Below, piece by piece: positions 1 to 64,000 of a stretch of 64,000 nt of DNA. The stretch's first letter is position 1, and every line of letters starts with the position of its first letter. Below the pieces are notes generated by a model. The model was not told where the DNA came from and ran no database searches. It saw only the letters and a program-made list of their open reading frames with translations. A program made the position numbers and the translations under genes. Source of the DNA: Nitrospira sp. CR1.1 (lineage in GTDB: Bacteria; Nitrospirota; Nitrospiria; Nitrospirales; Nitrospiraceae); the NCBI GenBank assembly GCA_014055465.1, contig WIAF01000012.1, forward strand, positions 1-64,000, in the 5' to 3' direction.

Positions 1-172
1 CCCCGCGTCCATACCCACCCCCCGCGCCCGAGGAAGCCGACAGGGACGACTCCGAATTGGAGGCCTCCTCCGAGCCGGACTGGAACCATTTCATGTTGCT
101 GCAGCCCGGTGCCGTTAACAGAACCATTGCCATTCCGCCCAACATCAGCTGCGACGCGCCGCGGTACTTCAT
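1..172 (-). CDS. Putative lipoprotein, N-terminal part only (runs off the window)
   Basis: The reverse-strand frame opens with ATG at 172 and stays open to the window edge, giving 57 codons. The start is supported by AAGGAG about six bases upstream. The N-terminus is a hydrophobic signal segment ending in LLTAPGC, which resembles a lipoprotein signal with Cys24 as the lipidated residue. The mature part that can be seen is rich in Ser, Gly and Glu (linker-like). No domain is visible, so no function can be given. It is too short in this window to judge whether the gene is intact. Confidence 0.6.
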   Translation of the reverse strand, partial: MKYRGASQLMLGGMAMVLLTAPGCSNMKWFQSGSEEASNSESSLSASSGAGGGYGRG

Positions 173-521
173 GAACCTTGCTCCTTGGAGGGGGTGAAAC
201 CTGTGTTGTACGTAACAACTATAGCACCGGCCTCAATTTCCTCAGGATTCCGCATTGGCAACCTTGAAATCATCGTTACTTCAAATAGTTACACGATGCT
301 TTCCAGGCAATGAGCAACCGTAACACCTCAGGAAAACCGCCATTTTTCAGGGATTCTGAAAGGCGATCGCCGGGGGATGGCCATCACGCAGATTTAGGAT
401 CAGCGACGAGGGGCATGGGTGAAGCGAAGGCACTCGGGAGCTATAGAAGTGGACATTGAGGCGGAACTGTCTGTGCGGGAGTCGGGGCGAAGCGGGGACC
501 TGCGACTGCCCTTCAACGAAG
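173..521. other. Intergenic region without a recognisable gene
   Basis: About 350 bases between the lipoprotein start and the truncated tRNA-Arg copy. The short frames here have no ribosome binding site or recognisable protein. One reverse frame reaches into the tRNA fragment and is the usual artefact of translating the complement of a tRNA. I see no convincing promoter or terminator. Confidence 0.5.
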
Positions 522-566
522 TGGTGCGCCCGGAGGGACTTGAACCCCCAACCCTCGGATCCGAAG
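522..566 (-). repeat. Truncated tRNA-Arg 3' copy (attachment-site-like direct repeat, distal end)
   Basis: These 45 bases are identical to 1457-1501, the part of tRNA-Arg running from the encoded CCA end back to the anticodon loop. Identity stops abruptly on both sides (521 versus 1456, and 567 versus 1502). The 5' half of the tRNA is absent, so this is not a functional gene. A same-orientation copy of a tRNA 3' end is the known footprint of integration by a tyrosine recombinase. Together with 1457-1501 it bounds a 935-bp segment. Confidence 0.85.
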
Positions 567-694
567 GGCGACAAAGCACGTTAGAGACAGACAGCGATCA
601 GGGCGGGCAGATGGATATGTTCTCTTTATAGATCAATGCTTTTTGCATAAGTCCATGAGGATCACTGACGATTGCGGCATACCTGCAATCGTAC

Positions 695-708
695 CCAAAA
701 CCGTGACC
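695..708 (+). repeat. Short direct repeat inside the tRNA-bounded element (left copy)
   Basis: The 14-mer CCAAAACCGTGACC lies 129 bases inside the left tRNA-Arg repeat and recurs exactly at 1397-1410 near the right repeat, with a third partial copy (AACCGTGACC) at 1389-1398. Repeats at unequal distances from the two core sites resemble integrase arm-binding sites, but this role is inference. Confidence 0.4.
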
Positions 709-743
709 AGATTTCCTAACAAACGAGAGACGATCTGGCACAT

Positions 744-1013
744 TCACTCGAACAGATCAGCGTGGGAACCGGTACGTTCCAAGTAAAGGAATTCATCATC
801 CGTTCGATAAATCAGCAGCCAGTCTGGGGCAATGTGACATTCGCGATGATGCTTCCAATTCCCGGAAAGGGCATGATCTCTGTTTCTGACAGGCAGAACT
901 TTTTGGAATTGTAAGAGGTCAATGATGTCCTCGAGATCATCAATGTCCTGTCCTCGTTTTTTGGCTAACTTCAGGTCTTTGAGAAAACGGCTGGTGGGTT
1001 TGATGGTGAGCAA
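744..1013 (-). CDS. YafQ-family mRNA interferase toxin (RelE/ParE superfamily)
   Basis: The 89-residue protein matches the YafQ pattern along its length. YafQ toxins are ribosome-dependent endoribonucleases that cut mRNA during translation. The residues important in E. coli YafQ are recognisable: His47 in DHALSGNW, His60 followed by PDW with Asp64 and Trp65, and His84 in RTGSHADLF. The frame opens with TTG at 1013, two bases after the antitoxin stop, so translation is probably coupled to the upstream antitoxin gene. The TTG start is unusual but no ATG lies nearby in frame. Nothing indicates truncation, so the toxin looks intact. It is cargo of the tRNA-Arg-bounded element. Confidence 0.88.
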   Translation of the reverse strand: MLTIKPTSRFLKDLKLAKKRGQDIDDLEDIIDLLQFQKVLPVRNRDHALSGNWKHHRECHIAPDWLLIYRTDDEFLYLERTGSHADLFE

Positions 1014-1015
1014 GG

Positions 1016-1294
1016 CTAGACGCCCGTCTGGTTTCTGAGGGCGCGGAAGGTTTTAAAGGAAGGGAGTTTCTCGGGCTTGTTGGTTTCGTCAAAGGCGGCA
1101 ATGGTCGTGGCATTTGGAATGGTGAGGGGGAAGGGAATACCTTGATGGAGTTCGACCTGAGCATAAAAAAGCCGTATGGCTTCTGCCTCACTAATCCCCA
1201 GGCGATCGAAGATTTTCACGGCTCTCCTTTTAAGGCCGATATCGATACGGGCATTAATACGGTCTGACATGGACAGACGCGATGTTTTCCTCAT
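1016..1294 (-). CDS. DinJ/RelB-family antitoxin
   Basis: A 92-residue protein with a ribbon-helix-helix-like N-terminus (SDRINARIDIGLKRRA, then a helix around LGISEAEAIRLF) and a short C-terminal tail, as in DinJ antitoxins. It should neutralise the adjacent YafQ-like toxin and repress the operon. I chose ATG at 1294 over the longer frame from 1345 because a perfect inverted repeat at 1303-1324 sits just upstream of it, where an autoregulatory operator belongs, and the longer start would place it inside the gene. ATG at 1270 is also possible. No strong Shine-Dalgarno is visible for any of the three. Confidence 0.82.
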   Translation of the reverse strand: MRKTSRLSMSDRINARIDIGLKRRAVKIFDRLGISEAEAIRLFYAQVELHQGIPFPLTIPNATTIAAFDETNKPEKLPSFKTFRALRNQTGV

Positions 1295-1302
1295 GTTTGA
1301 TA

Positions 1303-1324
1303 TTGTACGCCATTTGTCGTACAA
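1303..1324 (-). promoter_or_regulatory. Probable toxin-antitoxin operator (inverted repeat)
   Basis: TTGTACG at 1303-1309 and CGTACAA at 1318-1324 are perfect reverse complements separated by 8 bases. They end nine bases before the chosen antitoxin start. Ribbon-helix-helix antitoxins of this class bind such palindromes to repress their own operon. Binding here is inferred from position and symmetry. Confidence 0.55.
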
Positions 1325-1388
1325 GTCAATAAGCCCGCCTCGCACCAGGACATCTTCGAGAAGCAGTGAATCGAGGGAGTCTGAGTGG

Positions 1389-1410
1389 AACCGTGACCAA
1401 AACCGTGACC
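1389..1410 (+). repeat. Short direct repeats inside the tRNA-bounded element (right copies)
   Basis: AACCGTGACC at 1389-1398 is followed directly by the 14-mer at 1397-1410 that is also found at 695-708. The pair lies 47-68 bases inside the right tRNA-Arg repeat. A possible role as recombinase arm sites is inference. Confidence 0.4.
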
Positions 1411-1456
1411 GAGGAAGAGGAAGAACCTGAGGAAGAGATACAATCTATTGATTTTA

Positions 1457-1533
1457 TGGTGCGCCCGGAGGGACTTGAACCCCCAACCCTCGGATCCGAA
1501 GTCCGATGCTCTATCCAATTGAGCTACGGGCGC
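1457..1533 (-). tRNA. tRNA-Arg (anticodon TCG)
   Basis: A complete cloverleaf can be drawn on the reverse strand. The acceptor stem is GCGCCCG/CGGGCGC, the D stem GCTC/GAGC, the anticodon stem TCGGA/TCCGA around loop CTTCGGA (anticodon TCG, reading CGA), and the T arm carries GTTCAAG. The discriminator is A and the CCA end is encoded. The 3' half (1457-1501) is duplicated at 522-566, so this gene served as an integration site while staying intact. Confidence 0.95.
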
Positions 1534-1539
1534 GCGCCG

Positions 1540-1571
1540 GTATAAGAACCATGTTACCGAGGGGATGTCAA
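1540..1571 (-). promoter_or_regulatory. Sigma-70-type promoter of tRNA-Arg
   Basis: On the reverse strand a perfect -35 TTGACA lies at 1571-1566. A TA-rich -10 region follows at about 1547-1540 (TCTTAT with an 18-base spacer, or TTATAC with 20). It ends a few bases before the tRNA 5' end at 1533. Confidence 0.55.
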
Positions 1572-1620
1572 GAAATGCGCCAGGGCACCTGCGAGTTTCT
1601 GCCGAACAGGCTCAGCCGAT

Positions 1621-2139
1621 TCAATGGCCTGACTCACGCGAGGTCAACTGGAGAATGCGTTCGGCCACGGCTGCGGTGGAAACGCCGTCGGTCGAGACGA
1701 CATGCGTGGCGGCCGCCTGGTACTTAGGCGTACGTTCAGTCAACACGTCACGGATTTCCTCCGTGAACGATTTGGTCCCCGTCAGCGACGGCCGCTGCGT
1801 GTCGCCGCCAATCCGGCGGGTGATCGTGTCCACGGTCGCGGTGAGCCAGACCAGCGTCCCGGTCTTTTGTAACACTTCCACATTCTCCGGCCGCAAAATG
1901 GCGCCGCCCCCGGTATCGATGATCAACTGATCCCGCGCGGCAAAGTCACGACAGACGGCCGACTCCAAATCACGAAAGTGATCCCACCCGAATTGTTTCA
2001 CAATTTCAGGCACGGAGAGATTCGCGCGCTTCACAATCTCGGCATCCGTGGAGACGACCGTGCGCCCGAGCTTGCGGGCGAGAATTTTTCCGACCGTGCT
2101 CTTCCCGGTCCCGCGATACCCGATCAATACGACATTCAT
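1621..2139 (-). CDS. aroK: Shikimate kinase
   Basis: A 172-residue protein of normal length for AroK, which phosphorylates shikimate at O3 with ATP in the cytoplasm. Visible features are the P-loop GYRGTGKST (residues 7-15), the shikimate-contacting region with Asp32 and RDLES (56-60), the glycine triplet GGG (77-79) and the lid segment with TQRPSL. The start is ATG at 2139. It lies 66 bases downstream of aroE on the same strand, so two consecutive shikimate steps are probably co-transcribed. Nothing suggests damage. Confidence 0.95.
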   Translation of the reverse strand: MNVVLIGYRGTGKSTVGKILARKLGRTVVSTDAEIVKRANLSVPEIVKQFGWDHFRDLESAVCRDFAARDQLIIDTGGGAILRPENVEVLQKTGTLVWLTATVDTITRRIGGDTQRPSLTGTKSFTEEIRDVLTERTPKYQAAATHVVSTDGVSTAAVAERILQLTSRESGH

Positions 2140-2205
2140 AGGAGATTCCGGACTGAAAAGGATCGGGCCGCTGTCCAGGCCTGCGCGCGGAGAACGGCCG
2201 ATTCG

Positions 2206-3060
2206 TTACACAAAGTGCGACTCCAACACATGCCGCATGATGTCCACCGGAGCCGGCTGGTTCGTCCAGAGTTCAAATTGGAGTACAGCTTGATTGAGAA
2301 ACATCTCCAACCCTGAAATGGTCCGGCACCCACTGGCTTTCGCCTCCTGCAGGAGTTTTGTTTCGCGCGGGTTGTAAACGATATCCATCACCGTCAGTTC
2401 CGGCCTGAACAGATTGGCCGGAACGCAGGACTCTTCAACTTTTGGTGACATGCCGACCGGCGTACAGTGAATCAGCGTGCGGACATGCGGGACCCAATTG
2501 CGCAGCATGTCCAGCGTAAGCGGTCCGTCTTCAATGGGCACGGCCGTCTTATCTCGCAAATCTCTCACCAGCCTCTGCCGCTCCGCATCTTCGATACCGA
2601 GGATCGTCAGCCCGGCGATGCCCGTCCCCGTGGCCAGCGCAAACGCAATGGCGCGCGCGGCTCCGCCCGAGCCCAGGATCAATACACGATGCCCGGCAAG
2701 CAGTGCGCCACCCTCTTTCAAGGCCCGCAGAGCCCCCGACGCATCCGTATTGTAGCCTTTGAGTTTTCCCTCTTCGGCGACGATGGTATTGATCGCGCCG
2801 ATGTGTTTGGCCGTGGGTTCCACCTCATCCAGGAACGGCATGGCCGCCACCTTGTGCGGAATCGTCACGCTGAATCCCCGCGCATTTCCCAAGGCCCGTA
2901 TGCCTTTCAAGGCATCACCGAGAGCGTCTACGCGAAAGGCCAGATACACGAGATCCAGCCCCATTTTCTGAAAGGCGGCATTGTGAATCGCCGGCGACAG
3001 CGAATGCTCGACCGGATTCCCGATGATGCCGCACCATTGAGTCTGAGGTGTGATATCCAT
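2206..3060 (-). CDS. aroE: Shikimate 5-dehydrogenase
   Basis: AroE reduces 3-dehydroshikimate to shikimate with NADPH. Numbered from the ATG at 3060 (284 residues), the shikimate-binding SLSP is at 20-23, the catalytic Lys70 lies in SVTIPHK, Asp106 in YNTDASG, and the NADP-binding GSGGAA at about 131. A TTG two codons upstream is in frame, but the ATG is preceded by GAAGG at a usable distance and gives the normal N-terminus. It lies between a small exported protein gene and aroK in a minus-strand cluster. Confidence 0.95.
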   Translation of the reverse strand: MDITPQTQWCGIIGNPVEHSLSPAIHNAAFQKMGLDLVYLAFRVDALGDALKGIRALGNARGFSVTIPHKVAAMPFLDEVEPTAKHIGAINTIVAEEGKLKGYNTDASGALRALKEGGALLAGHRVLILGSGGAARAIAFALATGTGIAGLTILGIEDAERQRLVRDLRDKTAVPIEDGPLTLDMLRNWVPHVRTLIHCTPVGMSPKVEESCVPANLFRPELTVMDIVYNPRETKLLQEAKASGCRTISGLEMFLNQAVLQFELWTNQPAPVDIMRHVLESHFV

Positions 3061-3073
3061 ACGCAAGAACCTT

Positions 3074-3409
3074 CTACTTCATGAGCGCGACGTTCAGTGC
3101 CACATACTGAGATCCCTGCACCTGATACATCACCGTCACATGATCGTCTTTCTTGAGATCCTTCACGGCTTTCACCCCGCCGTCGAAATGGGTTTTTTCA
3201 TTGGCAACGAAGGTGAACCGGCTTCCGCCGCCGTCCTTCTTGACGGCAAATTTTCCGGATGCCGTATCCACCGACAAGACCGTTCCCACGAATTCCGTGC
3301 CACCCTCTGCTCGAGCCGGCGCCAGACTTGATTCCAGCATCCCGTACAAGACGACAGCCAAAACGAAGACCGGGATTACAACCGCGATGATACGTTGCAC
3401 GGCACTCAT
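3074..3409 (-). CDS. Small exported or membrane-anchored protein of unknown function
   Basis: A 111-residue protein. ATG at 3409 is preceded by AGGAGG at ideal spacing, which decides this start over an in-frame codon 39 bases further upstream. Residues 5-25 form one hydrophobic segment ending near APARA, consistent with a signal peptide or anchor. The mature part (EFVGTVLSVD, then KKDDHVTVMYQV) looks like a small beta-barrel of the DUF5666/OB-like kind, but that assignment is tentative. It lies 13 bases upstream of aroE, so it may be co-transcribed with it. Confidence 0.75.
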   Translation of the reverse strand: MSAVQRIIAVVIPVFVLAVVLYGMLESSLAPARAEGGTEFVGTVLSVDTASGKFAVKKDGGGSRFTFVANEKTHFDGGVKAVKDLKKDDHVTVMYQVQGSQYVALNVALMK

Positions 3410-3499
3410 AATCGCCTCCTCGCTTCCGGCGACTCTGCGTCGCAGCATCCTTCCGGAGGTCGTCGTCCCAGGCCACGACAGGCCGTCGCCTTCTGTTCC

Positions 3500-4261
3500 T
3501 TACCCCTTGCAGATGGTCATGCCGCCATCGATAGGAAACGTCGCTCCGGTCACCCAGGTGGCCTCGTCGGATGCAAGGTAGAGCGCCATCTTCGCTACTT
3601 CTTCCGGCTTGCCTGGCCGACGGATGGCGTACTGGGCCATGATCGGTTCCAGACTGGCAGGATCGGCCATTAAAGGCGCCGCCATGGGCGTATCGACCAA
3701 ACCGGGATTCACCGCATTGCACCGGATGTTGTCTTGCGCGTAATCGACGGCCAGGGATCTGGTCAACGCATCCAAGCCGCCTTTCGATGCGGCATAGGCG
3801 GACAGCCCGCGAATGCCGATCAAACTGGCCACGGTAGAAATATTGATGATCGCTCCGCCGCCGCTCTTGATCATTTCCGGTATCGCCGCCCGCGTCATCC
3901 GGAACACGCCCGTTAAATTGATGTCCAACACTTTCATCCAGGTAGCATCGTCGGTCTCGTGGAGCCGCTTGCCGAAATCGCCGATTCCGGCATTGTTCAC
4001 CAGAATGTGCACTTTGCCGAACGTCCGCCTCGTCTGCGCCACCACGTCCTGCACATGGGCTTCATCCGTGACGGACCCGGCAACCGCCAGCGCCCGCCCT
4101 CCGTTCACTCCGATTCCCTTCACGACGCGGTCGAGTTCCTCTTTGCGGCGGCCGGTCACCACGACATGCGCCCCTTCATCGGCAAACAACTTGGCGATGG
4201 CCTCGCCGATTCCCGCGTTGCCACCGGTAATGATGGCCACTTTCCCCTGTAACCGATTCAT
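3500..4261 (-). CDS. SDR-family NAD(P)-dependent oxidoreductase
   Basis: A 253-residue classical short-chain dehydrogenase. It shows the cofactor motif TGGNAGIG (12-19), NNAG (89-92), the catalytic Ser142, Tyr156 and Lys160 in the YxxxK arrangement, and a C-terminal GATFPIDGG typical of FabG-like and glucose-dehydrogenase-like members. The substrate cannot be deduced. The ATG at 4261 overlaps the trmI stop by four bases (ATGA), which indicates translational coupling. The frame extends upstream as a Pro/Gly/Arg-rich stretch that is a shadow of trmI and is not used here. Confidence 0.9.
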   Translation of the reverse strand: MNRLQGKVAIITGGNAGIGEAIAKLFADEGAHVVVTGRRKEELDRVVKGIGVNGGRALAVAGSVTDEAHVQDVVAQTRRTFGKVHILVNNAGIGDFGKRLHETDDATWMKVLDINLTGVFRMTRAAIPEMIKSGGGAIINISTVASLIGIRGLSAYAASKGGLDALTRSLAVDYAQDNIRCNAVNPGLVDTPMAAPLMADPASLEPIMAQYAIRRPGKPEEVAKMALYLASDEATWVTGATFPIDGGMTICKG

Positions 4262-5136
4262 GCCGTTGGCTCCTCCCCCTCCTGCTCCTCGTGGTCTCGG
4301 TCGGCCTGGTCCTCCGTGTCGACGGTCCTGTTGGGACGCGACCACCAGCCCTCTTCGACCTTTCTCGCGACGGTCAAAAACCCCGAGTGCGCTACCATTC
4401 GATGGTCCGGGCGGACACTGCGCCCTTGGATAGACCAGGTCCGCAACAAGGTCTCAAAGGTTTCAATATTGCCGAAGACCGAGGTGCGTTCCAGCGCATC
4501 GACGGTTTGCATCACTTGCGGGATGGTGGGCACGAAGCTCAAATAAATGCCCCCGGAGCGTAATACCTTCGCCGCATGCGGCACCACCTGCCAGGGCTCC
4601 GGCAAATCCAGCACGAGGCGATCGAACGGACGGCCATCTTCGAGGAAGTCGATGCCTTCATAGGCATTCTTCCTCACGGGCATCAAGGTGGACACGGGAC
4701 CCATGTAGCGTTCGATATTCGTCAAAGCCGTGCGGGCGAAGTCATCGCGAGCCTCATAGGTCACGACCAGACCGGTCGGGCCCACGGCGCGCAACAAGGC
4801 CATGGTGAGTGCTCCAGACCCGGTTCCGGCCTCGAACACCCGCGCGCCGGGATACACATCGGCCCACATGGGAATCAACGACAAATCTTTGGGATACAAC
4901 ACCTGCGCCCCGCGGGGCATTTTGAGGACATATTCCCCGAAGGTCGGCCGCAGCGCCAGGAATCGCTTGCCTTTCGAGAGGGTCACGATCGACCCATCGG
5001 GTTTGCCGATCAACTCATCGTGCGCGATCGTCTCGCCGCTGAAATGATAGATATCTCCGGCCTTCAAGGTCAGGGCGTACTGACGGCCCTTCTTGTCGAC
5101 CAGATGAACACGTTCCCCGTTCTGTAGTTGTGACAT
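4258..5136 (-). CDS. trmI: tRNA (adenine-N1)-methyltransferase TrmI
   Basis: A 292-residue Rossmann-fold methyltransferase of the TrmI/Trm61 family, which makes m1A58 in the T loop of tRNAs. The N-terminal domain carries the family pattern PKDLSLIPMWADVYPG before the SAM-binding VFEAGTGSGALT (about residues 99-110). VLDLPEPW follows as motif IV. The C-terminus ends in an acidic tail (rich in Glu and Asp after residue 270) longer than usual. The last four bases overlap the downstream SDR gene. Confidence 0.92.
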   Translation of the reverse strand: MSQLQNGERVHLVDKKGRQYALTLKAGDIYHFSGETIAHDELIGKPDGSIVTLSKGKRFLALRPTFGEYVLKMPRGAQVLYPKDLSLIPMWADVYPGARVFEAGTGSGALTMALLRAVGPTGLVVTYEARDDFARTALTNIERYMGPVSTLMPVRKNAYEGIDFLEDGRPFDRLVLDLPEPWQVVPHAAKVLRSGGIYLSFVPTIPQVMQTVDALERTSVFGNIETFETLLRTWSIQGRSVRPDHRMVAHSGFLTVARKVEEGWWSRPNRTVDTEDQADRDHEEQEGEEPTA

Positions 5137-5420
5137 AGGTCGGCATTCTAGGAGATGGCCGACGCGTTTTCAACCGAACCCGTCGGCAAACCGGCCCAAC
5201 TTCCTGCCGCGCCGGTCCCTTGACAGTTCGGCAAACATCGCTATCTCAATCGTAAATAAATCTGAACGGTTATGTGCTCCCGTAGTAGGTCAAAGGACAG
5301 CCGGAGAGCGGGATACACGGCGCGAATCCTTTTTCCTGCTCTGGGCTCTCACATAGAGAGGGAGTCTACCTCAAGAATCCCGTAGCCAACCGTCCCCAGG
5401 ATGGGGAAGAGGGGTGACAC

Positions 5421-6677
5421 ATGATGAAAAACGCGATCGCGATTCAAGATGATACAGATCCGACGGTGACCGTAGAGGTCGATCCGGACGCCGATGATGC
5501 AGAAGCCAGTACGCTGCTGGACAGCATTGCGCAGGGCGGCCAGCCTGAAGCGGACACCGAAGAAGTGGTTCACGAAAAACCGTCGCGTTCGGCGTCGTCC
5601 CCATTTCTTCTGGAATCGTTATATTTTCGTTCATTCGGCGAACGGGGGCTCTTAGAGCGAGAAGAGGAAATCGAACTGGCCAAGCAACTCGACCTCGGTA
5701 CGCGCCAAATTCGTCAGACACTTCAGCAGGCGGTGAAGGCCTGCGGAGGACTGAAACGTTCTGAAGAGGTGACCGAACATATTCAGACATTGCAGACGGT
5801 ACGGCGTCTCAGCGGGCTCTCGGCCATGGTGCTCAATCAAGCGGACCGCGCGCTGGAACAGTTGCTCTCGGACGGCATGCACGGAGTCAAACTTCCGGCC
5901 TCGGTGCGAAAAGAGCTGGAGGCCTGCCTGACCACGCTGCGAAATTCACGCGTCACGCTGGAAACGGCGAAAGATGAATTGGTGCGCTGCAACCTTCGAC
6001 TCGTGGTGAATGTCGCGAAACATTACACGGGGCGCGGCCTCACCTTGTTGGACCTGGTGCAGGAAGGCAACATTGGATTGATGAAAGCCGCCGAGCGATA
6101 CCAGCACCGCAAGGGGTTCAAATTCAGCACCTACGCCACCTGGTGGATCAGGCAAGGCATTACGCGTTCCCTTGCCGACCAGTCGCGAACGATCAGAATT
6201 CCGGTGCACCAGACGGAAGCCTCGAACCGCATTCTCCGGGCGTCGCGCCGGCTCGTGCAACAATTAGGACGCCAGCCGCGCCTGGAGGAAGTCGCCTCGA
6301 TGATGCGCATGCGGCCCGATCGCCTGCACGAAACGATGCAGGCATTTCAGGAACCGGTAGCATTGGAGCATCAGGTCGGTGATGGCGGAACGGAGCTCGG
6401 CGAACTTCTGCCGGACCAGCAGGCGGTTCCGCCGGATGCCCATGTGAATCGCACGGAACTCACCCGTGAGATGGACAGGATTCTCGGGACCTTAACACCG
6501 CGGGAACAGACGGTCATCCGGTTGCGATTCGGCATTGGCGAAGATCAGGCGCGCACGCTGGAACAGGTGGGGCAACATCTGTCGGTCACGCGCGAACGCA
6601 TCAGGCAGATCGAGGCCAAAGCGTTGAAGAAGCTCAAGACCCCTATGGTCAAGGAAATGTTTGCCGCGCTGAAGTAA
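5421..6677 (+). CDS. RNA polymerase sigma factor, RpoD/RpoS family
   Basis: A 418-residue sigma-70 protein, much shorter than a primary RpoD. It has an acidic N-terminus, a short region 1.2-like segment (about 65-95), region 2 with NLRLVVNVAKHY, DLVQEGNIGL and FSTYATWWIRQ (about 195-245), region 3, and region 4 with LTPREQTVIRLRFG and VTRERIRQIEAKAL as the -35-binding helix-turn-helix. This fits a group 2, RpoS-like factor, although a small housekeeping sigma cannot be excluded. The start is ATG at 5421 behind a GAGGGGTGA ribosome site. A strong terminator follows at 6709, so it is probably transcribed alone. Confidence 0.93.
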   Translation: MMKNAIAIQDDTDPTVTVEVDPDADDAEASTLLDSIAQGGQPEADTEEVVHEKPSRSASSPFLLESLYFRSFGERGLLEREEEIELAKQLDLGTRQIRQTLQQAVKACGGLKRSEEVTEHIQTLQTVRRLSGLSAMVLNQADRALEQLLSDGMHGVKLPASVRKELEACLTTLRNSRVTLETAKDELVRCNLRLVVNVAKHYTGRGLTLLDLVQEGNIGLMKAAERYQHRKGFKFSTYATWWIRQGITRSLADQSRTIRIPVHQTEASNRILRASRRLVQQLGRQPRLEEVASMMRMRPDRLHETMQAFQEPVALEHQVGDGGTELGELLPDQQAVPPDAHVNRTELTREMDRILGTLTPREQTVIRLRFGIGEDQARTLEQVGQHLSVTRERIRQIEAKALKKLKTPMVKEMFAALK

Positions 6678-6708
6678 CCGAGGCGGAGACTCTCAGGGCA
6701 GTACGAGA

Positions 6709-6738
6709 CGGGCGAGGCCTCGGCCTCGCCCGTTTTGT
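6709..6738 (+). terminator. Rho-independent terminator after the sigma factor gene
   Basis: A perfect 10-bp stem (CGGGCGAGGC at 6709-6718 paired with GCCTCGCCCG at 6723-6732), a four-base loop, then TTTT at 6733-6736. It ends 31 bases after the sigma factor stop codon. Confidence 0.85.
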
Positions 6739-6803
6739 TCTGTGCGCGCTTTCGCCGTACACGCGAGTGTGAGAGAATGCGCCGACGGAGGATCGAGGTC
6801 CCT

Positions 6804-7880
6804 ATGGTGACAGGCTCTTACAGTCGCGGCGCAGGCTGCAGACGCAGGATGAGTCGTTGGTTGACCTGGCCCCTCCTGTCCCTCTTCATTTTCAGTCTCA
6901 CGGCCACTGCATTCGGGGCGGAGCATCAGCCCGCTCATGCCGTCCCGTTGACCGAGCTTCCGATCCCCGCCGTCGTCTCCAAAGTGCGCCCCTCCGTGGT
7001 GACCGTATTGACACGCGGAATTCCGACGGGAGGCTCGCAACATGGCGCGCCCTCCGGATCCGGTTCCGGCGTCATTCTCGATACCAACGGCTACATTCTC
7101 ACCAACAATCACCTGGTCCATGGCGTGACCAGTGTCGTGGTCGGACTATCCACGGGTCGGCTGACACCCGGCCGTGTGGTGGCCCGTGACTTTCTTCTGG
7201 ACCTCGCCCTCGTTAGAATTACGGCGCCTGATCTGGTCCCTGCGGAATTCAGCCGGCGCCCCGCCCTCGAGATTGGAGAAACCGTCATCGCCATCGGCAA
7301 CCCGCTGGCGTTGAAGGGCGGCTCAACCGTCACCGTCGGCGTCATCAGCGCCCTGGATCGTTCAGTCCTGACGCCGGAGGGCGAAACCCTCTACGATTTG
7401 CTCCAAACGGATGCCGCCATCAACCCGGGAAACAGCGGCGGCCCGCTGGTCGATCGCTTCGGCCAGGTCGTCGGGATCAATGTCGCTATTGCCCCCTCGG
7501 CTCAAGCCATCAGTTACGCCATCGCCATCGAAGCCATGACCTCGCATATCGAATCAATGATGGCCCGGGGATCCGTCTCGCGCCCCGATCTCGGATTGAT
7601 TCCGCTGACCATCACACCAAGCGTGGCGGCGAGTTTTGATTTGGAGAGCGACCGGGGCATTCTCGCCCTGCAAGTAGACCAGGGCAAACCGGCCGGACAG
7701 GCCGGATTGCAGTCCGGGGATGTGGTGACAGCCATCGACAACCGCCCGCTCTACAATATGGGAGATTTCTGGCATGCCATCGAGCATGGCAATGGGCAGA
7801 TGTCGTTCCAGGTCGCCACGCAGGGCAAAGCCGGTACGGCCACTATTATCATTTCACGTCCGGGCCTGCCACGGCCGTAA
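6804..7880 (+). CDS. Trypsin-like serine protease with PDZ domain (HtrA/Deg family)
   Basis: A 358-residue secreted protease. A hydrophobic segment at about 18-38 ending in TAFGA is a signal peptide, so the enzyme should act in the periplasm. The catalytic triad is visible as His103 (ILTNNHLV), Asp133 (LLDLALV) and Ser211 (NPGNSGGP). One C-terminal PDZ domain occupies about 260-350. This is the single-PDZ DegS/HtrA-like layout used in protein quality control. ATG at 6804 is preferred because GGAGG and GAGG precede it. An in-frame ATG at 6849 would also leave a signal peptide. lipB follows three bases after the stop. Confidence 0.9.
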   Translation: MVTGSYSRGAGCRRRMSRWLTWPLLSLFIFSLTATAFGAEHQPAHAVPLTELPIPAVVSKVRPSVVTVLTRGIPTGGSQHGAPSGSGSGVILDTNGYILTNNHLVHGVTSVVVGLSTGRLTPGRVVARDFLLDLALVRITAPDLVPAEFSRRPALEIGETVIAIGNPLALKGGSTVTVGVISALDRSVLTPEGETLYDLLQTDAAINPGNSGGPLVDRFGQVVGINVAIAPSAQAISYAIAIEAMTSHIESMMARGSVSRPDLGLIPLTITPSVAASFDLESDRGILALQVDQGKPAGQAGLQSGDVVTAIDNRPLYNMGDFWHAIEHGNGQMSFQVATQGKAGTATIIISRPGLPRP

Positions 7881-7883
7881 GCC

Positions 7884-8720
7884 ATGAGCCTCCATCCTCT
7901 CATCCACGATGCAGCCGCCGCGTTATTCGCAGGCCCGGAGGCTTCGAAACACAACGACGCCGTGCGACCCGCGACGTTAGTCTGCGGCCAGGCGCTGCCG
8001 TACGAGGACGCGTGGCGCCTGCAACGCGCCTGCCGCGCAGAACGAGCGGCGGACCGCTGTCACGACCTGCTTCTGCTCATGGAACATCCCCCCGTCTATA
8101 CCCTGGGGCGCACGACACAGGACCGGCATTGGCCGGGAGAAGAGCACCTCTCGCGAAAGACCGGCATTCCCGTCATCCGGACGGAGCGGGGCGGCTCGAT
8201 TACCTACCACGGGCCGGGACAATTGGTGGGGTATCCCATCCTTCGATTGACCGATTACTGCTCAGGCCCAAAAGCCTACGTTCGGCAGCTGGAAGACGTG
8301 GTGATCGCTGCCTTGGCCGGGTGGGGCGTCACCGCCCATCGGCGTGAGGGCCTGCCTGGAGTATGGGTCGGCGGCGACCGCCCGTCCAAGATCGCGTCGA
8401 TCGGGGTGCGCATTTCCCAGGGCATCACCACGCACGGCTTCGCGTTGAATGTCTGCCCCGATCTGGCCCCCTTTTCTCACATCGTGCCCTGCGGCATTGC
8501 CGATTGCCGTGTCACATCGATGGCGGCCCTCGTGAGTACGACGCCCGACCTCCATGTCGTGCAGCAACAGATCGCCGCAGAGTTTGCCGCACGGTTTCGC
8601 CTCACGTGGTCTGAGACCCTCACTCCTGAACAACTTGCGCCTCGCACGGAACAACCGGATGGCGACCCGCCCTCATCCATGTATGCGCCATCCAACCCCA
8701 AGGAGCGCCCTGATGACTGA
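7884..8720 (+). CDS. lipB: Octanoyl-[acyl-carrier-protein]:protein transferase (LipB)
   Basis: LipB transfers octanoate from ACP to lipoyl domains, the first step of lipoate synthesis. The 278-residue sequence contains RGGSITYHGPGQLVGYPI, the catalytic Lys in KIASIGV and the catalytic Cys in VPCGI, followed by VTSM. It is longer than typical LipB, with about 35 extra N-terminal residues and about 40 C-terminal residues lacking recognisable motifs. Its 3' end overlaps the start of the downstream dehydrogenase, whose ribosome site lies inside lipB. Confidence 0.93.
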   Translation: MSLHPLIHDAAAALFAGPEASKHNDAVRPATLVCGQALPYEDAWRLQRACRAERAADRCHDLLLLMEHPPVYTLGRTTQDRHWPGEEHLSRKTGIPVIRTERGGSITYHGPGQLVGYPILRLTDYCSGPKAYVRQLEDVVIAALAGWGVTAHRREGLPGVWVGGDRPSKIASIGVRISQGITTHGFALNVCPDLAPFSHIVPCGIADCRVTSMAALVSTTPDLHVVQQQIAAEFAARFRLTWSETLTPEQLAPRTEQPDGDPPSSMYAPSNPKERPDD

Positions 8721-9969
8721 ACTGAATACCCACACCTTCCGTCTGGCCGTCGCGCAATTTAATGAAGCGGCCGAGGCGATGCAGCTGGATACCAACCTGC
8801 GCGAGCGACTCAAACTCCCGCAGCGCTCGCTCATTGTCAGCGTACCGGTTCGAATGGATGACGGCCGCGTTGAGGTGTTCACGGGATACCGCGTCCAGCA
8901 CGATACCGCTCGCGGCCCTTCAAAAGGCGGCATCCGGTACCATCCGGAGGTGAATTTGGGCGAAGTCGCCGCCCTCTCCATGTGGATGACATGGAAATGC
9001 GCCTTGGCCGACCTTCCCTATGGCGGCGCCAAAGGCGGCGTGAGGGTGGATCCCAAACAATTGAGCCGCGCGGAACTTCAACGCCTCACCAGACGATACG
9101 CGGCGGAGATTTTCCCCCTCATCGGCCCGGATAAGGACGTGCCCGCGCCTGACGTCGGGACCGATCAACAGGTCATGGCCTGGATCATGGACACCTATAG
9201 CCAGCAAGTCGGCTACGCGGTGCAAGGCGTCGTCACGGGAAAACCATTGTCCATCGGGGGCAGCCTCGGACGGGAAGAGGCAACCGGTCGTGGGGTGGTC
9301 TATGTGACCCTGGAAACGCTCCAGCACCTGAAGCTGGATGTGTCGAAAGCCACCGTCGCGATTCAAGGGTTCGGCAACGTCGGCTCCCATACTGCCCGCA
9401 TCATGCGACAGGCCGGCGCACGGGTGGTTGCCGTGAGCGACGTACGCGGCGGACTCTACAATCCAAAGGGCCTCGACATCCCGGACCTGCTGCATCGCTA
9501 CCACGAGAACCATGAGCCGCTTCACGACACCAAATTGGGCGAACCGATCACCAACGAAGAATTGCTCCAACTGGACTGCACAGTGCTCGTTCCCGCCGCC
9601 CTCTCTGAACAAATCACCGAAGCCAATGCGGCGAAGTTGCGTTGCCGCATTCTGGCAGAAGGCGCAAACGGCCCCACGACTCTGGAGGCAGACCGTATCC
9701 TGACCGATAACGGAATCTTCATCATTCCCGATATCCTGGCCAACTCAGGCGGGGTGATCGTCTCGTATTTTGAATGGGTGCAAGACGTGCAGCGCTTCTT
9801 CTGGAAAGCCACGGACATTCAAGACCGCTTACAAGACATCATCACCAGCGCATTCCACCGGACGCTGCACTTTTCCCTCGAACGGCGAACGACGATGCGG
9901 ATGGCGGCTCTCATGTCGGGTATAGACAAGGTGGCCCAGGCCCATCTCCAACGCGGGCTCTACCCGTAA
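8713..9969 (+). CDS. gdhA: Glu/Leu/Phe/Val dehydrogenase (probable glutamate dehydrogenase)
   Basis: A 418-residue amino acid dehydrogenase that interconverts an amino acid with its 2-oxo acid and ammonia using NAD(P). Visible motifs are GGAKGGVRVDP with the catalytic Lys, PAPDVGTD with the catalytic Asp, and the Rossmann signature IQGFGNVGS. Length and pattern fit hexameter-type glutamate dehydrogenases best, although leucine-type activity cannot be excluded. ATG at 8713 is preceded by AAGGAG at 8700-8705, inside lipB, so the genes overlap by eight bases. The open frame extends upstream, but that part is a lipB shadow. Confidence 0.92.
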   Translation: MTELNTHTFRLAVAQFNEAAEAMQLDTNLRERLKLPQRSLIVSVPVRMDDGRVEVFTGYRVQHDTARGPSKGGIRYHPEVNLGEVAALSMWMTWKCALADLPYGGAKGGVRVDPKQLSRAELQRLTRRYAAEIFPLIGPDKDVPAPDVGTDQQVMAWIMDTYSQQVGYAVQGVVTGKPLSIGGSLGREEATGRGVVYVTLETLQHLKLDVSKATVAIQGFGNVGSHTARIMRQAGARVVAVSDVRGGLYNPKGLDIPDLLHRYHENHEPLHDTKLGEPITNEELLQLDCTVLVPAALSEQITEANAAKLRCRILAEGANGPTTLEADRILTDNGIFIIPDILANSGGVIVSYFEWVQDVQRFFWKATDIQDRLQDIITSAFHRTLHFSLERRTTMRMAALMSGIDKVAQAHLQRGLYP

Positions 9970-10001
9970 ACCGTGATCATGCCGGGCCGGTGGCGCCAGC
10001 G

Positions 10002-10388
10002 ATGAGCCGATACATTCTCGCGGCGATTGCCGGCATGTGGATGGCCGACGGCCTTGCCCTGCTGAGCGCCCCCTTGCTCGTAATCCGGCGGCTACAGGAT
10101 TCCCTTCAGCGGAGTCCGCATGTGCTCCGCTGGCAAGCGCTTGGAATTGGCCTCGGGATCATTCTGCTGCTGTGGTCGCCCCGGCTGGCCTATCAACCAC
10201 TCTGGTGGTTGACCGGTGCGGCCATGATCACCAAAAGCGGCTTCCTGCTATGGGGCCCGGCCGCTTGGCGCATGCCGCTCTTGCACTGGTGCTTCACTCG
10301 CGAGGCGGTTGATTATCGATTCTTCGGCCTCTGGCTTTGCCTGCTTGCTGTCCTGCTCCTACATGCGTTAGGGTTGCTGCACGGTTAA
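10002..10388 (+). CDS. Small integral membrane protein, unknown function
   Basis: A 128-residue protein with about four hydrophobic segments (near 5-25, 45-60, 67-85 and 105-125) and little soluble sequence. The start ATG at 10002 is the first in frame after the gdhA stop. I recognise no family. It may be co-transcribed with gdhA, which ends 32 bases upstream. Confidence 0.65.
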   Translation: MSRYILAAIAGMWMADGLALLSAPLLVIRRLQDSLQRSPHVLRWQALGIGLGIILLLWSPRLAYQPLWWLTGAAMITKSGFLLWGPAAWRMPLLHWCFTREAVDYRFFGLWLCLLAVLLLHALGLLHG

Positions 10389-10427
10389 CCGTTCGCCCTT
10401 GGCGTGATCCTCACCAGGCATCTCGTT

Positions 10428-10721
10428 ATGAGTCATCACTCCATCGCCTCTCTCTGGGAAGAACACAGCCGCGAAGGCTGGCCTCAATTTTCCAGCCCGA
10501 ATGAAGGGCAGTTAATGACGTTGGATACCGTGATCGGGGGCTGCGCGGTCTTTTATCTCGACGGGCAACCGGAGATAGACAGCCAGCGTATCGCGATGCT
10601 TCAAGATTGTGTGGCCGACCTCGATGGCCTTCTCGAAGACCTCTCTGATGATAGCCTGGGCTATTTCCAGCGCCTTCGCCGACTCGCGACCGCCCTTGTT
10701 GACGCCGGTCAGCAACCCTAA
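10428..10721 (+). CDS. Hypothetical protein
   Basis: A 97-residue acidic soluble protein (segments such as DCVADLDGLLEDLSDD), predicted mostly helical in its second half. No motif is recognised. ATG at 10428 gives a sensible N-terminus but has only a weak ribosome site. An in-frame start 24 bases upstream is possible. Amino acid composition and third-position GC fit a real gene. Confidence 0.55.
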   Translation: MSHHSIASLWEEHSREGWPQFSSPNEGQLMTLDTVIGGCAVFYLDGQPEIDSQRIAMLQDCVADLDGLLEDLSDDSLGYFQRLRRLATALVDAGQQP

Positions 10722-10778
10722 TTCTATTCACGCCTGGTGCGGGGACCAGCCATCCAGCCAGCCCCCGCTGCCGCTCAC

Positions 10779-11255
10779 TTACGGAACCTCGACGATGTCT
10801 TTCTTCATCGGACCGAGCAACGCCAGGAGCTCACCCTTCTCGCCCGCCGGCACATTGAACTTGTCGAGCGCGGCCACAAGATCCTGCACCAACGCCCCGA
10901 AATCCGCTGAGCTGATCTGCATCCCCACGTGAGTGGGCTTCATCTCGCGCCCCTGGTACTTGCAAGGCCCGCCCGTGGCCTGGCAGACCTGATCAATGAG
11001 ATGCCCCTTCAACTTGGGAATGTCGGTCGTGGCAAACCGGCTATTAATCCGTCCGTCAGCCGCAACATTCGCGACAAATTGGTCCACCACCGCCGTAATA
11101 GCAGGCTTGCCGCCTAAACGTTCGTACAACGACTTCGTCACCGTCGCGGTAGCCGCCGGGCGCTGAGCCTGGTTCGTCCCGCCGGTTTCGGCGCACCCGC
11201 TACACATCGCCACGGTCCCCAACAGCATCACTCCCACTCCGTACTTCCATCCCAT
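10779..11255 (-). CDS. Group 1 truncated haemoglobin with a lipoprotein-type signal
   Basis: Residues 42-158 match group 1 truncated haemoglobins: LYERLGGKPAI, a QATGGPCKYQG loop, MKPTHVGM with the proximal haem ligand His109, and LLGPMKKDIV. The first 21 residues form a signal segment ending in SGC, suggesting export and lipidation at Cys21, though the lipobox is imperfect. Group 1 globins bind O2 or NO and often detoxify NO, usually in the cytoplasm. The residue aligned with the B10 tyrosine of the mycobacterial protein appears to be Val61, so ligand chemistry may differ. GGGAGG precedes ATG at 11255. It is divergent from a LysR regulator gene. Confidence 0.9.
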   Translation of the reverse strand: MGWKYGVGVMLLGTVAMCSGCAETGGTNQAQRPAATATVTKSLYERLGGKPAITAVVDQFVANVAADGRINSRFATTDIPKLKGHLIDQVCQATGGPCKYQGREMKPTHVGMQISSADFGALVQDLVAALDKFNVPAGEKGELLALLGPMKKDIVEVP

Positions 11256-11339
11256 CGTCCACCTCCCTTGTTGATACATAGCCGATTGTCTGACCTCGCC
11301 GCCGACAGGGGCGAAGAGCTCTGTAAAGCGACAACCCGG

Positions 11340-11368
11340 TTGACCACTGACCATAAGAGAACTATGAT
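11340..11368 (+). promoter_or_regulatory. Sigma-70-type promoter for the LysR gene
   Basis: TTGACC at 11340-11345 and TATGAT at 11363-11368 are separated by exactly 17 bases, on the strand of the LysR gene that starts at 11437. The 180-base divergent region also holds AT-rich sequence at 11370-11420, where the regulator could bind. Confidence 0.6.
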
Positions 11369-11436
11369 GTATTCGTCTAATATATTGTTTTCATACTATG
11401 TATAGCTTTTACCTATAGCTAGACGGGGAGGCTTTT

Positions 11437-12453
11437 ATGGAACTGCGCCAACTCGAATATTTCATGGCGGTGGCGGCGCACCAGAATTTCAGCCGTGCCG
11501 CGGAACATGCGCATGTCTCGCAGCCTTCGCTGTCGATTCAGATCGGCGGACTCGAAAAAGAGTTGGGCACGCGCCTGTTCGACCGCCTGGGAAGAAAGGT
11601 CGTACTCACGCAGGCCGGCGAACTCTTTCATGTGCATGCCGAACGGGCCTTGCGGGAAGTGGAGCAGGCGGAGCAGGTGGTTCACGAGCTGCTCGGCGCC
11701 AAACGTGGCCGCTTGGTCGTCGGGACGCTGTCGACGGTCAATTCTTACCTGATCGCCCCGCTTGTCTCTCGATTCAAGCAGCGCTTTCCAAACATCCATC
11801 TCCAGGTCCATGCCCAACCGTCTTCCGATATCGTCAACGGTCTGCTGACCAATCGCCTCGATATCGGGATTTGTCTACTCCCGCTGACCCATGCGCATAT
11901 CACCACCGTCCCGCTTTTTGAAGAACGCCTCGCGCTCATCGCTCCCGCAAACATGAAGATCGGAAAACGCCGGACTCGCATGCAGGATCTCGCGCAGGTC
12001 CCCCTCGTCTTGATGCCCGCCGATTATTGCCTGCGGAAAATGGTCGAATCGGAATGCGCGAAGGCGGGTGTGCACCCGCAGGTGGTGTTGGAAATGAGTT
12101 CGCCGGAAGGTATTCTCCAGGCGGTGGCGGAAGGAACCGGTGCCACGATCCTTCCCGAGCTCTATGTCAAATCCCGACTTCCGGGATCACAGCTGGCAGT
12201 CATCGACCTGTACGATCCCACGCCACGCCATACGGTCGGACTCGCCTATCTCACCAAGCGGCATCGTGGCCAAGCGGCCGAAGAGTTTGCCGCACTCTGC
12301 GAAACCACTATGCGGGACCTGCAGTCCGGCTCCAGCCCGTCTCTCCGGAACAGGTGTCGTAAGCGGGCGGAGGCCTCACGCATCGGACAACCTGCGCCCC
12401 GGAGGTTGGCTCCAGGAACATCAACCCGGCAAGAAGAGCGGGCGCGACCTTGA
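11437..12453 (+). CDS. LysR-family transcriptional regulator
   Basis: A 338-residue LysR protein. The N-terminal winged helix-turn-helix (MELRQLEYFMAVA, then FSRAAEHAHVSQPSLSIQI) is followed by a periplasmic-binding-like effector domain (about 90-295). The layout is that of OxyR/CynR-like members, but the effector cannot be read from sequence. The last 40 residues are Arg- and Pro-rich and exceed the usual 300-residue length. LysR regulators commonly control the divergent gene, here the truncated haemoglobin, so a role in NO or oxygen stress is a reasonable inference. The ATG at 11437 is preceded by GGGGAGG. Confidence 0.92.
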   Translation: MELRQLEYFMAVAAHQNFSRAAEHAHVSQPSLSIQIGGLEKELGTRLFDRLGRKVVLTQAGELFHVHAERALREVEQAEQVVHELLGAKRGRLVVGTLSTVNSYLIAPLVSRFKQRFPNIHLQVHAQPSSDIVNGLLTNRLDIGICLLPLTHAHITTVPLFEERLALIAPANMKIGKRRTRMQDLAQVPLVLMPADYCLRKMVESECAKAGVHPQVVLEMSSPEGILQAVAEGTGATILPELYVKSRLPGSQLAVIDLYDPTPRHTVGLAYLTKRHRGQAAEEFAALCETTMRDLQSGSSPSLRNRCRKRAEASRIGQPAPRRLAPGTSTRQEERARP

Positions 12454-12567
12454 AAGTCAGACAGCCCCTTCGATAGAATGCCCTGTTGCCTGATCCTTCC
12501 CCTTTGTCATTCGACCGGTAATCGTGACCCAGTCTGAGATTTCAGCATGGGCTTTAAGGAGGCATTC

Positions 12568-13098
12568 ATGATGCAGCGTACGCGGACGTTCACAGCCTTG
12601 ATGACTATGCTGGGGTCCTTTTGCCTCGCCGCCATCGTGACCGCCGAACCTTACGAACTGAGCAAGAACGACGTCAGCGACCCCAAGGGGGTCGCCAGCC
12701 AGGATGTGTCACTGTTCGGGATTAAGTTGGGAGACGATGAGGCGAAGGCTCTCGACGGGTTGGTGAATGAAAAGATTCCCGGCGTCAAGGCGGAGCAAGA
12801 GGCTACCTTCATTTTCTTACTCGATCAGCGCAAACCGACCGGACCGATGGCCGGCGTGCGGGTCCAGGACGGCAAAGTCGATCTGATCTTCATCAACAAT
12901 CGCTTTGCCTTTAAAACACGCGGCATCTTCCGCAACGTCCTCAATAGCGAAAGCCCTGACGATGTGCGAAAAATCCTGGGCAAGGAAGATTACGGCGATG
13001 AGAATGTGATGGGCGCCATGCTGGCGTATGACAAGCAGGGCTTTCAGGTGAATTATCTCGGCAAGGACGTGAACGTGGAGTTTTCACTCCCGCGCTAA
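12568..13098 (+). CDS. Exported protein of unknown function
   Basis: A 176-residue protein with a clear signal peptide (hydrophobic core about 9-25, predicted cleavage after VTA). The mature part begins EPYELSKNDVSDPKG and alternates charged and hydrophobic residues without a known motif. AAGGAGG five bases before ATG at 12568 fixes the start, and the next codon is also ATG. It stands alone between LysR and a convergent carboxypeptidase gene. No function can be given. Confidence 0.78.
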   Translation: MMQRTRTFTALMTMLGSFCLAAIVTAEPYELSKNDVSDPKGVASQDVSLFGIKLGDDEAKALDGLVNEKIPGVKAEQEATFIFLLDQRKPTGPMAGVRVQDGKVDLIFINNRFAFKTRGIFRNVLNSESPDDVRKILGKEDYGDENVMGAMLAYDKQGFQVNYLGKDVNVEFSLPR

Positions 13099-13270
13099 AC
13101 CATCAGACGGAAGATTCCCGCTCCGGCTCCTCAAATCTTCCCTCCCCTCAACCTCCAGGCGCCCTCCAGCCGGCGCTCCGTCAGCAACGGGACGCACTCG
13201 TGCTGGCCCCGCTGAAGACGGGACCGGCAGAGGCAACGTACAACGTACCCGCTAGTACGATGACGGAAGT

Positions 13271-14203
13271 TTATCGGGCCAGTGCTGCGCGGCTATCGCT
13301 CAAACGCAGGCCGTAATTGATGAGGCTGGTCGCCGTATTCCAGCGACGCTTCGAGTTGAGGATCACGAGCAGCAGATCGCTGCCGTCCTGGGAGACTTTC
13401 GCGATCAGGCACCGGCCGGCCTTAGACGTAAACCCCGTCTTGACCCCTTGCACTCCTGGAATCCGGCCAAGGAGCCGATTGGTGGTACGCAAAACGTAGG
13501 CGCGATGCTCATTGATCGGCATGATGATTTCACGCTCTTCGCGGACCAGTTCTTTGAATACGGGATGGTGCAGGGCGATCTCGCTGAGTTTGGCCAGATC
13601 TTCCGCAGTTGAATAATGTTCCGGCGCATCAAACCCGCAGGCATTGCTGAAATGGGTATTGTGCAATTCGAGCGCCGCCGCCTTGGCATTCATAAGATCG
13701 ACGAATCGTGCTTCATCTCCGCCGACATGCTCGCTCGCCGCCAGACAGGCGTCATTCGCGGAGACAATCAGCATGGCCTTCAGCAAATCTTCCAGGCGAA
13801 AAATTTGTCCCGTCCGCAGGCGCAGATGTGTTTTATGGGCGCGGGCAGCCTTGGGGCTGACGGTCACCTTGTCGTCGAGATGGCCATATTCGAGGATGAC
13901 CAACGCAGACATGATCTTGGTAAGACTCGCCGGTGAGAGCCGCTTCTCGCTCTCGAACTGATACAGGGTCGTGCCCGTCTTCAATTCCTTGAGCAAAATG
14001 CTGTGCGCCGGCACGTGCCGCCACCTGAGACTGTGATGCGCTTGTTTGGCCGAGGGAACCGGCCTGGGATCGTAAGGGACGGTAATGACCTCGTCATCCA
14101 CATCGTTGTCGATAGCCGAGGCCTGGCCTGGCCATAGCGCGGCCCCGGCGAGGAACAGAATGACTATGGCACGCACCGGCAACGTCCGATGTGAACAGTT
14201 CAT
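13271..14203 (-). CDS. D-alanyl-D-alanine carboxypeptidase (penicillin-binding protein, S11 family)
   Basis: A 310-residue secreted serine peptidase that trims the terminal D-Ala from peptidoglycan pentapeptides. A signal peptide covers residues 1-30. The three penicillin-binding motifs are present: SLTK (93-96), SAN (148-150) and KTG (255-257). The protein ends soon after the catalytic domain. It lacks the C-terminal beta domain and amphipathic anchor of E. coli PBP5, so it is probably soluble in the periplasm, as in shorter DacF-like enzymes. Confidence 0.93.
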   Translation of the reverse strand: MNCSHRTLPVRAIVILFLAGAALWPGQASAIDNDVDDEVITVPYDPRPVPSAKQAHHSLRWRHVPAHSILLKELKTGTTLYQFESEKRLSPASLTKIMSALVILEYGHLDDKVTVSPKAARAHKTHLRLRTGQIFRLEDLLKAMLIVSANDACLAASEHVGGDEARFVDLMNAKAAALELHNTHFSNACGFDAPEHYSTAEDLAKLSEIALHHPVFKELVREEREIIMPINEHRAYVLRTTNRLLGRIPGVQGVKTGFTSKAGRCLIAKVSQDGSDLLLVILNSKRRWNTATSLINYGLRLSDSRAALAR

Positions 14204-14249
14204 GCGGAATGTCTATGCTTTCTTGTGACGAGCAGAGGGACTCTGACGG

Positions 14250-14438
14250 TCACAGGGTATAGGTTTCTCGAACCTTCGTGCCACGCACACTGCTGGCGAT
14301 GACTTTGTGGAAAAACCGGAGCAAATCGGCCAGATCGATCCAGAACCCGCAATTCAGGCAGCGTGCATACAGTCGGCGATTCATGAGCGTGTAATGCCGC
14401 TCCACCATCATGAATCCTTTGCATTTCAGGCAGTGCAT
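14250..14438 (-). CDS. Small zinc-ribbon protein
   Basis: A 62-residue protein starting MHCLKCKGF with a second Cys pair in ARCLNCGF about 25 residues later. The two CxxC knuckles are expected to bind one zinc ion. The remainder is basic and helical. A different frame over the same DNA is longer but looks non-coding. The function is unknown; such small ribbons may bind nucleic acid or protein. Confidence 0.65.
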   Translation of the reverse strand: MHCLKCKGFMMVERHYTLMNRRLYARCLNCGFWIDLADLLRFFHKVIASSVRGTKVRETYTL

Positions 14439-14515
14439 TGCCAGACCATTGCCCCTTCGCCATGATTGCGTAGACGCTTCGGCGCATCTCAGACCGAGAC
14501 CTACGTCGACTCTGT

Positions 14516-14716
14516 TTAGCGGAGACGATTGAGGATAAGGGCGAGGCAGCCGGCCAACAACCCACCCCCGAAGATCGTGGTACTGAAGGAAAGGATGGCG
14601 CCGGAACTTCCCGTCGGGTTGGTCCCCGACACCAGATCGCGCACCCCGCCTTGAACCATTAAGACTGCCAGCGTCGTCAGGCAGCCCATGCTAAACCACC
14701 ACAAAAACGCTCGCAC
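14516..14716 (-). CDS. Small two-helix membrane protein
   Basis: A 66-residue protein with two hydrophobic segments (about 3-22 and 42-62) joined by a polar loop. It starts at GTG 14716 behind a G-rich ribosome-site-like stretch and ends with TAA. No family is recognised. It lies just upstream of the zinc-ribbon gene on the same strand and could share its transcript. Confidence 0.5.
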   Translation of the reverse strand: MRAFLWWFSMGCLTTLAVLMVQGGVRDLVSGTNPTGSSGAILSFSTTIFGGGLLAGCLALILNRLR

Positions 14717-14857
14717 GAGCCCCCGTGGTCTGATCGCTGAAAATGGCGCGGGACCTGTGTCCGGCGACCTTTTCGAACTCTATCCGAGCCCTATCGAGGT
14801 GTCAAGCAAACTGCCTGTCTCCTCTTCGGTCGGCGGGGCTCAAATCTGAATCGGTCG

Positions 14858-16051
14858 CTATTCCTTCGTGCCGGCCGGCGGAATCTGTCCTTTCCTGCCG
14901 CGATGCAAAAAGACCGAGACGCTAGCCGCGCCGTTATCGGCTGTCACGAGACCCGGCTCCTCCGCGTTGTCGGCCGAGACACGGTAACTCGCCACCGCAA
15001 AGGGGCCGTTCTTCGTGCGGTAGTTGCGCGGGGGGTAGTGGAACGTGCCGTCGCCACGCCCGAACAAAATTGACAGGTCGGTGGACTGCAAATTGACGAT
15101 CGCCACATCGTCGATGTGGTCGCCGTCAAAGTCGTGGGCTAGGCCGAAATTGGGGCTGGCGTCCGCGCCGGAATCCTTTCCCGGTTGAAAGGTCCCATTG
15201 CCGTTGCCGAGGAAGGTGGTGAAACTATCCCCTTCACCATTGATGACCAGGAGGTCGGTCAGGTGATCGTTGTTAAAGTCGGCAAAACTCACCCCCAGCG
15301 GCCGTCTCCCGGTTTTGTAGTCTTTGGGGTCACGAAAGGTTCCGTCTCCATTGCCCATCCACACAGAGACGGCGCTCAACATCGGCCCGCCATTCGTCAC
15401 CACTAAATCCGGCTTGCCGTCCTGATTGAGATCTCTGAGCGCCAGGGAGGTGGGAGTATCGCCATATTCGTATTGCGCCCCTGGCCGAAACTCGCCACGG
15501 GCGTTCCCGAGAAAAATCTTCACCTTGTCGTTGCGCAAGGCCACGGCTAAATCCGGGTGCCCATCGCCATTCACATCCTGGCTGGAGATGGAAACCGGGG
15601 TGCGATGCACGGGATACTGCGGACCTTCATCAAACTTCCCGTTACCTCGTCCAAACAGGATGGACACCTGATCCCCGCCTGAGCAGGCCAGCGCCACATC
15701 GAGCTGGTCGTCGTGGTTATAGTCGTTGAGGGCCAGGGACCGCGGCTCCTGGCAGACCTTCACCTGAACTTGGTCCCGAAACGTTCCATCGCCGTTGCCG
15801 AACAGCAGCGAAATGGTGTTGCTCGAAATGTTGGTCGTGATGAGGTCGGTGATTTGGTCACGATTGAAGTCGGCCGTCGTCACGGTCGTCGGATTCCTGC
15901 CGACCGGATAACTCGCAAAATAGTAGAAGGGATCCGGCGGAACGTACGGATCAGTTTTTGAGCAGGCGAAGAGGAGGGGCAACCCGGCCACGAGTGCCAG
16001 ACCGACACGCACGATCGACGAACTCTTGCTGGCACAGGCATTGATGGTCAT
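14858..16051 (-). CDS. FG-GAP/VCBS-repeat lipoprotein (beta-propeller)
   Basis: A protein of about 397 residues. The N-terminal hydrophobic segment ends in LLFACSK, a lipobox-like sequence, so it is probably exported and lipidated. The rest consists of about seven repeats of roughly 45-50 residues. Each has a calcium-binding-like loop such as DFNRDQITDL, DVNGDGHPDL, DLNQDGKPDL or DFDGDHIDDV, followed by GNGDGTF-type strands. Such repeats fold into an FG-GAP beta-propeller seen in adhesion and extracellular binding proteins. ATG at 16051 or 16057 can be the start. The longer upstream frame lacks signal-peptide character. Confidence 0.85.
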   Translation of the reverse strand: MTINACASKSSSIVRVGLALVAGLPLLFACSKTDPYVPPDPFYYFASYPVGRNPTTVTTADFNRDQITDLITTNISSNTISLLFGNGDGTFRDQVQVKVCQEPRSLALNDYNHDDQLDVALACSGGDQVSILFGRGNGKFDEGPQYPVHRTPVSISSQDVNGDGHPDLAVALRNDKVKIFLGNARGEFRPGAQYEYGDTPTSLALRDLNQDGKPDLVVTNGGPMLSAVSVWMGNGDGTFRDPKDYKTGRRPLGVSFADFNNDHLTDLLVINGEGDSFTTFLGNGNGTFQPGKDSGADASPNFGLAHDFDGDHIDDVAIVNLQSTDLSILFGRGDGTFHYPPRNYRTKNGPFAVASYRVSADNAEEPGLVTADNGAASVSVFLHRGRKGQIPPAGTKE

Positions 16052-16296
16052 CGCCATCTCGAAGACACAAGCATGACAGTCCGGCCAAGTCCATGCTTCG
16101 CCGCTCCCAATCCGTATGCGATCCGCGGAGTATACAGAGCCCCCTGCTGCTTCGCAACGAAGTCCCGCCCTCGCCAACGGGGTTGGCGGCTTGGGTGTTG
16201 GGCTCCCGAATGGGCTCCTGCGCCTAGGCCTTTCGCCCCTTTGAAAACTTGGAAAGCCTTAGGCTACAATGCGGGTCAAGTGTTGAGGAGGTGCCC

Positions 16297-16623
16297 ATGA
16301 GCAAGAAAGTTACGATCCCGTTGTCGATGTATGGCGTCGCAGAAGTACTGAAATGGTGTATTGATCGCAATAACGGCCGGGTGCCGGGTGTCGATACCGA
16401 AGGGTTCAAGCATATGCAGTCCCTTTTGGCCGGGAAGCCCACGTCTAACGACTATCTGGCGCTCGATCAATTCTGGAAGAAACAGGTCGCGTTGGAATTG
16501 ACGGAGGACGAGGTATCGACCATTGACCGTTGCCTCTATGACATTCCGAACTTCGATAACGAACCGCTGCCCCAGATTCGGCATAAATTCTGGCCTCAAG
16601 CGGCTGGCGTTGCGGCACATTAA
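16297..16623 (+). CDS. Hypothetical protein
   Basis: A 108-residue soluble protein starting MSKKVTIPLSMYG behind a good GAGGAGGTG ribosome site. It has a conserved-looking helical body with a single Cys in each half. No domain is recognised. It is monocistronic, divergent from the FG-GAP gene and convergent with a possible small Cys-rich gene. Confidence 0.7.
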   Translation: MSKKVTIPLSMYGVAEVLKWCIDRNNGRVPGVDTEGFKHMQSLLAGKPTSNDYLALDQFWKKQVALELTEDEVSTIDRCLYDIPNFDNEPLPQIRHKFWPQAAGVAAH

Positions 16624-16638
16624 TCGACCCATCCCGGT

Positions 16639-16785
16639 TCATTCCCGCTCAATGTGGTGATCCCGCCCGCAGGCATGCGGCTTGTGGGTGGGCGCTCCGC
16701 AACAACCAACGTTGTCGTTGCCGACACCATCGGCTAACCCGATGACCACCTCGACAGAATCCCCAGGCTCATAAAAGTCGGTCAC
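16639..16785 (-). CDS. Possible small Cys/His-rich protein
   Basis: Starting from GTG at 16785, which has GGAGG ten bases upstream, the frame gives 48 residues: an acidic N-terminal half (VTDFYEPGDSVEVVIG) and a Cys/His-rich end with VGCCGAP, HKPHACG and DHH. This is consistent with metal binding. The frame extends upstream to 16884 with additional Cys pairs (CGCC, CFFC), so a longer 81-residue form beginning at GTG is also possible. No homologue is recognised and the gene call is tentative. Confidence 0.4.
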   Translation of the reverse strand: MTDFYEPGDSVEVVIGLADGVGNDNVGCCGAPTHKPHACGRDHHIERE

Positions 16786-16983
16786 GTTCCGGCAACCTCC
16801 ACGCAGCTTCAATTTCACAGCGCAAAAAAAGCATTGGAGCGATGTGAATCGGCCTGCCTTTTGCGTGCGACAACACCCGCACACAAGGCGGCCTATGGGA
16901 CTGCGAGGAATTGGAGGTGCAATGGCTGGAATGGAGAAGGCAAGCGCCGCCCGACCAGTCGGTCCAGGCGGCCCGTATGATTG

Positions 16984-17979
16984 CTACAGCGACCCTTCGC
17001 CTTTCAGGAACTTTCTGAATCGTCCCATCAGATCGGCCCCGAGGGTGCCGCCTTCAGGCTTCTTCACATCGGGATCGCTGAAGTGCGAACGGATTTCCTG
17101 CAACCGTTTTTCCGCCTGATCGTTGCCTTGCAGCCGCTTGGTCTTCTGGAGGGCGGTGTCGAAGGCGTCGAACGTCAGCTCATTATATCCAAACGACCGG
17201 ATGCGCTTCACAGCTTTCATCATCGCCTGATTGCGGAACGTGGTGAGATGCTCCGAGTCGACCTCTTTGAGCCCCAACTTGCGTGCCCGACGTTCGGCTG
17301 CCTTGCGAATCCCGCTCCGCACAAAATCGGGCGAGGTTTGCAGCCGCTTCCAGGCTTCGTCGCTCCAGGCCACGCGCTCCTGCGGGGCTTCCCACAACTG
17401 CACGGCCGTCTGCTCGTCAATTCTGGTCAAACCCTTCTCCCGCGCCATCTCCTCCGTATCATGCCGGATCATGTCACTCACAAAATCCATGGCGATCGGC
17501 GGAGACTCTTTAATTTTCTGCTGCAAGAGCGCCAGCGCCCCTTCGGTCCATTCCAGCGGACTTGCCTCTCGCTCGCGGATCTCCCCCAAGGCTTCGACCT
17601 TTTCGAACAGATCGACATTGACCTCCATGTGGCCGCCTTTGCGAGCGATCTCATCGGCGATCTGCTTGATCATCCCCCGCATGAATTCCGGTACGGCAGC
17701 CAGGCGCTCCTTGGCGGCGGCGGTCCAGGGCAGCTGCCCTTTGGCCATTTGATCAGCCGCCTCTGCCATGCCTCCCTCACCACCCATGGTCCCCATCATC
17801 TGACCTTTGAACTGATCGAGGATCTCTTCGGTGATTTCGGGATAGCCCAATTCACGCGCCTTCTTCTCGGCCAGTCGGCGGACCATTCCTCGCAAAAACA
17901 TGGGCGCGCGCTCCATGCGTTTGAGCGCGCCGTCACTCCACCGAACCTCAGGGGCTGTTATATTGGACGACTCTGCCAC
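16984..17979 (-). CDS. Protein with four PCP-reductase-like (PF08369-type) repeats
   Basis: A 331-residue soluble protein made of repeats of about 45 residues with the pattern W-x-x-x-A-x-x-x-[LM], then P-x-F-x-R, then ARxxG. Copies begin at about 14 (WSDGALKRM), 84 (WTAAAKERL), 143 (WTEGALALL) and 205 (WSDEAWKRL). This matches the small domain found at the C-terminus of light-independent protochlorophyllide reductase subunit B. No other part of that enzyme is present and the function of stand-alone repeats is unknown. It is 13 bases downstream of an IHF-like gene. A second member lies at 32098. Confidence 0.8.
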   Translation of the reverse strand: MAESSNITAPEVRWSDGALKRMERAPMFLRGMVRRLAEKKARELGYPEITEEILDQFKGQMMGTMGGEGGMAEAADQMAKGQLPWTAAAKERLAAVPEFMRGMIKQIADEIARKGGHMEVNVDLFEKVEALGEIREREASPLEWTEGALALLQQKIKESPPIAMDFVSDMIRHDTEEMAREKGLTRIDEQTAVQLWEAPQERVAWSDEAWKRLQTSPDFVRSGIRKAAERRARKLGLKEVDSEHLTTFRNQAMMKAVKRIRSFGYNELTFDAFDTALQKTKRLQGNDQAEKRLQEIRSHFSDPDVKKPEGGTLGADLMGRFRKFLKGEGSL

Positions 17980-17992
17980 GGTATCACTCCTG

Positions 17993-18271
17993 TTACTTAT
18001 TGAGTAATTCCTTCAGTTCTTTGCCTGCCTTGAAGAATGGCACACGCTTGGCCGGCACCGCAACGGTCGCCCCGGTTTTTGGATTGCGACCTTCCTTCAT
18101 CCGCCGGGCGCGGAGACGAAAACTCCCGAACCCCCGGATCTCCGTCTTATTGCCGCTTCGCAGGGAATCTCGAATACAATCGAAAATCGTATTGACCACG
18201 ATTTCCGCCTGCCGCTTCGTCAATGTGGTGACCTGCTCCGATACCCGCTCGATAATCTGCGCTTTGGTCAT
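17993..18271 (-). CDS. HU/IHF-family DNA-binding protein (IHF-like)
   Basis: A 92-residue histone-like protein. The DNA-minor-groove arm carries GRNPKTGATVAVPAKRVPFFKAGKEL, with the proline that kinks DNA, and the dimerisation core carries IRGFGSFRLRAR. It resembles IHF beta more than HU in the arm. The downstream position relative to rpsA is shared with ihfB in many bacteria, which supports an IHF-type role. A second, HU-like paralogue lies at 42484. Confidence 0.9.
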   Translation of the reverse strand: MTKAQIIERVSEQVTTLTKRQAEIVVNTIFDCIRDSLRSGNKTEIRGFGSFRLRARRMKEGRNPKTGATVAVPAKRVPFFKAGKELKELLNK

Positions 18272-18345
18272 CGTCCCTCTCCTCGTGGGTGGGGCTTACG
18301 CACAGCTGAATTGCTGCGTCGCCATATCGATGATGCTCCGGCTGC

Positions 18346-19245
18346 TCAGAACGCCATCAAGTATTTCATCTTGACGCCGGTATCGAACTCCAGCTTCGGA
18401 AACACCGACGACCAACGTGATTCAATGATGTCTCGAAATGAAAACCGTTTGCGCGGCTCGACAACCTTCGGCTCCCCTTCCATACCGGCGATGTCGGCCG
18501 CAATATGGATCGCGTCATCGAGATCGCCTAGCTCGTCGACCAACCGCGCTTCCTTCGCCTGACGCCCGGTGTAAATCCGGCCATCGGCCAACGGTTCCAC
18601 ATCGGACACTTCCAACGATCGTCCGTCAGCCACGGCCTGAATAAACTGCTGATGGACGTCATCCATCACGGACTGCAGGAGTCTGCGTTCCTCATCGCTC
18701 ATCTTGCGTAAGGGCGATCCGACATCTTTGAAGCGCCCGCTCTTGATGACCACACCTTCGACCCCGACTTTTTTCATCAGGCCCTCGAAGTTTGCCATCT
18801 CCATGATGACGCCGATACTCCCGGTCAGGCTGCCGGGATTGGCAATGATCCGGTCGGTAGCCGCCGCGATGTAATACCCCCCTGAAGCCGCAACCGTTCC
18901 CATGGAGGCGATCACGGCTTTATTACTTTTGTTTTTCACCCGCTGCACGGCGTCGTGAATTTCCTGAGACGGCACGACGCCGCCGCCGGGGCTGTCGATG
19001 CGCAAGACGATCGCCTTCACCAGCGGATTCTCGCTGTATTGTTTCAACTCGGTGATGGTCGCCTGCGCATCCAGGATGACGCCCTCGATGCGAATGAGCG
19101 CCACGCGATCCTGGGTTGAGAAATCGAGGTCGGGGAGGAGCGCGTTCAACACAATCAACGCTCCTCCCGCAATCACGATGGCCCAGAGGATACGGCGCAA
19201 TAGGCTCCGCTGTGGCTTCCCCGCCGTGTCTGCTTGTGGGCCCAT
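18346..19245 (-). CDS. sppA: Signal peptide peptidase SppA (short type)
   Basis: A 299-residue membrane-anchored serine protease that degrades cleaved signal peptides. One transmembrane segment lies at about 17-37. The ClpP-like fold shows RIDSPGGG, the nucleophile region TGSIGVIM and the general-base Lys region IKSGRFKDVGSP, as in the Bacillus-type 36-kDa enzyme. It follows rpsA by 15 bases. Confidence 0.93.
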   Translation of the reverse strand: MGPQADTAGKPQRSLLRRILWAIVIAGGALIVLNALLPDLDFSTQDRVALIRIEGVILDAQATITELKQYSENPLVKAIVLRIDSPGGGVVPSQEIHDAVQRVKNKSNKAVIASMGTVAASGGYYIAAATDRIIANPGSLTGSIGVIMEMANFEGLMKKVGVEGVVIKSGRFKDVGSPLRKMSDEERRLLQSVMDDVHQQFIQAVADGRSLEVSDVEPLADGRIYTGRQAKEARLVDELGDLDDAIHIAADIAGMEGEPKVVEPRKRFSFRDIIESRWSSVFPKLEFDTGVKMKYLMAF

Positions 19246-19260
19246 ACAGTCTCCCGACGT

Positions 19261-20976
19261 TTAGGCTTCGGAATCGCTCTGGTTCCGCTTCCGGCTTTGC
19301 TTGGCCGCGCGACCCAGAGTTTGATCGATCCCGCCCTGCGAGGCGTGGAACTCATCGACCTGGCGGCGGTCGGAATCCAGCTGGTGATCGCGCAAGCTGA
19401 GCGCGATTTTCCGCTCATCGCGATCCACCTTGATGATCTTCGCCGTGACGTCATCACCCGGCTTGAACTTTTCTTCCATGCGCACGTTGGCGTCCAAACC
19501 CACTTCGCTGATGTGGATCAAGCCCTCCACGTCGCCGTCCAGCTCGATAAAGAGCCCGAAGTCGGCGATCTTGCTGACCTTGCCGGTAATGCTGTCGCCG
19601 ACTCGGTACTTGTTGGGAATCTGCTCTTCCCACGGATCGCGGGACAATTGCTTATATCCTAGCGAGAGCCGCTCCTTTTCCTTGTCGATGCGAATCACGA
19701 CGGCATCCACCTTCTGGCCCTTCTTGAAGAGCTCCGACGGATGCTTGATGTGCTTCGTCCAGGACATGTCGGAAATGTGGATCAACCCATCGATACCTTC
19801 TTCCAAACCGACGAACGCGCCGAAATCGGTCAGGCTCTTCACCTTGCCTTCGATCCGTGTGCCGGCCGGATATTTGGCTTCGATCATGTCCCAAGGATTT
19901 GGCGCCGTCTGCTTCATGCCCAAGGAAATCTTGCGGCTTCCCGGATCGATATTCAGGACGGCTGCTTCCACCTGATCGCCCACCGACACCACACGGGACG
20001 GATGCCGCACTTCGTGTGTCCAGGACATCTCGGACACGTGGACCAACCCTTCCACGCCCGGCTCCAATTCGACGAATGCGCCGTAATCGGTCAAGCTCAC
20101 CACCCGCCCGCGCACGCGTGTGCCCACCGGGTACTTTGCCGCCACGCCGGTCCAGGGATCGGCCGACTTCTGCTTGAGACCCAGCGAAATACGGCCGGTC
20201 TCGCGATCGTACTTGAGCACGGTTACTTCGACTTTGTCGCTGACCTGGAACAACTCGGAAGGATGTCCCACACGGCCCCACGACATATCGGTGATGTGCA
20301 ACAACCCGTCGATGCCGCCCAGATCGATAAACGCTCCGTAATCGGTGATGTTCTTCACCGTGCCTTGAATCAACTGGCCTTCCTTCAACGTGGACAAGGT
20401 CGTCTGACGACGACGATCGCGGGTTTCCTCCAACAAGACGCGTCGGGAGACAACCACATTGCCGCGGCGATGGTTGATCTTGATGATCTTGAGCGGGAAG
20501 GTCTTGCCGACCAACCCGTCCAGGTCACGGACAGGATGCAGATCGATCTGCGAACCGGGCAAGAAGGCCTTGACGCCGATATCGACCATCATGCCGCCCT
20601 TGATGCGGGAAATGATCTTGCCCTCGATGCTCTTTTCTTCCTTGTGCAGCTTCTCCAATTCCTCCCAGATTTTCATCTTGTCGGCTTTTTCTTTGGAGAG
20701 CACCAGATTGCCGTCGGCGTCTTCACATTCTTCGAGATACACCTGCAGGCGATCGCCCACTTTCAATTGCGCCAATTCCTCATGTGAGAACTGGTCGGCA
20801 GGAATCATCCCTTCTGACTTGTAGCCGATATCGACGACCACTTTGTCCTTGCCGATCGCGACCACCATGCCCTCGGTGATGGTGCCTTCCTCAAAGTTGC
20901 GGAAGGTTTCCTCATACATCGCCGCTAAGGCATCGCGGTCGAGCTTGGGTTCGCTTTGTGGTGTGGCAGTACTCAT
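19261..20976 (-). CDS. rpsA: 30S ribosomal protein S1
   Basis: A 571-residue protein with six S1 RNA-binding domains. Four carry the strong pattern V-x-x-x-x-D-[FY]-G-A-F-[IV]-x-[LF] (for example ITDYGAFIDL, LTDYGAFVEL, LTDFGAFVGL). The two N-terminal domains are more divergent, as expected for ribosome-anchoring domains. S1 recruits mRNA to the 30S subunit. The start is ATG at 20976. It sits in a cmk-plsC-rpsA-sppA-ihf arrangement that resembles the cmk-rpsA-ihfB order of other bacteria. Confidence 0.96.
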   Translation of the reverse strand: MSTATPQSEPKLDRDALAAMYEETFRNFEEGTITEGMVVAIGKDKVVVDIGYKSEGMIPADQFSHEELAQLKVGDRLQVYLEECEDADGNLVLSKEKADKMKIWEELEKLHKEEKSIEGKIISRIKGGMMVDIGVKAFLPGSQIDLHPVRDLDGLVGKTFPLKIIKINHRRGNVVVSRRVLLEETRDRRRQTTLSTLKEGQLIQGTVKNITDYGAFIDLGGIDGLLHITDMSWGRVGHPSELFQVSDKVEVTVLKYDRETGRISLGLKQKSADPWTGVAAKYPVGTRVRGRVVSLTDYGAFVELEPGVEGLVHVSEMSWTHEVRHPSRVVSVGDQVEAAVLNIDPGSRKISLGMKQTAPNPWDMIEAKYPAGTRIEGKVKSLTDFGAFVGLEEGIDGLIHISDMSWTKHIKHPSELFKKGQKVDAVVIRIDKEKERLSLGYKQLSRDPWEEQIPNKYRVGDSITGKVSKIADFGLFIELDGDVEGLIHISEVGLDANVRMEEKFKPGDDVTAKIIKVDRDERKIALSLRDHQLDSDRRQVDEFHASQGGIDQTLGRAAKQSRKRNQSDSEA

Positions 20977-21032
20977 GAAACATCCTCGTCCTCCGGCCTG
21001 TGCCGGGTGCTGATAGTGAAAAACCCCGAGCC

Positions 21033-21728
21033 TTACTCAGCGTTGCAAGACTCGGTTGTCGGCCTGGCTTCGAGATCGTGAGATGGCCCGGCATGGGCCC
21101 TCCCGTCTCCGGGGTTCGGAACCTGTCCGAGCTCGGCAATCTTTGCCATTACCGTACGACTGACATGTTGATAAAACAGTTTGCCTTCCAACTGCGCAGC
21201 GTCTGAAGAGAAATCCAACGGCTCTCCATAGGTCACCGTCACGCGGCGAAATCGAGGCCACTTCGCGCCGGGCGGCAATACATCAAACGTGCCGCCGATA
21301 TGCGCCGGCACAACCCGGCACCCGGTCTGCGACACGATCACCCCGATGCCCGGCTTGCCCGGTTTCAAGGCACCGGTCATCGTCCGCCCTCCTTCGGGGA
21401 AAATGGCGACCGCCTTCTCCTCTTTGATCAAGGCGACCGCTTTACTGAATGCATCCCGATCGAGGCGGCCGACCCGTAGCGGAATCCATCCCAACGCTTG
21501 CAGCAGGCCGTTGAGCAGGGGGACGGGAAACAGATCATGCCGTCCCATGTACCAGACCCGCCTGGGAATCCCGCAGCCCAGCAACGGAATATCCAAATAG
21601 CTGGCATGGTTCGAGGCGATCAAGAATCCACCCTGTCGCGGCACCCGGCCGATCGTACGATACCTGAAACAGATCCAGCCGACCGTGCGAGAGAGAACCC
21701 ACAACAGGCCATATAGTGCAGAGCTCAC
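21033..21728 (-). CDS. plsC: 1-acyl-sn-glycerol-3-phosphate acyltransferase
   Basis: A 231-residue membrane-associated acyltransferase that makes phosphatidic acid. The catalytic HX4D motif is NHASYLD and the glycerol-phosphate-binding motif is FPEGGRT. One hydrophobic segment is at the N-terminus. It starts at GTG 21728, overlapping the cmk stop by four bases (GTGA), so the two are translationally coupled. Cmk-PlsC pairing is common in bacteria. Confidence 0.9.
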   Translation of the reverse strand: MSSALYGLLWVLSRTVGWICFRYRTIGRVPRQGGFLIASNHASYLDIPLLGCGIPRRVWYMGRHDLFPVPLLNGLLQALGWIPLRVGRLDRDAFSKAVALIKEEKAVAIFPEGGRTMTGALKPGKPGIGVIVSQTGCRVVPAHIGGTFDVLPPGAKWPRFRRVTVTYGEPLDFSSDAAQLEGKLFYQHVSRTVMAKIAELGQVPNPGDGRAHAGPSHDLEARPTTESCNAE

Positions 21729-22435
21729 AATCGCGCCGCAACCACAGCCATCATGTGCGAGACGACCTCCTCCACCGGCATGCTCGACGTATCGATGCGT
21801 TCCGCATCGGGTGCGGCAATCAACGGCGCCACCGCGCGGGAACGATCACGATCATCACGCCCGGTGAGGTCGCGCTTGGTCTGGTCAAAATGAACCGAAT
21901 GGCCAGCTGCCACGAGTTCGCGATGTCGCCGCGTGGCTCGCACTTCCGGATCGGCTTCGAGAAAAAACTTCACGTCGGCTTCCGGGAACACTCGGGTCCC
22001 GATATCACGCCCCTCCGCCACGACGCATCCTTCGGCACCGATTTGCCGTTGCACCGGCAGCAGCCATTCTCGAACGGCAGGAATGGCCGAGACCATGGAG
22101 GCCAGTGCCGTCACGTCCGGGGTTCGCAGCTCGCCGGTAATATCGCGCCCATTCAGCAGCACGTGGGATTGTTCGGGGCCACAGGCCATCTGCAATGTCG
22201 CGTGAGGAAGCAGCGCGGCGATGGCGAGGTGATCGTCTGGGCTGAGCCCCGCATTGTGTACTTTCCACGCAATAGCGCGATACAAGGCACCGGTATCCAG
22301 ATAGAGATACCCCAGTTCTCGCGCCAGCAGTCGCGCGACTGTGCTTTTTCCCACGCCAGCCGGTCCATCGATGGCGATGATCAAGCCACGTTTGTCCCGG
22401 GTCGCGGCACCGATTTCACCCACGCTTCCTCGCAC
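21725..22435 (-). CDS. cmk: Cytidylate kinase
   Basis: A 236-residue nucleoside monophosphate kinase that phosphorylates CMP and dCMP. The P-loop is GPAGVGKST after IIAIDG, followed by YLDTGALYRAIA and the GRDIGTRVFP segment characteristic of CMP kinases. It starts at GTG 22435, sharing one base with the aroA stop codon (TAGTG). The first 16 residues precede the usual N-terminus and may not all be translated. Confidence 0.94.
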   Translation of the reverse strand: MRGSVGEIGAATRDKRGLIIAIDGPAGVGKSTVARLLARELGYLYLDTGALYRAIAWKVHNAGLSPDDHLAIAALLPHATLQMACGPEQSHVLLNGRDITGELRTPDVTALASMVSAIPAVREWLLPVQRQIGAEGCVVAEGRDIGTRVFPEADVKFFLEADPEVRATRRHRELVAAGHSVHFDQTKRDLTGRDDRDRSRAVAPLIAAPDAERIDTSSMPVEEVVSHMMAVVAARL

Positions 22436-23763
22436 TATAGACGTTTCCCGGAATCAGTCAACAGTTCCAAGAGCTTACGGTCAAAATTCGGAAACGATGT
22501 CTCGATACACTCTGTATTCTGGATCTGCGTTGCCTGCGGCGCGGTCAACCCGCCGATGGCCACAGACATGGCCACACGGTGATCACCATGACTTTCACAG
22601 GCAGCCCCAGTCAGCGCGCCGTTAGCGCCGTTGCGCCCCAGCCCCTGAATCACCATACCGTCTGGCCGTTCTTGGATGCGCGCGCCCATCGCCCGTAACT
22701 CATTGGCCATGGTGGCGATCCGGTCGCTTTCTTTGACCCGCAGCTCTTCAGCGCCGGTGATCACCGTTTCACCTTCCGCGACCGCTGCCGCCACGCAGAG
22801 AATAGGAAATTCATCGATGGTCTGAGGAATCTGATCGGGCCCGATCCGCACGCCGCGAAGCGGTCTGGACAACACGCGCAAATCCGCCACCGGCTCCCCC
22901 GCCTCTTCCCGTTGATTGAGCACCTCGATATGCGCGCCCATCTTGAGCAGGATATCAACCAGGCCGGTTCGTGTCGGATTCATCCCCACGCCGCAAATCG
23001 TCACATCGGAATACGGGACAATCGACGCTCCGACCAGGAAAAATGCCGCGGCCGAAAGATCTCCGGGCACCACGACCGGCTTGCCGCTCCAACGGACCGA
23101 GGGACGCCCTTCGATACGGACCGTACATCCGTCCCGCCGAAACGGAATCCCGAAATAAGAGAACATCCGCTCGGTGTGGTCCCGCGAGAGACGCGGTTCG
23201 GAAATGGTCGTGAGGCCGTCTGCATAAAGAGCCGCAAACAGCAGGGACGATTTGATCTGGGCGCTTGCGACCGGCGACGCATAGGCCATGCCCTTGAGTC
23301 TGGTCCCCGTGATGGCCAACGGCGCAAGTTCTCCGCCCTTCCGCCCGGCGATTGCCGCGCCCATCGCCCGCAGCGGTTTCACCACCCGACCCATGGGCCG
23401 TCGCCTGATCGATTCGTCTCCGGTCAGGACCGTAAAAAAATCCTGCCCCGCCAGCAGTCCGGCCATCAAACGAATACCGGTCCCCGAATTGCCGCAATCG
23501 ATGGGGCCGAACGGTTCCGTCAACCCCCACATCCCTTTGCCGTAGACGATCAACGATTCCGGCGTCTCTTCGATCCGCACTCCCAGCGACTGAAACGCCC
23601 GCATCGTATTCAAACAATCTTCGCCGCGACAATACGCCGTCACGGTGCTCGCCCCTTCGGCCAGGGCTGTGAGGATGATGGCTCGATGCGTGACGGACTT
23701 ATCGCCCGGCACCGTGATGGTGCCCTTCAACGGACGACCCGGAGTGATCGTTAATGAGGCCAT
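22435..23763 (-). CDS. aroA: 3-phosphoshikimate 1-carboxyvinyltransferase (EPSP synthase)
   Basis: A 442-residue EPSP synthase joining shikimate-3-phosphate and phosphoenolpyruvate. Recognisable motifs are PGDKSVTHRA near residue 20, NSGTGIRLMAGLLAG (the substrate-binding NSGT), RRPMGRV, and the C-terminal KESDRI and DHRVAM. The length is typical. tyrA ends six bases upstream and cmk starts at its stop codon. Confidence 0.96.
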   Translation of the reverse strand: MASLTITPGRPLKGTITVPGDKSVTHRAIILTALAEGASTVTAYCRGEDCLNTMRAFQSLGVRIEETPESLIVYGKGMWGLTEPFGPIDCGNSGTGIRLMAGLLAGQDFFTVLTGDESIRRRPMGRVVKPLRAMGAAIAGRKGGELAPLAITGTRLKGMAYASPVASAQIKSSLLFAALYADGLTTISEPRLSRDHTERMFSYFGIPFRRDGCTVRIEGRPSVRWSGKPVVVPGDLSAAAFFLVGASIVPYSDVTICGVGMNPTRTGLVDILLKMGAHIEVLNQREEAGEPVADLRVLSRPLRGVRIGPDQIPQTIDEFPILCVAAAVAEGETVITGAEELRVKESDRIATMANELRAMGARIQERPDGMVIQGLGRNGANGALTGAACESHGDHRVAMSVAIGGLTAPQATQIQNTECIETSFPNFDRKLLELLTDSGKRL

Positions 23764-23769
23764 CCCGGC

Positions 23770-24666
23770 TTAGACCTTTCCCGGCATCCGGGGTACCAGT
23801 TGTTCGCGTTCGTACTTCGCCTTGTCCAATTGCTTCTCAATTCCAGCCGCATCGCCGGCGGCAATCAACCGCTTCAGCTCGCCGAGGTGCCGTTCATAGG
23901 TCTCGATCAATGACACGACGTTGTCTCGGTTCCACAGGAAGATGTCTCTCCACATCTCCGGCGAACTCGCGGCGATCCGGGTGGTGTCCCGCAACCCGCC
24001 GCCGGAATGACCGGCGAGATCCAGTTCCGGCACGCCGTGGTCGCGCACATCGGCCAACGCGGTCATCAACGCAAAGGCCGCCACATGCGGAAGGTGGCTG
24101 ACGGCGCCGAGAATTTTGTCGTGGAGAAAGGGATCCATCTCCAACACGATCGAGCCTGCCAATTCCCACATCGCACGGACGATCTGAAGCGCCTCGCGGT
24201 CGGTCTTTGCCGTGGGCGTGACAATGCACCGCGCACCGGAAAAGAGCGTCTCCGATCCGGCGGCCACACCGGTTTTTTCTTTTCCGGCTATGGGATGTGC
24301 GCCGACAAACTTGACGCCGGACGGTAACAGGGCCTCCGCCCGCGTGACCAACTCGCCCTTTACACTCCCGACATCACTGACAATGGTGTCGGGCTTGAGA
24401 CAACCGGCCCATTCCTGCAGATGCCGCTCGTAAGTGTCCACCGGCGTGGCCAGCAAGACGAAGTCTGCATGCTCGACACCTTCGCGCGGATCAGACACGT
24501 ATCGATCAATGGCGCCGACCTCAACCGCTGTTTTGAGGTTCTCGACCCGGCGCCCGATGCCGACGACCGAATCCGCCAGCTTCTGGCGGCGCAGGATCAT
24601 CCCCAGAGAGCCGCCGATGAGCCCGACTCCGATAATGGCCACCTGTTTGAAATGTGGTGTCGTCAT
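23770..24666 (-). CDS. tyrA: Prephenate dehydrogenase
   Basis: A 298-residue TyrA of the monofunctional class, which oxidatively decarboxylates prephenate to 4-hydroxyphenylpyruvate for Tyr synthesis. The NAD-binding GVGLIGGSLG is at residues 13-22. VSDVGSVKG and GAHPIAGKEKTG follow, with the catalytic His in HPIAG. No ACT domain is present, so allosteric control by Tyr may be weak. It lies between aroF and aroA. Confidence 0.94.
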   Translation of the reverse strand: MTTPHFKQVAIIGVGLIGGSLGMILRRQKLADSVVGIGRRVENLKTAVEVGAIDRYVSDPREGVEHADFVLLATPVDTYERHLQEWAGCLKPDTIVSDVGSVKGELVTRAEALLPSGVKFVGAHPIAGKEKTGVAAGSETLFSGARCIVTPTAKTDREALQIVRAMWELAGSIVLEMDPFLHDKILGAVSHLPHVAAFALMTALADVRDHGVPELDLAGHSGGGLRDTTRIAASSPEMWRDIFLWNRDNVVSLIETYERHLGELKRLIAAGDAAGIEKQLDKAKYEREQLVPRMPGKV

Positions 24667-24720
24667 TGAATAACTGCCGGTATTCAGGAAACGGCCACGT
24701 TTACGGTATCGCCGCGATTC

Positions 24721-25734
24721 TTACAACGTGCGATCGACGGCGGCGGCGATCTTGCCCAGATCTCCCATCAGTTCTTTGAATTTCGACGGCCGGATGGACT
24801 CCTCACCGTCACACAGCGCGCATTCAGGATTGGAATGCACTTCGATTAACAGCCCATCGGCCCCTGCAGCGATCGCTGCCTTGGACATCGGCGCCACCAG
24901 GTCCCACTTGCCGGTTGCATGACTGGGATCCACGATGACGGGAAGATGGGAGAGATCCTTGAGCGTCGGAATGGCCGCAAGATCCAACGTATTCCGATAC
25001 TGCGTTTCAAAGGTTCGGATACCGCGCTCGCATAACATGACATTGCGATTGCCGCGGGACATGATGTACTCCGCTGAAAGAAGAAATTCCTTGATGGTGG
25101 CCGAGAGGCCGCGCTTCAACAGCACCGGCTTGTCATACGCGCCGACCTCCTTGAGCAACTCGAAATTCTGCATGTTGCGGGCGCCGATTTGAATGATGTC
25201 GGCCTTTTCCAAGAAGAGCTCGATATCGCGGGTATCGAGGATCTCGCTCACGACCGGCAGGCCAGTCTGCTTCTTCGCCTCCACCAAATAATCCAAGCCC
25301 TCGCGCCCCAGTCCCTGAAAGGAATAGGGCGAGGTGCGCGGCTTATACGCACCGCCTCGCAACACCGTGGCGCCGGCCGATTTGACTTCGTGGGCAATAC
25401 CTACGGTCAGTTCCAAACGCTCGACCGCGCAGGGACCGGCCATAATCGTGATTTTCTTATCCCCGATCTTGACCCCATTGACGTCAATAATCGTGTTTTC
25501 TTTTTTGAACTCCCGGCTGACGAGCTTCCAGGGAGCCAGAATCGGCAGCACGCTCTCCACGCCGGGCAAGGCGGTCAGCGGCTGATTGTGCAAAATCCGG
25601 TCATCCCCGATCACCCCGATAATGGTGCGTTCCTGCCCTGCAGAGATGTGCGACTTCAGCCCCAGTTCTCGAAGCCGGTCGGTGATGTGATCGACTTCCC
25701 GCTCCGAAGCGTCAGGCTTCAAGACAATAATCAT
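24721..25734 (-). CDS. aroF: 3-deoxy-7-phosphoheptulonate synthase (DAHP synthase, beta/Thermotoga type)
   Basis: A 337-residue enzyme making the first committed shikimate-pathway intermediate from PEP and erythrose 4-phosphate. Residues 1-70 form the ferredoxin-like regulatory domain of the Thermotoga-type enzymes, which mediates feedback inhibition. The catalytic barrel follows with MAGPCAVE, LRGGAYKPRTSPYSFQG, LLKRG and DPSHATG. The metal-binding Cys, His, Glu and Asp are in these motifs. Confidence 0.95.
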   Translation of the reverse strand: MIIVLKPDASEREVDHITDRLRELGLKSHISAGQERTIIGVIGDDRILHNQPLTALPGVESVLPILAPWKLVSREFKKENTIIDVNGVKIGDKKITIMAGPCAVERLELTVGIAHEVKSAGATVLRGGAYKPRTSPYSFQGLGREGLDYLVEAKKQTGLPVVSEILDTRDIELFLEKADIIQIGARNMQNFELLKEVGAYDKPVLLKRGLSATIKEFLLSAEYIMSRGNRNVMLCERGIRTFETQYRNTLDLAAIPTLKDLSHLPVIVDPSHATGKWDLVAPMSKAAIAAGADGLLIEVHSNPECALCDGEESIRPSKFKELMGDLGKIAAAVDRTL

Positions 25735-25753
25735 GGTCTCGTCTCGCTTTCCT

Positions 25754-26839
25754 TTATTGCGCCGCGCGTGTCACGTCTTCCAGCGCGCTCAGGAACAAGT
25801 GATTTTCTTCCGGGAGGCCGATGGTCACCCGCAGCATGCGGCCTTCGATGTGACGCACAATGATGCCCTTTGCCAGCAACGCGTCAAATACTGCGCGCCC
25901 GTTTCGCCCGACATCGAAATAGAGAAAATTCGCTTCACTGGGCAAGGCCTCAAACCCGAGCCGCCGTAAACCCGCCCGCACTTTGTCCATTTCAACGTGA
26001 TTGAGTGACCGGCTTGCAGCCACATGGGCTTCGTCGTCCAGCGCCGCCAGGGCGGCGCATTGCGCCATACTGTTCGCGTTGAAGGGTGGGCGAATTCGAT
26101 TCACGTAATTGGTAATTTCAGGCGTGGTGATGCCGTACCCGATGCGCAACCCGGCCAATCCATATATCTTGGAGAAGGTCCGCAAGACGATGACCGGACG
26201 TCCGGCCTTGACATACCCGAGCGACTCCGGAAATTCCGGATGGCGGACATACTCGTAATAGGCCTCATCGAACACGACCACGACATGGTCTGGCACCAGG
26301 TCCATTAAGGCCGCCACCTCCGCTTTGGTCGCGATGGTGCCGGTCGGATTGTTGGGATTGCACACAAAGAGCAACCGCGTCTTATCGGTGATGGCGGCAG
26401 CCATGGCCGGCAAATCGTGGCGCCAATTTTTCTGCGGCACTTCGACCGCCACGCCGTGCGCTGCCTTGACCTCCATTTTATAAATGACGAAGGTATGTTC
26501 GGCCATCACGGCCTCGTCTCCCGGCGACAGGAAGGTTCGCGCGAGCAGTCCGAGAATTTCATCGGAACCGTTTCCGAGAATGACCTGGTCCGGCGAGACT
26601 TTCCAACGCCCGGCTAACGCCCCGCGCAAGCGGAACGCCCCGCCGTCGGGATACCGATGCAGCGTCGGAACGGTCTCGGCCAGCACGGCCATGGCCTTCG
26701 GCGAGGGCCCGAGGGGATTTTCATTGGACGCCAGCTTCACGGCGCGGGGCAATCCCAACTCTCGCTGCAGCTCTTCGATGGGTTTTCCTGGCACATAGGG
26801 CACGAGGGAAACGATGTCGGGGTGCACCTTCAATGACAT
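25754..26839 (-). CDS. hisC: Histidinol-phosphate / aromatic aminotransferase
   Basis: A 361-residue fold type I PLP aminotransferase. Motifs include LASNENPLGPSP, CNPNNPTG, FDEAYYEYV and RTFSKIYGLAGLRIGY with the PLP lysine. The family is HisC. Its place between pheA and aroF, away from other his genes, suggests that it also, or mainly, transaminates phenylpyruvate and hydroxyphenylpyruvate. ATG at 26839 gives the normal N-terminus; the open frame continues 14 codons upstream into pheA's end. Confidence 0.9.
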   Translation of the reverse strand: MSLKVHPDIVSLVPYVPGKPIEELQRELGLPRAVKLASNENPLGPSPKAMAVLAETVPTLHRYPDGGAFRLRGALAGRWKVSPDQVILGNGSDEILGLLARTFLSPGDEAVMAEHTFVIYKMEVKAAHGVAVEVPQKNWRHDLPAMAAAITDKTRLLFVCNPNNPTGTIATKAEVAALMDLVPDHVVVVFDEAYYEYVRHPEFPESLGYVKAGRPVIVLRTFSKIYGLAGLRIGYGITTPEITNYVNRIRPPFNANSMAQCAALAALDDEAHVAASRSLNHVEMDKVRAGLRRLGFEALPSEANFLYFDVGRNGRAVFDALLAKGIIVRHIEGRMLRVTIGLPEENHLFLSALEDVTRAAQ

Positions 26840-26855
26840 GGCGTAACTCGGACCT

Positions 26856-27932
26856 CTAGGAATAGGCGGGATAGGACCCAAGAATCTTCATGAACAGGCA
26901 GCGACTCTTGACCTCTTCTGCCGCCTTTTTAACCCGTTCCTCGTCAATATGCCCTTCGATATCGACAAAGAAAATATACTCCCAGGCTTTGCGCCGCGAG
27001 GGACGGGATTCGATCTTGGTCATGTTCAAGCCATGAGAGGCAAACGGCCGCAATAAATCATACAGAGCGCCGACCTTGTCCTTGACCGACAACATCAGCG
27101 ACGTTTTGTCCCGGCCCGTCCGCTCCGGCGCCTTCTGTGACAACACGAGAAACCGCGTAAAGTTATTGATGTTGTCTTCGATCCTCGCCGTCACCACCTT
27201 GAGACCGTATAATTGAGACGCCAACTCCGACGCGATCGCGGCGGCCGAGGGATCATCCACCGACATTTCGGCGGCGCGCGCGGTACTTGCCACTTCCGAT
27301 ACCGGCACGTGAGGCAAGTTGGTTTCCAGCCAATTACGGCATTGCGCAATGGCATGGGGATGCGAATAGATGCGCTTGATGTCTCCAGCCACTCCGCTTT
27401 TCGACATCAGATGGTGGGCCACTTCCTGAAGCACTTCACCGTAGATCAGCAGGTTGGAATCGACAAACATGTCCAGGGTGTGATTCACCACGCCTTCCGT
27501 CGTGTTCTCGATCGGCACCACGCCGAAATGGGCGCGTCCCCGTTCCACTTCGCTGAAGACGTCCTTGATACTGTTGACGGGAATATAGTGCGCGGACGCC
27601 CCGAATTTTTGCATGCAGGCCATGTGTGTAAACGTGGCCCTCGGTCCGAGGTAGGCAACCTTTTGAGGCCCCTCCAAGGATAAGGAGGCCGACATGATTT
27701 CCCGGTACACTGCCCGGATGGCCTCGGTGGGAAAGGGTCCGGTATTTTGCTTGCTGAGACGCTCGAAAATCGCCGCTTCTCGCGCCGGCGTGTGCAAATT
27801 CGCCTCGGCATCCTTGAGCTTTTTCAGCCGGCCGATCTCGATCACCGACTTTGAACGCTCATTCAGAAGACGCAAAATCTGATCGTCGAGCCGGTCGATT
27901 TCTTCGCGATGGACTTGCAAGTCATCAGGCAT
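26856..27932 (-). CDS. pheA: Bifunctional chorismate mutase / prephenate dehydratase (P-protein)
   Basis: A 358-residue P-protein leading to phenylpyruvate. It has an AroQ-type chorismate mutase domain (about 1-90: HREEIDRLDDQILRLLNER), a dehydratase domain (about 95-270, with VPIENTTEGVV and the FTRFLVL segment) and a C-terminal ACT domain (about 283-358) that includes ESRPSRRKAWEYIFFVD, the usual Phe-sensing region. It is the first gene of the aromatic supra-operon. A 137-base gap separates it from ruvB upstream. Confidence 0.95.
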   Translation of the reverse strand: MPDDLQVHREEIDRLDDQILRLLNERSKSVIEIGRLKKLKDAEANLHTPAREAAIFERLSKQNTGPFPTEAIRAVYREIMSASLSLEGPQKVAYLGPRATFTHMACMQKFGASAHYIPVNSIKDVFSEVERGRAHFGVVPIENTTEGVVNHTLDMFVDSNLLIYGEVLQEVAHHLMSKSGVAGDIKRIYSHPHAIAQCRNWLETNLPHVPVSEVASTARAAEMSVDDPSAAAIASELASQLYGLKVVTARIEDNINNFTRFLVLSQKAPERTGRDKTSLMLSVKDKVGALYDLLRPFASHGLNMTKIESRPSRRKAWEYIFFVDIEGHIDEERVKKAAEEVKSRCLFMKILGSYPAYS

Positions 27933-28069
27933 GACGGGGGGATTCCCTCCTCGCGGGGCCCGTCCTTACGAAGACAGGCCGCGAAACGAGTCCAAGCCAA
28001 AAGGCGCAGTTGGACCGGTGAACATCCTACAGGAGCCACGGCGGGCATTGCAAGGATAGGTCTGGGGAT

Positions 28070-29107
28070 TCAAGGAGTTGCGATGGAATCCGTTTCACTG
28101 GAAAATGGGAGAAGGCCTTTCTGTTTTTTGAAATGCTCGTAGGCCAACCTGGTGGCCTGGCGACCTCGACCGGTGCGCTCCAAAAATCCCGCCTGGATCA
28201 GGTACGGTTCATAGACATCTTCCAACGTGCCCTTATCCTCCTGCACCGCAGCCGCCAAGGAATCAACCCCGACCGGCCCACCATTAAACTTTTCGATCAC
28301 CGTCAACAGAATACGCCGGTCCATCTCATCCAAACCGGCGGCATCAACCGCCAACCAGAGCAGGGCATCCTGCGCTACCTGTTGGGTGATACGGCCCCCC
28401 GCTTTGATCTCGGCATAGTCCCGGATGCGCTTAATCAGTCGATTGACGATGCGCGGCGTCCCGCGCGCCCGTCGGGCGATCTCGGCCGCTCCGGCCTCGT
28501 CGATCGGAATACTGAGCAACCCTGCGGAGCGCGTGACGATCGACGTCAGTTCCTGAGAGGAATAGAACTCCAACCGGTGGACCAGCCCGAACCGATCTCG
28601 CAGAGGCGAGGTTAAGGCTCCGGCTCTCGTCGTGGCTCCCACCAGGGTGAACCGTGGCAATTCCAGTTTGACGGTCCTGGTCGACGCGCCTTGCCCCACG
28701 ACCAGATCAAGCTGGTAGTCCTCCATCGCCGGGTAGAGCGCCTCCTCAACCGATGCCGGCAGGCGGTGAATTTCATCGATGAACAGGACATCCCGCTCCT
28801 GCAAATTCGTCAAAATCGCCGCTAGATCTCCGGCATGGCTGAGAACGAGACCCGAGGTCGAGCGGATGGCTGCCCCCATCTCCCTGGCAATAATGTGCGC
28901 GATGGTTGTCTTGCCGAGGCCCGGCGGGCCATAAAAAATGGCGTGATCCAAAGCCTCGCCACGGCGCTTGGCCGCTTCGATGCAAATCTCCAGCGATTCC
29001 TTCATCCGTGATTGTCCGACATATTCCCGCAAGCTCTGCGGGCGTAGCGCCGCCTCAAGCCCGCGCTCGTCGTCGGTCAGTTGGTTGCTCACGGTACGGT
29101 CGGACAT
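28070..29107 (-). CDS. ruvB: Holliday junction branch-migration helicase RuvB
   Basis: A 345-residue AAA+ ATPase that drives branch migration with RuvA. Walker A is GPPGLGKTT, Walker B FIDEIHRL, sensor 1 VGATTRAG, and the arginine-rich C-terminal winged helix ends with [16 protein letters not shown]. The start is ATG at 29107. It is separated from ruvA by a gene for a Cys-rich exported protein. Confidence 0.97.
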
Positions 29108-29136
29108 GGCCTCATCCTAAGGGAAAAGTCGCGCGA

Positions 29137-29643
29137 CTATTTAGACTCGGGTGTTGGTCTGAATTTTGGCGGCGGCGGGGATGCGCCCTGTCCCGGAGCA
29201 GCCGTGCTTCCGCAATCAGGGGGGCAGCGGACTCCTCCCAGGCTCGGATCGGGCATACTCGACCCCAGCTGCTGCGCTTGACATTGCGACACCAGCCCGC
29301 CATCAACCGATCCACAACGCGAGGGGACATTCGAGCGGCCGATCTCGTTATAACCCTCCGGACAGGAACCGCAGACCGAGAGCATGTTGCTGCCCAAGGG
29401 CACACACTGCACCAACACCGGATCGCCATCTTTGCACAACTCCGGCGCGTTGGTCCTCCCGGTAGTGGCGTAGCCCTCCGGGCACGACCCGCAGGTCTTG
29501 CGGATACTCTTGGGCTCCTCCATGCCGTCGGCTGCAAAACCACGTTCGGCCACCGACGCGCAGAATAACACGCCGACGATGACTAACCCGACCGCGATGC
29601 CGCGCCGGCTCGTTTCCTCTTGCGCACACTCCAGCATTGCCAT
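29137..29643 (-). CDS. Cys-rich exported protein with duplicated CGSCPEGY motif
   Basis: A 168-residue protein with a hydrophobic signal-like segment at about 15-37. The mature part has two copies of a roughly 35-residue unit, CGSCPEGYATTGRTN followed by PELC and CGSCPEGYNEIGRSN followed by PSRC, and then a Cys-containing, Pro-rich tail. The Cys pattern suggests disulfides or metal binding outside the cytoplasm. It starts three bases after ruvA and ends 29 bases before ruvB, so it is embedded in that operon although its location should differ. No known family is recognised. Confidence 0.75.
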   Translation of the reverse strand: MAMLECAQEETSRRGIAVGLVIVGVLFCASVAERGFAADGMEEPKSIRKTCGSCPEGYATTGRTNAPELCKDGDPVLVQCVPLGSNMLSVCGSCPEGYNEIGRSNVPSRCGSVDGGLVSQCQAQQLGSSMPDPSLGGVRCPPDCGSTAAPGQGASPPPPKFRPTPESK

Positions 29644-29646
29644 GTG

Positions 29647-30255
29647 TCACCCCTTAGCCAGGTCTTTAAGGACCTCTCGAATCACTTGCTCCAACCCCTG
29701 CGTCATCACGCCCGATTTCTCCACCCGCTTCAACGCGTCTTTCACATCCGGCTGCCGATAACCGAGATTCACCAACGCCGATAAGGCATCCTCGTAGAGC
29801 GGATTTTCAGATCGTCCAGGGCCAGCGCCCGCCGGCTCGCCGGATGGGTGCAAACGCGCCACCTTGTCTTTCAGTTCCAGGGCAATCCTGGCCGCGGACT
29901 TTTTGCCGATTCCCGGCACAGTCCCCAACCTTTCAATATCGCCCGCCTGAATGGCAGCGAACAGGTCGCGCACAGAAAGCGTGGACAGGACACTGAGCCC
30001 CAATTTCGGCCCGATACCGGAAATGCCGGTCAACAACAGAAAGGCTTCCTTCTCGGCTGCGGTGAGAAACCCGAACAATTGGATGGCATCTTCCCGCACA
30101 TGCGTATGGATGCTCAGCGTCACGGGCTCACGCTGATTGGGCAATGAGTAATAGGTACTCAGAGGAACCAGGACCTCATAGCCCACGCCATGGACATCGA
30201 GCGTGACTTGCGAGGGCGCCTTGAAGGCCACGAGGCCTGTCAGTAAGGCGATCAT
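29647..30255 (-). CDS. ruvA: Holliday junction DNA helicase subunit RuvA
   Basis: A 202-residue protein with an N-terminal OB domain (MIALLTGLVAFKAPSQVTLDV), two helix-hairpin-helix motifs (LLTGISGIGPKLGLSVLS and LGTVPGIGKKSAARIALEL) and a C-terminal RuvB-binding domain. RuvA binds four-way junctions. ruvC, which often lies between yebC and ruvA, is not present here. Confidence 0.96.
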   Translation of the reverse strand: MIALLTGLVAFKAPSQVTLDVHGVGYEVLVPLSTYYSLPNQREPVTLSIHTHVREDAIQLFGFLTAAEKEAFLLLTGISGIGPKLGLSVLSTLSVRDLFAAIQAGDIERLGTVPGIGKKSAARIALELKDKVARLHPSGEPAGAGPGRSENPLYEDALSALVNLGYRQPDVKDALKRVEKSGVMTQGLEQVIREVLKDLAKG

Positions 30256-30336
30256 ATGATCGGTAGAGACGTGTGCTGCGGAGTGATTGGTGAAAAGACT
30301 GCGCGATCGTCGATACTCAGTGCCGAAACTCCCGGA

Positions 30337-31092
30337 TTACGCGGTGGCGGCGGCAACTTTCTCCATGACCTCGTCGGAGATGTCAAAGTTCGCATGGACC
30401 TTCTGCACATCGTCGTGCTCATCGAGAATTTCCATGAGCTTTAACATGTGTTCCGCGGCCTTTTCCTCCAACGCAATCGTATTCTGGGGAATGAAGTTTA
30501 ATTCGGCAAGCGTATACTCGATTTTCGCGTCGCTCAGCGCTTTCTTGACGGCCTCGAAATCATGCGGGCTGGTCAGGACTTCAAACGTCTTATCGCTGAC
30601 CTTCACATCTTCCGCACCGGCTTCCAGGGCAATCGTGAGGAGCGCATCTTCCTCAACCTTGCCCTTTTCGACAACCAGGACGCCTTTCTTATGGAATTGC
30701 CAGGCGACGGCCCCGGCCTCTGCCATATTGCCGCCATTCTTGGTCAGCAGGCTGCGGATTTCAGCGACCGTGCGATTCCGGTTGTCGGAAGTAATTTCCA
30801 TCAGGACGGCGGTCCCGCCGGGACCATACCCTTCGAGTGTGAATTCTTCATACGTCACACCGGGTAATTCGCCGGTGCCTCGCTGGATGGCCTTTTTCAT
30901 GGTGTCGCCGGGCATGTTGGCTTCTTTGGCCTTGGCAATGGCCAATCGCAAGCGAGGGTTCCCATCGGGGTCCCCACCGGACCGTGCCGCAATCGTCAGC
31001 TCACGGATGATGCGCGTGAAAACCTTGCCGCGTTTGGCATCGACCGCCGATTTATGCCGCTTGATTGTTGCCCAATGACTATGGCCACCCAT
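30337..31092 (-). CDS. yebC: YebC/PmpR-family regulatory protein
   Basis: A 251-residue protein of the TACO1/YebC family, starting MGGHSHWATIKRHKSAVDAKRGK. Acidic middle sections include GYGPGGTAVLMEI. Members have been described as transcriptional regulators and as translation factors helping ribosomes at proline stretches, so the name does not fix the function. It lies 81 bases upstream of ruvA, a widespread neighbourhood. Confidence 0.94.
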   Translation of the reverse strand: MGGHSHWATIKRHKSAVDAKRGKVFTRIIRELTIAARSGGDPDGNPRLRLAIAKAKEANMPGDTMKKAIQRGTGELPGVTYEEFTLEGYGPGGTAVLMEITSDNRNRTVAEIRSLLTKNGGNMAEAGAVAWQFHKKGVLVVEKGKVEEDALLTIALEAGAEDVKVSDKTFEVLTSPHDFEAVKKALSDAKIEYTLAELNFIPQNTIALEEKAAEHMLKLMEILDEHDDVQKVHANFDISDEVMEKVAAATA

Positions 31093-31237
31093 GGCGACTC
31101 CTCTTTGCGCGCACAGACCTGCTGCCCGTCAGGCCCATGAGCGCGTGAAACTGGAATTAAAAATGTACAGCTAGCATAGTCCAGACAAGGGTGTCAACGC
31201 GACGTCTGTGCGCGGGTCCTGCGAAACGGGAACAGCC

Positions 31238-32086
31238 CTACTCCGAATAAAACAGCAATTGCACCCCGATGACGAGGACGAGGCTCGCCCAGACGAGTTC
31301 CCAGTATGACCGCTCTGTCGCGAGTTGCCTCTGACGCCAGCCGGAGATCAACTTTGACGATCCCGCAGTGATGGCCATGGCTCCCATCATGACATGATGC
31401 AGGGTAATTTTGTGGGCGGCGGGGTGATCCCCGTGGGCATGCTCGAACAACATGAGTCCTCCCACAATGGCAAATATCGGAAGGGGCACCGTCCACGCCG
31501 CATGGGCGAACCACCCGAGCCGCCGCAGAAATTCGATAGTTCCCACCGCAACGGCCAGCACGCCGTAGATCTTATGCTGCAGGACTTCCGGATCGCTCCC
31601 GAGAAACGTTTGCGCGAATGTCATTGACCCGATCGGCCAGGAATCATGATCGCTCCAAATCAGCAGAAACAAGCCGGCCACACCTAGGGTCCCTGGAAGT
31701 AAAAAACGCGTCCAGGCCGCGACCGGCCACCCCAACGCCTGACGCAGTTCGCTGAACCCGATCAGGAGAAGTAACCCTCCGGCCAGGTGATGATTGAATT
31801 CAGAATAGGCAACCCCTTCTCGCGACCCCTCCCACTGGGACCCGGCCAAAGATGACGGTTCGTGAAGATGCCCGTGCTCCTCGACGGAGGTGGAATGACC
31901 ATGATCTGCAGACTGTGCGATGGGAGAGAACGCGCCCCAGACGAAAACCGCGAAGCAGCACAGGGTCACCAGCGGGCACCAGGGCCGCAAAACTCTCAGG
32001 CAATACATCGGTCGAGAAAGGAACACTGGCAGGATTCGAACGGCCCATCCGGACTGCCGGACGGGCCGAGCACTCATCTCATGCAT
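31238..32086 (-). CDS. His-rich multi-pass membrane protein
   Basis: A 282-residue membrane protein. An N-terminal hydrophobic segment (about 37-58) is followed by a His-rich external stretch (DHGHSTSVEEHGHLHE) and about six further membrane segments. Several membrane-proximal histidines (FNHHLAGG, FEHAHGDHPAAH, LHHVMMG) look like metal or haem ligands. It resembles CopD-like copper-handling membrane proteins in style, but I cannot assign a family with confidence. It lies 11 bases downstream of the PCP-reductase-like gene. The start could also be one of two internal ATGs. Confidence 0.75.
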   Translation of the reverse strand: MHEMSARPVRQSGWAVRILPVFLSRPMYCLRVLRPWCPLVTLCCFAVFVWGAFSPIAQSADHGHSTSVEEHGHLHEPSSLAGSQWEGSREGVAYSEFNHHLAGGLLLLIGFSELRQALGWPVAAWTRFLLPGTLGVAGLFLLIWSDHDSWPIGSMTFAQTFLGSDPEVLQHKIYGVLAVAVGTIEFLRRLGWFAHAAWTVPLPIFAIVGGLMLFEHAHGDHPAAHKITLHHVMMGAMAITAGSSKLISGWRQRQLATERSYWELVWASLVLVIGVQLLFYSE

Positions 32087-32097
32087 GCATTCGTCTA

Positions 32098-32850
32098 CTA
32101 CATAAACTTCATGAACTTCTCTTTGGCCTCGTCCATGACCTGAGCCGTGATCTCGACCAGGCCTCGCTCCTTGGCGATCCGCTCAATCTCCCGGCGCGCC
32201 ATGGGACGAATGAAGTCCGGGATATTATCCATCCGCTGCTCGGCATCCTTCGTCCACGCGATCCCGTTCGGGGAGTCGTTTTTGGAATCATCCATGACTT
32301 GAAGCGTGATGTTCTTGTACCCATGCTTGCGGGCATAGGCTTCAACGCTGCTCTGAACCATCGGCTTGACGAAGGACGGCAACCGCTCCAACTTTTCCTT
32401 GGCATCCGGCGTCCAGGTCAACTCGCTCGTGCCGTTGGGATTCGGCTTGCCGCCTGAGGTCAATCCCATCTCCGCGACCATCGCCGAGAACGGGCATCCG
32501 CCGGAGGTCTTCTCGCCACCAGCCGCCGGCGCACTGGCCTTTGGCGCTGCCACCGCGGGTTGACCACCCTGAATTTTCTCATTGAGATACGCTGCCATTT
32601 GCCCTGCGCCGGCCTGCGCTTCATCCTTGAGGGTCCCCCGAGTCATCTCGAACGGTTCTGCCGTTTCCGTGCGGCCTCCAAGCTTGACACCAAGGGACGC
32701 GACCATTTGTGTTTCGCCAGGATTGGTCACCATCGAAAACTTGGCCTCGCAGGATGGACAGCCGAAGAACACGCCGAGTGAGCCCTCACCGGGTTTTTCG
32801 ACCTTTTGAAACGTCATGTAGGTCTCGCAGTTCAGGCAAACGAACTTCAT
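32098..32850 (-). CDS. Zinc-ribbon protein with two PCP-reductase-like repeats
   Basis: A 250-residue protein in three parts. Residues 1-40 form a zinc ribbon with CLNC (5-8) and CPSC (31-34). A linker contains GGCPF. Two repeats at about 146-188 (WTPDAKEKLERLPSFVKPM) and 199-241 (WTKDAEQRMDNIPDFIRPM) match the PCP-reductase-type domain also seen at 16984. It lies directly downstream of mrp, so a link with Fe-S or cofactor handling is conceivable. No experimental function is known to me. Confidence 0.8.
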   Translation of the reverse strand: MKFVCLNCETYMTFQKVEKPGEGSLGVFFGCPSCEAKFSMVTNPGETQMVASLGVKLGGRTETAEPFEMTRGTLKDEAQAGAGQMAAYLNEKIQGGQPAVAAPKASAPAAGGEKTSGGCPFSAMVAEMGLTSGGKPNPNGTSELTWTPDAKEKLERLPSFVKPMVQSSVEAYARKHGYKNITLQVMDDSKNDSPNGIAWTKDAEQRMDNIPDFIRPMARREIERIAKERGLVEITAQVMDEAKEKFMKFM

Positions 32851-32876
32851 AGGATCCCCCTTCCAGGCCGGTCGGC

Positions 32877-33803
32877 TTAGAGCTTCTCCGCCAGGACTTT
32901 TTTGTAATCCAGCAACGATTGAATCCGCCCGACAATCTCCTGGTATTTCCGGACCGTCGGATAGTCGGGATCAAGGAGCGGCTGCCCCTTATCGAATGTT
33001 TTCGCGAGTGTGCGGTCGAAGGGAATGCGCCCCAACAACGGCAGGTCCAGCACCTCGCACATCGCCTCGGTATTCCCCTCAAACAGCTCATTTTCAGCGC
33101 CGCAGGACGGACACCGATATTCGCTCATATTTTCTACGATACCCAACACCCGGATCCCCATGTCCCTGGCGTAGGTGACGGATTTCTGCACCACATCGGA
33201 TGCAACTTCGGAGGGCGTGGTCACGACAATCGCACCGGCCAAATCGGGAATAAATCCGGCAATCACGGGTGGCTTATCCGCAGCTGCGCCGGGGGGCAAA
33301 TCAGCCAGAAGATAATCCAGTTCGCCCCAGACCACATCGGCGAGAAATTCGCGAATCACGTTCATTTCCATCAAACCCAGCCAGACCGGGCTCAAGTCCA
33401 TCGGCCCCTTCCACCGGACCGGCGAGGCGTCGCCCAGGAAAAAATCCATCGACGCGACTTTGATACCGAGCGGCCCGACCGGAGGCTGAGCCCCATCCGG
33501 CGTCATGGTTAACGACTGCCCATGCAGCCCCATCATTCGCGGCACGCAGGGACCATTCAAATCCACATCGAGCAACCCGACCTTGGCTCCCTGACGCGCG
33601 AACGCCAAGGCAAGATTGACGGTGGTCATGCTTTTACCGACTCCGCCTTTTCCGCTCATCACCACCAGCTTCTGCTTGATGCCGGCCATTCGAGCCTGCA
33701 CCTGCTTCATCTGCGCGGTGATCTGCTGGACGACTTTTGCGTCGTCAGAATACTGGAGTTTTGTCAGGATCGACTTGAGATCCTTTCCGGCCGCCATGGT
33801 CAT
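32877..33803 (-). CDS. mrp: Mrp/NBP35-family iron-sulfur carrier ATPase
   Basis: A 308-residue P-loop ATPase of the Mrp/ApbC/NBP35 family, which binds and transfers Fe-S clusters to apoproteins. The deviant Walker A is SGKGGVGKS (about residues 49-57), a switch region is LLADLPPG, and the cluster-binding CxxC is in YRCPSCGAE. An N-terminal helical region (about 1-40) replaces the MIP18-like domain of some Mrps. ATG at 33803 or two codons later are both possible. It is first in a cluster with the PCP-reductase-like and His-rich genes. Confidence 0.92.
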   Translation of the reverse strand: MTMAAGKDLKSILTKLQYSDDAKVVQQITAQMKQVQARMAGIKQKLVVMSGKGGVGKSMTTVNLALAFARQGAKVGLLDVDLNGPCVPRMMGLHGQSLTMTPDGAQPPVGPLGIKVASMDFFLGDASPVRWKGPMDLSPVWLGLMEMNVIREFLADVVWGELDYLLADLPPGAAADKPPVIAGFIPDLAGAIVVTTPSEVASDVVQKSVTYARDMGIRVLGIVENMSEYRCPSCGAENELFEGNTEAMCEVLDLPLLGRIPFDRTLAKTFDKGQPLLDPDYPTVRKYQEIVGRIQSLLDYKKVLAEKL

Positions 33804-33880
33804 GGAAAACCCTCGAAATTGTTGATGAAGGACGCTACCATAGGGGTTTCAATGGAGTCAAACAGGCCAACACCTATCGA

Positions 33881-35728
33881 CTAGATGGAATATTGGATGG
33901 TGGACTTCGTGCCGGATGGTTGCATGAGCACCCCCCGCCGCTTCAACTCCTCCAGGATCTGACGGGCAGCAGCATCGAAATCCTGCGGACCCGCGAAGTG
34001 CAAATCGGTATTCGGTGGCGGTTCTTCCCCTGCCCTGCTCATGTGGACCGCTATCACCGGGGCCGGTTGAACCAGCGTCCGTATCATCTCCGCCATGCGC
34101 TGATAATTGATGCCGAATGTTTTACTGGTCGAGACGACAATCAGGCCTGTATCGATCAACAATCGGGCGACTTCGCCATATCGACGCACGCGTTCGGAGG
34201 CAAACGAGGGGTCGGCGGCAGATAAATCCGCGTCGAGTCCCTGCAGGAGGTTTTCACCCTCCAACAAATAGGCATGCCGGCTATCGGCCACGAGCAAGGC
34301 TTCAACCCGCCGTGCGAGGAACGTCTTGCCCGTTTGCGCCGAGCCGGTAAACAGTACAATAGCCGCGCGATGCCCATACTGCAGCGCCCGATCTTCTGAG
34401 CGGACATCGCCGGTCAGCCAGGCATATTCCCGCTGCCGCGCCTCTTCCCGCAATCCCTCCTGCTCGTCGTGCACCAATTCGGTGATGATCCCGCCGCCCG
34501 AAATGTCATACTCATCCACCAACACGAAGCGGCCTGTCGATTCGAACGAGGACGACAAGTCAAACGCAAGCGGCGATTTCACACGCAGGGTCAATTCGGC
34601 CACCTGATTTCGGGCTACGGATTGGCTCTCCTGCAGCTGCGCCAGGTCGGCAGTGTCGATGATGCGATGAATGACCGCCACCTCGCAGGCGGCTTCCCGC
34701 GTGGCCAGCCGCAGCATGTACTTCCGCCCTTTCTCAAGCGGCCGCCGGCCCATCCAGAATAAATTCACCCGGACCGCCGTGGAAACCAGCGGAACCGAGT
34801 CCCGATGCGACGCAATTTCTCCGCGCTCCACAAAAATCTGCTCGTCGAGCGTAATGCCGACCGATTGACCGGCCTGGGCCTCGCTCTGCGGCGGGTCGAC
34901 GTTAAAGCCTTCAATCGATTGCACCATCGCCGTTTTGTTCGAGGGGGAAAACACGAGCTGGTCGCCGACTTTCAAACGTCCCGCCGTGATACGTCCGGCC
35001 AAAATCCGCCGCGCATCGAACTTATAGACGTCCTGCAGCGGGAACCGGAGCGGCTGCTCTGTGCGGACCTGCTCTTTCTTGAAGAGCGCCAGCGTCTCCA
35101 GGACGGTGGGGCCCTGATACCAGTTCATATGGCTGCTGCGCGTGGCGATGTTGTCACCCATCTTCGCGCTGACCGGAATCATCTGTTGCGGCACCGCCCG
35201 GAACTGACCAAGAAACTCCCGATATTCCTTCTCGATGCCATCGAACACATCTTGTCGATAGCCGACCAGATCCATTTTATTGACGACGACCGCGAACTGT
35301 GTCACGCCCAGGAGAGACAGCAGATACCCGTGTTTCTTCGATTGTTCGCGCACCCCTTCCAAGGCATCGATCAGCAGGAGGGCGGCTTCAGCCCGGGCAG
35401 CTCCCGAAATCATGTTCTTCAGGAACTCCTTATGCCCCGGGGCGTCGATGATAATGTACTGGCGCCCGTTCCAGATAAAAAACGTGCGCGCCGTATCAAT
35501 CGTGATGCCTTGCTCCTGCTCTTCCAAAAACGCATCAAACAGGAACGCATACTCAAACTCTTTGCCCTGTTGCCGGCAAATGGCCTGCACCTTTTCCAAT
35601 TTGCCTTCCGGCAACGAACCGGTGTCGGCATACAGGCGGCCCACCAGCGTGGATTTCCCGTGATCGACGTGGCCCACAATGACGATGTTGAGGCTTTCTT
35701 GCGGCTTAGTCTGGTCGTGCTGTGTCAT
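33881..35728 (-). CDS. cysN: Sulfate adenylyltransferase large subunit fused to a diverged APS-kinase domain (CysN-CysC)
   Basis: A 615-residue protein. Residues 1-435 are the CysN GTPase with [17 protein letters not shown] and NKMD, plus translation-factor-like beta barrels; with CysD it makes APS from sulfate and ATP. Residues 440-600 match APS kinase CysC. Walker A is kept as GSAQTGKT, but the usual DGDN motif reads EGEN and the substrate-binding segment after GLIV is altered (STSKTFG). Because the operon's CysH looks like an APS reductase, PAPS may not be needed and this domain may be losing or changing activity. It is the last gene of the cys operon. Confidence 0.9.
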
Positions 35729-35805
35729 GTGATTACTCGTTCAAGAAACATGTATGCTCTACGATGATCCAATTCGGGACAGTTGTATGGCTCAGGAAAC
35801 CGCTC

Positions 35806-36603
35806 TTACATGTAGCCCTTCTTGCGAAGCATTTCCATGCCTCGCCCCGCATCCTGCGCGCGGCCGGCCCGTTCAGCCACATTGCTTTTGCGCAGTTCGA
35901 CAATAATTTCATCCACCGTTTTCGCCGTCGACTTGATAGGCATGGTACAGGGTGCGCAGCCGAGGCTGCGATAGCGTGTGCCATCCCCCCTGTCGAGGTA
36001 GAGATCCATGAAAGGAATGTTCTCGTGCTTGATGTATTCCCAGATATTGATCTCGGTCCAATCGAGAAGCGGATGAATCCGGATGTGCGTCCCCGGCGGG
36101 AAGGTGGTCTTGAACTGATCCCACAATTCAGGCGGCTGATCGCGAAAATCCCAATCACCATGCTTGTCACGCGGCGAAAAATAGCGCTCCTTTGCTCTGG
36201 TGCTGTCTTCGTCCGCACGAACACCGAGGATGATTCCGGTATAGCCCTTTTCCTCGACAAGATTCTTCATGGCATTCGTCTTCAAGGCCGTACAGCAGAC
36301 ATCCCGCCCTAACGTATGATTCATCCCCGCGGCCAGGGCTTCTTTATTCTGACCCACCACCAGATTGAGGCGCCATTCACGCGCAATCCGGTCACGGTAT
36401 TCGATCATCGCCGGGATTTTGTAACTCGTATCCACGTGCAGTAAGGGAAAGGGCACATGCCCGAAAAAGGCCTTGCGAGCCAGCCACAGCAGGACCGTCG
36501 AATCCTTCCCCATCGACCACAGCATGGCGAGGTGATTGAAGTGCTTGTAGGCTTCGCGAAGGATGTAGACGCTTTGGTCTTCAAGTTGACGCAAATGTTT
36601 CAT
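35806..36603 (-). CDS. cysD: Sulfate adenylyltransferase subunit 2
   Basis: A 265-residue PP-loop adenylyltransferase that forms APS from sulfate. The PP-loop is SMGKDSTV, with [16 protein letters not shown] and [13 protein letters not shown] further on and the C-terminal [12 protein letters not shown]. The length is a little below the usual 300 residues because the C-terminal tail is short. It is encoded 77 bases upstream of cysN, its obligatory partner. Confidence 0.95.
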
Positions 36604-36621
36604 GATTCACACTCGTGTATA

Positions 36622-37689
36622 TTAGGCGGAGAGGCCGATCTTCGACCCTGCTCCTGCTTCCGTCCCGACTCCTGCGATCAGCTCTGCTAATTTGGCCTTG
36701 GCCTGGCCGGACTCCAATGCGCTGCGAGCTGCCGCTAGATTTCCGGTGATCGACGTCCCCTTGCCGGCCGCATAGAGCAACATGGCTGCATTCAGCAACA
36801 CCCAGTCTCGTTGCCCACCCTGAATCTCGTTCGCGACTAACCGCTTGATCAAATCGGCTTCCCGCTCACGCTGCTCCGCCGGGAACCCTGCCATTTCGCG
36901 GAATGTCGCCATGGCCAGCCCGGCGTCTTTGGGCTGAAAGGTGAAGGGTGTGATGCGTTCGTCTTTGAGTTCCAGGAGACGGGTTGAGTTGCCGATGGAA
37001 AGCTCCGGATCGCCTTCGACACCGCGGATCACCAGTGCGCGCGGACAACTGAGCATACGCAACGCTTCGACCGTCTTTTCAAAATAGGGCGGATGCGAGA
37101 GCCCGATCACCTGGGAGCGGGCACGAGCAGGATTGAGCATTCTCGCCACCGGGTGGAAGAAATTACGCACGCCCAATTCCTGCCGCATTTCGAGGAACCG
37201 GCTCACCGGCGGGTGGTACAGCGCCAAATCCAGATAGGCCAATCCCTTCCTTTCCAGTTCAGGCCCGACGAGCTTGGCGGTCTGATCGGTAGGAATACCC
37301 AGGAGCTTCAGTACTGCCGAGACGCCCCACCGATCGGCAGGTCCATCCACGCCATGAAGCAACACCACCGCGCCAGCCGCCGCCGCAATAATCGCGGCGG
37401 GAACAATCGCGTGAAATGTTTCCCGCTTTCCCCCATACACCGGCACGTCCACCACTCCGAGTCCGGAACGGACCGGGACCGGCGGAACATACTGCCTGGC
37501 AGTGGCGGTGAACGCGGCCAACTCCGTGACCGACTCGGACTTGAAACGCATGGCCGTTAAAAACGCGCCGATCTGAGCCTGCGTGGCGGTCCCTTCGATC
37601 ATCAGGCGCATGGCCTGTTTGGCTTCTTCCCACGTGAGATCTTTAGACGTCTTTTGACCTTTGGCGACTTTGGCGAGCAGATGTTGCAT
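36622..37689 (-). CDS. Anthranilate phosphoribosyltransferase-like protein (TrpD2/YbiB-like)
   Basis: A 355-residue protein of the glycosyltransferase family 3 fold. It has the N-terminal helical domain (LTWEEAKQAMRLMIEG, AQIGAFLTAMRFKSES) and a catalytic-domain-like core. The PRPP-binding glycine motif of true TrpD (KHGN/GTGGD) is replaced by VPVYGGKRETFH and LLHGVDG, so tryptophan synthesis is unlikely. This divergence matches TrpD2/YbiB-like proteins, some of which bind nucleic acid. It sits between cysH and cysD, which implies a role with sulfur metabolism that is not defined. Confidence 0.75.
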   Translation of the reverse strand: MQHLLAKVAKGQKTSKDLTWEEAKQAMRLMIEGTATQAQIGAFLTAMRFKSESVTELAAFTATARQYVPPVPVRSGLGVVDVPVYGGKRETFHAIVPAAIIAAAAGAVVLLHGVDGPADRWGVSAVLKLLGIPTDQTAKLVGPELERKGLAYLDLALYHPPVSRFLEMRQELGVRNFFHPVARMLNPARARSQVIGLSHPPYFEKTVEALRMLSCPRALVIRGVEGDPELSIGNSTRLLELKDERITPFTFQPKDAGLAMATFREMAGFPAEQREREADLIKRLVANEIQGGQRDWVLLNAAMLLYAAGKGTSITGNLAAARSALESGQAKAKLAELIAGVGTEAGAGSKIGLSA

Positions 37690-37731
37690 GTGATGGTCGT
37701 AACCTTGTCTGGTGTCAGGATGACGATGATG

Positions 37732-38454
37732 TTATTTGTGCAGTCCGCATTCGGTCTTGCCGAAATTTTTCCACCGACCGGAACGCGGATCGTCTCCCGG
37801 AAGGACAGGCGCGGTGCAATGCGTGCAACCGATGCTGGGATAGTTGCGGTCGTGCAATGTGTTGTACGGCACCTCATGGAGTTGGAGGTACGTCCACACC
37901 TGCTCACTACTCCACTTGGCCAGGGGATTCACTTTGACAAGGTTGAACTTCTTATCCCACTCGATCAGCCCCGCATTGGCCCTGGTCAGGGCCTGATCCC
38001 GCCTGATGCCGGTAATCCACGCCCTGTAACGCCCGAGAATGCGGGTCAATGGCTCGATTTTTCTCAGATCGCAGCACTGGTCAGGCTTGCTCGCCCAGAG
38101 GGCCGCCCCATGTTGGGCAGCCTGCTGCTCCGGCGTCAAGAGCGACTTCATCTGAATCACCTGCGCCGGTTTAAGTCCATATCGCGCGACAATGCGATCC
38201 CGCACATCGAACGTTTCCGGGAACAGAAAATCGGTATCGAGGTAGAAGAGCGGCGCTTCCGGATCGATCCGATGCACCATATCGACCAGCGCCACATCTT
38301 CAGCCCCGAAACTGCACGCCAACACAATCCGTTGCTGATACGTCTTCAAGGCGTACGCCAGCACGTCCCAGGGCTGCTTGTCTTCAAACGAATCGCTGAG
38401 GGCCTTCAGTTCTGCGCCGGAGGGTCGTTCAGCGGGCTGCTGTGTTTCGTTCAC
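37732..38454 (-). CDS. cysH: Assimilatory adenylylsulfate (APS) reductase
   Basis: A 240-residue member of the PAPS/APS reductase family that reduces the sulfonucleotide to sulfite with thioredoxin. The substrate loop is SFGAED (48-53). Four cysteines for a [4Fe-4S] cluster are present: Cys127-Cys128 (CCDLRK), Cys210 and Cys213 (CTHC). The catalytic Cys236 lies in ECGLH near the end. The cluster cysteines mark the APS-using class as opposed to the E. coli PAPS type. It starts at GTG 38454, five bases after the sulfite reductase gene. Confidence 0.95.
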   Translation of the reverse strand: MNETQQPAERPSGAELKALSDSFEDKQPWDVLAYALKTYQQRIVLACSFGAEDVALVDMVHRIDPEAPLFYLDTDFLFPETFDVRDRIVARYGLKPAQVIQMKSLLTPEQQAAQHGAALWASKPDQCCDLRKIEPLTRILGRYRAWITGIRRDQALTRANAGLIEWDKKFNLVKVNPLAKWSSEQVWTYLQLHEVPYNTLHDRNYPSIGCTHCTAPVLPGDDPRSGRWKNFGKTECGLHK

Positions 38455-38459
38455 CCTTC

Positions 38460-40952
38460 TTACCCCTCGACTTTTTCCACAAGAATCTTGAAATGTTTGG
38501 CTTCTGGCTCCAACGGCCCTTCTGTCAGGATCTTGTGGCCGTCATTGCGCAAGCTCATCGGCACGTTCCGTATGGGTTCCCCGGCATCCAGCCAGACTTC
38601 GAGCTGCTCGCCATTGTCCATCATCTCCAATTTCAATTTCGTCTTCACGTAGTTCATCGGGCAGGCCACGCCGCGCAGGTCGTACACAGACGCCTGAGCC
38701 GCGGCAACTGGTGCGGGTGCGGCAGGAACCGCAGGAACCGCAGGAGCCGCAGTCGGCACGGCTTCTTCCTTCACCTGGGCTAACTTTAGATCTTTCCCCA
38801 TCTGCTCGGTGGCAGCCCGGCAGACCGAGAGAAACCGCTTGGCGAAGGCCATTTTTTCATTCGCGGCCTCGGCCGTCGCATCCTTTGATCCCAAATCGCC
38901 GACTTGCGCGCCAAGATTCTGATACGTCGCCGGCACGATGCCTTTGCTCGCCAAACGCACGTCGAATTCCTGAAATGTCTCGGCATCGGTCGCCGGATCG
39001 ATCCCTTCGGTCACCAGCAGCCCCTTGGCCGCCGCCAGCACGGCACGGTACGATTTGTTCACCGAGAGAGCGTATTGATGTTTCTCCACGAGCAATTTTG
39101 CTTGATAGAGTTCCTGATCGGCCTCCAACATGCGGTCGTCGATCATCTCCAAGGCTCCGCCTGCGCACTCGCCGGGACCTAAATCCTCCAACACAAATTC
39201 CGCTTCGCCTTCCCAATCGTAATAGTAGGTCGGATCCTGATCATGCGGCGGAACGATCGTATACGAAATGAGTTCGTCCTTCAGGACGTTTTTTCCGACC
39301 CGCCCGATGAATGCCTGCAAACTTTCACCGGACTTCCGGTCCCGGCGATACACGTCGACCAGATGGCGCACCGCCGCCGGAACACTCTTCGCCGGCAACT
39401 TCACCACGAGTTGCCCGATCTTCGGCGTGCCGTCTACATGGCCCCCCAGGTGCAGTTCATAGTGAGGCGCGGTGTGTTCGCCGAGACGCTTGCCGACTCC
39501 GTGGAGCCCGATGGTCGCAATATGATGCTGGGCACAGGAATTATGGCAGCCGCTGATTTTGACGCTGACATCTCGCAGATCTTCCGGCACCTGACCGGCA
39601 GGAAAGACTTCAGCCAACGCACGAGCCATGCCCTTTGACGAAGTGATCCCCAAGCCGCATGTATCCGTGCCGGGGCAAGCAATGATGTCCTCGACAAGCT
39701 CGGCGCCGGGATCGCCCAGGCTGTGCCCCACGAGTTCCTCATAAAATGCGCTCAGCCGTTCCTCTTGAATCCACCGGATCATCACGTTCTGATTGATAGT
39801 GGTGCGGATATTTCCATTGGAGTATCGTTCGGCCAGGTCGGCCACCGCCCACATTTGCTCGCCGGTCAGATCGCCCATCGGCAGTTTGATCGCCGCCGCG
39901 GCAAATCCTGGCTGCCGTTGAGGCACGACATTGGTCCGCTTCCACGCTTCAAAGGCCGACTCGGCTCCGTTGCGCGATGCGGCGCCGTTCCCGTTTCCGT
40001 TGGTGCTGCTCGGCGCTTTCGTCGGCATCAACAACGGCGGCGTATCGGCGTACTCCAGCAACGTGATCGGTTCATGTGTCGGCACCGCATACCCCATGGC
40101 CGCATAGGCCGCTTCCCACCGGCGCTTGAACTCGTCAAACCCGAGCTTCTCGATAACGAACTTCATGCGGGCCTTATTCCGATTCTTGCGGTTCCCCAAC
40201 GTATCAAACACTTTAATCACCGCTTCGATGGTCGGCAGCAATTCGTCCATCGGCGTAAATTCCCGGAGCACTTGAGCCATGCGCGGGGTCGATCCCAAGC
40301 CACCGCCGGCCACCATCCGGAACCCGATGGTTCCATCCGCCCGCTTCGCCGCCAGCAAGCCGATGTCGTGAATAGGCGTGAGCGCGCAATCCTGCCGGCA
40401 GCCTGAGAGCGCGATCTTAAACTTTCGCGGAAGGCTCTGATTGAGCGGATTGCGAAGGAGATGATAGGCCACCGTTTTCGCATAGGGCGTCACATCAAAC
40501 ACCTCGCCCTGGCACACCCCGGCCAAATGGCAGGCCGTCACATTGCGCACCGTGTTGGCGCAGGCTTCGCGAGTCGTCAGCCCAACGGAGGCGAGCTGAC
40601 GCATCATTTCGGGGACATGCTTGAGCTCCACGAAATGCAGCTGAATGTCCTGGCGTGTCGTCACATGCCCCACACCGGTGGCGAACTGGTCGGCCAGTTC
40701 GGCGACTCGCCGCAACTGATTGGCCGTCAGTCCGCCGAACGGAATTTTGATCCGGACCATCTGCACGCCCGGCTGCCGTTGGCCGTAAATGCCATACTGC
40801 AGCCGGAAAGGCTTGAAAATGTCGGTCGAGAGATCGCCGGCCAGCACACGTTGGGTTTCAGCCTCGAACGTCTCGATTTCTTCGACAATATGGGCGGGGA
40901 TGGGCTCGTTCTTCACTGTGGGACGCAGAGCTTCTGTGTGACTACCTATCAT
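38460..40952 (-). CDS. Sulfite/nitrite reductase with C-terminal HEPN-like and TusA-like domains
   Basis: An 830-residue protein. Residues 1-600 are a ferredoxin-type sulfite/nitrite reductase with two pseudo-symmetric halves that reduces sulfite to sulfide using sirohaem and [4Fe-4S]. The canonical set in the second half is Cys426, Cys432, Cys469 and Cys473. The first half also has a full set: Cys141, Cys147, Cys185 and Cys189. Residues 605-720 form a helical HEPN-like domain. After an Ala/Pro linker (730-755), residues 757-830 are TusA-like with the sulfur-carrier Cys764 in GVACPMN. The cys-operon context favours sulfite as substrate. The fusion suggests that sulfide or sulfane sulfur is passed on. 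Confidence 0.88.
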   Translation of the reverse strand: MIGSHTEALRPTVKNEPIPAHIVEEIETFEAETQRVLAGDLSTDIFKPFRLQYGIYGQRQPGVQMVRIKIPFGGLTANQLRRVAELADQFATGVGHVTTRQDIQLHFVELKHVPEMMRQLASVGLTTREACANTVRNVTACHLAGVCQGEVFDVTPYAKTVAYHLLRNPLNQSLPRKFKIALSGCRQDCALTPIHDIGLLAAKRADGTIGFRMVAGGGLGSTPRMAQVLREFTPMDELLPTIEAVIKVFDTLGNRKNRNKARMKFVIEKLGFDEFKRRWEAAYAAMGYAVPTHEPITLLEYADTPPLLMPTKAPSSTNGNGNGAASRNGAESAFEAWKRTNVVPQRQPGFAAAAIKLPMGDLTGEQMWAVADLAERYSNGNIRTTINQNVMIRWIQEERLSAFYEELVGHSLGDPGAELVEDIIACPGTDTCGLGITSSKGMARALAEVFPAGQVPEDLRDVSVKISGCHNSCAQHHIATIGLHGVGKRLGEHTAPHYELHLGGHVDGTPKIGQLVVKLPAKSVPAAVRHLVDVYRRDRKSGESLQAFIGRVGKNVLKDELISYTIVPPHDQDPTYYYDWEGEAEFVLEDLGPGECAGGALEMIDDRMLEADQELYQAKLLVEKHQYALSVNKSYRAVLAAAKGLLVTEGIDPATDAETFQEFDVRLASKGIVPATYQNLGAQVGDLGSKDATAEAANEKMAFAKRFLSVCRAATEQMGKDLKLAQVKEEAVPTAAPAVPAVPAAPAPVAAAQASVYDLRGVACPMNYVKTKLKLEMMDNGEQLEVWLDAGEPIRNVPMSLRNDGHKILTEGPLEPEAKHFKILVEKVEG

Positions 40953-41001
40953 AACGACCTCGTCGGTTCGGAAGTAATGTGCGGGTGCATCCTGAGGGAT
41001 T

Positions 41002-41454
41002 TCAAATGTGATACATCAAGGTATGTTGCGCGTCGAGGGCCCGCTGACGTTTCGCCAGCTCCTCGACCGTCACTTCGGATAACACACTCAATTCCGCCCG
41101 TTTCACACGATCCCAGATATGCGCGAGGAGGGCCTCTTGCTTCGCCCCTCGCGACGATGACGGTTTCGGGGCGGCATCTCCATTCGTCGTGAGAAGCGGG
41201 CCTTCTAAGGCATCGAGAATATCGGCCACAGAAAGCTCCGAGGGCTTTCGACTCAACACATACCCACCCTGGGCTCCACGCTGACTCGTCACGACTCCCG
41301 CTTTCTTCATCGCATGAAGCACCTGCTCCAGAAAGCGAGCCGGGATGGCCTGGCGCTTGGCAATCGACTTTGCGCACACCGGGTGCTCGGCATGGTGGAG
41401 CGCAAGGTCCACGGCAGCAATGATCCCATAGGTGGCTCTCAGGCTGACCTTCAT
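41002..41454 (-). CDS. Rrf2-family transcriptional regulator (CymR-like)
   Basis: A 150-residue Rrf2 protein with an N-terminal winged helix (MKVSLRATYGIIAAVDLALH, then RFLEQVLHAMKKAGVVTSQRGAQGGY). The three cysteines that hold an Fe-S cluster in IscR are absent (only Cys28 is present), so it resembles CymR, which senses sulfur status through partner proteins. It is the first gene of the sulfate assimilation operon, 49 bases before the sulfite reductase, and probably controls that operon. Confidence 0.9.
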   Translation of the reverse strand: MKVSLRATYGIIAAVDLALHHAEHPVCAKSIAKRQAIPARFLEQVLHAMKKAGVVTSQRGAQGGYVLSRKPSELSVADILDALEGPLLTTNGDAAPKPSSSRGAKQEALLAHIWDRVKRAELSVLSEVTVEELAKRQRALDAQHTLMYHI

Positions 41455-41485
41455 TTGCGACTATTCCGATGGGGATTCATGAACG

Positions 41486-41515
41486 TCTATACCGTGCGCC
41501 CCTCTTTCCTGTCAA
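41486..41515 (-). promoter_or_regulatory. Sigma-70-type promoter of the Rrf2-cys operon
   Basis: On the reverse strand TTGACA (41515-41510) and TATAGA (41491-41486) are separated by 18 bases, about 30 bases upstream of the Rrf2 start codon at 41454. Confidence 0.6.
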
Positions 41516-41745
41516 GTCTGGCCCTCACTCACTTGGTGAGGCATATCGACGCTGCCCCGCTCACCTCAAGGATTCAGACATCCACCCTTGGCTATTGGTT
41601 GCTTGAGTGACCGCAGGGACGCCCCGGTCCATCGTAAGGCTCTCGCCCGCGCCCTTACGGAGACATTGAGCGGTAACCTGATCGACCGCACTGTTGGCCG
41701 CTTTGACAGATCAGGATGCGAGAAGTGGCGGCAGATTTTTCATCA

Positions 41746-41774
41746 TTGACATCATACAGGGGGTGAGCAATAAT
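41746..41774 (+). promoter_or_regulatory. Sigma-70-type promoter of the Fis-like gene
   Basis: A perfect -35 TTGACA (41746-41751), a 17-base spacer and AATAAT (41769-41774, five of six consensus bases), 30 bases upstream of the ATG at 41804. Confidence 0.7.
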
Positions 41775-41803
41775 CCCGCCCTCTTCTTCCTCGGTACCTT
41801 CTC

Positions 41804-42388
41804 ATGACGCTGCGCCCATCAACATTTAATATTCTCTTGCTCAGTACAGACAGCGAGATCCGGTCGCACTATAAGGATCTGTTCGGTGAGCAGGCGATTA
41901 CGATCGCCCGAGAAGGCCAATCGCTGCAGAAGGACCTGGCGAAGCGCGACTTCGATGCTGTCATCATCGAATCGAAGCTGGCCGCCGCCGCCGACCTGGG
42001 CAAACTGCTCACGGGTATCGATCCTTCACGCACACTGCTCCTCGTGGGGTCTCGCACCGTGCTGAAACGCACGGCGCCTGCCCTTCAGGCATCCAAAGCT
42101 CCGAAGGCCGATGTGCCTCCGTCCAACGGCAAAGGACAAGCGTTGTGCCTGGACTCCTACCTCGAACACAAAGTTGGTGATTTCGTTAAAGGCATGCGGA
42201 ACGGCTCAGGCAAAAACCTGCACCCGATGCTGATTGCCGCAGTCGAACGTCCGTTGATTCTGCTGACCTTGCGGGAGACCAAGGGCAACCAGATTCAAGC
42301 CGCCGAACTGCTTGGCCTGAATCGCAATACGCTGAGAAAGAAAATTCTCGATCTGGACATCCCGGTCAAACGCGCCAGGGCCAGCTAA
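41804..42388 (+). CDS. Fis-type DNA-binding regulator with degenerate receiver-like domain
   Basis: A 194-residue protein. The C-terminal 50 residues match the Fis/NtrC-type helix-turn-helix (VERPLILLTLRETKGNQIQ, then AAELLGLNRNTLRKKI). The N-terminal half resembles a response-regulator receiver (FNILLLSTDSEIRSHY, FDAVIIESKL), but the phosphate-accepting Asp position holds Glu56 and the paired acidic residues are not clear. It is therefore probably not controlled by phosphorylation. There is no AAA+ domain, unlike NtrC. It lies 95 bases upstream of an HU gene, so it may act as a nucleoid-type or local regulator. Confidence 0.8.
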   Translation: MTLRPSTFNILLLSTDSEIRSHYKDLFGEQAITIAREGQSLQKDLAKRDFDAVIIESKLAAAADLGKLLTGIDPSRTLLLVGSRTVLKRTAPALQASKAPKADVPPSNGKGQALCLDSYLEHKVGDFVKGMRNGSGKNLHPMLIAAVERPLILLTLRETKGNQIQAAELLGLNRNTLRKKILDLDIPVKRARAS

Positions 42389-42483
42389 CGCACCTTGCGG
42401 CTGAGTCGCACCTCATCTACAGGCGTCACAGGTACGCCCATGCATCACACCCACAGGTCGCCAACTACCAACGGAGGGAAGCA

Positions 42484-42756
42484 ATGACCAAGGAAGAATT
42501 GATCGCAAAAATGGCGAATAGCGCCGGCATCACGAAGGTCGCCGCAACGGTCGCGCTCGAAGCCTTCACCGGCGCAGTCACCACATCGCTCAAGAAGGGA
42601 AAACGCGTGACGCTGGTCAATTTCGGCACATTCACGATCTCGAAGCGCAAGGCCAGAATGGGACGCAATCCGCGGACCGGCGAAGCCTTGAAAATTCCGG
42701 CCGCCCGCATTCCCAAATTTTCGGCTGGTAAGGAACTGAAGGCTGCGGTCAAATAG
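42484..42756 (+). CDS. HU-family DNA-binding protein
   Basis: A 90-residue HU protein starting MTKEELIAKMANSAGI behind CGGAGGGAAG. The DNA-binding arm carries GRNPRTGEALKIPAARIPKFSAGKEL, with the intercalating proline. It differs from the IHF-like protein at 17993 and gives the organism at least two paralogues. HU compacts and bends DNA without strong sequence preference. Confidence 0.93.
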   Translation: MTKEELIAKMANSAGITKVAATVALEAFTGAVTTSLKKGKRVTLVNFGTFTISKRKARMGRNPRTGEALKIPAARIPKFSAGKELKAAVK

Positions 42757-42845
42757 TGAGTCGGCAGGCTCCGGCATGAGCCATTGAAAAGGCGCACTGC
42801 ATTCCGCGGCCGCAGAGAAAAGCCTGTCTTGCCATCGCGTTACCT

Positions 42846-42872
42846 TGACACCTTTGGTAGGCCTGTATTAGC
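42846..42872 (+). promoter_or_regulatory. Promoter of tRNA-Val
   Basis: A perfect TTGACA at 42846-42851 and TATTAG at 42867-42872 with a 15-base spacer, ending 14 bases before the tRNA. The spacing is short, so the -10 assignment is moderate. Confidence 0.5.
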
Positions 42873-42886
42873 ATCGCCGATCGATA

Positions 42887-42960
42887 GGCGCGTAGCTCAG
42901 GGGGAGAGCGCTACCTTGACACGGTAGAGGTCGACGGTTCAAGACCGTCCGCGCCTACCA
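42887..42960 (+). tRNA. tRNA-Val (anticodon GAC)
   Basis: The cloverleaf is complete: acceptor AGGCGCG/CGCGCCT, D stem GCTC/GAGC, anticodon stem CTACC/GGTAG around TTGACAC (anticodon GAC), T stem GACGG/CCGTC with loop TTCAAGA, discriminator A and encoded CCA. Confidence 0.95.
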
Positions 42961-43046
42961 TTTTGGTTCGCTCACGAAGTTCGTGATCCGATTACCCGCA
43001 GCGGGGTGGTCGGCGCGACGTTCTATTTTTTGCAGGATTAACCGGA

Positions 43047-45002
43047 GTGGCCTCACAGCTCATTCACATCACCCTTCCTGACGGAACTCGAAAACAAGTA
43101 CCAACAGGATGCACCATCCGCGAAGCCTTAACTCCGCAGGGCGGACGCCTCGACGGCAAGATCCTGGCCGCCAAGGTTAACGGCGCGCCTATGGACTTGT
43201 TTCACGCGTTGGATCAAGACGCGACCATCGAACCCTTGACCTTTGAATCGGCCGAGGGGCGTGAAGTTTATCGCCACAGCAGCACTCACATTATGGCTCA
43301 AGCCGTAAAGGAAGTGTTCCCGACCGCGCAACTCACGATCGGTCCCGCCTTGGAAGACGGATTCTATTACGACTTCGCGTTCGATCGGCCGTTTACCCCG
43401 GAAGACCTGGAAAAGATCGAAGCGCGCGCCATCGAAATCACCAAACGCGGTTTACCCGTCAGCCGAAGCGAACTGTCTAAAGAAGACGCGATCAAGTTTT
43501 TTCAGGACCGCGGAGAAGCCTATAAGGTCGAATTGATCAAGAGCTTCGAGGACAGTTCCCCGATTTCCCTCTATCGCCAGGGAGAATTTGTCGATCTCTG
43601 TCGCGGGCCGCACCTTCCCACAACCGGCCACGTGGGTGCCTTTAAGCTCCTCTCGACCGGAGGCGCCTATTGGCGGGGCGACGAACGCAATCCCATGCTG
43701 CAGCGGGTCTACGGCACCTCCTTCCCCACAAAAAAAGAACTCGATGCCCATCTGGCGAAACTCGAAGAGATCAAACGTCGCGACCATCGCAAGCTCGGCA
43801 AAGAACTCGACCTGATCACGATTCAGGACGACATCGGTCCAGGCTTGGTTCTCTGGCATCCCAAGGGATCCCTGATTCGGTTGCTCATCGAGAATTTCTG
43901 GCGAGAGCAACATATCAAAGACGGGTACGACCTGGTCTATTCCCCGCATGTCGCCAGGCTCGACCTGTGGAAAACCAGCGGCCACGTCGACTACTACCGC
44001 GAAAACATGTTCGCCTCGATGAAATTGGAAGGCAGCGAATATCAGCTCAAGCCGATGAACTGTCCCTTCCATATCATGATTTACAAATCTCACTTGCGCA
44101 GCTATCGGGATTTGCCGATCCGGTATGGAGAACTGGGCACCGTGTATCGTTACGAACGAACCGGCGTCTTGCATGGCCTGCTGCGGGTTCGCGGCTTTAC
44201 CCAGGATGACGCGCATTTATTCTGCCGGCCCGATCAGATCGAGGCCGAAGTCAGCCGTGTGCTGGACTTTACCTTTTTCGTCCTCGGCACTTTCGGATTC
44301 ACGGAATTTGAAATCTACCTTTCGACGCGGCCGGAGAAATCGGTCGGCTCGGACGAGAACTGGACCGTTGCCACCAATGCGCTGGAAGCTGCGCTGAAGA
44401 GCCGGAACGTGGCCTATCAAGTGGATCCCGGCGAAGGCGTGTTCTACGGCCCGAAAATCGACATCAAGATCAAGGACGTGCTCGGTCGTTCCTGGCAATG
44501 CTCGACGGTGCAGGTCGATTTCAACAATCCTGAGCGCTTCAAACTGGCCTACACGGGTGAGGACGGCAAACACCACCAGCCCATCATGATTCATCGAGCG
44601 CTCATGGGATCGATTGAGCGCTTCTTCGGCATCTTGATCGAACACTACGCCGGCGCCTTTCCGACGTGGTTGGCTCCGGTTCAAGCGGTGGTACTGACAA
44701 TCACCGACCACCAACAGGCATTCGCGGCAAAGATCGTCTCCACCCTTAAGAGCCACGGCTATCGGGTTGAGGCGGATCTCCGCAATGAAAAAATCGGCTT
44801 TAAGATACGGGAAGCGGAAAAGAATAAGATTCCCTATATGCTGGTGGTGGGCGACAAGGAAGTACAGAGTGGCATGGTGGCGGTTCGCGGGCGAAGCAAA
44901 GCTGATCATGGGACTATGCCTATCGAACAATTCCTGGAACTCATCCGCACAGACACGAGTCAATCATTACGCGACACAGCAACCCACTCACAAACGAGGT
45001 GA
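43047..45002 (+). CDS. thrS: Threonyl-tRNA synthetase
   Basis: A 651-residue class II synthetase charging tRNA-Thr. It has the N-terminal TGS domain (about 1-64), the editing domain with HSSTHIMAQAVK, the catalytic core (MNCPFHIMIYKSHLRSYRDLP, RYERTGVLHGLLRVRGFTQDDAH) and the anticodon-binding C-terminal domain. The length is normal. It starts at GTG 43047. The stop codon overlaps the ribosome binding site of infC, giving an operon thrS-infC-rpmI-rplT. Confidence 0.96.
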   Translation: MASQLIHITLPDGTRKQVPTGCTIREALTPQGGRLDGKILAAKVNGAPMDLFHALDQDATIEPLTFESAEGREVYRHSSTHIMAQAVKEVFPTAQLTIGPALEDGFYYDFAFDRPFTPEDLEKIEARAIEITKRGLPVSRSELSKEDAIKFFQDRGEAYKVELIKSFEDSSPISLYRQGEFVDLCRGPHLPTTGHVGAFKLLSTGGAYWRGDERNPMLQRVYGTSFPTKKELDAHLAKLEEIKRRDHRKLGKELDLITIQDDIGPGLVLWHPKGSLIRLLIENFWREQHIKDGYDLVYSPHVARLDLWKTSGHVDYYRENMFASMKLEGSEYQLKPMNCPFHIMIYKSHLRSYRDLPIRYGELGTVYRYERTGVLHGLLRVRGFTQDDAHLFCRPDQIEAEVSRVLDFTFFVLGTFGFTEFEIYLSTRPEKSVGSDENWTVATNALEAALKSRNVAYQVDPGEGVFYGPKIDIKIKDVLGRSWQCSTVQVDFNNPERFKLAYTGEDGKHHQPIMIHRALMGSIERFFGILIEHYAGAFPTWLAPVQAVVLTITDHQQAFAAKIVSTLKSHGYRVEADLRNEKIGFKIREAEKNKIPYMLVVGDKEVQSGMVAVRGRSKADHGTMPIEQFLELIRTDTSQSLRDTATHSQTR

Positions 45003-45005
45003 CCT

Positions 45006-45512
45006 ATCGTCCCTAAATTACGCGTAAACCGGGAAATCAGGATTCGGGAAGTTCGAGTCATCGGTCCTGACGGCGAGCAATTAGGAATATTGCCGACCGT
45101 AGAGGCATTCAATAAGGCACAGGAAGGGGGCTACGATTTGGTTGAGGTTGCCCCGACCTCGCAGCCTCCGGTTTGCCGGATCATGGACTATGGGAAGTAT
45201 AAGTTCGAGCTCAGCAAAAAGGATCACCAGAGCCGGCGGCATCAGAAATCGACGCAGGTCAAAGAGATCAAGCTGCGACCGCGCACCGACAAACATGATC
45301 TTGAGATTAAAATCCGGCAGATCAAAGAATTCCTGGCCGACGGGAACAAGACCAAAGTGACCCTGACGTATCGCGGACGCGAGATGGCCAACCAGGAAAT
45401 GGGCCGCACAATGATGACGAGTGTGATTCAGCAGTGTATGGAAGCGGGAACCGTTGAGTTTGCGCCGAGGATGGAAGGACGGAGCCTGATCATGATTTTG
45501 GCTCCCAAATAG
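45006..45512 (+). CDS. infC: Translation initiation factor IF-3, apparently with an AUC start codon
   Basis: Numbered from 45006 this is a 168-residue IF-3, the normal size: an N-terminal domain (LRVNREIRIREVRVIGPDGE), linker, and C-terminal domain (IKLRPRTDKHDLEIKIRQ). The in-frame stop TGA at 45000-45002 rules out any start further upstream, and the first ATG, GTG or TTG codon downstream is TTG at 45090, which would delete 28 conserved residues. ATC at 45006 lies six bases after GAGG in a GAGGTGA ribosome site, so it is the best start. E. coli infC uses AUU in the same way for autoregulation by IF-3 itself. Confidence 0.9.
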   Translation: MVPKLRVNREIRIREVRVIGPDGEQLGILPTVEAFNKAQEGGYDLVEVAPTSQPPVCRIMDYGKYKFELSKKDHQSRRHQKSTQVKEIKLRPRTDKHDLEIKIRQIKEFLADGNKTKVTLTYRGREMANQEMGRTMMTSVIQQCMEAGTVEFAPRMEGRSLIMILAPK

Positions 45513-45545
45513 CGTGCATTACGCGCGCAAGGAAGGAATGACAGT

Positions 45546-45743
45546 ATGAAGATCAAGATGAAAACCCACAGCGGCGCGAAGAAGCGGTTCCGACGCACGG
45601 GAACGGGCAAGCTGGTTCGTCGAAAGGCCGGCGGCCGGCATTTGCTGACCGGCAAGCCACGCGATCGCAAGCGGAGCCTGAAGGGGGCCACGGAGGTCTC
45701 CTCTGCGTCAACGCCCGCGTTGAACAAGTTGCTTCCGCAGTAA
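45546..45743 (+). CDS. rpmI: 50S ribosomal protein L35
   Basis: A 65-residue basic protein with the L35 pattern MKIKMKTHSGAKKRF and RRKAGGRHLLTGK. It lies 33 bases after infC and 43 before rplT, as in most bacteria. Confidence 0.96.
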   Translation: MKIKMKTHSGAKKRFRRTGTGKLVRRKAGGRHLLTGKPRDRKRSLKGATEVSSASTPALNKLLPQ

Positions 45744-45786
45744 CGATGATTGTGCCGTGAATAGGATCTGAAAGGAGTCGCGTCCC

Positions 45787-46155
45787 ATGCCTCGTACAAA
45801 AGGTGGTCCCAAAACACGACAGCGGCGAAAGAAGCGCCTGAAACTGGCGAAAGGCCAGTATGGCGCCAAAAGCCGGCTGTTCCGAACAGCAACTGAATCG
45901 GTCGACAAAGGGCAGGCCTATGCCTACTCCGGGCGAAAACATCGCAAGCGCGACTTCCGCCAACTCTGGATTGCGCGCATCAGCGCCGCCACCCGGTTGC
46001 ACGGCATCGCATATAGCCGCTTCATGAACGCATTGAAGAAGGCGAATATCTTGCTGGATCGGAAAGTCCTATCCGATATGGCGATCCGGGATATGGCGGG
46101 ATTCGAGAAACTCGTCGGGGTGGCCAAACAGCAACTCGCTACTGCGGCGAGCTAG
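45787..46155 (+). CDS. rplT: 50S ribosomal protein L20
   Basis: A 122-residue L20 with the basic N-terminal extension (MPRTKGGPKTRQRRKKRLK) and the globular part (RDFRQLWIARISAATR). It organises 23S rRNA early in 50S assembly and in other bacteria represses rpmI-rplT translation. It is the last gene of the operon and is followed by a long hairpin. Confidence 0.96.
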   Translation: MPRTKGGPKTRQRRKKRLKLAKGQYGAKSRLFRTATESVDKGQAYAYSGRKHRKRDFRQLWIARISAATRLHGIAYSRFMNALKKANILLDRKVLSDMAIRDMAGFEKLVGVAKQQLATAAS

Positions 46156-46174
46156 TCGTTACCTCTCACTGTCC

Positions 46175-46212
46175 GTGACGGGAACATCTTATTCAACGGA
46201 TGTTCCCGTCAC
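46175..46212. terminator. Long perfect hairpin between convergent rplT and pheT
   Basis: GTGACGGGAACATC at 46175-46188 pairs without mismatch with GATGTTCCCGTCAC at 46199-46212 across a 10-base loop. It starts 20 bases after rplT and its right arm covers the pheT stop codon (46209-46211). Symmetry and place suggest a bidirectional terminator, but neither side has a long T run. Confidence 0.6.
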
Positions 46213-47927
46213 GCTTCATCCAGCAATCGATCGACTTCCAGTTCCAACGCAACGGTCGGCACCCCGATTTGCCACTGTTCCAACACCTCCGGGTGCAATT
46301 CTCCAAGCAGGCCGATGGCTCGTCCATCCAACATGATCCGTCCTGCCCTGCCCTCAAGAAACGAGGGATGAGGAACCGGCTCCAAGGTAAAAGACCGGTC
46401 CAAATAATAGAGCAGCAAATCCAAACAGGAATGGATTTCTGAAAAGTGCGCCCCGGCATGCGCGATGACCGCACCCAACATGGTAATCGTCCGTGACCCG
46501 ACATCGGCGCGAGCATCGGGTACAGCCACCTCACCGACCTCGAACATCCGATGCGGATAAAACGCCCGGCTCGAATTGGTCTCCACCTGCAACAACGAAG
46601 GGGTGATCCACTGGCGCAGGCACGAATAGCTAAGCGACATCACATTATCCACTTCCACGACTTTCGCCCACTCAGTGCCATCCAAGCGCATGCGCGTGCA
46701 AAAATCCTGGTGAGACCCCATGATGTTGGAAATGATTTCCTGAAATTCCATCCCCACCATGAGATGACGAACCCGGTCGGCCATGTGCTCCAACCGCGAC
46801 AGCCCTCCCACCGTGAACTGCGAGGGCATGACTGGAGCAAACCGTGCATAACCCTGACTGATGGCCACATCCTCAACCACATCCACAGTATGCAGCAGGT
46901 CATTGCGGTACGGCGGCAACTGCACGGCGACTTTGGGTCCGGCTGATTTCACCGTGTAGCCATAGGACTTGAGCGCCGTGGTAACTTCTTTGCTGCCTAA
47001 CGCTTCTCCCAGAGCGGTTTCAATGGCCTTGAGCGGAATAGTCCGCGGCGCGCCGAAATCGATCGGTGTGTGCCAGCGTTTCCCGAACGCGGTTTTCACC
47101 GGCGACTGAATTTCCACCGGCGCAATGACGGCGCCCCGATCGGCAAGGTTCGCCGCAAAAATATTCAACGTCAGCGCGACCATCTGGAGATCTGTCCCTG
47201 TCACCTCTACGAACAGCTGATCGTCTCCCACCTGCACCTCTCCGATCTCACGGCTGTTGATGATCGGTGGAAACGACAAGACCTGCCCCTTGGCATCGCG
47301 CAAGACCGGGAGTCGATCGTGGCCACTCACGATTCCGCCATACTCCACCCCTTTGGGATGGACCAGGAGGATCTCGCGCAGGGTCATCACCGTCTGCATA
47401 CCCAACGGCGTGAATCGCACGTCATCCGGCTTCACCAGGTCGTACGAGACAGGAAACACAATCGGCGCCAGACGATAGAGGCCGATGGACACGGTGCGAC
47501 GCTTGCGTCCGAAAATGTCGGCCAGCTTTTCCTGCGTCTGAATCAATTGAGTCAGACCAGACGCCGTCACCCGATAACCGATCGCTGTACAGGCTGCCAC
47601 ATAGGGACGGATTTGCTCCAGACCCGGGGCCACCACGAGTTTTTCAGCCACGCGTTTCTGTTTCTTGAAAAAGGGATAGGATATCGCGCTGCCCTGCTGC
47701 TTGGTCCTGATCTGCCGTGCGATTCCTTCGCAACACCACAAGTCAGGCCGGTTGCTGTCCTGCAACTCAATCCGCAGTTCACCGGTGTCGGTGTTGTGCC
47801 CCTTCAACTCGCCTTTCACCAACATCAGCCATTGCTCAAGCTGGTCGATCGACATGCGGGACGGCGTTTTGTCCCGCCCCGCGATCAACGCCTCAAGATC
47901 GTCTCGTTGTAGGGAAATAGTGGGCAT
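46209..47927 (-). CDS. pheT: Phenylalanyl-tRNA synthetase beta subunit, archaeal/eukaryotic type
   Basis: A 572-residue beta subunit, close to the archaeal length (about 550) and far below the roughly 800 of typical bacterial PheT. It lacks the N-terminal EMAP-like tRNA-binding and C-terminal anticodon-binding domains. It has the B1/B5-like regions (DSNRPDLWCCEGIARQIR, LPPYRNDLLHTVDVVEDVAI) and a synthetase-like core (FQEIISNIMGSHQDF). With PheS it forms the alpha2-beta2 enzyme. It is 12 bases downstream of pheS. The final codons lie within a hairpin shared with rplT's downstream region. Confidence 0.93.
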   Translation of the reverse strand: MPTISLQRDDLEALIAGRDKTPSRMSIDQLEQWLMLVKGELKGHNTDTGELRIELQDSNRPDLWCCEGIARQIRTKQQGSAISYPFFKKQKRVAEKLVVAPGLEQIRPYVAACTAIGYRVTASGLTQLIQTQEKLADIFGRKRRTVSIGLYRLAPIVFPVSYDLVKPDDVRFTPLGMQTVMTLREILLVHPKGVEYGGIVSGHDRLPVLRDAKGQVLSFPPIINSREIGEVQVGDDQLFVEVTGTDLQMVALTLNIFAANLADRGAVIAPVEIQSPVKTAFGKRWHTPIDFGAPRTIPLKAIETALGEALGSKEVTTALKSYGYTVKSAGPKVAVQLPPYRNDLLHTVDVVEDVAISQGYARFAPVMPSQFTVGGLSRLEHMADRVRHLMVGMEFQEIISNIMGSHQDFCTRMRLDGTEWAKVVEVDNVMSLSYSCLRQWITPSLLQVETNSSRAFYPHRMFEVGEVAVPDARADVGSRTITMLGAVIAHAGAHFSEIHSCLDLLLYYLDRSFTLEPVPHPSFLEGRAGRIMLDGRAIGLLGELHPEVLEQWQIGVPTVALELEVDRLLDEA

Positions 47928-47939
47928 GGTGTACTGGTC

Positions 47940-49484
47940 CTAAAAGCTTCCCCGCATCGTCCGAATGAATTCCAGATCAGCCGAGAACAGGTCACGAATA
48001 TCATGAATACCCAACGCCACCATCGCCATACGATCCAGTCCGAGTCCCCAGGCAATCACCGGCACCGAGACGCCGAGCGGCGCCGTGACTTCAGGGCGGA
48101 ACAATCCCGCGCCCCCCAGCTCCATCCAGCCAAGCTTCGGGTGACGCACATGCATCTCGACCGACGGTTCAGTGAACGGGAAATAGGCCGGAAGAAATTT
48201 CACTTCCTTGGCCTGCGCCACTTCGCGGGCGAACAGGTTCAACAATCCCAACAACGTCCGGAAGTTGATATCCGAACCTAACACGATGCCTTCCACCTGA
48301 AAAAAATCGGTCGCATGAGTGGCGTCCACCTGGTCGTACCGAAAACAGCGGGCGATGGAGAAGTACTTCCCCGGCACGGACGGGCTCGCCGCCAGCCTGC
48401 GCGCAGAGACGGCAGTCCCTTGGCTTCGCAACACCAACCGCTTGGCCCGCTCCGCGTCGAACCGATAGCCCCAGCCGGTTGATCCCGCCCCCGTTCCCTT
48501 TTCGTGGACCTGCGTCACATTCGTCAGATACGGTTCGGCGATGTCACGGGCATGGGTCGGGTTTTTCACAAAGTAGACATCGTGGATATCCCGCGCGGGA
48601 TGAAATTGCGGCATGAACAACGCGTCCATATTCCAGAACTCGGTTTCAACGAGCGTCCCACGCATTTCCTGAAACCCCATGCTGACCAGCTTGAGCTTCA
48701 CAAGATCCAGAAACTCCCGGTAGGGATGCCGTTTCCCGGCTGCGATCCTCGGGGCTCGCAAACTGATCGTATATTTCCGGAACTGCTTCGTCCGCCAGGC
48801 GCCTTCCTTGAGGAGTTCGGGCGTCAATTGCGAGACTTCTTCGGCCACGCCGTCGCGCGACAGCTGATCAGCCGCCTCCTGGCCGGTGTGCGTCAGGAGA
48901 AACGACCGCGTCACCCGTTCATCGACCCGAAAGGGCTCGCGCGCATTCCCACGTTTGACCGCATGCTGCTGAAGTACGGCCCGCAGCGGTTCAGCAAACG
49001 TCTGCAACTCACGTGGCCCGCTCCGCAATTCCTGCAACAGGGCGCGCATCGCCTCTGCCGTGGCACTATTCCGCCCGGTACTTTCAAGGCATCCGCCCTG
49101 CACGATCAGGATAGCCCCTTCTTTCTTGAGGGTCCCGACCGCCTTGCTGACATCCGACGGTTCGAGCGCTTCTTTGGCCTGGATATCCTGAATCGTCAGG
49201 CGTTTGCCGGTTTGCCCGGCTTCCCGCGCCGCCGACAGAACCCGTTCAATTGGTGAGTACTTCTCGAAAAACACCTCACCGGTCGGCGTCAGCGAAGCGA
49301 TATACGCAACGGTTTCCGCGTGCACGGCAATCAGGGATTTGGCTAAAAGCCATTCGACGGCCATGCTCAACTGCGAGGGTTCTAGCCCGGTGGATGCCGC
49401 GAGTTGATCAAGCGTGGAAGGCGAACCAGGCTGCGGGGCCAAGGCCAGCAGCACTTTGCTTTCGAGAGGATGAAGGTTATCCAT
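47940..49484 (-). CDS. pheS: Phenylalanyl-tRNA synthetase alpha subunit, archaeal/eukaryotic type
   Basis: A 514-residue catalytic subunit. Typical bacterial PheS is about 340 residues with a coiled-coil N-terminus. Here the first 220 residues are winged-helix modules (LDQLAASTGLEPSQLSMAVEW, RLTIQDIQAKEALEPSDVSKAV), as in archaeal and eukaryotic enzymes. The class II core is present with FRYDQVDATHATDFFQVEG (motif 2) and WGLGLDRMAMVALGIHD (motif 3). It starts at ATG 49484, 27 bases after rpe. Confidence 0.94.
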   Translation of the reverse strand: MDNLHPLESKVLLALAPQPGSPSTLDQLAASTGLEPSQLSMAVEWLLAKSLIAVHAETVAYIASLTPTGEVFFEKYSPIERVLSAAREAGQTGKRLTIQDIQAKEALEPSDVSKAVGTLKKEGAILIVQGGCLESTGRNSATAEAMRALLQELRSGPRELQTFAEPLRAVLQQHAVKRGNAREPFRVDERVTRSFLLTHTGQEAADQLSRDGVAEEVSQLTPELLKEGAWRTKQFRKYTISLRAPRIAAGKRHPYREFLDLVKLKLVSMGFQEMRGTLVETEFWNMDALFMPQFHPARDIHDVYFVKNPTHARDIAEPYLTNVTQVHEKGTGAGSTGWGYRFDAERAKRLVLRSQGTAVSARRLAASPSVPGKYFSIARCFRYDQVDATHATDFFQVEGIVLGSDINFRTLLGLLNLFAREVAQAKEVKFLPAYFPFTEPSVEMHVRHPKLGWMELGGAGLFRPEVTAPLGVSVPVIAWGLGLDRMAMVALGIHDIRDLFSADLEFIRTMRGSF

Positions 49485-49511
49485 GAATGACGGTGCGGTC
49501 CGATGCCTCTT

Positions 49512-50219
49512 CTAACGCCGGGCGGCGGTAATCCTGTTGGTCCGCGGCGGTGGTACATGACCGACTCTGAGCGCCGTAATGGCGGCGGCATAATCATGAT
49601 GGGAAAACACGGCGGATCCCGCCACCAACACGTCGGCCCCGGCCTCAAGAATCGATTCCGCGTTGTCCGGTTTCACGCCCCCATCCACCTCAAGGAGCGC
49701 GTGGCTGTGGGTCCGGTCGATCAGGGCTCGCACGTTGGCAATCTTTGGTAAGGACGCGGGAATAAATTGTTGTCCGCCGAACCCCGGGTTCACGGACATG
49801 ATGAGGATGAGATCGGCATCGCAGACGATTTCTGACAGGGCGATCGCCGGCGTGGCTGGATTCAAGGTGACACCAGCCTTCACACCACGCTCCTTGATCA
49901 ATTGCACGGTCCTATGCAGATGGGGGCAGGTTTCCACGTGAACGGTGAGATAGTCGGCGCCTGCTTCGGCGAACTCCCCGATGAACGCATCCGGATTGGT
50001 CATCATGAGATGCACGTCCAGCGGCAGGCTGGTGACTTTTCTAAGGGCTTCAACAACCGGGGGCCCGATCGTCAAGTTCGGCACGAAGTGCCCGTCCATC
50101 ACATCCACGTGCAACCAATCGGCACCCGCCTCTTCGACCCGGGCAACCTCTTCGGCCAGGCGCGCAAAGTCGGCCGACAGAATAGAAGGCGCAATACGTA
50201 CATTCCCGCCGGCCATCAC
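49512..50219 (-). CDS. rpe: Ribulose-phosphate 3-epimerase
   Basis: A 235-residue TIM-barrel enzyme that interconverts ribulose 5-phosphate and xylulose 5-phosphate. Motifs are IAPSILSADFARL, the metal-ligand segment WLHVDVMDGHFVPN, HLMMTNPD, MSVNPGFGGQ and VDGGVKPDN. It starts at ATG 50219, overlapping the rsmB stop by four bases. Confidence 0.95.
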   Translation of the reverse strand: MMAGGNVRIAPSILSADFARLAEEVARVEEAGADWLHVDVMDGHFVPNLTIGPPVVEALRKVTSLPLDVHLMMTNPDAFIGEFAEAGADYLTVHVETCPHLHRTVQLIKERGVKAGVTLNPATPAIALSEIVCDADLILIMSVNPGFGGQQFIPASLPKIANVRALIDRTHSHALLEVDGGVKPDNAESILEAGADVLVAGSAVFSHHDYAAAITALRVGHVPPPRTNRITAARR

Positions 50220-51658
50220 TCGCTCCTCCGCACACGGGCGGCAAAAAACGCATCCATGTTATTCCTATTGGCCATCGTAGACAGGTCCCCTCGAGGGGTC
50301 AGAAACGGCAGACCGGCTGGGGGTAACCAGGGCGCGATCGCGTCGCGCTGAAATTCACGATGAGACTGACAGAACTCGTCGATGACCGATTCGGTTTCTT
50401 CCGGCTCAATCGAGCAGGTACTATAGACCAACACCCCACCAGGTCGCAAGAGACGACTCGTCGCGGCGAGCAATTCCAGCTGCGCCTGCCGGTGTTGCGC
50501 GATGGAGTCTGGCGTCTTGTACCACTTGGCCTCGGGATGACGCCGCAGCACGCCGAGGCCAGTGCACGGCGCATCGAGTAAAATCCGATCGAACGGACGC
50601 AGCCACATCTCAGGCGACGAAGTGGGGCCAGTGCGCTTCCTCGGCGCCACCCCCACACCTATCAAGTGACGGATGTCACCCACGATTGGCGTGACGATCT
50701 CCACCCCCAGGCGGCGGCAATTGTCCCTCACCAGGTCCAGGCGTGAAGCGGCCCGGTCTACCCCCACGATTTCGCCTCGATTCTCCATAAGCGCGGCGAG
50801 ATGCGTCGCCTTGCCGCCAGGCGCTGCGCAGGCATCCAACACACGCTGACCCGGCTGCACATCCAACAGCAAGGGCACCAGTTGCCCCGCCTCATCCTCG
50901 ACATAAAAATGACCTGCCGCATATCCAGGCAGGTCTGCGACCGAACCGGTGCCGCCTAATTGAATGCCGACCTCGCTGATCGACGTCGGTCCGGCTTCTA
51001 CCTGCGCCGCGTCCAAGTCGGCCAATAACGCCGCCCGGGTGGTTCGAAGCCGGTTCACGCGAAGTGTGAGCGGAGGGACTTCAACCGAGGCCCGGCACAA
51101 GGCTTCGGCTCGTTCGGCCCCCCATTGTCGACACCAACGTTCCACGAGCCACGCCGGGCAAGAGTACCGAACGGCCAATCCATCGACGAGATCCTTCGCG
51201 AGATCCGGCCACTCCGGCGGCGACGCTCGCAGCATGGCCCTCAACACGGCATTGACGAAGCCGCTCCAGTCTCGCCCGAGACGCCGGCGTAGCTGTTTCG
51301 TCATTTGCACGGATTCGTTTACCGCCGCTGAATCCGGCACCCGGTCCAGATACAGCACTTGATACGCGCCGAGACGCAACATGATTTGCACGAGGGTGGG
51401 AAGTTTGGCGATGCGCCGATCGGACAAGAGGCCCAGGCGCCAATCAAGCGTCGCGCGATACCGCAACACACCGCGAACCAGCTCTACCATGAATGCCCGA
51501 TCGCGGAGATCCAACCCGGCTCCGGTAGAGACCTGATCGAACAAATGATCATCCAACAAGCCGGCCTGATCGATGGCCAGCAGCGCCTTCACGGCGGCAT
51601 GCCGCCCGGGAGATACGGCCTGACCGGATGACGTTGGCTGCGGCGGATCAGTTCCCAT
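50216..51658 (-). CDS. rsmB: 16S rRNA (cytosine-967-C5)-methyltransferase
   Basis: A 480-residue RsmB with the N-terminal NusB-like domain (about 15-150), a linker domain and the Rossmann methyltransferase. Cofactor motif I is VLDACAAPGGKATHLA. The two catalytic cysteines are in LLDAPCTGLGVLRRHPE and VYSTCSIEPEE. It methylates C967 of 16S rRNA. fmt lies 60 bases upstream, a common fmt-rsmB pairing. Confidence 0.95.
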   Translation of the reverse strand: MGTDPPQPTSSGQAVSPGRHAAVKALLAIDQAGLLDDHLFDQVSTGAGLDLRDRAFMVELVRGVLRYRATLDWRLGLLSDRRIAKLPTLVQIMLRLGAYQVLYLDRVPDSAAVNESVQMTKQLRRRLGRDWSGFVNAVLRAMLRASPPEWPDLAKDLVDGLAVRYSCPAWLVERWCRQWGAERAEALCRASVEVPPLTLRVNRLRTTRAALLADLDAAQVEAGPTSISEVGIQLGGTGSVADLPGYAAGHFYVEDEAGQLVPLLLDVQPGQRVLDACAAPGGKATHLAALMENRGEIVGVDRAASRLDLVRDNCRRLGVEIVTPIVGDIRHLIGVGVAPRKRTGPTSSPEMWLRPFDRILLDAPCTGLGVLRRHPEAKWYKTPDSIAQHRQAQLELLAATSRLLRPGGVLVYSTCSIEPEETESVIDEFCQSHREFQRDAIAPWLPPAGLPFLTPRGDLSTMANRNNMDAFFAARVRRSE

Positions 51659-51718
51659 ATGGAGCAGGCGTGATCATCGCTGGCAGGTCGTGAATAGAAT
51701 GGGCGTGACCGCTCTCGG

Positions 51719-52669
51719 TCAGCTCTGTGGTGGCAAACCAGCTTGCAGGCTGATGCCTTCCGACACACGATGGCCTGCCAGGTATTGCGCCATCGTCATG
51801 CGGCGGCTATTGGATGGCTGGATATCAAGTATGTGAATGGTCCCGCGGCCGGTGGCCACATCGACGCAGTCTTTGGTCACTTTCGTGATCGTGCCCGGAG
51901 TCGCCCGCTGAAGCTCATCGCCGACTGCAACCCGCCACAGCGTCCACCGCTCGCCGTTCACAGAGGTAAAGGCGCCGGGCCAGGGAGAGAGGCCGCGGAC
52001 ACGATTCGCGATGTCTGCGGCCGACAGAGTCCAATCGATCTGTCCATCTTCCTTCTTCAGGAGCGGGGCCATCGTCGCCTGCGAATCATCCTGCCGTTCC
52101 GGCGTGAGCGTCCCGGCCGTGAGGCGACGCAACGTCTCGACTAACAACCGCCCCCCCACCTCTGCGAGACGAGGTGCCAGCGTGCCGGCGGTATCGTCGG
52201 GACGAATCTCCACAGTCTCACGCAGCAGCATGTCGCCGGTATCCATCCCTTCAGCCATAAACATGGTCGTGATACCGGTTTCCCGTTCACCTCTGATAAT
52301 GGCCCATTGCACGGGACCCGCCCCGCGATACTTCGGCAACAGCGATCCGTGCACATTGATACAGCCTCGCGGAGGTAAGGCCAAAATGACGGGCGGCAGG
52401 ATACGGCCGAAGGCAGTCACCGCAATGACATCCGGCTTCCACTGGCGTAACGCATCCAAAAAGGCAGGATCTTTCATCTTCAGCGGCTGGAGTACAGGAA
52501 TTCCCTCTCGCTGGCAGACAATTTTCACCGGGGAAGGAATGACATCCTGCCCACGACCCTTCGGCCGATCAGGCTGCGTCACCACACCCACGACCTGATC
52601 GCCAGACGTGAGCAACGCCTCCAACGAAGGCACGGCGAATTCAGGTGTTCCCATGAATACGATACGCAT
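51719..52669 (-). CDS. fmt: Methionyl-tRNA formyltransferase
   Basis: A 316-residue formyltransferase that formylates the initiator Met-tRNA. Motifs: MRIVFMGTPEFAVPSLE, the folate-binding INVHGSLLPKYRGAGPVQWAI with catalytic Asn, His and later Asp in GMDTGDML, and the OB-like C-terminal domain. The initiator tRNA gene starts 88 bases upstream on the opposite strand. Confidence 0.96.
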   Translation of the reverse strand: MRIVFMGTPEFAVPSLEALLTSGDQVVGVVTQPDRPKGRGQDVIPSPVKIVCQREGIPVLQPLKMKDPAFLDALRQWKPDVIAVTAFGRILPPVILALPPRGCINVHGSLLPKYRGAGPVQWAIIRGERETGITTMFMAEGMDTGDMLLRETVEIRPDDTAGTLAPRLAEVGGRLLVETLRRLTAGTLTPERQDDSQATMAPLLKKEDGQIDWTLSAADIANRVRGLSPWPGAFTSVNGERWTLWRVAVGDELQRATPGTITKVTKDCVDVATGRGTIHILDIQPSNSRRMTMAQYLAGHRVSEGISLQAGLPPQS

Positions 52670-52721
52670 GCTCAGGCTTTATCATTCTCCCCTCACGAAT
52701 GCAATTCTGGTAGCGGCTTCC

Positions 52722-52751
52722 TTGACTCTCGTTTCACACGCCTGTTAGTAT
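52722..52751 (+). promoter_or_regulatory. Probable promoter of the initiator tRNA
   Basis: TTGACT at 52722-52727 and TAGTAT at 52746-52751 with an 18-base spacer. The -10 ends only five bases before the tRNA, which would leave almost no 5' leader, so the exact -10 is uncertain. Confidence 0.4.
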
Positions 52752-52756
52752 CCTGT

Positions 52757-52833
<77 letters not shown>

Positions 52834-52882
52834 ACCTTTCCCGCTTCTTTTTCAACCTCTTACAGCAGCTTCAGTCTCGGAC

Positions 52883-53209
52883 TCAGTACTCCTGGGCGAA
52901 GCCGACTGTGCTCACTCCCAGCGGAACGCGATCCAAGATCTCTACACCAGCACGCAAACTCTCAGGATGATGATGGGCATACCGCATCACCATGGAAATG
53001 GTTTTCCATCGTCCGAGTTTCTGCACGGTGTAAATATCGACTCCGGCCTGCACAAGACGGGTGGCGAAGGTATGGCGCAAATCGTGACAACGAAATGTTT
53101 TCACCTCTGCCTTGCGCATGACAGGATAGAACACGCGAAGCAGATTTCGCGCATCCATCCCATTGCCCTCGCCGTTGAAGACCAGGCAATGGCTTTTGAG
53201 CGAGCGGAC
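52883..53209 (-). pseudogene. C-terminal remnant of a tyrosine recombinase (phage integrase)
   Basis: The open frame covers about 108 residues, with the catalytic C-terminal motifs of tyrosine recombinases: HDLRHTFATRL, the LGRWKT position usually held by LGH, and the nucleophile Tyr in MVMRYAHH. The N-terminal domains and the first catalytic Arg are missing, and a TAG at 53210-53212 closes the frame upstream. An internal ATG at 53158 gives 91 residues but could not yield an active enzyme. It lies 50 bases from the 3' end of tRNA-fMet, where such integrases insert, so it is a scar of an old integration. Confidence 0.8.
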
Positions 53210-53540
53210 CTACGGTAATTTATCGAACTCCTGTACGAACCACTGTGGGGCAGCCCCGACTTGTTACCAAGGCGGGGACCGGCCTTTAGGAATGTGGTCT
53301 GGAGAGCACACTCGCAGCGTCCCTCCAAGGTCGATCCAGACGAGCTTCTGTCGAACCACGCCAAAGGCTTTCTCTCCCACTTCTCTCGCGACGATCGTAA
53401 TCGCCTCAGCGTTCCCATCCATGGCCATACTTATCAGGACCGCCCCAGGGTACGTACTTTGAGCCGGTCGTCATTTTGTCTGCGGCGCAAATTTCGATGA
53501 GCGTCCGTTCTTGGTTGGCAACTTTGAATTCTGATGTCAC
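53210..53540 (-). pseudogene. Possible frameshifted small gene
   Basis: Two adjoining reverse frames look protein-like. Frame A (GTG at 53540 to TGA at 53406) gives 44 residues, including NQERTLIEICAADKMTTG. Frame B (53428 to TAA at 53264) gives 54 residues, including AITIVAREVGEKAFGVV and VWIDLGGTLRVCSPDH. Frame B resumes after the TAA for 17 residues (QVGAAPQWFVQEFDKLP). A one-base slip near the GGGGCGG run at about 53440 plus a nonsense change would join them into one gene of about 100 residues. I recognise no family. The call is tentative. Confidence 0.35.
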
Positions 53541-53560
53541 GCTGAATGCTCATGACATCA
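53532..53560. repeat. Inverted repeat upstream of the two-component genes
   Basis: TGATGTCA at 53532-53539 and TGACATCA at 53553-53560 are perfect reverse complements with a 13-base gap. A second palindrome, TGCAAGC/GCTTGCA, lies at 53570-53586 with a three-base loop. They precede the histidine kinase gene by about 80-130 bases and could be regulator sites. Confidence 0.35.
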
Positions 53561-53667
53561 CACGCGCCGTGCAAGCATGGCTTGCAAAGCGGGGCGGTGG
53601 TTTATTTAAGCGTGCGGTCGCCATACCCTTGAAGCCTTCATGATAGAAGGGGGATAATTATTGATCG

Positions 53668-54834
53668 ATGACACAGCCCTCTCACAGATTGCTGCTACTC
53701 ACCATTGTCGTTCTGGGAATCGGACTGTTTTTCCTGGATCTCTATCTTCCGCTGGGTATTGGTAACGGCGTCCTGTACGGCGGCCTCGTCGTGCTGTCGC
53801 TGGCCTCGCCGGACCGAAAAGTTCCGCTCATTGTGGCCGGTGGTTGTTCAGTACTCGCCCTGTCGGACGTATTTCTCGGGGTCACTCTGCCAAATGTTCC
53901 GCTCTGGATGGGGATCAGCAACCGGTTGTTTTGCCTGACGACGATATGGGGCCCGGTCATCTATTTCCTCCAGCGCCGGAAGACCGAAGAAGCGCTTCGG
54001 AAGGCGCATGATGAGCTCGAGATTCGTGTCAGGGAACGCACTCGCGAGCTGGCTTCGGTCAATGAGGCGCTCGTCGAAGAAATCGGCGAACGGATGGAAA
54101 CGGAACGATCACTTCGTGAGAGCGAAAAGTCATTGAAGGCGAGCGAGCAGGAGTTGCAGCAAAGCCGTGAAGAACTCCGATCTCTCGCGGGCCAACTTTT
54201 GAGGGCTCAAGAAGAGGAACGTCGCCGCATTGCGCGAGACCTGCATGACGACGTGAACCAACGGTTGGCCATGGTGGCGATGGATTTGCGGCGAATCGAG
54301 AAGGACGAGATCGGCGATAGAGCGGCCATCATGGGAATGATTTCATCGATCACCGAGAGGCTGACCAGGGTCTCGGACGATGTGAGACGGCTGGCCTACC
54401 GCTTCCATCCCTCCATCCTGGATGATTTGGGGCTGACTAAAGCAGTCCGGCGGTTGGTCGATGATTTTTCCGCCAGCACGGGACTGGAAGCGGTGTATGT
54501 GCACCGCGATCCCGTGACCCCAGTGCCGACCGACCTTGCGACGTGCGTATACCGGATTGCGCAGGAAAGCTTGACCAACGTGGCCCGTCATGCGCACGCA
54601 TCGGAGGTAGAAGTAGAACTGATCTGCGACGAGGGGATGATCACCCTCTCGATTCGTGACAACGGGATCGGCTTCGATCTATCGCCAACGTCGCAGGAGC
54701 GTGGGCGCCTCGGTCTATTGAGTATGAAAGAACGGGTACGACTGGTGCGGGGAACTTTAGATGTGATGGCAGCGCAGGGCTGCGGGACACATGTCGAAGT
54801 ACACGTGCCGTTGTCAGGGAGTCATTATGGCTAA
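53668..54834 (+). CDS. Sensor histidine kinase, NarX/DegS-like (HisKA_3)
   Basis: A 388-residue membrane kinase. Residues 5-100 contain about four hydrophobic segments with almost no external loop, so sensing is probably within or at the membrane. A coiled coil spans about 103-180. The HisKA_3 box is EEERRRIARDLHDDVNQRL with phospho-acceptor His193, and the ATPase domain shows RIAQESLTNVARHA and DNGIGFD. It phosphorylates the NarL-type regulator whose gene overlaps its last eight bases. The signal is unknown. Confidence 0.92.
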   Translation: MTQPSHRLLLLTIVVLGIGLFFLDLYLPLGIGNGVLYGGLVVLSLASPDRKVPLIVAGGCSVLALSDVFLGVTLPNVPLWMGISNRLFCLTTIWGPVIYFLQRRKTEEALRKAHDELEIRVRERTRELASVNEALVEEIGERMETERSLRESEKSLKASEQELQQSREELRSLAGQLLRAQEEERRRIARDLHDDVNQRLAMVAMDLRRIEKDEIGDRAAIMGMISSITERLTRVSDDVRRLAYRFHPSILDDLGLTKAVRRLVDDFSASTGLEAVYVHRDPVTPVPTDLATCVYRIAQESLTNVARHAHASEVEVELICDEGMITLSIRDNGIGFDLSPTSQERGRLGLLSMKERVRLVRGTLDVMAAQGCGTHVEVHVPLSGSHYG

Positions 54835-55471
54835 GCCGCGCGTGTTATTGGCCGACGACCATTCGTTAGTACTGGAGGGTTTTCGCCGCATTCTCGAGGC
54901 CCAATGCGAGCTCGTGGGCATGGTGGAGGATGGACGAGCGCTCCTTGAAGCGGCACGGAAGCTGGAGCCCGACATTGTCATTCTCGATGTATCCATGCCG
55001 CTGTTGAACGGTATCGATGCGGCCACGCAGATGAAAAAAGTTCAGCCGTCGGTCAAGGTCATCTTTGTGACCATGCATTCCGATGCCGATTATGTGCGAT
55101 CCGCCTTCGAAGCGGGAGCCTCGGGGTATCTGCTGAAGCGGTCCGCGGTCGATGAATTGGAGCAGGCGATTCGGGCGGTATGGGCCGGGCATACCTACAT
55201 CACCCCCCTGATTGCCCAAGACCTGCTCGACGTATTGCTCACCACTGGATCAAGACACCCTCAACAGAAAAAAACGCTCACGTTTCGCCAGCGTGAGGTC
55301 TTACAGCTGTTGGCCGAGGGCCGGACGGTGAAGGAGATTGCTCTTCGGTTGAAGATTTCGACGAGGACGGTAGAGTTTCACAAGGCGCAGGTCATGGAGC
55401 AGTTGAATCTGCGCACCACGGCAGATTTGATCAAATATGCACTGACGCATGGAGTGCTGGCCTCTTCGTAA
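54827..55471 (+). CDS. NarL/FixJ-family response regulator
   Basis: A 214-residue regulator. The receiver domain has the acidic pair DD (10-11), the phosphorylated Asp54 in VILDVSMPLL and the Lys in GYLLKRSA. The C-terminal LuxR-type helix-turn-helix (about 150-207) reads LTFRQREVLQLLAEGRTVKE and ISTRTVEFHKAQVMEQL. It starts at ATG 54827, inside the end of the kinase gene, so the pair is translationally coupled. Confidence 0.94.
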   Translation: MAKPRVLLADDHSLVLEGFRRILEAQCELVGMVEDGRALLEAARKLEPDIVILDVSMPLLNGIDAATQMKKVQPSVKVIFVTMHSDADYVRSAFEAGASGYLLKRSAVDELEQAIRAVWAGHTYITPLIAQDLLDVLLTTGSRHPQQKKTLTFRQREVLQLLAEGRTVKEIALRLKISTRTVEFHKAQVMEQLNLRTTADLIKYALTHGVLASS

Positions 55472-55645
55472 CCCCCTCCCGAGGTCTCGCATAGATTGCC
55501 GCAGTTTCTACCTCGTAATCTTCTGTTCAAAACTATCGGCCTTTACGAGTTCCCCATTCCAGAGAGGTGCCTTACAAGGGAAGTCCTGATGGAGGACCCC
55601 TCGAAGGAGGGCCACTATATGCCGTAGGCACATGAAGTGTGACCA

Positions 55646-55861
55646 ATGAACCGGAATGAGTTTTTAGTCGCCTTGTTTGGTCGCCCGGTCTGGTTCCACT
55701 GCAAACGGTGCCAACGAGTGAAAGTGGTAGAGACGGAAGACGCCTCCAAGGAAACCTGGCAGGATCAAGCAGAGGCGATGGGAAGGTACGGGGTCTGCCC
55801 TGAAGACCTGTGGTGGTTTGATACCGTATGCGATCCGTGTCAGATCCGGCAAAGCCGCTGA
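55646..55861 (+). CDS. Small protein with two CxxC pairs
   Basis: A 71-residue protein with CKRC at about 19-22 and CDPC near the C-terminus, separated by an acidic, Trp-containing middle. The four cysteines could hold zinc. The start ATG at 55646 has only a weak ribosome site. No family is recognised. Confidence 0.5.
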   Translation: MNRNEFLVALFGRPVWFHCKRCQRVKVVETEDASKETWQDQAEAMGRYGVCPEDLWWFDTVCDPCQIRQSR

Positions 55862-56345
55862 ATTCTGTTCTCTGTTCTTTTGTCCTGCCGACCTTGAAAC
55901 GCCAGACAACGTCGAGCCGGATATTGTCTCCGAGTGCCGGTCTGTGCACGCCATCCGTCGATTTCGAACCAACCTTCATCAGGCAATCTCAGCCCGGGCC
56001 ACGCGAGGATGTTTTGGTAGCCACCAACTGTGCTACTGCCAACCTGTCTCCATGAAGGGGGACACCCCGAGCCGCTGTGCCGGATTTGCGCTAGAAATCG
56101 TTCCATCCCGCTCTTCCGTTAGAGCCTATCGGACCATTGAAATCGAGTTAACGCTGGCAATATCAATGGATTGCGGGAAAACTACGCCTCAATCAAGCCC
56201 CTGCAAGGTTTCGGTTTTCAGAATTATCAAAGCGAGGGTGGCATTGAGGCAGACGAGGTGCGGGAGACGCCCTCGTAAGAGGCAATGGGGGGATGTCGCT
56301 GCCAATTATAGGATGTTTAAGAACCGGTTCAATATCTATTGATAC
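55862..56345. other. Coding-poor region
   Basis: About 480 bases without a convincing gene. A plus-strand frame from 55818 crosses most of it, but its Cys- and Arg-rich sequence has no ribosome site or domain and overlaps the small gene before it. No repeat or tRNA is seen. Confidence 0.5.
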
Positions 56346-56873
56346 CTACTGCGAACTACAAACCGGCACATCCTGGTCCTTTCGCTGATCCATTGGCCTA
56401 CTGTTCACCTCTGTAACGGCAATGGAGACGCCAGTCTTATCTTGGACCGCCTGTTGCAACCGGGGAATCATCTTGCTCAGAAGAATGTGATAGACATCGG
56501 CATACCGTTCTTCAGTCACCTGCTCCAGAGTCAGCTGCGAAGATATGTCCCGCCAATTGCTTCCCACCTCATCTTTCATCAATTGCGAGGATGGAGACGG
56601 CTTTCCCTCCGACAAATCTGCTCGACTCGCGACAATATAGTACAGGGCTTCAACTGGCTGCCTGTCCTCGGTGCAAGCAACGGCCTTAAACACACGGGTA
56701 TCGCGCTCATCAAACGTCCCCGGTTGAGCTAGCCCGCCTCCTGTCCATGTCAGGGATAGCAAAACCAACCCGCTCCCAGTAAAGAGATAGCGACCCCATC
56801 GGCTTAGGCCGGACCGCTCCAGGATGGCGCTCACCGGTAATACACATGCACTGGAGAGAAGTGCTGTGCCCAT
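56346..56873 (-). CDS. Putative exported protein of unknown function
   Basis: A 175-residue frame with a hydrophobic segment at about 28-48 ending in GGGLAQ, likely a signal peptide or anchor, followed by a soluble part (FDERDTRVFKAVACTEDRQP and a helical stretch YADVYHILLSKMIPRLQQAV). The start may be internal, since the first 20 residues are atypical. No domain is recognised. Confidence 0.55.
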   Translation of the reverse strand: MGTALLSSACVLPVSAILERSGLSRWGRYLFTGSGLVLLSLTWTGGGLAQPGTFDERDTRVFKAVACTEDRQPVEALYYIVASRADLSEGKPSPSSQLMKDEVGSNWRDISSQLTLEQVTEERYADVYHILLSKMIPRLQQAVQDKTGVSIAVTEVNSRPMDQRKDQDVPVCSSQ

Positions 56874-56885
56874 ACTGTTCCTTTC

Positions 56886-57173
56886 TCAAGCGCTCGGACC
56901 ATTTCCGGCCTTGATGGTGACCTGTTTCATGTGGATGTCTTGTGCTCGGCCAATCACTAGACGAAGCTTCAATTGAGCGGCCTCGACATGAAAAAACGCA
57001 CCCCCGGGTCCTGTAGCCGAGGAACCGGACTGAAATAGCATGCAGCCTGCCGTCCCTTCGTTATACATGCCATGAGAACCAGATAGCGAAACGTTCGCGC
57101 AACATCCTGTTCCCGTGGCTGGAGGTAATGGGATCTGATAGCAGACAGCGGGTCGGTGATGCCTCTTGCTCAT
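56886..57173 (-). CDS. Possible hypothetical protein
   Basis: A 95-residue frame just upstream of the previous gene on the same strand. The middle is Gly-, Ser- and Cys-rich and the end is beta-rich (AAQLKLRLVIGRAQDIHMKQVTIKAG). No ribosome site or family is seen. It may be real because it ends 12 bases before the next ORF, but it is a weak call. Confidence 0.3.
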   Translation of the reverse strand: MSKRHHRPAVCYQIPLPPATGTGCCANVSLSGSHGMYNEGTAGCMLFQSGSSATGPGGAFFHVEAAQLKLRLVIGRAQDIHMKQVTIKAGNGPSA

Positions 57174-57262
57174 TCAAGCCCAAATGAACCAACTTGCAAA
57201 GAATGGCCTCCCCTCCATTGTGTCCTCAACGCTCGTGACATCCCTTAGAAACAAGACTTTGC

Positions 57263-57739
57263 CTACCTGAGCAGATCAGTTGAGTGAACAGAAAAATCGC
57301 TTACTATCTCACGCTGAAAGTAGGTGTAGCAGTTCACAAAGGCCGGACTTTCCGGAAAGACGCATAGTACGCCAACCAGTTGCCCGCACAACAATGCCCA
57401 GTGCGCAGCGAAGAGCGCTGATTGAATTGGGCAGAGTCCTTTATTGCGCAATGAAGCGAGCGAGGCGCCGGAAAACACGACTGTCAGGCTTTGGATGGAA
57501 GGTCCATAGCTGCACACATATTCATGCGTGGTAGCAAATAACAGGCGAATTCCTTCTAATGACCGATATCCGCTATGTCGGCAGACCGGACACACCAGGG
57601 CGCACAGTCCCAAGCCAGTCAGAGACCGCATTCTGGAATCCGGTTCCATTTTTCCATCACAGCCCGGTCCCGGACAGAGCGGTGTTTTGCTCTGCAGGAT
57701 CGACGTCACTTTCGCCGGGTGCACGGGAAATTCCGCCAT
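57263..57739 (-). CDS. Possible Cys-rich, zinc-ribbon-like protein
   Basis: ATG at 57739 has a good GGAGGGTG ribosome site and opens a 158-residue frame. The N-terminal half has Cys pairs in CPGPGC and in CALVCPVC, consistent with zinc binding. The second half is hydrophobic and Cys-containing without clear structure, and may be out-of-frame read-through after damage. Upstream in-frame sequence to 57919 is not supported. Confidence 0.4.
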   Translation of the reverse strand: MAEFPVHPAKVTSILQSKTPLCPGPGCDGKMEPDSRMRSLTGLGLCALVCPVCRHSGYRSLEGIRLLFATTHEYVCSYGPSIQSLTVVFSGASLASLRNKGLCPIQSALFAAHWALLCGQLVGVLCVFPESPAFVNCYTYFQREIVSDFSVHSTDLLR

Positions 57740-57989
57740 GATCACCCTCCAGGCATAGTGTCCACGCCTCGAGTCGGCTTTTGTTACACTAGGGTGAAAC
57801 GATATGGAGGGAAACCCCACTAGGCAGTCCCCTAGCTTTCTGATCGCTCGCCCCCGCTTATCAGTGAACACGCTGGAGCAGATGGGATAACCACGCGCAG
57901 GGGAAAAAGATAATTTCAATCACTCGACTATAGTCGCCGGAATTCGCCCCTCGCTGCTGGCCGGAAGAATTGATGTCACGAAAGAGGTC

Positions 57990-58244
57990 GTGAGCGGCCG
58001 TCTCGTGCCGTCATCGAGCAGCACACGTCTCACGGATGGGCATTTTACTATTGACCGACTGATAGGGAGGCTTGAGAAGGCGTTGGACCAGGCGTTGTAT
58101 GACAGTTATCACCGTCTGTGGGGGACAGGTGATATGCCCCTGAAATTCGGTCCGGAAAGAGATTGTTCAAAACTACTCGATTATGAATGGCGGCTGGAAG
58201 AACGGCTTCGATCGCACCAGGCGCCCTCCGGTATCTGCCAATAA
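57990..58244 (+). CDS. Possible small hypothetical protein or fragment
   Basis: An 84-residue frame from GTG 57990. The centre (FTIDRLIGRLEKALDQALYD) looks helical and protein-like. The frame remains open upstream without a better start codon, so this may be the end of a truncated gene. No family is recognised. Confidence 0.3.
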   Translation: MSGRLVPSSSSTRLTDGHFTIDRLIGRLEKALDQALYDSYHRLWGTGDMPLKFGPERDCSKLLDYEWRLEERLRSHQAPSGICQ

Positions 58245-58674
58245 CACGCGAACACCTTGCCTAATGAAGTATTGCGGCAAGGTTTACTGCCCATCTGTCA
58301 CGCTGATTCAATGCGCCACTGTCTCGCCTCAATCCGTGCTATGTGGAGCGGGAATCGATCACGGTGGAAATGTACACTCACGCAGCTCTTGGTAGAACAA
58401 TCCCTGCGCTGTGCCTGGTACCGGATGCATTCATATTCAACACCTTCCTTTCCGGCTCTCTGCGGAAATGCCTACAACGGAACGGTCTCTGATGTATGGA
58501 TCCTTCCACGGCGCATCCATTTACCGACGCTCCTAGCTATCCATGAGCCCTTCTTCTGCACTCGCCGATTCACGGCTGCGACGGACATTTGGCGCGCCGG
58601 TCTTGCAACGTGATCCGGCGATTTCACGACGAACCAGCATGTATAAGACGGGCTAAAGGAGTCCGTGGCTGCCG
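58245..58674. other. Coding-poor region
   Basis: About 430 bases between the last fragment and the transglycosylase gene. The ORFs found in it lack ribosome sites and have codon use unlike that of the neighbouring genes. No repeat, RNA gene or terminator is evident. Confidence 0.5.
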
Positions 58675-59451
58675 CTACTTTTTAGCAGCAGGGCGAGTAT
58701 TCCGGAAATCGACTGGAACAGCTACGGACTCCAGCCGCAACGGCTTCGAGTGGATAGCCAACAACACCGCCTTCCCCGGGGTCGCCTGGTAATTCCCGCG
58801 AAAGCTCTTGTAGTAAATCATCACCTTTCGGACATAGTCGCGGGTTTCGGGGTAGGGCGGGATGGCGTGATATCGCTCCACCCGTCGTTCACCCGCATTG
58901 TAGGCCGCCACTGCTAATCGTACATTCCCGTTAAAACGATCCAGCAAATACCGCAAATGTCGCGCGCCGCCGCGAATATTGTCCCCGGTATCGTACAAAT
59001 TCTGCACACCGTGACGAATGGCCGTTTCGGGAATTAACTGCATGAGACCCACCGCTCCGGCCCGCGAAATGACGGTGGGGTTAAAGTCCGACTCTGCCTT
59101 GATCACGGCCAGCAGCAGGGCCGGATGCAGCTGAAACTGCCAGGCATAGCGCTCCACGGCGTCCTGTACTTCTTCCGCAGGCACTCGATGCGATAGCCGG
59201 TTGGCCTGCAATTCGGCCGGACGAAAGCGCCGGTCAGTGGGAACATTCGTCATCTCGAACAGGCCGTTCGCTCCCACATAGCCGTAGATATCGCTTTCTC
59301 CGAAGGCGGACTCACCTATCATCAGCACACTCGCTATCGCCAATGAACACGCCCAGGAGACGGATGCCCGACCGTCTCCATTCGGACGATGATCGGGGAG
59401 ATGTGTGCGTTGACAAGCGCGCCCGTTCCGAGCTGAGTGTTCGTTGGCCAT
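58675..59451 (-). CDS. Lytic transglycosylase (SLT domain)
   Basis: A 258-residue exported enzyme that cleaves peptidoglycan glycan strands with formation of anhydro-muropeptides. A hydrophobic segment at about 33-50 is the signal or anchor, preceded by an unusually long polar N-terminus, so a later start is possible. The SLT domain (about 110-210) has the catalytic Glu in VIKAESDFNP, then GAVGLMQLIPETA and AVAAYNAGERRV. It complements anmK at the end of the window, which recycles anhydro-sugars. Confidence 0.92.
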   Translation of the reverse strand: MANEHSARNGRACQRTHLPDHRPNGDGRASVSWACSLAIASVLMIGESAFGESDIYGYVGANGLFEMTNVPTDRRFRPAELQANRLSHRVPAEEVQDAVERYAWQFQLHPALLLAVIKAESDFNPTVISRAGAVGLMQLIPETAIRHGVQNLYDTGDNIRGGARHLRYLLDRFNGNVRLAVAAYNAGERRVERYHAIPPYPETRDYVRKVMIYYKSFRGNYQATPGKAVLLAIHSKPLRLESVAVPVDFRNTRPAAKK

Positions 59452-60034
59452 ACGTCCTCCCCGTCCCCTGCCGTTCATGTGGTGGGGACTTCAGAGCGTT
59501 GCGAACCAGTCATGCTCCCGCAGAATTCATGCCACTTCGTCGCTCGCACAAAAACGTTCAGCGCCAATAACTTCGCGTGGTTAGGTCAAGGGTTTCCAGC
59601 CACAATGTCGCTCCGACACGAAGGATCCTGAGACGGGCCGTTTTGGGGCACCACCTGGCCGTATTTTGGTCATCAGTTCGTCCCGGTCCGTCGCAGGAGA
59701 GAGGCGAAATCGGCAGTGACGTGAGATGAACGAGCAGGGCCATCACGACAGCGTGGCCCATTTCCTCGACACCATGATCACGCGAGGAAGCAGGCTATTG
59801 TTTGACGGTTCGACGCGACATGCTAGAATCCCCGTCGAGCCGGTCCTTCAACTGTAGGAAACCATGGGCCGGGAGAGATCCCGCTCTGAATCCGAGTCCA
59901 GTCTTGCCATTCACATATGATGAGCGCGACCCTGCCGGACCTCATGGCTGATCGTTTGGCGACGATCTCTACGCCACAGCACCTCCGCGTCAGCCCATCA
60001 CAGTTGGCTACGATTCGAACCTGAGCGCCGCCGC
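59452..60034. other. Long intergenic region
   Basis: About 580 bases with no credible gene between divergent transcription units. It contains a promoter at 59802-59829. A long untranslated leader (about 200 bases) would precede the diguanylate cyclase if that promoter is used. I could not fold it into a known riboswitch. Confidence 0.5.
59802..59829 (+). promoter_or_regulatory. Sigma-70-type promoter upstream of the diguanylate cyclase
   Basis: TTGACG (59802-59807) and TAGAAT (59824-59829) with a 16-base spacer; each hexamer matches the consensus at five positions. It lies about 205 bases upstream of the ATG at 60035. Confidence 0.5.
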
Positions 60035-60964
60035 ATGATTAAACTGCTGCTGGTGGAAGACAATTCCGTCGATGCGCAACTGACGCAGGATCTCCTTGCC
60101 GAATGGTCGCTGGACCGATTCGAGATTACGCATGCTTCCATTCTGGCGGATGGCCTAGCCCGATTGAGCCGGGAGCGATTCGATGTCGTCCTCCTCGATC
60201 TGTCGCTCCCGGACACGCATGGCCTGGCCACGGTGACGCAGGTGCTGGCAACCAGCCCTGATGTCCCGGTCGTCGTATTGAGCGGCCACGATGACCATCC
60301 GCTCGCGCTACAGGCGCTCCAGCACGGCGCGCAGGATTACTTAGTCAAGGGAGACGGCGGGGCTGAGTTTCTTGCACGTTCGATACTCTATGCCATCGAA
60401 CGCAAAAAGGCGCAGGAACGGCTGACCTACCTTGCGCAACACGATGCGCTCACCGGCTTAATCAATCGGGCGCTGTTTCGTGACCGCTTGATCCATGCCA
60501 TGGCGCGCAGCAAGCGGAAAGACCAGCCCCTCGCGGTGATGCTCCTCGATCTGGATCGTTTCAAAGCCGTCAACGACACGCTCGGGCACGATATCGGCGA
60601 TGAGTTACTGAAAGAGGTTGCGACACGATTGATGGAATGCGTGCGGGAGGTCGATACGGTCGCCCGCATGGGCGGCGATGAATTTACCGCCATCCTGGAA
60701 GGCATTTCAGGCGAAGACGATGTGCTGGTCGTCGCGAAGCGAATCGTGGAATCGATCGGCGCGCCGTTTCAGATCGGGTCGCATCGCATCTCGATCGGCG
60801 TGAGTATCGGCATCACTCTCTACCCGTTGGATGATGAAGATCTCGATGAACTACTGAGGCACGCCGACAAAGCCATGTACGCCGCCAAACAGCAAGGCGG
60901 AGGCCGGTATCATTTTCATTCACCGGCCGGCCATTCTCCCGGCGTTCCCACTCCAATCCCGTAA
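60035..60964 (+). CDS. Response regulator with GGDEF domain (diguanylate cyclase)
   Basis: A 309-residue protein that should make cyclic di-GMP. The receiver domain (1-120) has acidic residues at Glu8 and Asp9 and the phospho-acceptor Asp55 (VVLLDLSLPD). The GGDEF domain (about 130-295) has an intact active site MGGDEF (211-216). The inhibitory I-site Arg203-x-x-Asp206 lies five residues before GGDEF, so product inhibition is expected. No dedicated kinase gene is adjacent. Confidence 0.94.
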   Translation: MIKLLLVEDNSVDAQLTQDLLAEWSLDRFEITHASILADGLARLSRERFDVVLLDLSLPDTHGLATVTQVLATSPDVPVVVLSGHDDHPLALQALQHGAQDYLVKGDGGAEFLARSILYAIERKKAQERLTYLAQHDALTGLINRALFRDRLIHAMARSKRKDQPLAVMLLDLDRFKAVNDTLGHDIGDELLKEVATRLMECVREVDTVARMGGDEFTAILEGISGEDDVLVVAKRIVESIGAPFQIGSHRISIGVSIGITLYPLDDEDLDELLRHADKAMYAAKQQGGGRYHFHSPAGHSPGVPTPIP

Positions 60965-61028
60965 ACAGGCTGCGCAACGCCTTCGTCCATCAGCCGCACA
61001 TCGACTCCACGGAAACGCCATCGCGCCG

Positions 61029-61862
61029 CTACCGCCCGATATCGGCAAGGGGTTGCTCCGTCACCACCAACGAGCCGCGAGGATTGGGCAGGAAGACGTT
61101 CGTCACGACCAATTCCTCCTGTGATGGAGTCGGATGCGAGTCCGGGGTCATCACGAGTCCCCAGTGCTGGTTGTCGCGACAGACATTATCCAGGAGGAGG
61201 GCCTCTGCATGATGGAAGAGGAGCATCCCGCTCAGCATGTTGCTGTGACACACATTCCGGACGCACTCCGGATGGCTTCCCGGATCCCGCACCGCCAAAC
61301 CGAAGTGGTGGTTGCCGTAACACACATTTTGCGCCACCCGCGGCTGCGCGCCCGCAAACACAAAGATGCCGCTTTCCCGATTGGAACAGACTTCATTATC
61401 GATAAACGTCGGTCTGGCCTCGGGACCATAGATCACCACCCCGGACAGGATGCCTTCCATAGCCCGGCACTGTGTAATCGTGCATACCGAGTCTAAAACA
61501 TTCATGGCGGAGTGCTGATCGCTGCCCACATACCGGAAAGTAATTCCGGTAATCATGCCATTGGGCACCCGTTGCAAATAGAGCGGTCCCCCGCGACGAC
61601 TATAAATTTGCACCTGGTCTCGACCCGCCCCGACCAGGAGCACCGGCTTATCAGCGACAAATACCTTATCTTCATAGACACCGGGGCGAATAAACACCTG
61701 GTCATCGTCACCGGCGTCCTTGAGCGCCGCGCTGGGACGACTGTAGGCAGCGGGATCCCGGGCATCGACAATCAGCGTCTTCCCGCCTTTTGGATTGGGT
61801 GGGGGTTGGGTGAGGAGGTCCTTCGATACGCCGGTTGAACCAGGCTTGTGTGGTCTATCCAT
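61029..61862 (-). CDS. Right-handed beta-helix repeat protein
   Basis: A 277-residue protein. From about 30 to 260 it consists of short strand repeats (GVYEDKVFVADKPVLLVGAG, SGVVIYGPEARPTFIDNEV, SGIFVFAGAQPRVAQNV) in the style of NosD/pectate-lyase-like parallel beta-helices. No signal peptide or membrane segment is visible, so it appears cytoplasmic, which is unusual for this fold. The pattern with an N-at-turn motif (DNEVCSNRESG) resembles CASH-type domains. The substrate or partner is unknown. Confidence 0.75.
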   Translation of the reverse strand: MDRPHKPGSTGVSKDLLTQPPPNPKGGKTLIVDARDPAAYSRPSAALKDAGDDDQVFIRPGVYEDKVFVADKPVLLVGAGRDQVQIYSRRGGPLYLQRVPNGMITGITFRYVGSDQHSAMNVLDSVCTITQCRAMEGILSGVVIYGPEARPTFIDNEVCSNRESGIFVFAGAQPRVAQNVCYGNHHFGLAVRDPGSHPECVRNVCHSNMLSGMLLFHHAEALLLDNVCRDNQHWGLVMTPDSHPTPSQEELVVTNVFLPNPRGSLVVTEQPLADIGR

Positions 61863-62178
61863 ACGACCGTCTCAATCCTCTCTGAACTTGCGCTGGCCAA
61901 GTCAATCACAACAACATGGGGAATACTAGCCGACAACGACCGACCACGTTCCGTCTGTCAACCTGTCTGTCGTTACCCTCACGACCGGTCCTTTCCGTAC
62001 AATCCTGTGTGCTTTCCGCACAGGATTTTCTGAGCTCTTCGCCACTCCGATCGCGCCAACCCTACAATTTCACAGCAGGTTCTTCGATCGTCTCCGGCTG
62101 GTGCGGTTCTTTCATATCGACGGCCACGACAACGGACCGGCTCCGGGCACTGCCACCACGAAAGAAAGAGGGGCTGCG
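61863..62178. other. Divergent intergenic region with a hairpin
   Basis: About 316 bases without a gene. AATCCTGTG at 62001-62009 pairs with CACAGGATT at 62019-62027 and is followed by TT, giving a 9-bp hairpin in the leader of the downstream TPR gene. It may be a weak terminator or leader structure. No clear promoter is seen. Confidence 0.4.
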
Positions 62179-62700
62179 ATGACCATGGTTCAACTCACCC
62201 TTGGTAAGATGCGAGGCATCGGTGCCGCAATGGTGTTGTTCGGCATACTGGCGAGCGCTTCCGACCTGTTCGCAGCGCAGCCCCAGCCGCCAGATGCCTC
62301 ACGCCGCCTGTATGATCGCGTAATGGAAGAGTTTCGTCATAAAGACTATGTCGCAGCGCTCGCCGGGTTTCGGTTCTTCCTCGAACTCCATGGGCGATCC
62401 TCTTTATCCGCCAATGCGCAATATTGGATGGGTGAATGCCAGTACCGCATGGGACGGCACGACGAAGCGCTGGGATCGTTCTTCAGGCTCATTTCAGATT
62501 ATCCCATGAGCCAGAAACTTGCGGCTTCGACTCTCAAAATCGGACAAATTTACACGAAGCAGGGCGACCTTGAAAACGCCCGCATGATGTATGAGCGGGT
62601 GACGGGCCAGTATCCCGAGAGCCCGGAAGCTGAAGTCGCTCGCAAGGCCATAGACGCCGCTGCCGCTAAGGGAGAACCCATCGCGGCTGAACCGAATTGA
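62179..62700 (+). CDS. Exported TPR-repeat protein (YbgF/CpoB-like)
   Basis: A 173-residue protein with a signal peptide (hydrophobic core about 12-30, cleavage near LFAAQP). The rest is three to four tetratricopeptide repeats (YVAALAGFRFFLELHG, SANAQYWMGECQYRMGRHDE, KLAASTLKIGQIYTKQGDLE). The arrangement matches the C-terminal domain of CpoB/YbgF, which links the Tol-Pal system to peptidoglycan synthesis, but the N-terminal coiled coil is absent and no tol genes are nearby. ATG at 62179 is preceded by GAGGGG. Confidence 0.82.
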   Translation: MTMVQLTLGKMRGIGAAMVLFGILASASDLFAAQPQPPDASRRLYDRVMEEFRHKDYVAALAGFRFFLELHGRSSLSANAQYWMGECQYRMGRHDEALGSFFRLISDYPMSQKLAASTLKIGQIYTKQGDLENARMMYERVTGQYPESPEAEVARKAIDAAAAKGEPIAAEPN

Positions 62701-62765
62701 TCGGCATGCCGCGTTCGGTCACCGTAGGCCGGCTCGGCGGTCCGGGTCTCCTGCCTTGACTGGCC

Positions 62766-63284
62766 TTAGTCCGGATCGGCCAGATCCAACACCGTCACAA
62801 GACCGGGGACCGTATACGCATGCAATGGGCTCAGCCGCACAAGTTGCACGCCGGCGGCGCGCAGCGCATCGTCGAGCAGAGAGGCAGTCCTCCCATCCGC
62901 GTCAGTCTCTCCTGCCGGTCCCTCCACCTGGACCACCTTCTCCACCAACCGGCTGCCTGGATGCACCAGCACAAACGTGGCGCGTGTGAGCGCCAGCTCG
63001 CGCAGCGTCTCCACCGGAGGCATTCCTGAGGGCACGCGCAAATCCAACACGCTCCAGAGGGGAATTTGCGTGAAGAGCAGATAGCGATCTTCCACCGCAA
63101 GGCGCAGAAGATTGTACAGCTGCACTTCGTGATCCGTCAGTAGAGGCTTGGGGGCGAAGGTTACACCGGACGCCGGACTTCCCGCTTGCGTAGCCGGCGC
63201 ACGCCGCCGAGCGAACGTCTCCCACGCTAGGCTTCCCAGAAAGACCAGCGCGCCGATACCGAGGATAGGATACAGAACGTCCAT
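62766..63284 (-). CDS. DUF2726-like membrane-anchored protein
   Basis: A 172-residue protein with an N-terminal membrane segment (about 4-22) and a soluble domain starting KPLLTDHEVQLYNLLRLAVE and containing VLDLR and a VLVHPGSRLVEKVVQVEG stretch. This resembles DUF2726, which is related to restriction-endonuclease-like folds, but the acidic catalytic residues are not clear. It is 15 bases downstream of anmK. Confidence 0.7.
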   Translation of the reverse strand: MDVLYPILGIGALVFLGSLAWETFARRRAPATQAGSPASGVTFAPKPLLTDHEVQLYNLLRLAVEDRYLLFTQIPLWSVLDLRVPSGMPPVETLRELALTRATFVLVHPGSRLVEKVVQVEGPAGETDADGRTASLLDDALRAAGVQLVRLSPLHAYTVPGLVTVLDLADPD

Positions 63285-63299
63285 AACAATTCGATTGCC

Positions 63300-64000
63300 T
63301 CAACGAGGCAAATAGAAGTCCCTACTCCGCATACCCGCGCTGCCGGGAACCACGGAACCCAGGAACACGGAACGACGAGCCCCCGTCACTTGCGGGACAT
63401 TGGTGCAGCGCCCGCGCAACAGGTCGTAAGCGAGCAACGCGAATGCCGTCGCCTCAAACGCCTTGCTGCTCCATCCGCATTCATCAAAGGTCAATACCGG
63501 CGCAGGATCAAACACCGTCCGGAGCGACCCCATGATGGCTCGATTGAAAACGCCGCCTCCCCCGACGATCACATCATCGATCCTGCCGGGAACCCAGCGC
63601 CGCGACGAGCCGATCGCTTCCGCTGTCCAGGTCGCGCAGATCGCCAACAGATCTTCCGTCGACAACCGCAACCGCTTCTGCCTGGCGAGCAAGGTACGAA
63701 CCAAGGGCGCACCAAACTCTTCCCGTCCGGTAGACTTCGGCGGACGCCGCGTCAGGAACGGGTGGGCCATGAGTTCCGTGAGCAGAGCCCGATTGACGGT
63801 TCCCCTATTCGCCCATCGCCCCCCGGCATCATAGGCACGCGTACCTTTTGTCGCTTCCTGCACGATGGCATCGAGCACCATGTTTCCCGGGCCTGTGTCA
63901 AACGCCCGCACCTCTGCCATCCCGCCGCCCGCGGGAAGATAGGTCACATTGCTGATCCCGCCGATATTCACCACCAACCGCGTCCGGCGCGGATGGCTGA
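63300..64000 (-). CDS. anmK: Anhydro-N-acetylmuramic acid kinase (C-terminal part; 5' end outside the window)
   Basis: The reverse frame from the window edge to 63300 encodes about 233 residues of AnmK, which phosphorylates 1,6-anhydro-MurNAc during peptidoglycan recycling. Recognisable motifs are LVVNIGGISNVTYLP, FDTGPGNMVLDAIV and VGGGGVFNRAIM. The N-terminal ATP-binding half (about 140 residues) lies beyond 64000. With the lytic transglycosylase at 58675 it forms a turnover and recycling theme. Confidence 0.9.
   Translation of the reverse strand, partial: SHPRRTRLVVNIGGISNVTYLPAGGGMAEVRAFDTGPGNMVLDAIVQEATKGTRAYDAGGRWANRGTVNRALLTELMAHPFLTRRPPKSTGREEFGAPLVRTLLARQKRLRLSTEDLLAICATWTAEAIGSSRRWVPGRIDDVIVGGGGVFNRAIMGSLRTVFDPAPVLTFDECGWSSKAFEATAFALLAYDLLRGRCTNVPQVTGARRSVFLGSVVPGSAGMRSRDFYLPR

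Follow-up and report, generated by a model that had tools for sequence, protein, structure and literature searches.

The 64,000-nucleotide stretch of Nitrospira sp. CR1.1 DNA analysed here (the window) encodes an 830-residue sulfite reductase (SiR) of the assimilatory type, in which a two-half reductase core is fused to a HEPN-fold domain and a TusA-like domain and both halves of the core carry a complete set of cluster-type cysteines. Our preferred interpretation, to which we assign a probability of about 0.6, is that this SiR-HEPN-TusA protein has one catalytic sirohaem-[4Fe-4S] centre and a second, sirohaem-free [4Fe-4S] cluster in its first half, and that the TusA-like domain, presented by the HEPN domain, probably takes up some of the product sulfur. 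The enzyme is near-universal in Nitrospirales, which are major nitrifiers; in the genome collection the nearest relative of the window protein is 96% identical and the SiR of N. moscoviensis about 76%. A literature search that was thin on subscription journals returned no paper on a SiR-TusA or SiR-HEPN fusion and none that deals with the sulfite reductase of sulfate assimilation in Nitrospira.

Gene, operon and substrate

The gene (38460..40952, on the minus strand, as are all features with coordinates in this form below) is an open reading frame with an ATG start, assigned by Pfam and fold matching. Pfam finds two NIR_SIR_ferr and two NIR_SIR domains in the single chain, i.e., a two-half repeat. 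Half 1 comprises a NIR_SIR_ferr domain (residues 56-122, 40587..40787) with R67 and R100, both invariant in alignment A1, and a NIR_SIR domain (residues 132-280, 40113..40559) with R136, K177, K179 and the first cysteine set. The NIR_SIR domain of half 2 (39264..39689), the predicted binder of the catalytic [4Fe-4S] cluster, scores 46.9 bits, above the cut-off. An AlphaFold model was built from a 50-sequence alignment of close relatives and fold matching was run on its domains. Mean pLDDT was 65 and pTM 0.42, with values below 50 in the cysteine loops, including residues 141-152. The closest solved folds for the core (residues 24-558) were NirA of Mycobacterium tuberculosis (Mtb; 1zj8, Z 19.8), maize SiR and plant nitrite reductase (NiR).

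Directly upstream of the SiR gene lies an Rrf2-family regulator (CymR/IscR-like, 41002..41454). Downstream follow CysH, an APS/PAPS reductase (37732..38454), a TrpD-like glycosyltransferase (36622..37689), the sulfate adenylyltransferase small subunit CysD (35806..36603) and CysN with a C-terminal APS-kinase-like domain (33881..35728), all identified by domain or profile matches and synteny. Five bp separate the SiR stop from the CysH start, and this same-strand arrangement is conserved in Nitrospirales; the TrpD-like glycosyltransferase is kept within the sulfate-assimilation operon throughout the order. In other Nitrospirota, SiR lies inside an Rrf2-AprA-AprB-SiR-Sat operon (L137 2900-8840, L139 3747-9517, L129 3542-9457), where sulfate activation genes of the dissimilatory type supply a sulfite reductase of the assimilatory type. 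Since both CysH/CysDN and AprA-AprB-Sat make sulfite one step earlier, these neighbours point to sulfite as the substrate of SiR. Elsewhere in the window (32098-32850), near an Mrp/NBP35-type Fe-S carrier, this genome of a non-phototroph encodes a protein with two PCP_red domains, which correspond to the C-terminal part of protochlorophyllide reductase subunit B.

The profile scores could be taken to indicate an enzyme that is mainly an assimilatory nitrite reductase, as NirA-type profiles outscore CysI (290 versus 130 bits). However, every such score lies below its curated cut-off: 290 versus 523 bits for the PRK09567 NirA model, and 129.9 bits for the NCBIfam equivalogs CysI and sir, with cut-offs of 756.6 and 731.5 bits, respectively. 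Furthermore, the operon context is sulfate assimilation across the phylum, and the genome encodes a separate NirA-like protein (L156). Nitrite reduction as the main role is barely credible on these grounds and was rejected. A profile search of the Nitrospira genome gave no match to CysJ above the cut-off, which makes ferredoxin the likely electron donor.

Two cysteine sets and one set of sirohaem anchors

The initial annotation placed complete cysteine sets in both halves, and the alignments locate them at exactly those residues. The first half has C141 and C147 in a CX5C motif (CHLAGVC, 40512..40532) and C185 and C189 in a CX3C motif (CRQDC, 40386..40400); the second half has C426 and C432 (CPGTDTC, 39657..39677) and C469 and C473 (CHNSC, 39534..39548); and C764 is in the TusA-like domain. 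In a half-versus-half alignment, the four cysteines of the first half share columns with those of the second half and with the CX5C...CX3C cysteines of DsrA. When the first-half segment (residues 128-200) was compared with the PDB, the best match was the F420-dependent sulfite reductase (Fsr) of M. jannaschii (7np8, E 7e-6), and all four cysteines fell on the CX5C...CX3C cysteines of that protein. In Fsr, the prototypical half, the cluster coupled to sirohaem is ligated by a CX5CXnCX3C motif (PMC10229431). This agreement with the cluster ligands of Fsr and DsrA makes a second Fe-S cluster plausible, and we consider its presence in half 1 likely from the sequences.

The question whether a second cluster would come with a second sirohaem can be addressed through the residues that hold this cofactor. 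In half 1, R67, R100, R136, K177 and K179 are invariant and align with R83, R117, R153, K215 and K217 of E. coli CysI, which we take to be the residue numbers of the sulfite ligands in that enzyme. Half-1 Arg and Lys residues for sulfite and sirohaem binding, combined with CX5C...CX3C in half 2, are the hallmarks of a fused assimilatory SiR. In addition, the EAC cysteine of Mtb NirA, which forms a cross-link with a tyrosine next to the sirohaem, has its counterpart in C131 (40560-40562); both Y56 and C131 are invariant here. In these enzymes sirohaem owes its anchoring chiefly to positively charged residues in one half, with the cluster contributed by the other (PMC10229431). In half 2, the counterparts of the five anchors are A354, N387, E421, D461 and S463. 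With the anchors complete in half 1 and gone in half 2, the protein is predicted to bind one sirohaem, which half 1 would hold and which would be coupled to the cluster of half 2; the cluster at the half-1 cysteines would then lack sirohaem.

The initial annotation allowed for two Fe-S clusters or two sirohaems per chain; the anchor residues leave the second cluster standing but make a second sirohaem unlikely. A chain with two complete sirohaem-[4Fe-4S] centres, one catalytic and one with a structural sirohaem, would be a single-chain counterpart of DsrAB. It would account for the completeness of both cysteine sets, and DsrAB and Fsr dimers do possess two sirohaems, located about 9.4 Å apart in the Fsr dimer (PMC10229431). 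We nevertheless regard it as very improbable, as half 2 has none of the five cationic anchors, whereas DsrB mostly keeps them (R, R, S, K/R and R in these columns, four of five basic). Half 2 instead resembles that of E. coli CysI (T, N, E, H and V), where no second sirohaem is bound. At the spacing seen in the Fsr dimer, a bare half-1 cluster could be near enough to the catalytic sirohaem for electron transfer.

The preferred arrangement of two clusters and one sirohaem differs from what is described for assimilatory sulfite reductases. On the accepted account, they arose when a half-size enzyme was duplicated and fused, and afterwards lost one sirohaem-[4Fe-4S] site, so that one half is without the cluster motif (PMC10229431). 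In the window protein and most of its relatives, the expected loss of the half-1 motif is not seen, and with both motifs intact SiR-HEPN-TusA departs from the rule. The query and 109 Nitrospirales sequences share all 12 cysteines without variation, except that one sequence is gapped at C185/C189. Among Nitrospirota relatives at 42-60% identity, most have the full first-half set, down to 42-45%. Invariance within the order and persistence at such identities argue that the set is not there by chance.

Exceptions show how the set varies. Three sequences of one family (L129, L130, L168) keep C141 and C185 but have Ser for C147 and His for C189, and two of one genus (L152, L153) have a one-residue insertion that gives CX4C with all four cysteines still present. 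The Nitrospira NirA-like protein has three of the four first-half cysteines. A search of plasmid-record proteins beyond the phylum gave Thermus (43.5%) and Persicobacteraceae as best matches and the full first-half set in none: SiR of Thermus oshimai has two of four (C141 and C185, with Ser and His at the other positions), and the Persicobacteraceae and alphaproteobacterial enzymes have none. The half-1 positions of E. coli CysI do not form a cluster set either. A deep tree had good support within clades and an unresolved backbone where long branches meet. Because the half-1 segment resembles Fsr, retention of the full set from an ancestor appears to be a simpler reading than its reacquisition.

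The same pattern can be read as that of a relic, in which an enzyme with one cluster and one sirohaem keeps half-1 cysteines that no longer ligate Fe-S, for folding, for zinc or by inheritance. C141 and C185 indeed linger in incomplete sets, namely in the Nitrospira NirA-like protein, in Thermus and in the L147 group, and the AlphaFold model, with pLDDT below 50 in this region, gives no support for a formed half-1 site. The L147 group (L147 3008-6298, L148, L149, L150 and L161) consists of proteins of about 1090 residues that combine a pyridine-nucleotide flavoprotein and a BFD [2Fe-2S] domain with a complete two-half sulfite/nitrite reductase, i.e., a NirB-like layout with two halves. A relic should decay, however, whereas the four cysteines are invariant in Nitrospirales and intact in most clades at identities where more than half of the surroundings have changed; L152 and L153 even keep them around an insertion. 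We therefore find the relic reading arguable but doubtful.

In the preferred reading, half 1 keeps the ancestral CX5C...CX3C site, which most likely would hold a second [4Fe-4S] cluster and serve either as an electron relay or structurally. The L129, L130 and L168 proteins and the Thermus enzyme, which have only C141 and C185, still look functional, which suggests that the basic reaction can proceed without such a cluster.

HEPN domain, TusA-like domain and C596

Fusion to HEPN-like and TusA-like domains, as proposed in the initial annotation, was borne out by a domain search, in which both exceed the Pfam cut-off (HEPN marginally), and by structure matching of both folds. The Pfam match to HEPN (residues 607-655) scores 24.7 bits with a cut-off of 22, which is weak by sequence; the four-helix domain as a whole (residues 598-719, 38796..39161) matches the HEPN protein AF0298 (2hsb; Z 15.6, 119 residues aligned) and 4nqf (Z 14.0). 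The R-x4-6-H motif of HEPN RNases is absent from the query segment when read by eye, and any match to it occurs in only 11 of 139 relatives. A nuclease role was rejected on the absence of this catalytic motif from the query. The four-helix bundle may instead be a spacer or docking domain that presents the TusA-like domain.

The TusA-like domain (residues 757-827, 38472..38684) is well above its Pfam cut-off (55.7 versus 28.6 bits), and residues 750-829 match E. coli TusA (Z 11.7) and YeeD (Z 11.7-12.3 for the two). C764 (38661..38663) aligns as the TusA-type carrier cysteine. It is located in a CPMN motif instead of the canonical CPxP, and CPxN is found across the whole family. The genome contains two more TusA-family genes, of which one, a free paralogue (L189, G000 C6 about 84800), is of the CPxN type like the fused domain. 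In five genomes of another lineage (L143-L146, L159), a TusA-like protein is encoded by a separate ORF directly beside SiR. A fused TusA in one lineage and a neighbouring one in another together make a good case that SiR and TusA are functionally linked. One further chain (L132 3556-6243) has SiR-HEPN followed by two TusA domains. A sulfur relay through C764, as the initial annotation suggested, is possible, and this cysteine would probably take part of the product sulfur.

Another conserved cysteine, C596 (39165..39167), lies in a GPGECAGG motif between the SiR core and the HEPN domain. The motif is invariant in all 110 Nitrospirales sequences, and all of the diverse relatives with this tail that were inspected have it too. 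SiR of Thermus oshimai ends right after a motif of this type (...LGRGECA), and in the Persicobacteraceae (Bacteroidota) enzymes the GEC motif precedes a HEPN-like tail. Its presence in the tail-less Thermus enzyme and in Persicobacteraceae indicates that the motif is older than the TusA fusion. C596 recalls the near-terminal conserved cysteine of DsrC, a protein that was not found in the Nitrospira genome, and as a lead it may be a candidate sulfur acceptor. We rate as rather improbable the more elaborate scheme in which the two-cluster chain hands over sulfane sulfur in cis, from sirohaem to C596, then to C764 and finally to the synthesis of cysteine or Fe-S clusters, without release of free sulfide.

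Relation to known sulfite reductases and significance

E. coli CysI, Mtb SirA/NirA and the plant SiR and NiR enzymes share with the Nitrospira protein the fused two-half fold, the half-1 anchors and the half-2 cluster cysteines in register. They have lost the half-1 cluster motif that is complete in Nitrospira SiR, and the GEC motif, HEPN domain and TusA-like domain of the latter are extras. Fsr has in common with the first half the four cluster cysteines, a KFKIA(L/I)SGC motif and HDIG; it differs in being a single dimerising half with an F420H2 oxidase and a ferredoxin insert, both of which are absent here. DsrAB likewise consists of two halves that each have a cluster site. However, its halves are separate subunits with ferredoxin inserts, while Pfam finds no ferredoxin domain in Nitrospira SiR, and DsrB anchors a structural sirohaem with residues that Nitrospira half 2 has lost. 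The dsrA and dsrB models score far below their cut-offs (43.6 versus 392.9 and 87.4 versus 341.5 bits).

The HEPN-tailed nitrite/sulfite reductases of Persicobacteraceae resemble the Nitrospira enzyme in their SiR core, GECAG motif and C-terminal HEPN-like region, but they have neither the first-half cysteines nor TusA. The TusA and YeeD carriers share the fold and the position of the carrier cysteine with the fused domain, which differs from them in its CPxN motif and in being joined to a reductase. Taken as a whole, the protein is proposed to be a single-chain, two-half assimilatory sulfite reductase of Nitrospira that is probably ferredoxin-dependent, with its catalytic sirohaem held by R67, R100, R136, K177 and K179 and coupled to the [4Fe-4S] cluster at C426, C432, C469 and C473.

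To judge from the sequences, both cluster motifs appear to have been kept in the fused chain when the anchors of the second sirohaem were already lost. Nitrospira SiR may thus preserve an intermediate stage of sulfite reductase evolution and could reveal the order of events, and it offers a one-gene system for probing what the extra cluster does. Assimilatory sulfite reductases have been reported to yield zero-valent sulfur first, not sulfide (PMC13188885). Such a product would suit a fused carrier, and the fusion or adjacency of SiR and TusA makes the claim testable. If real, the cis relay would correspond, inside a single molecule, to the trisulfide system of DsrAB and DsrC, in an organism that has no DsrC.
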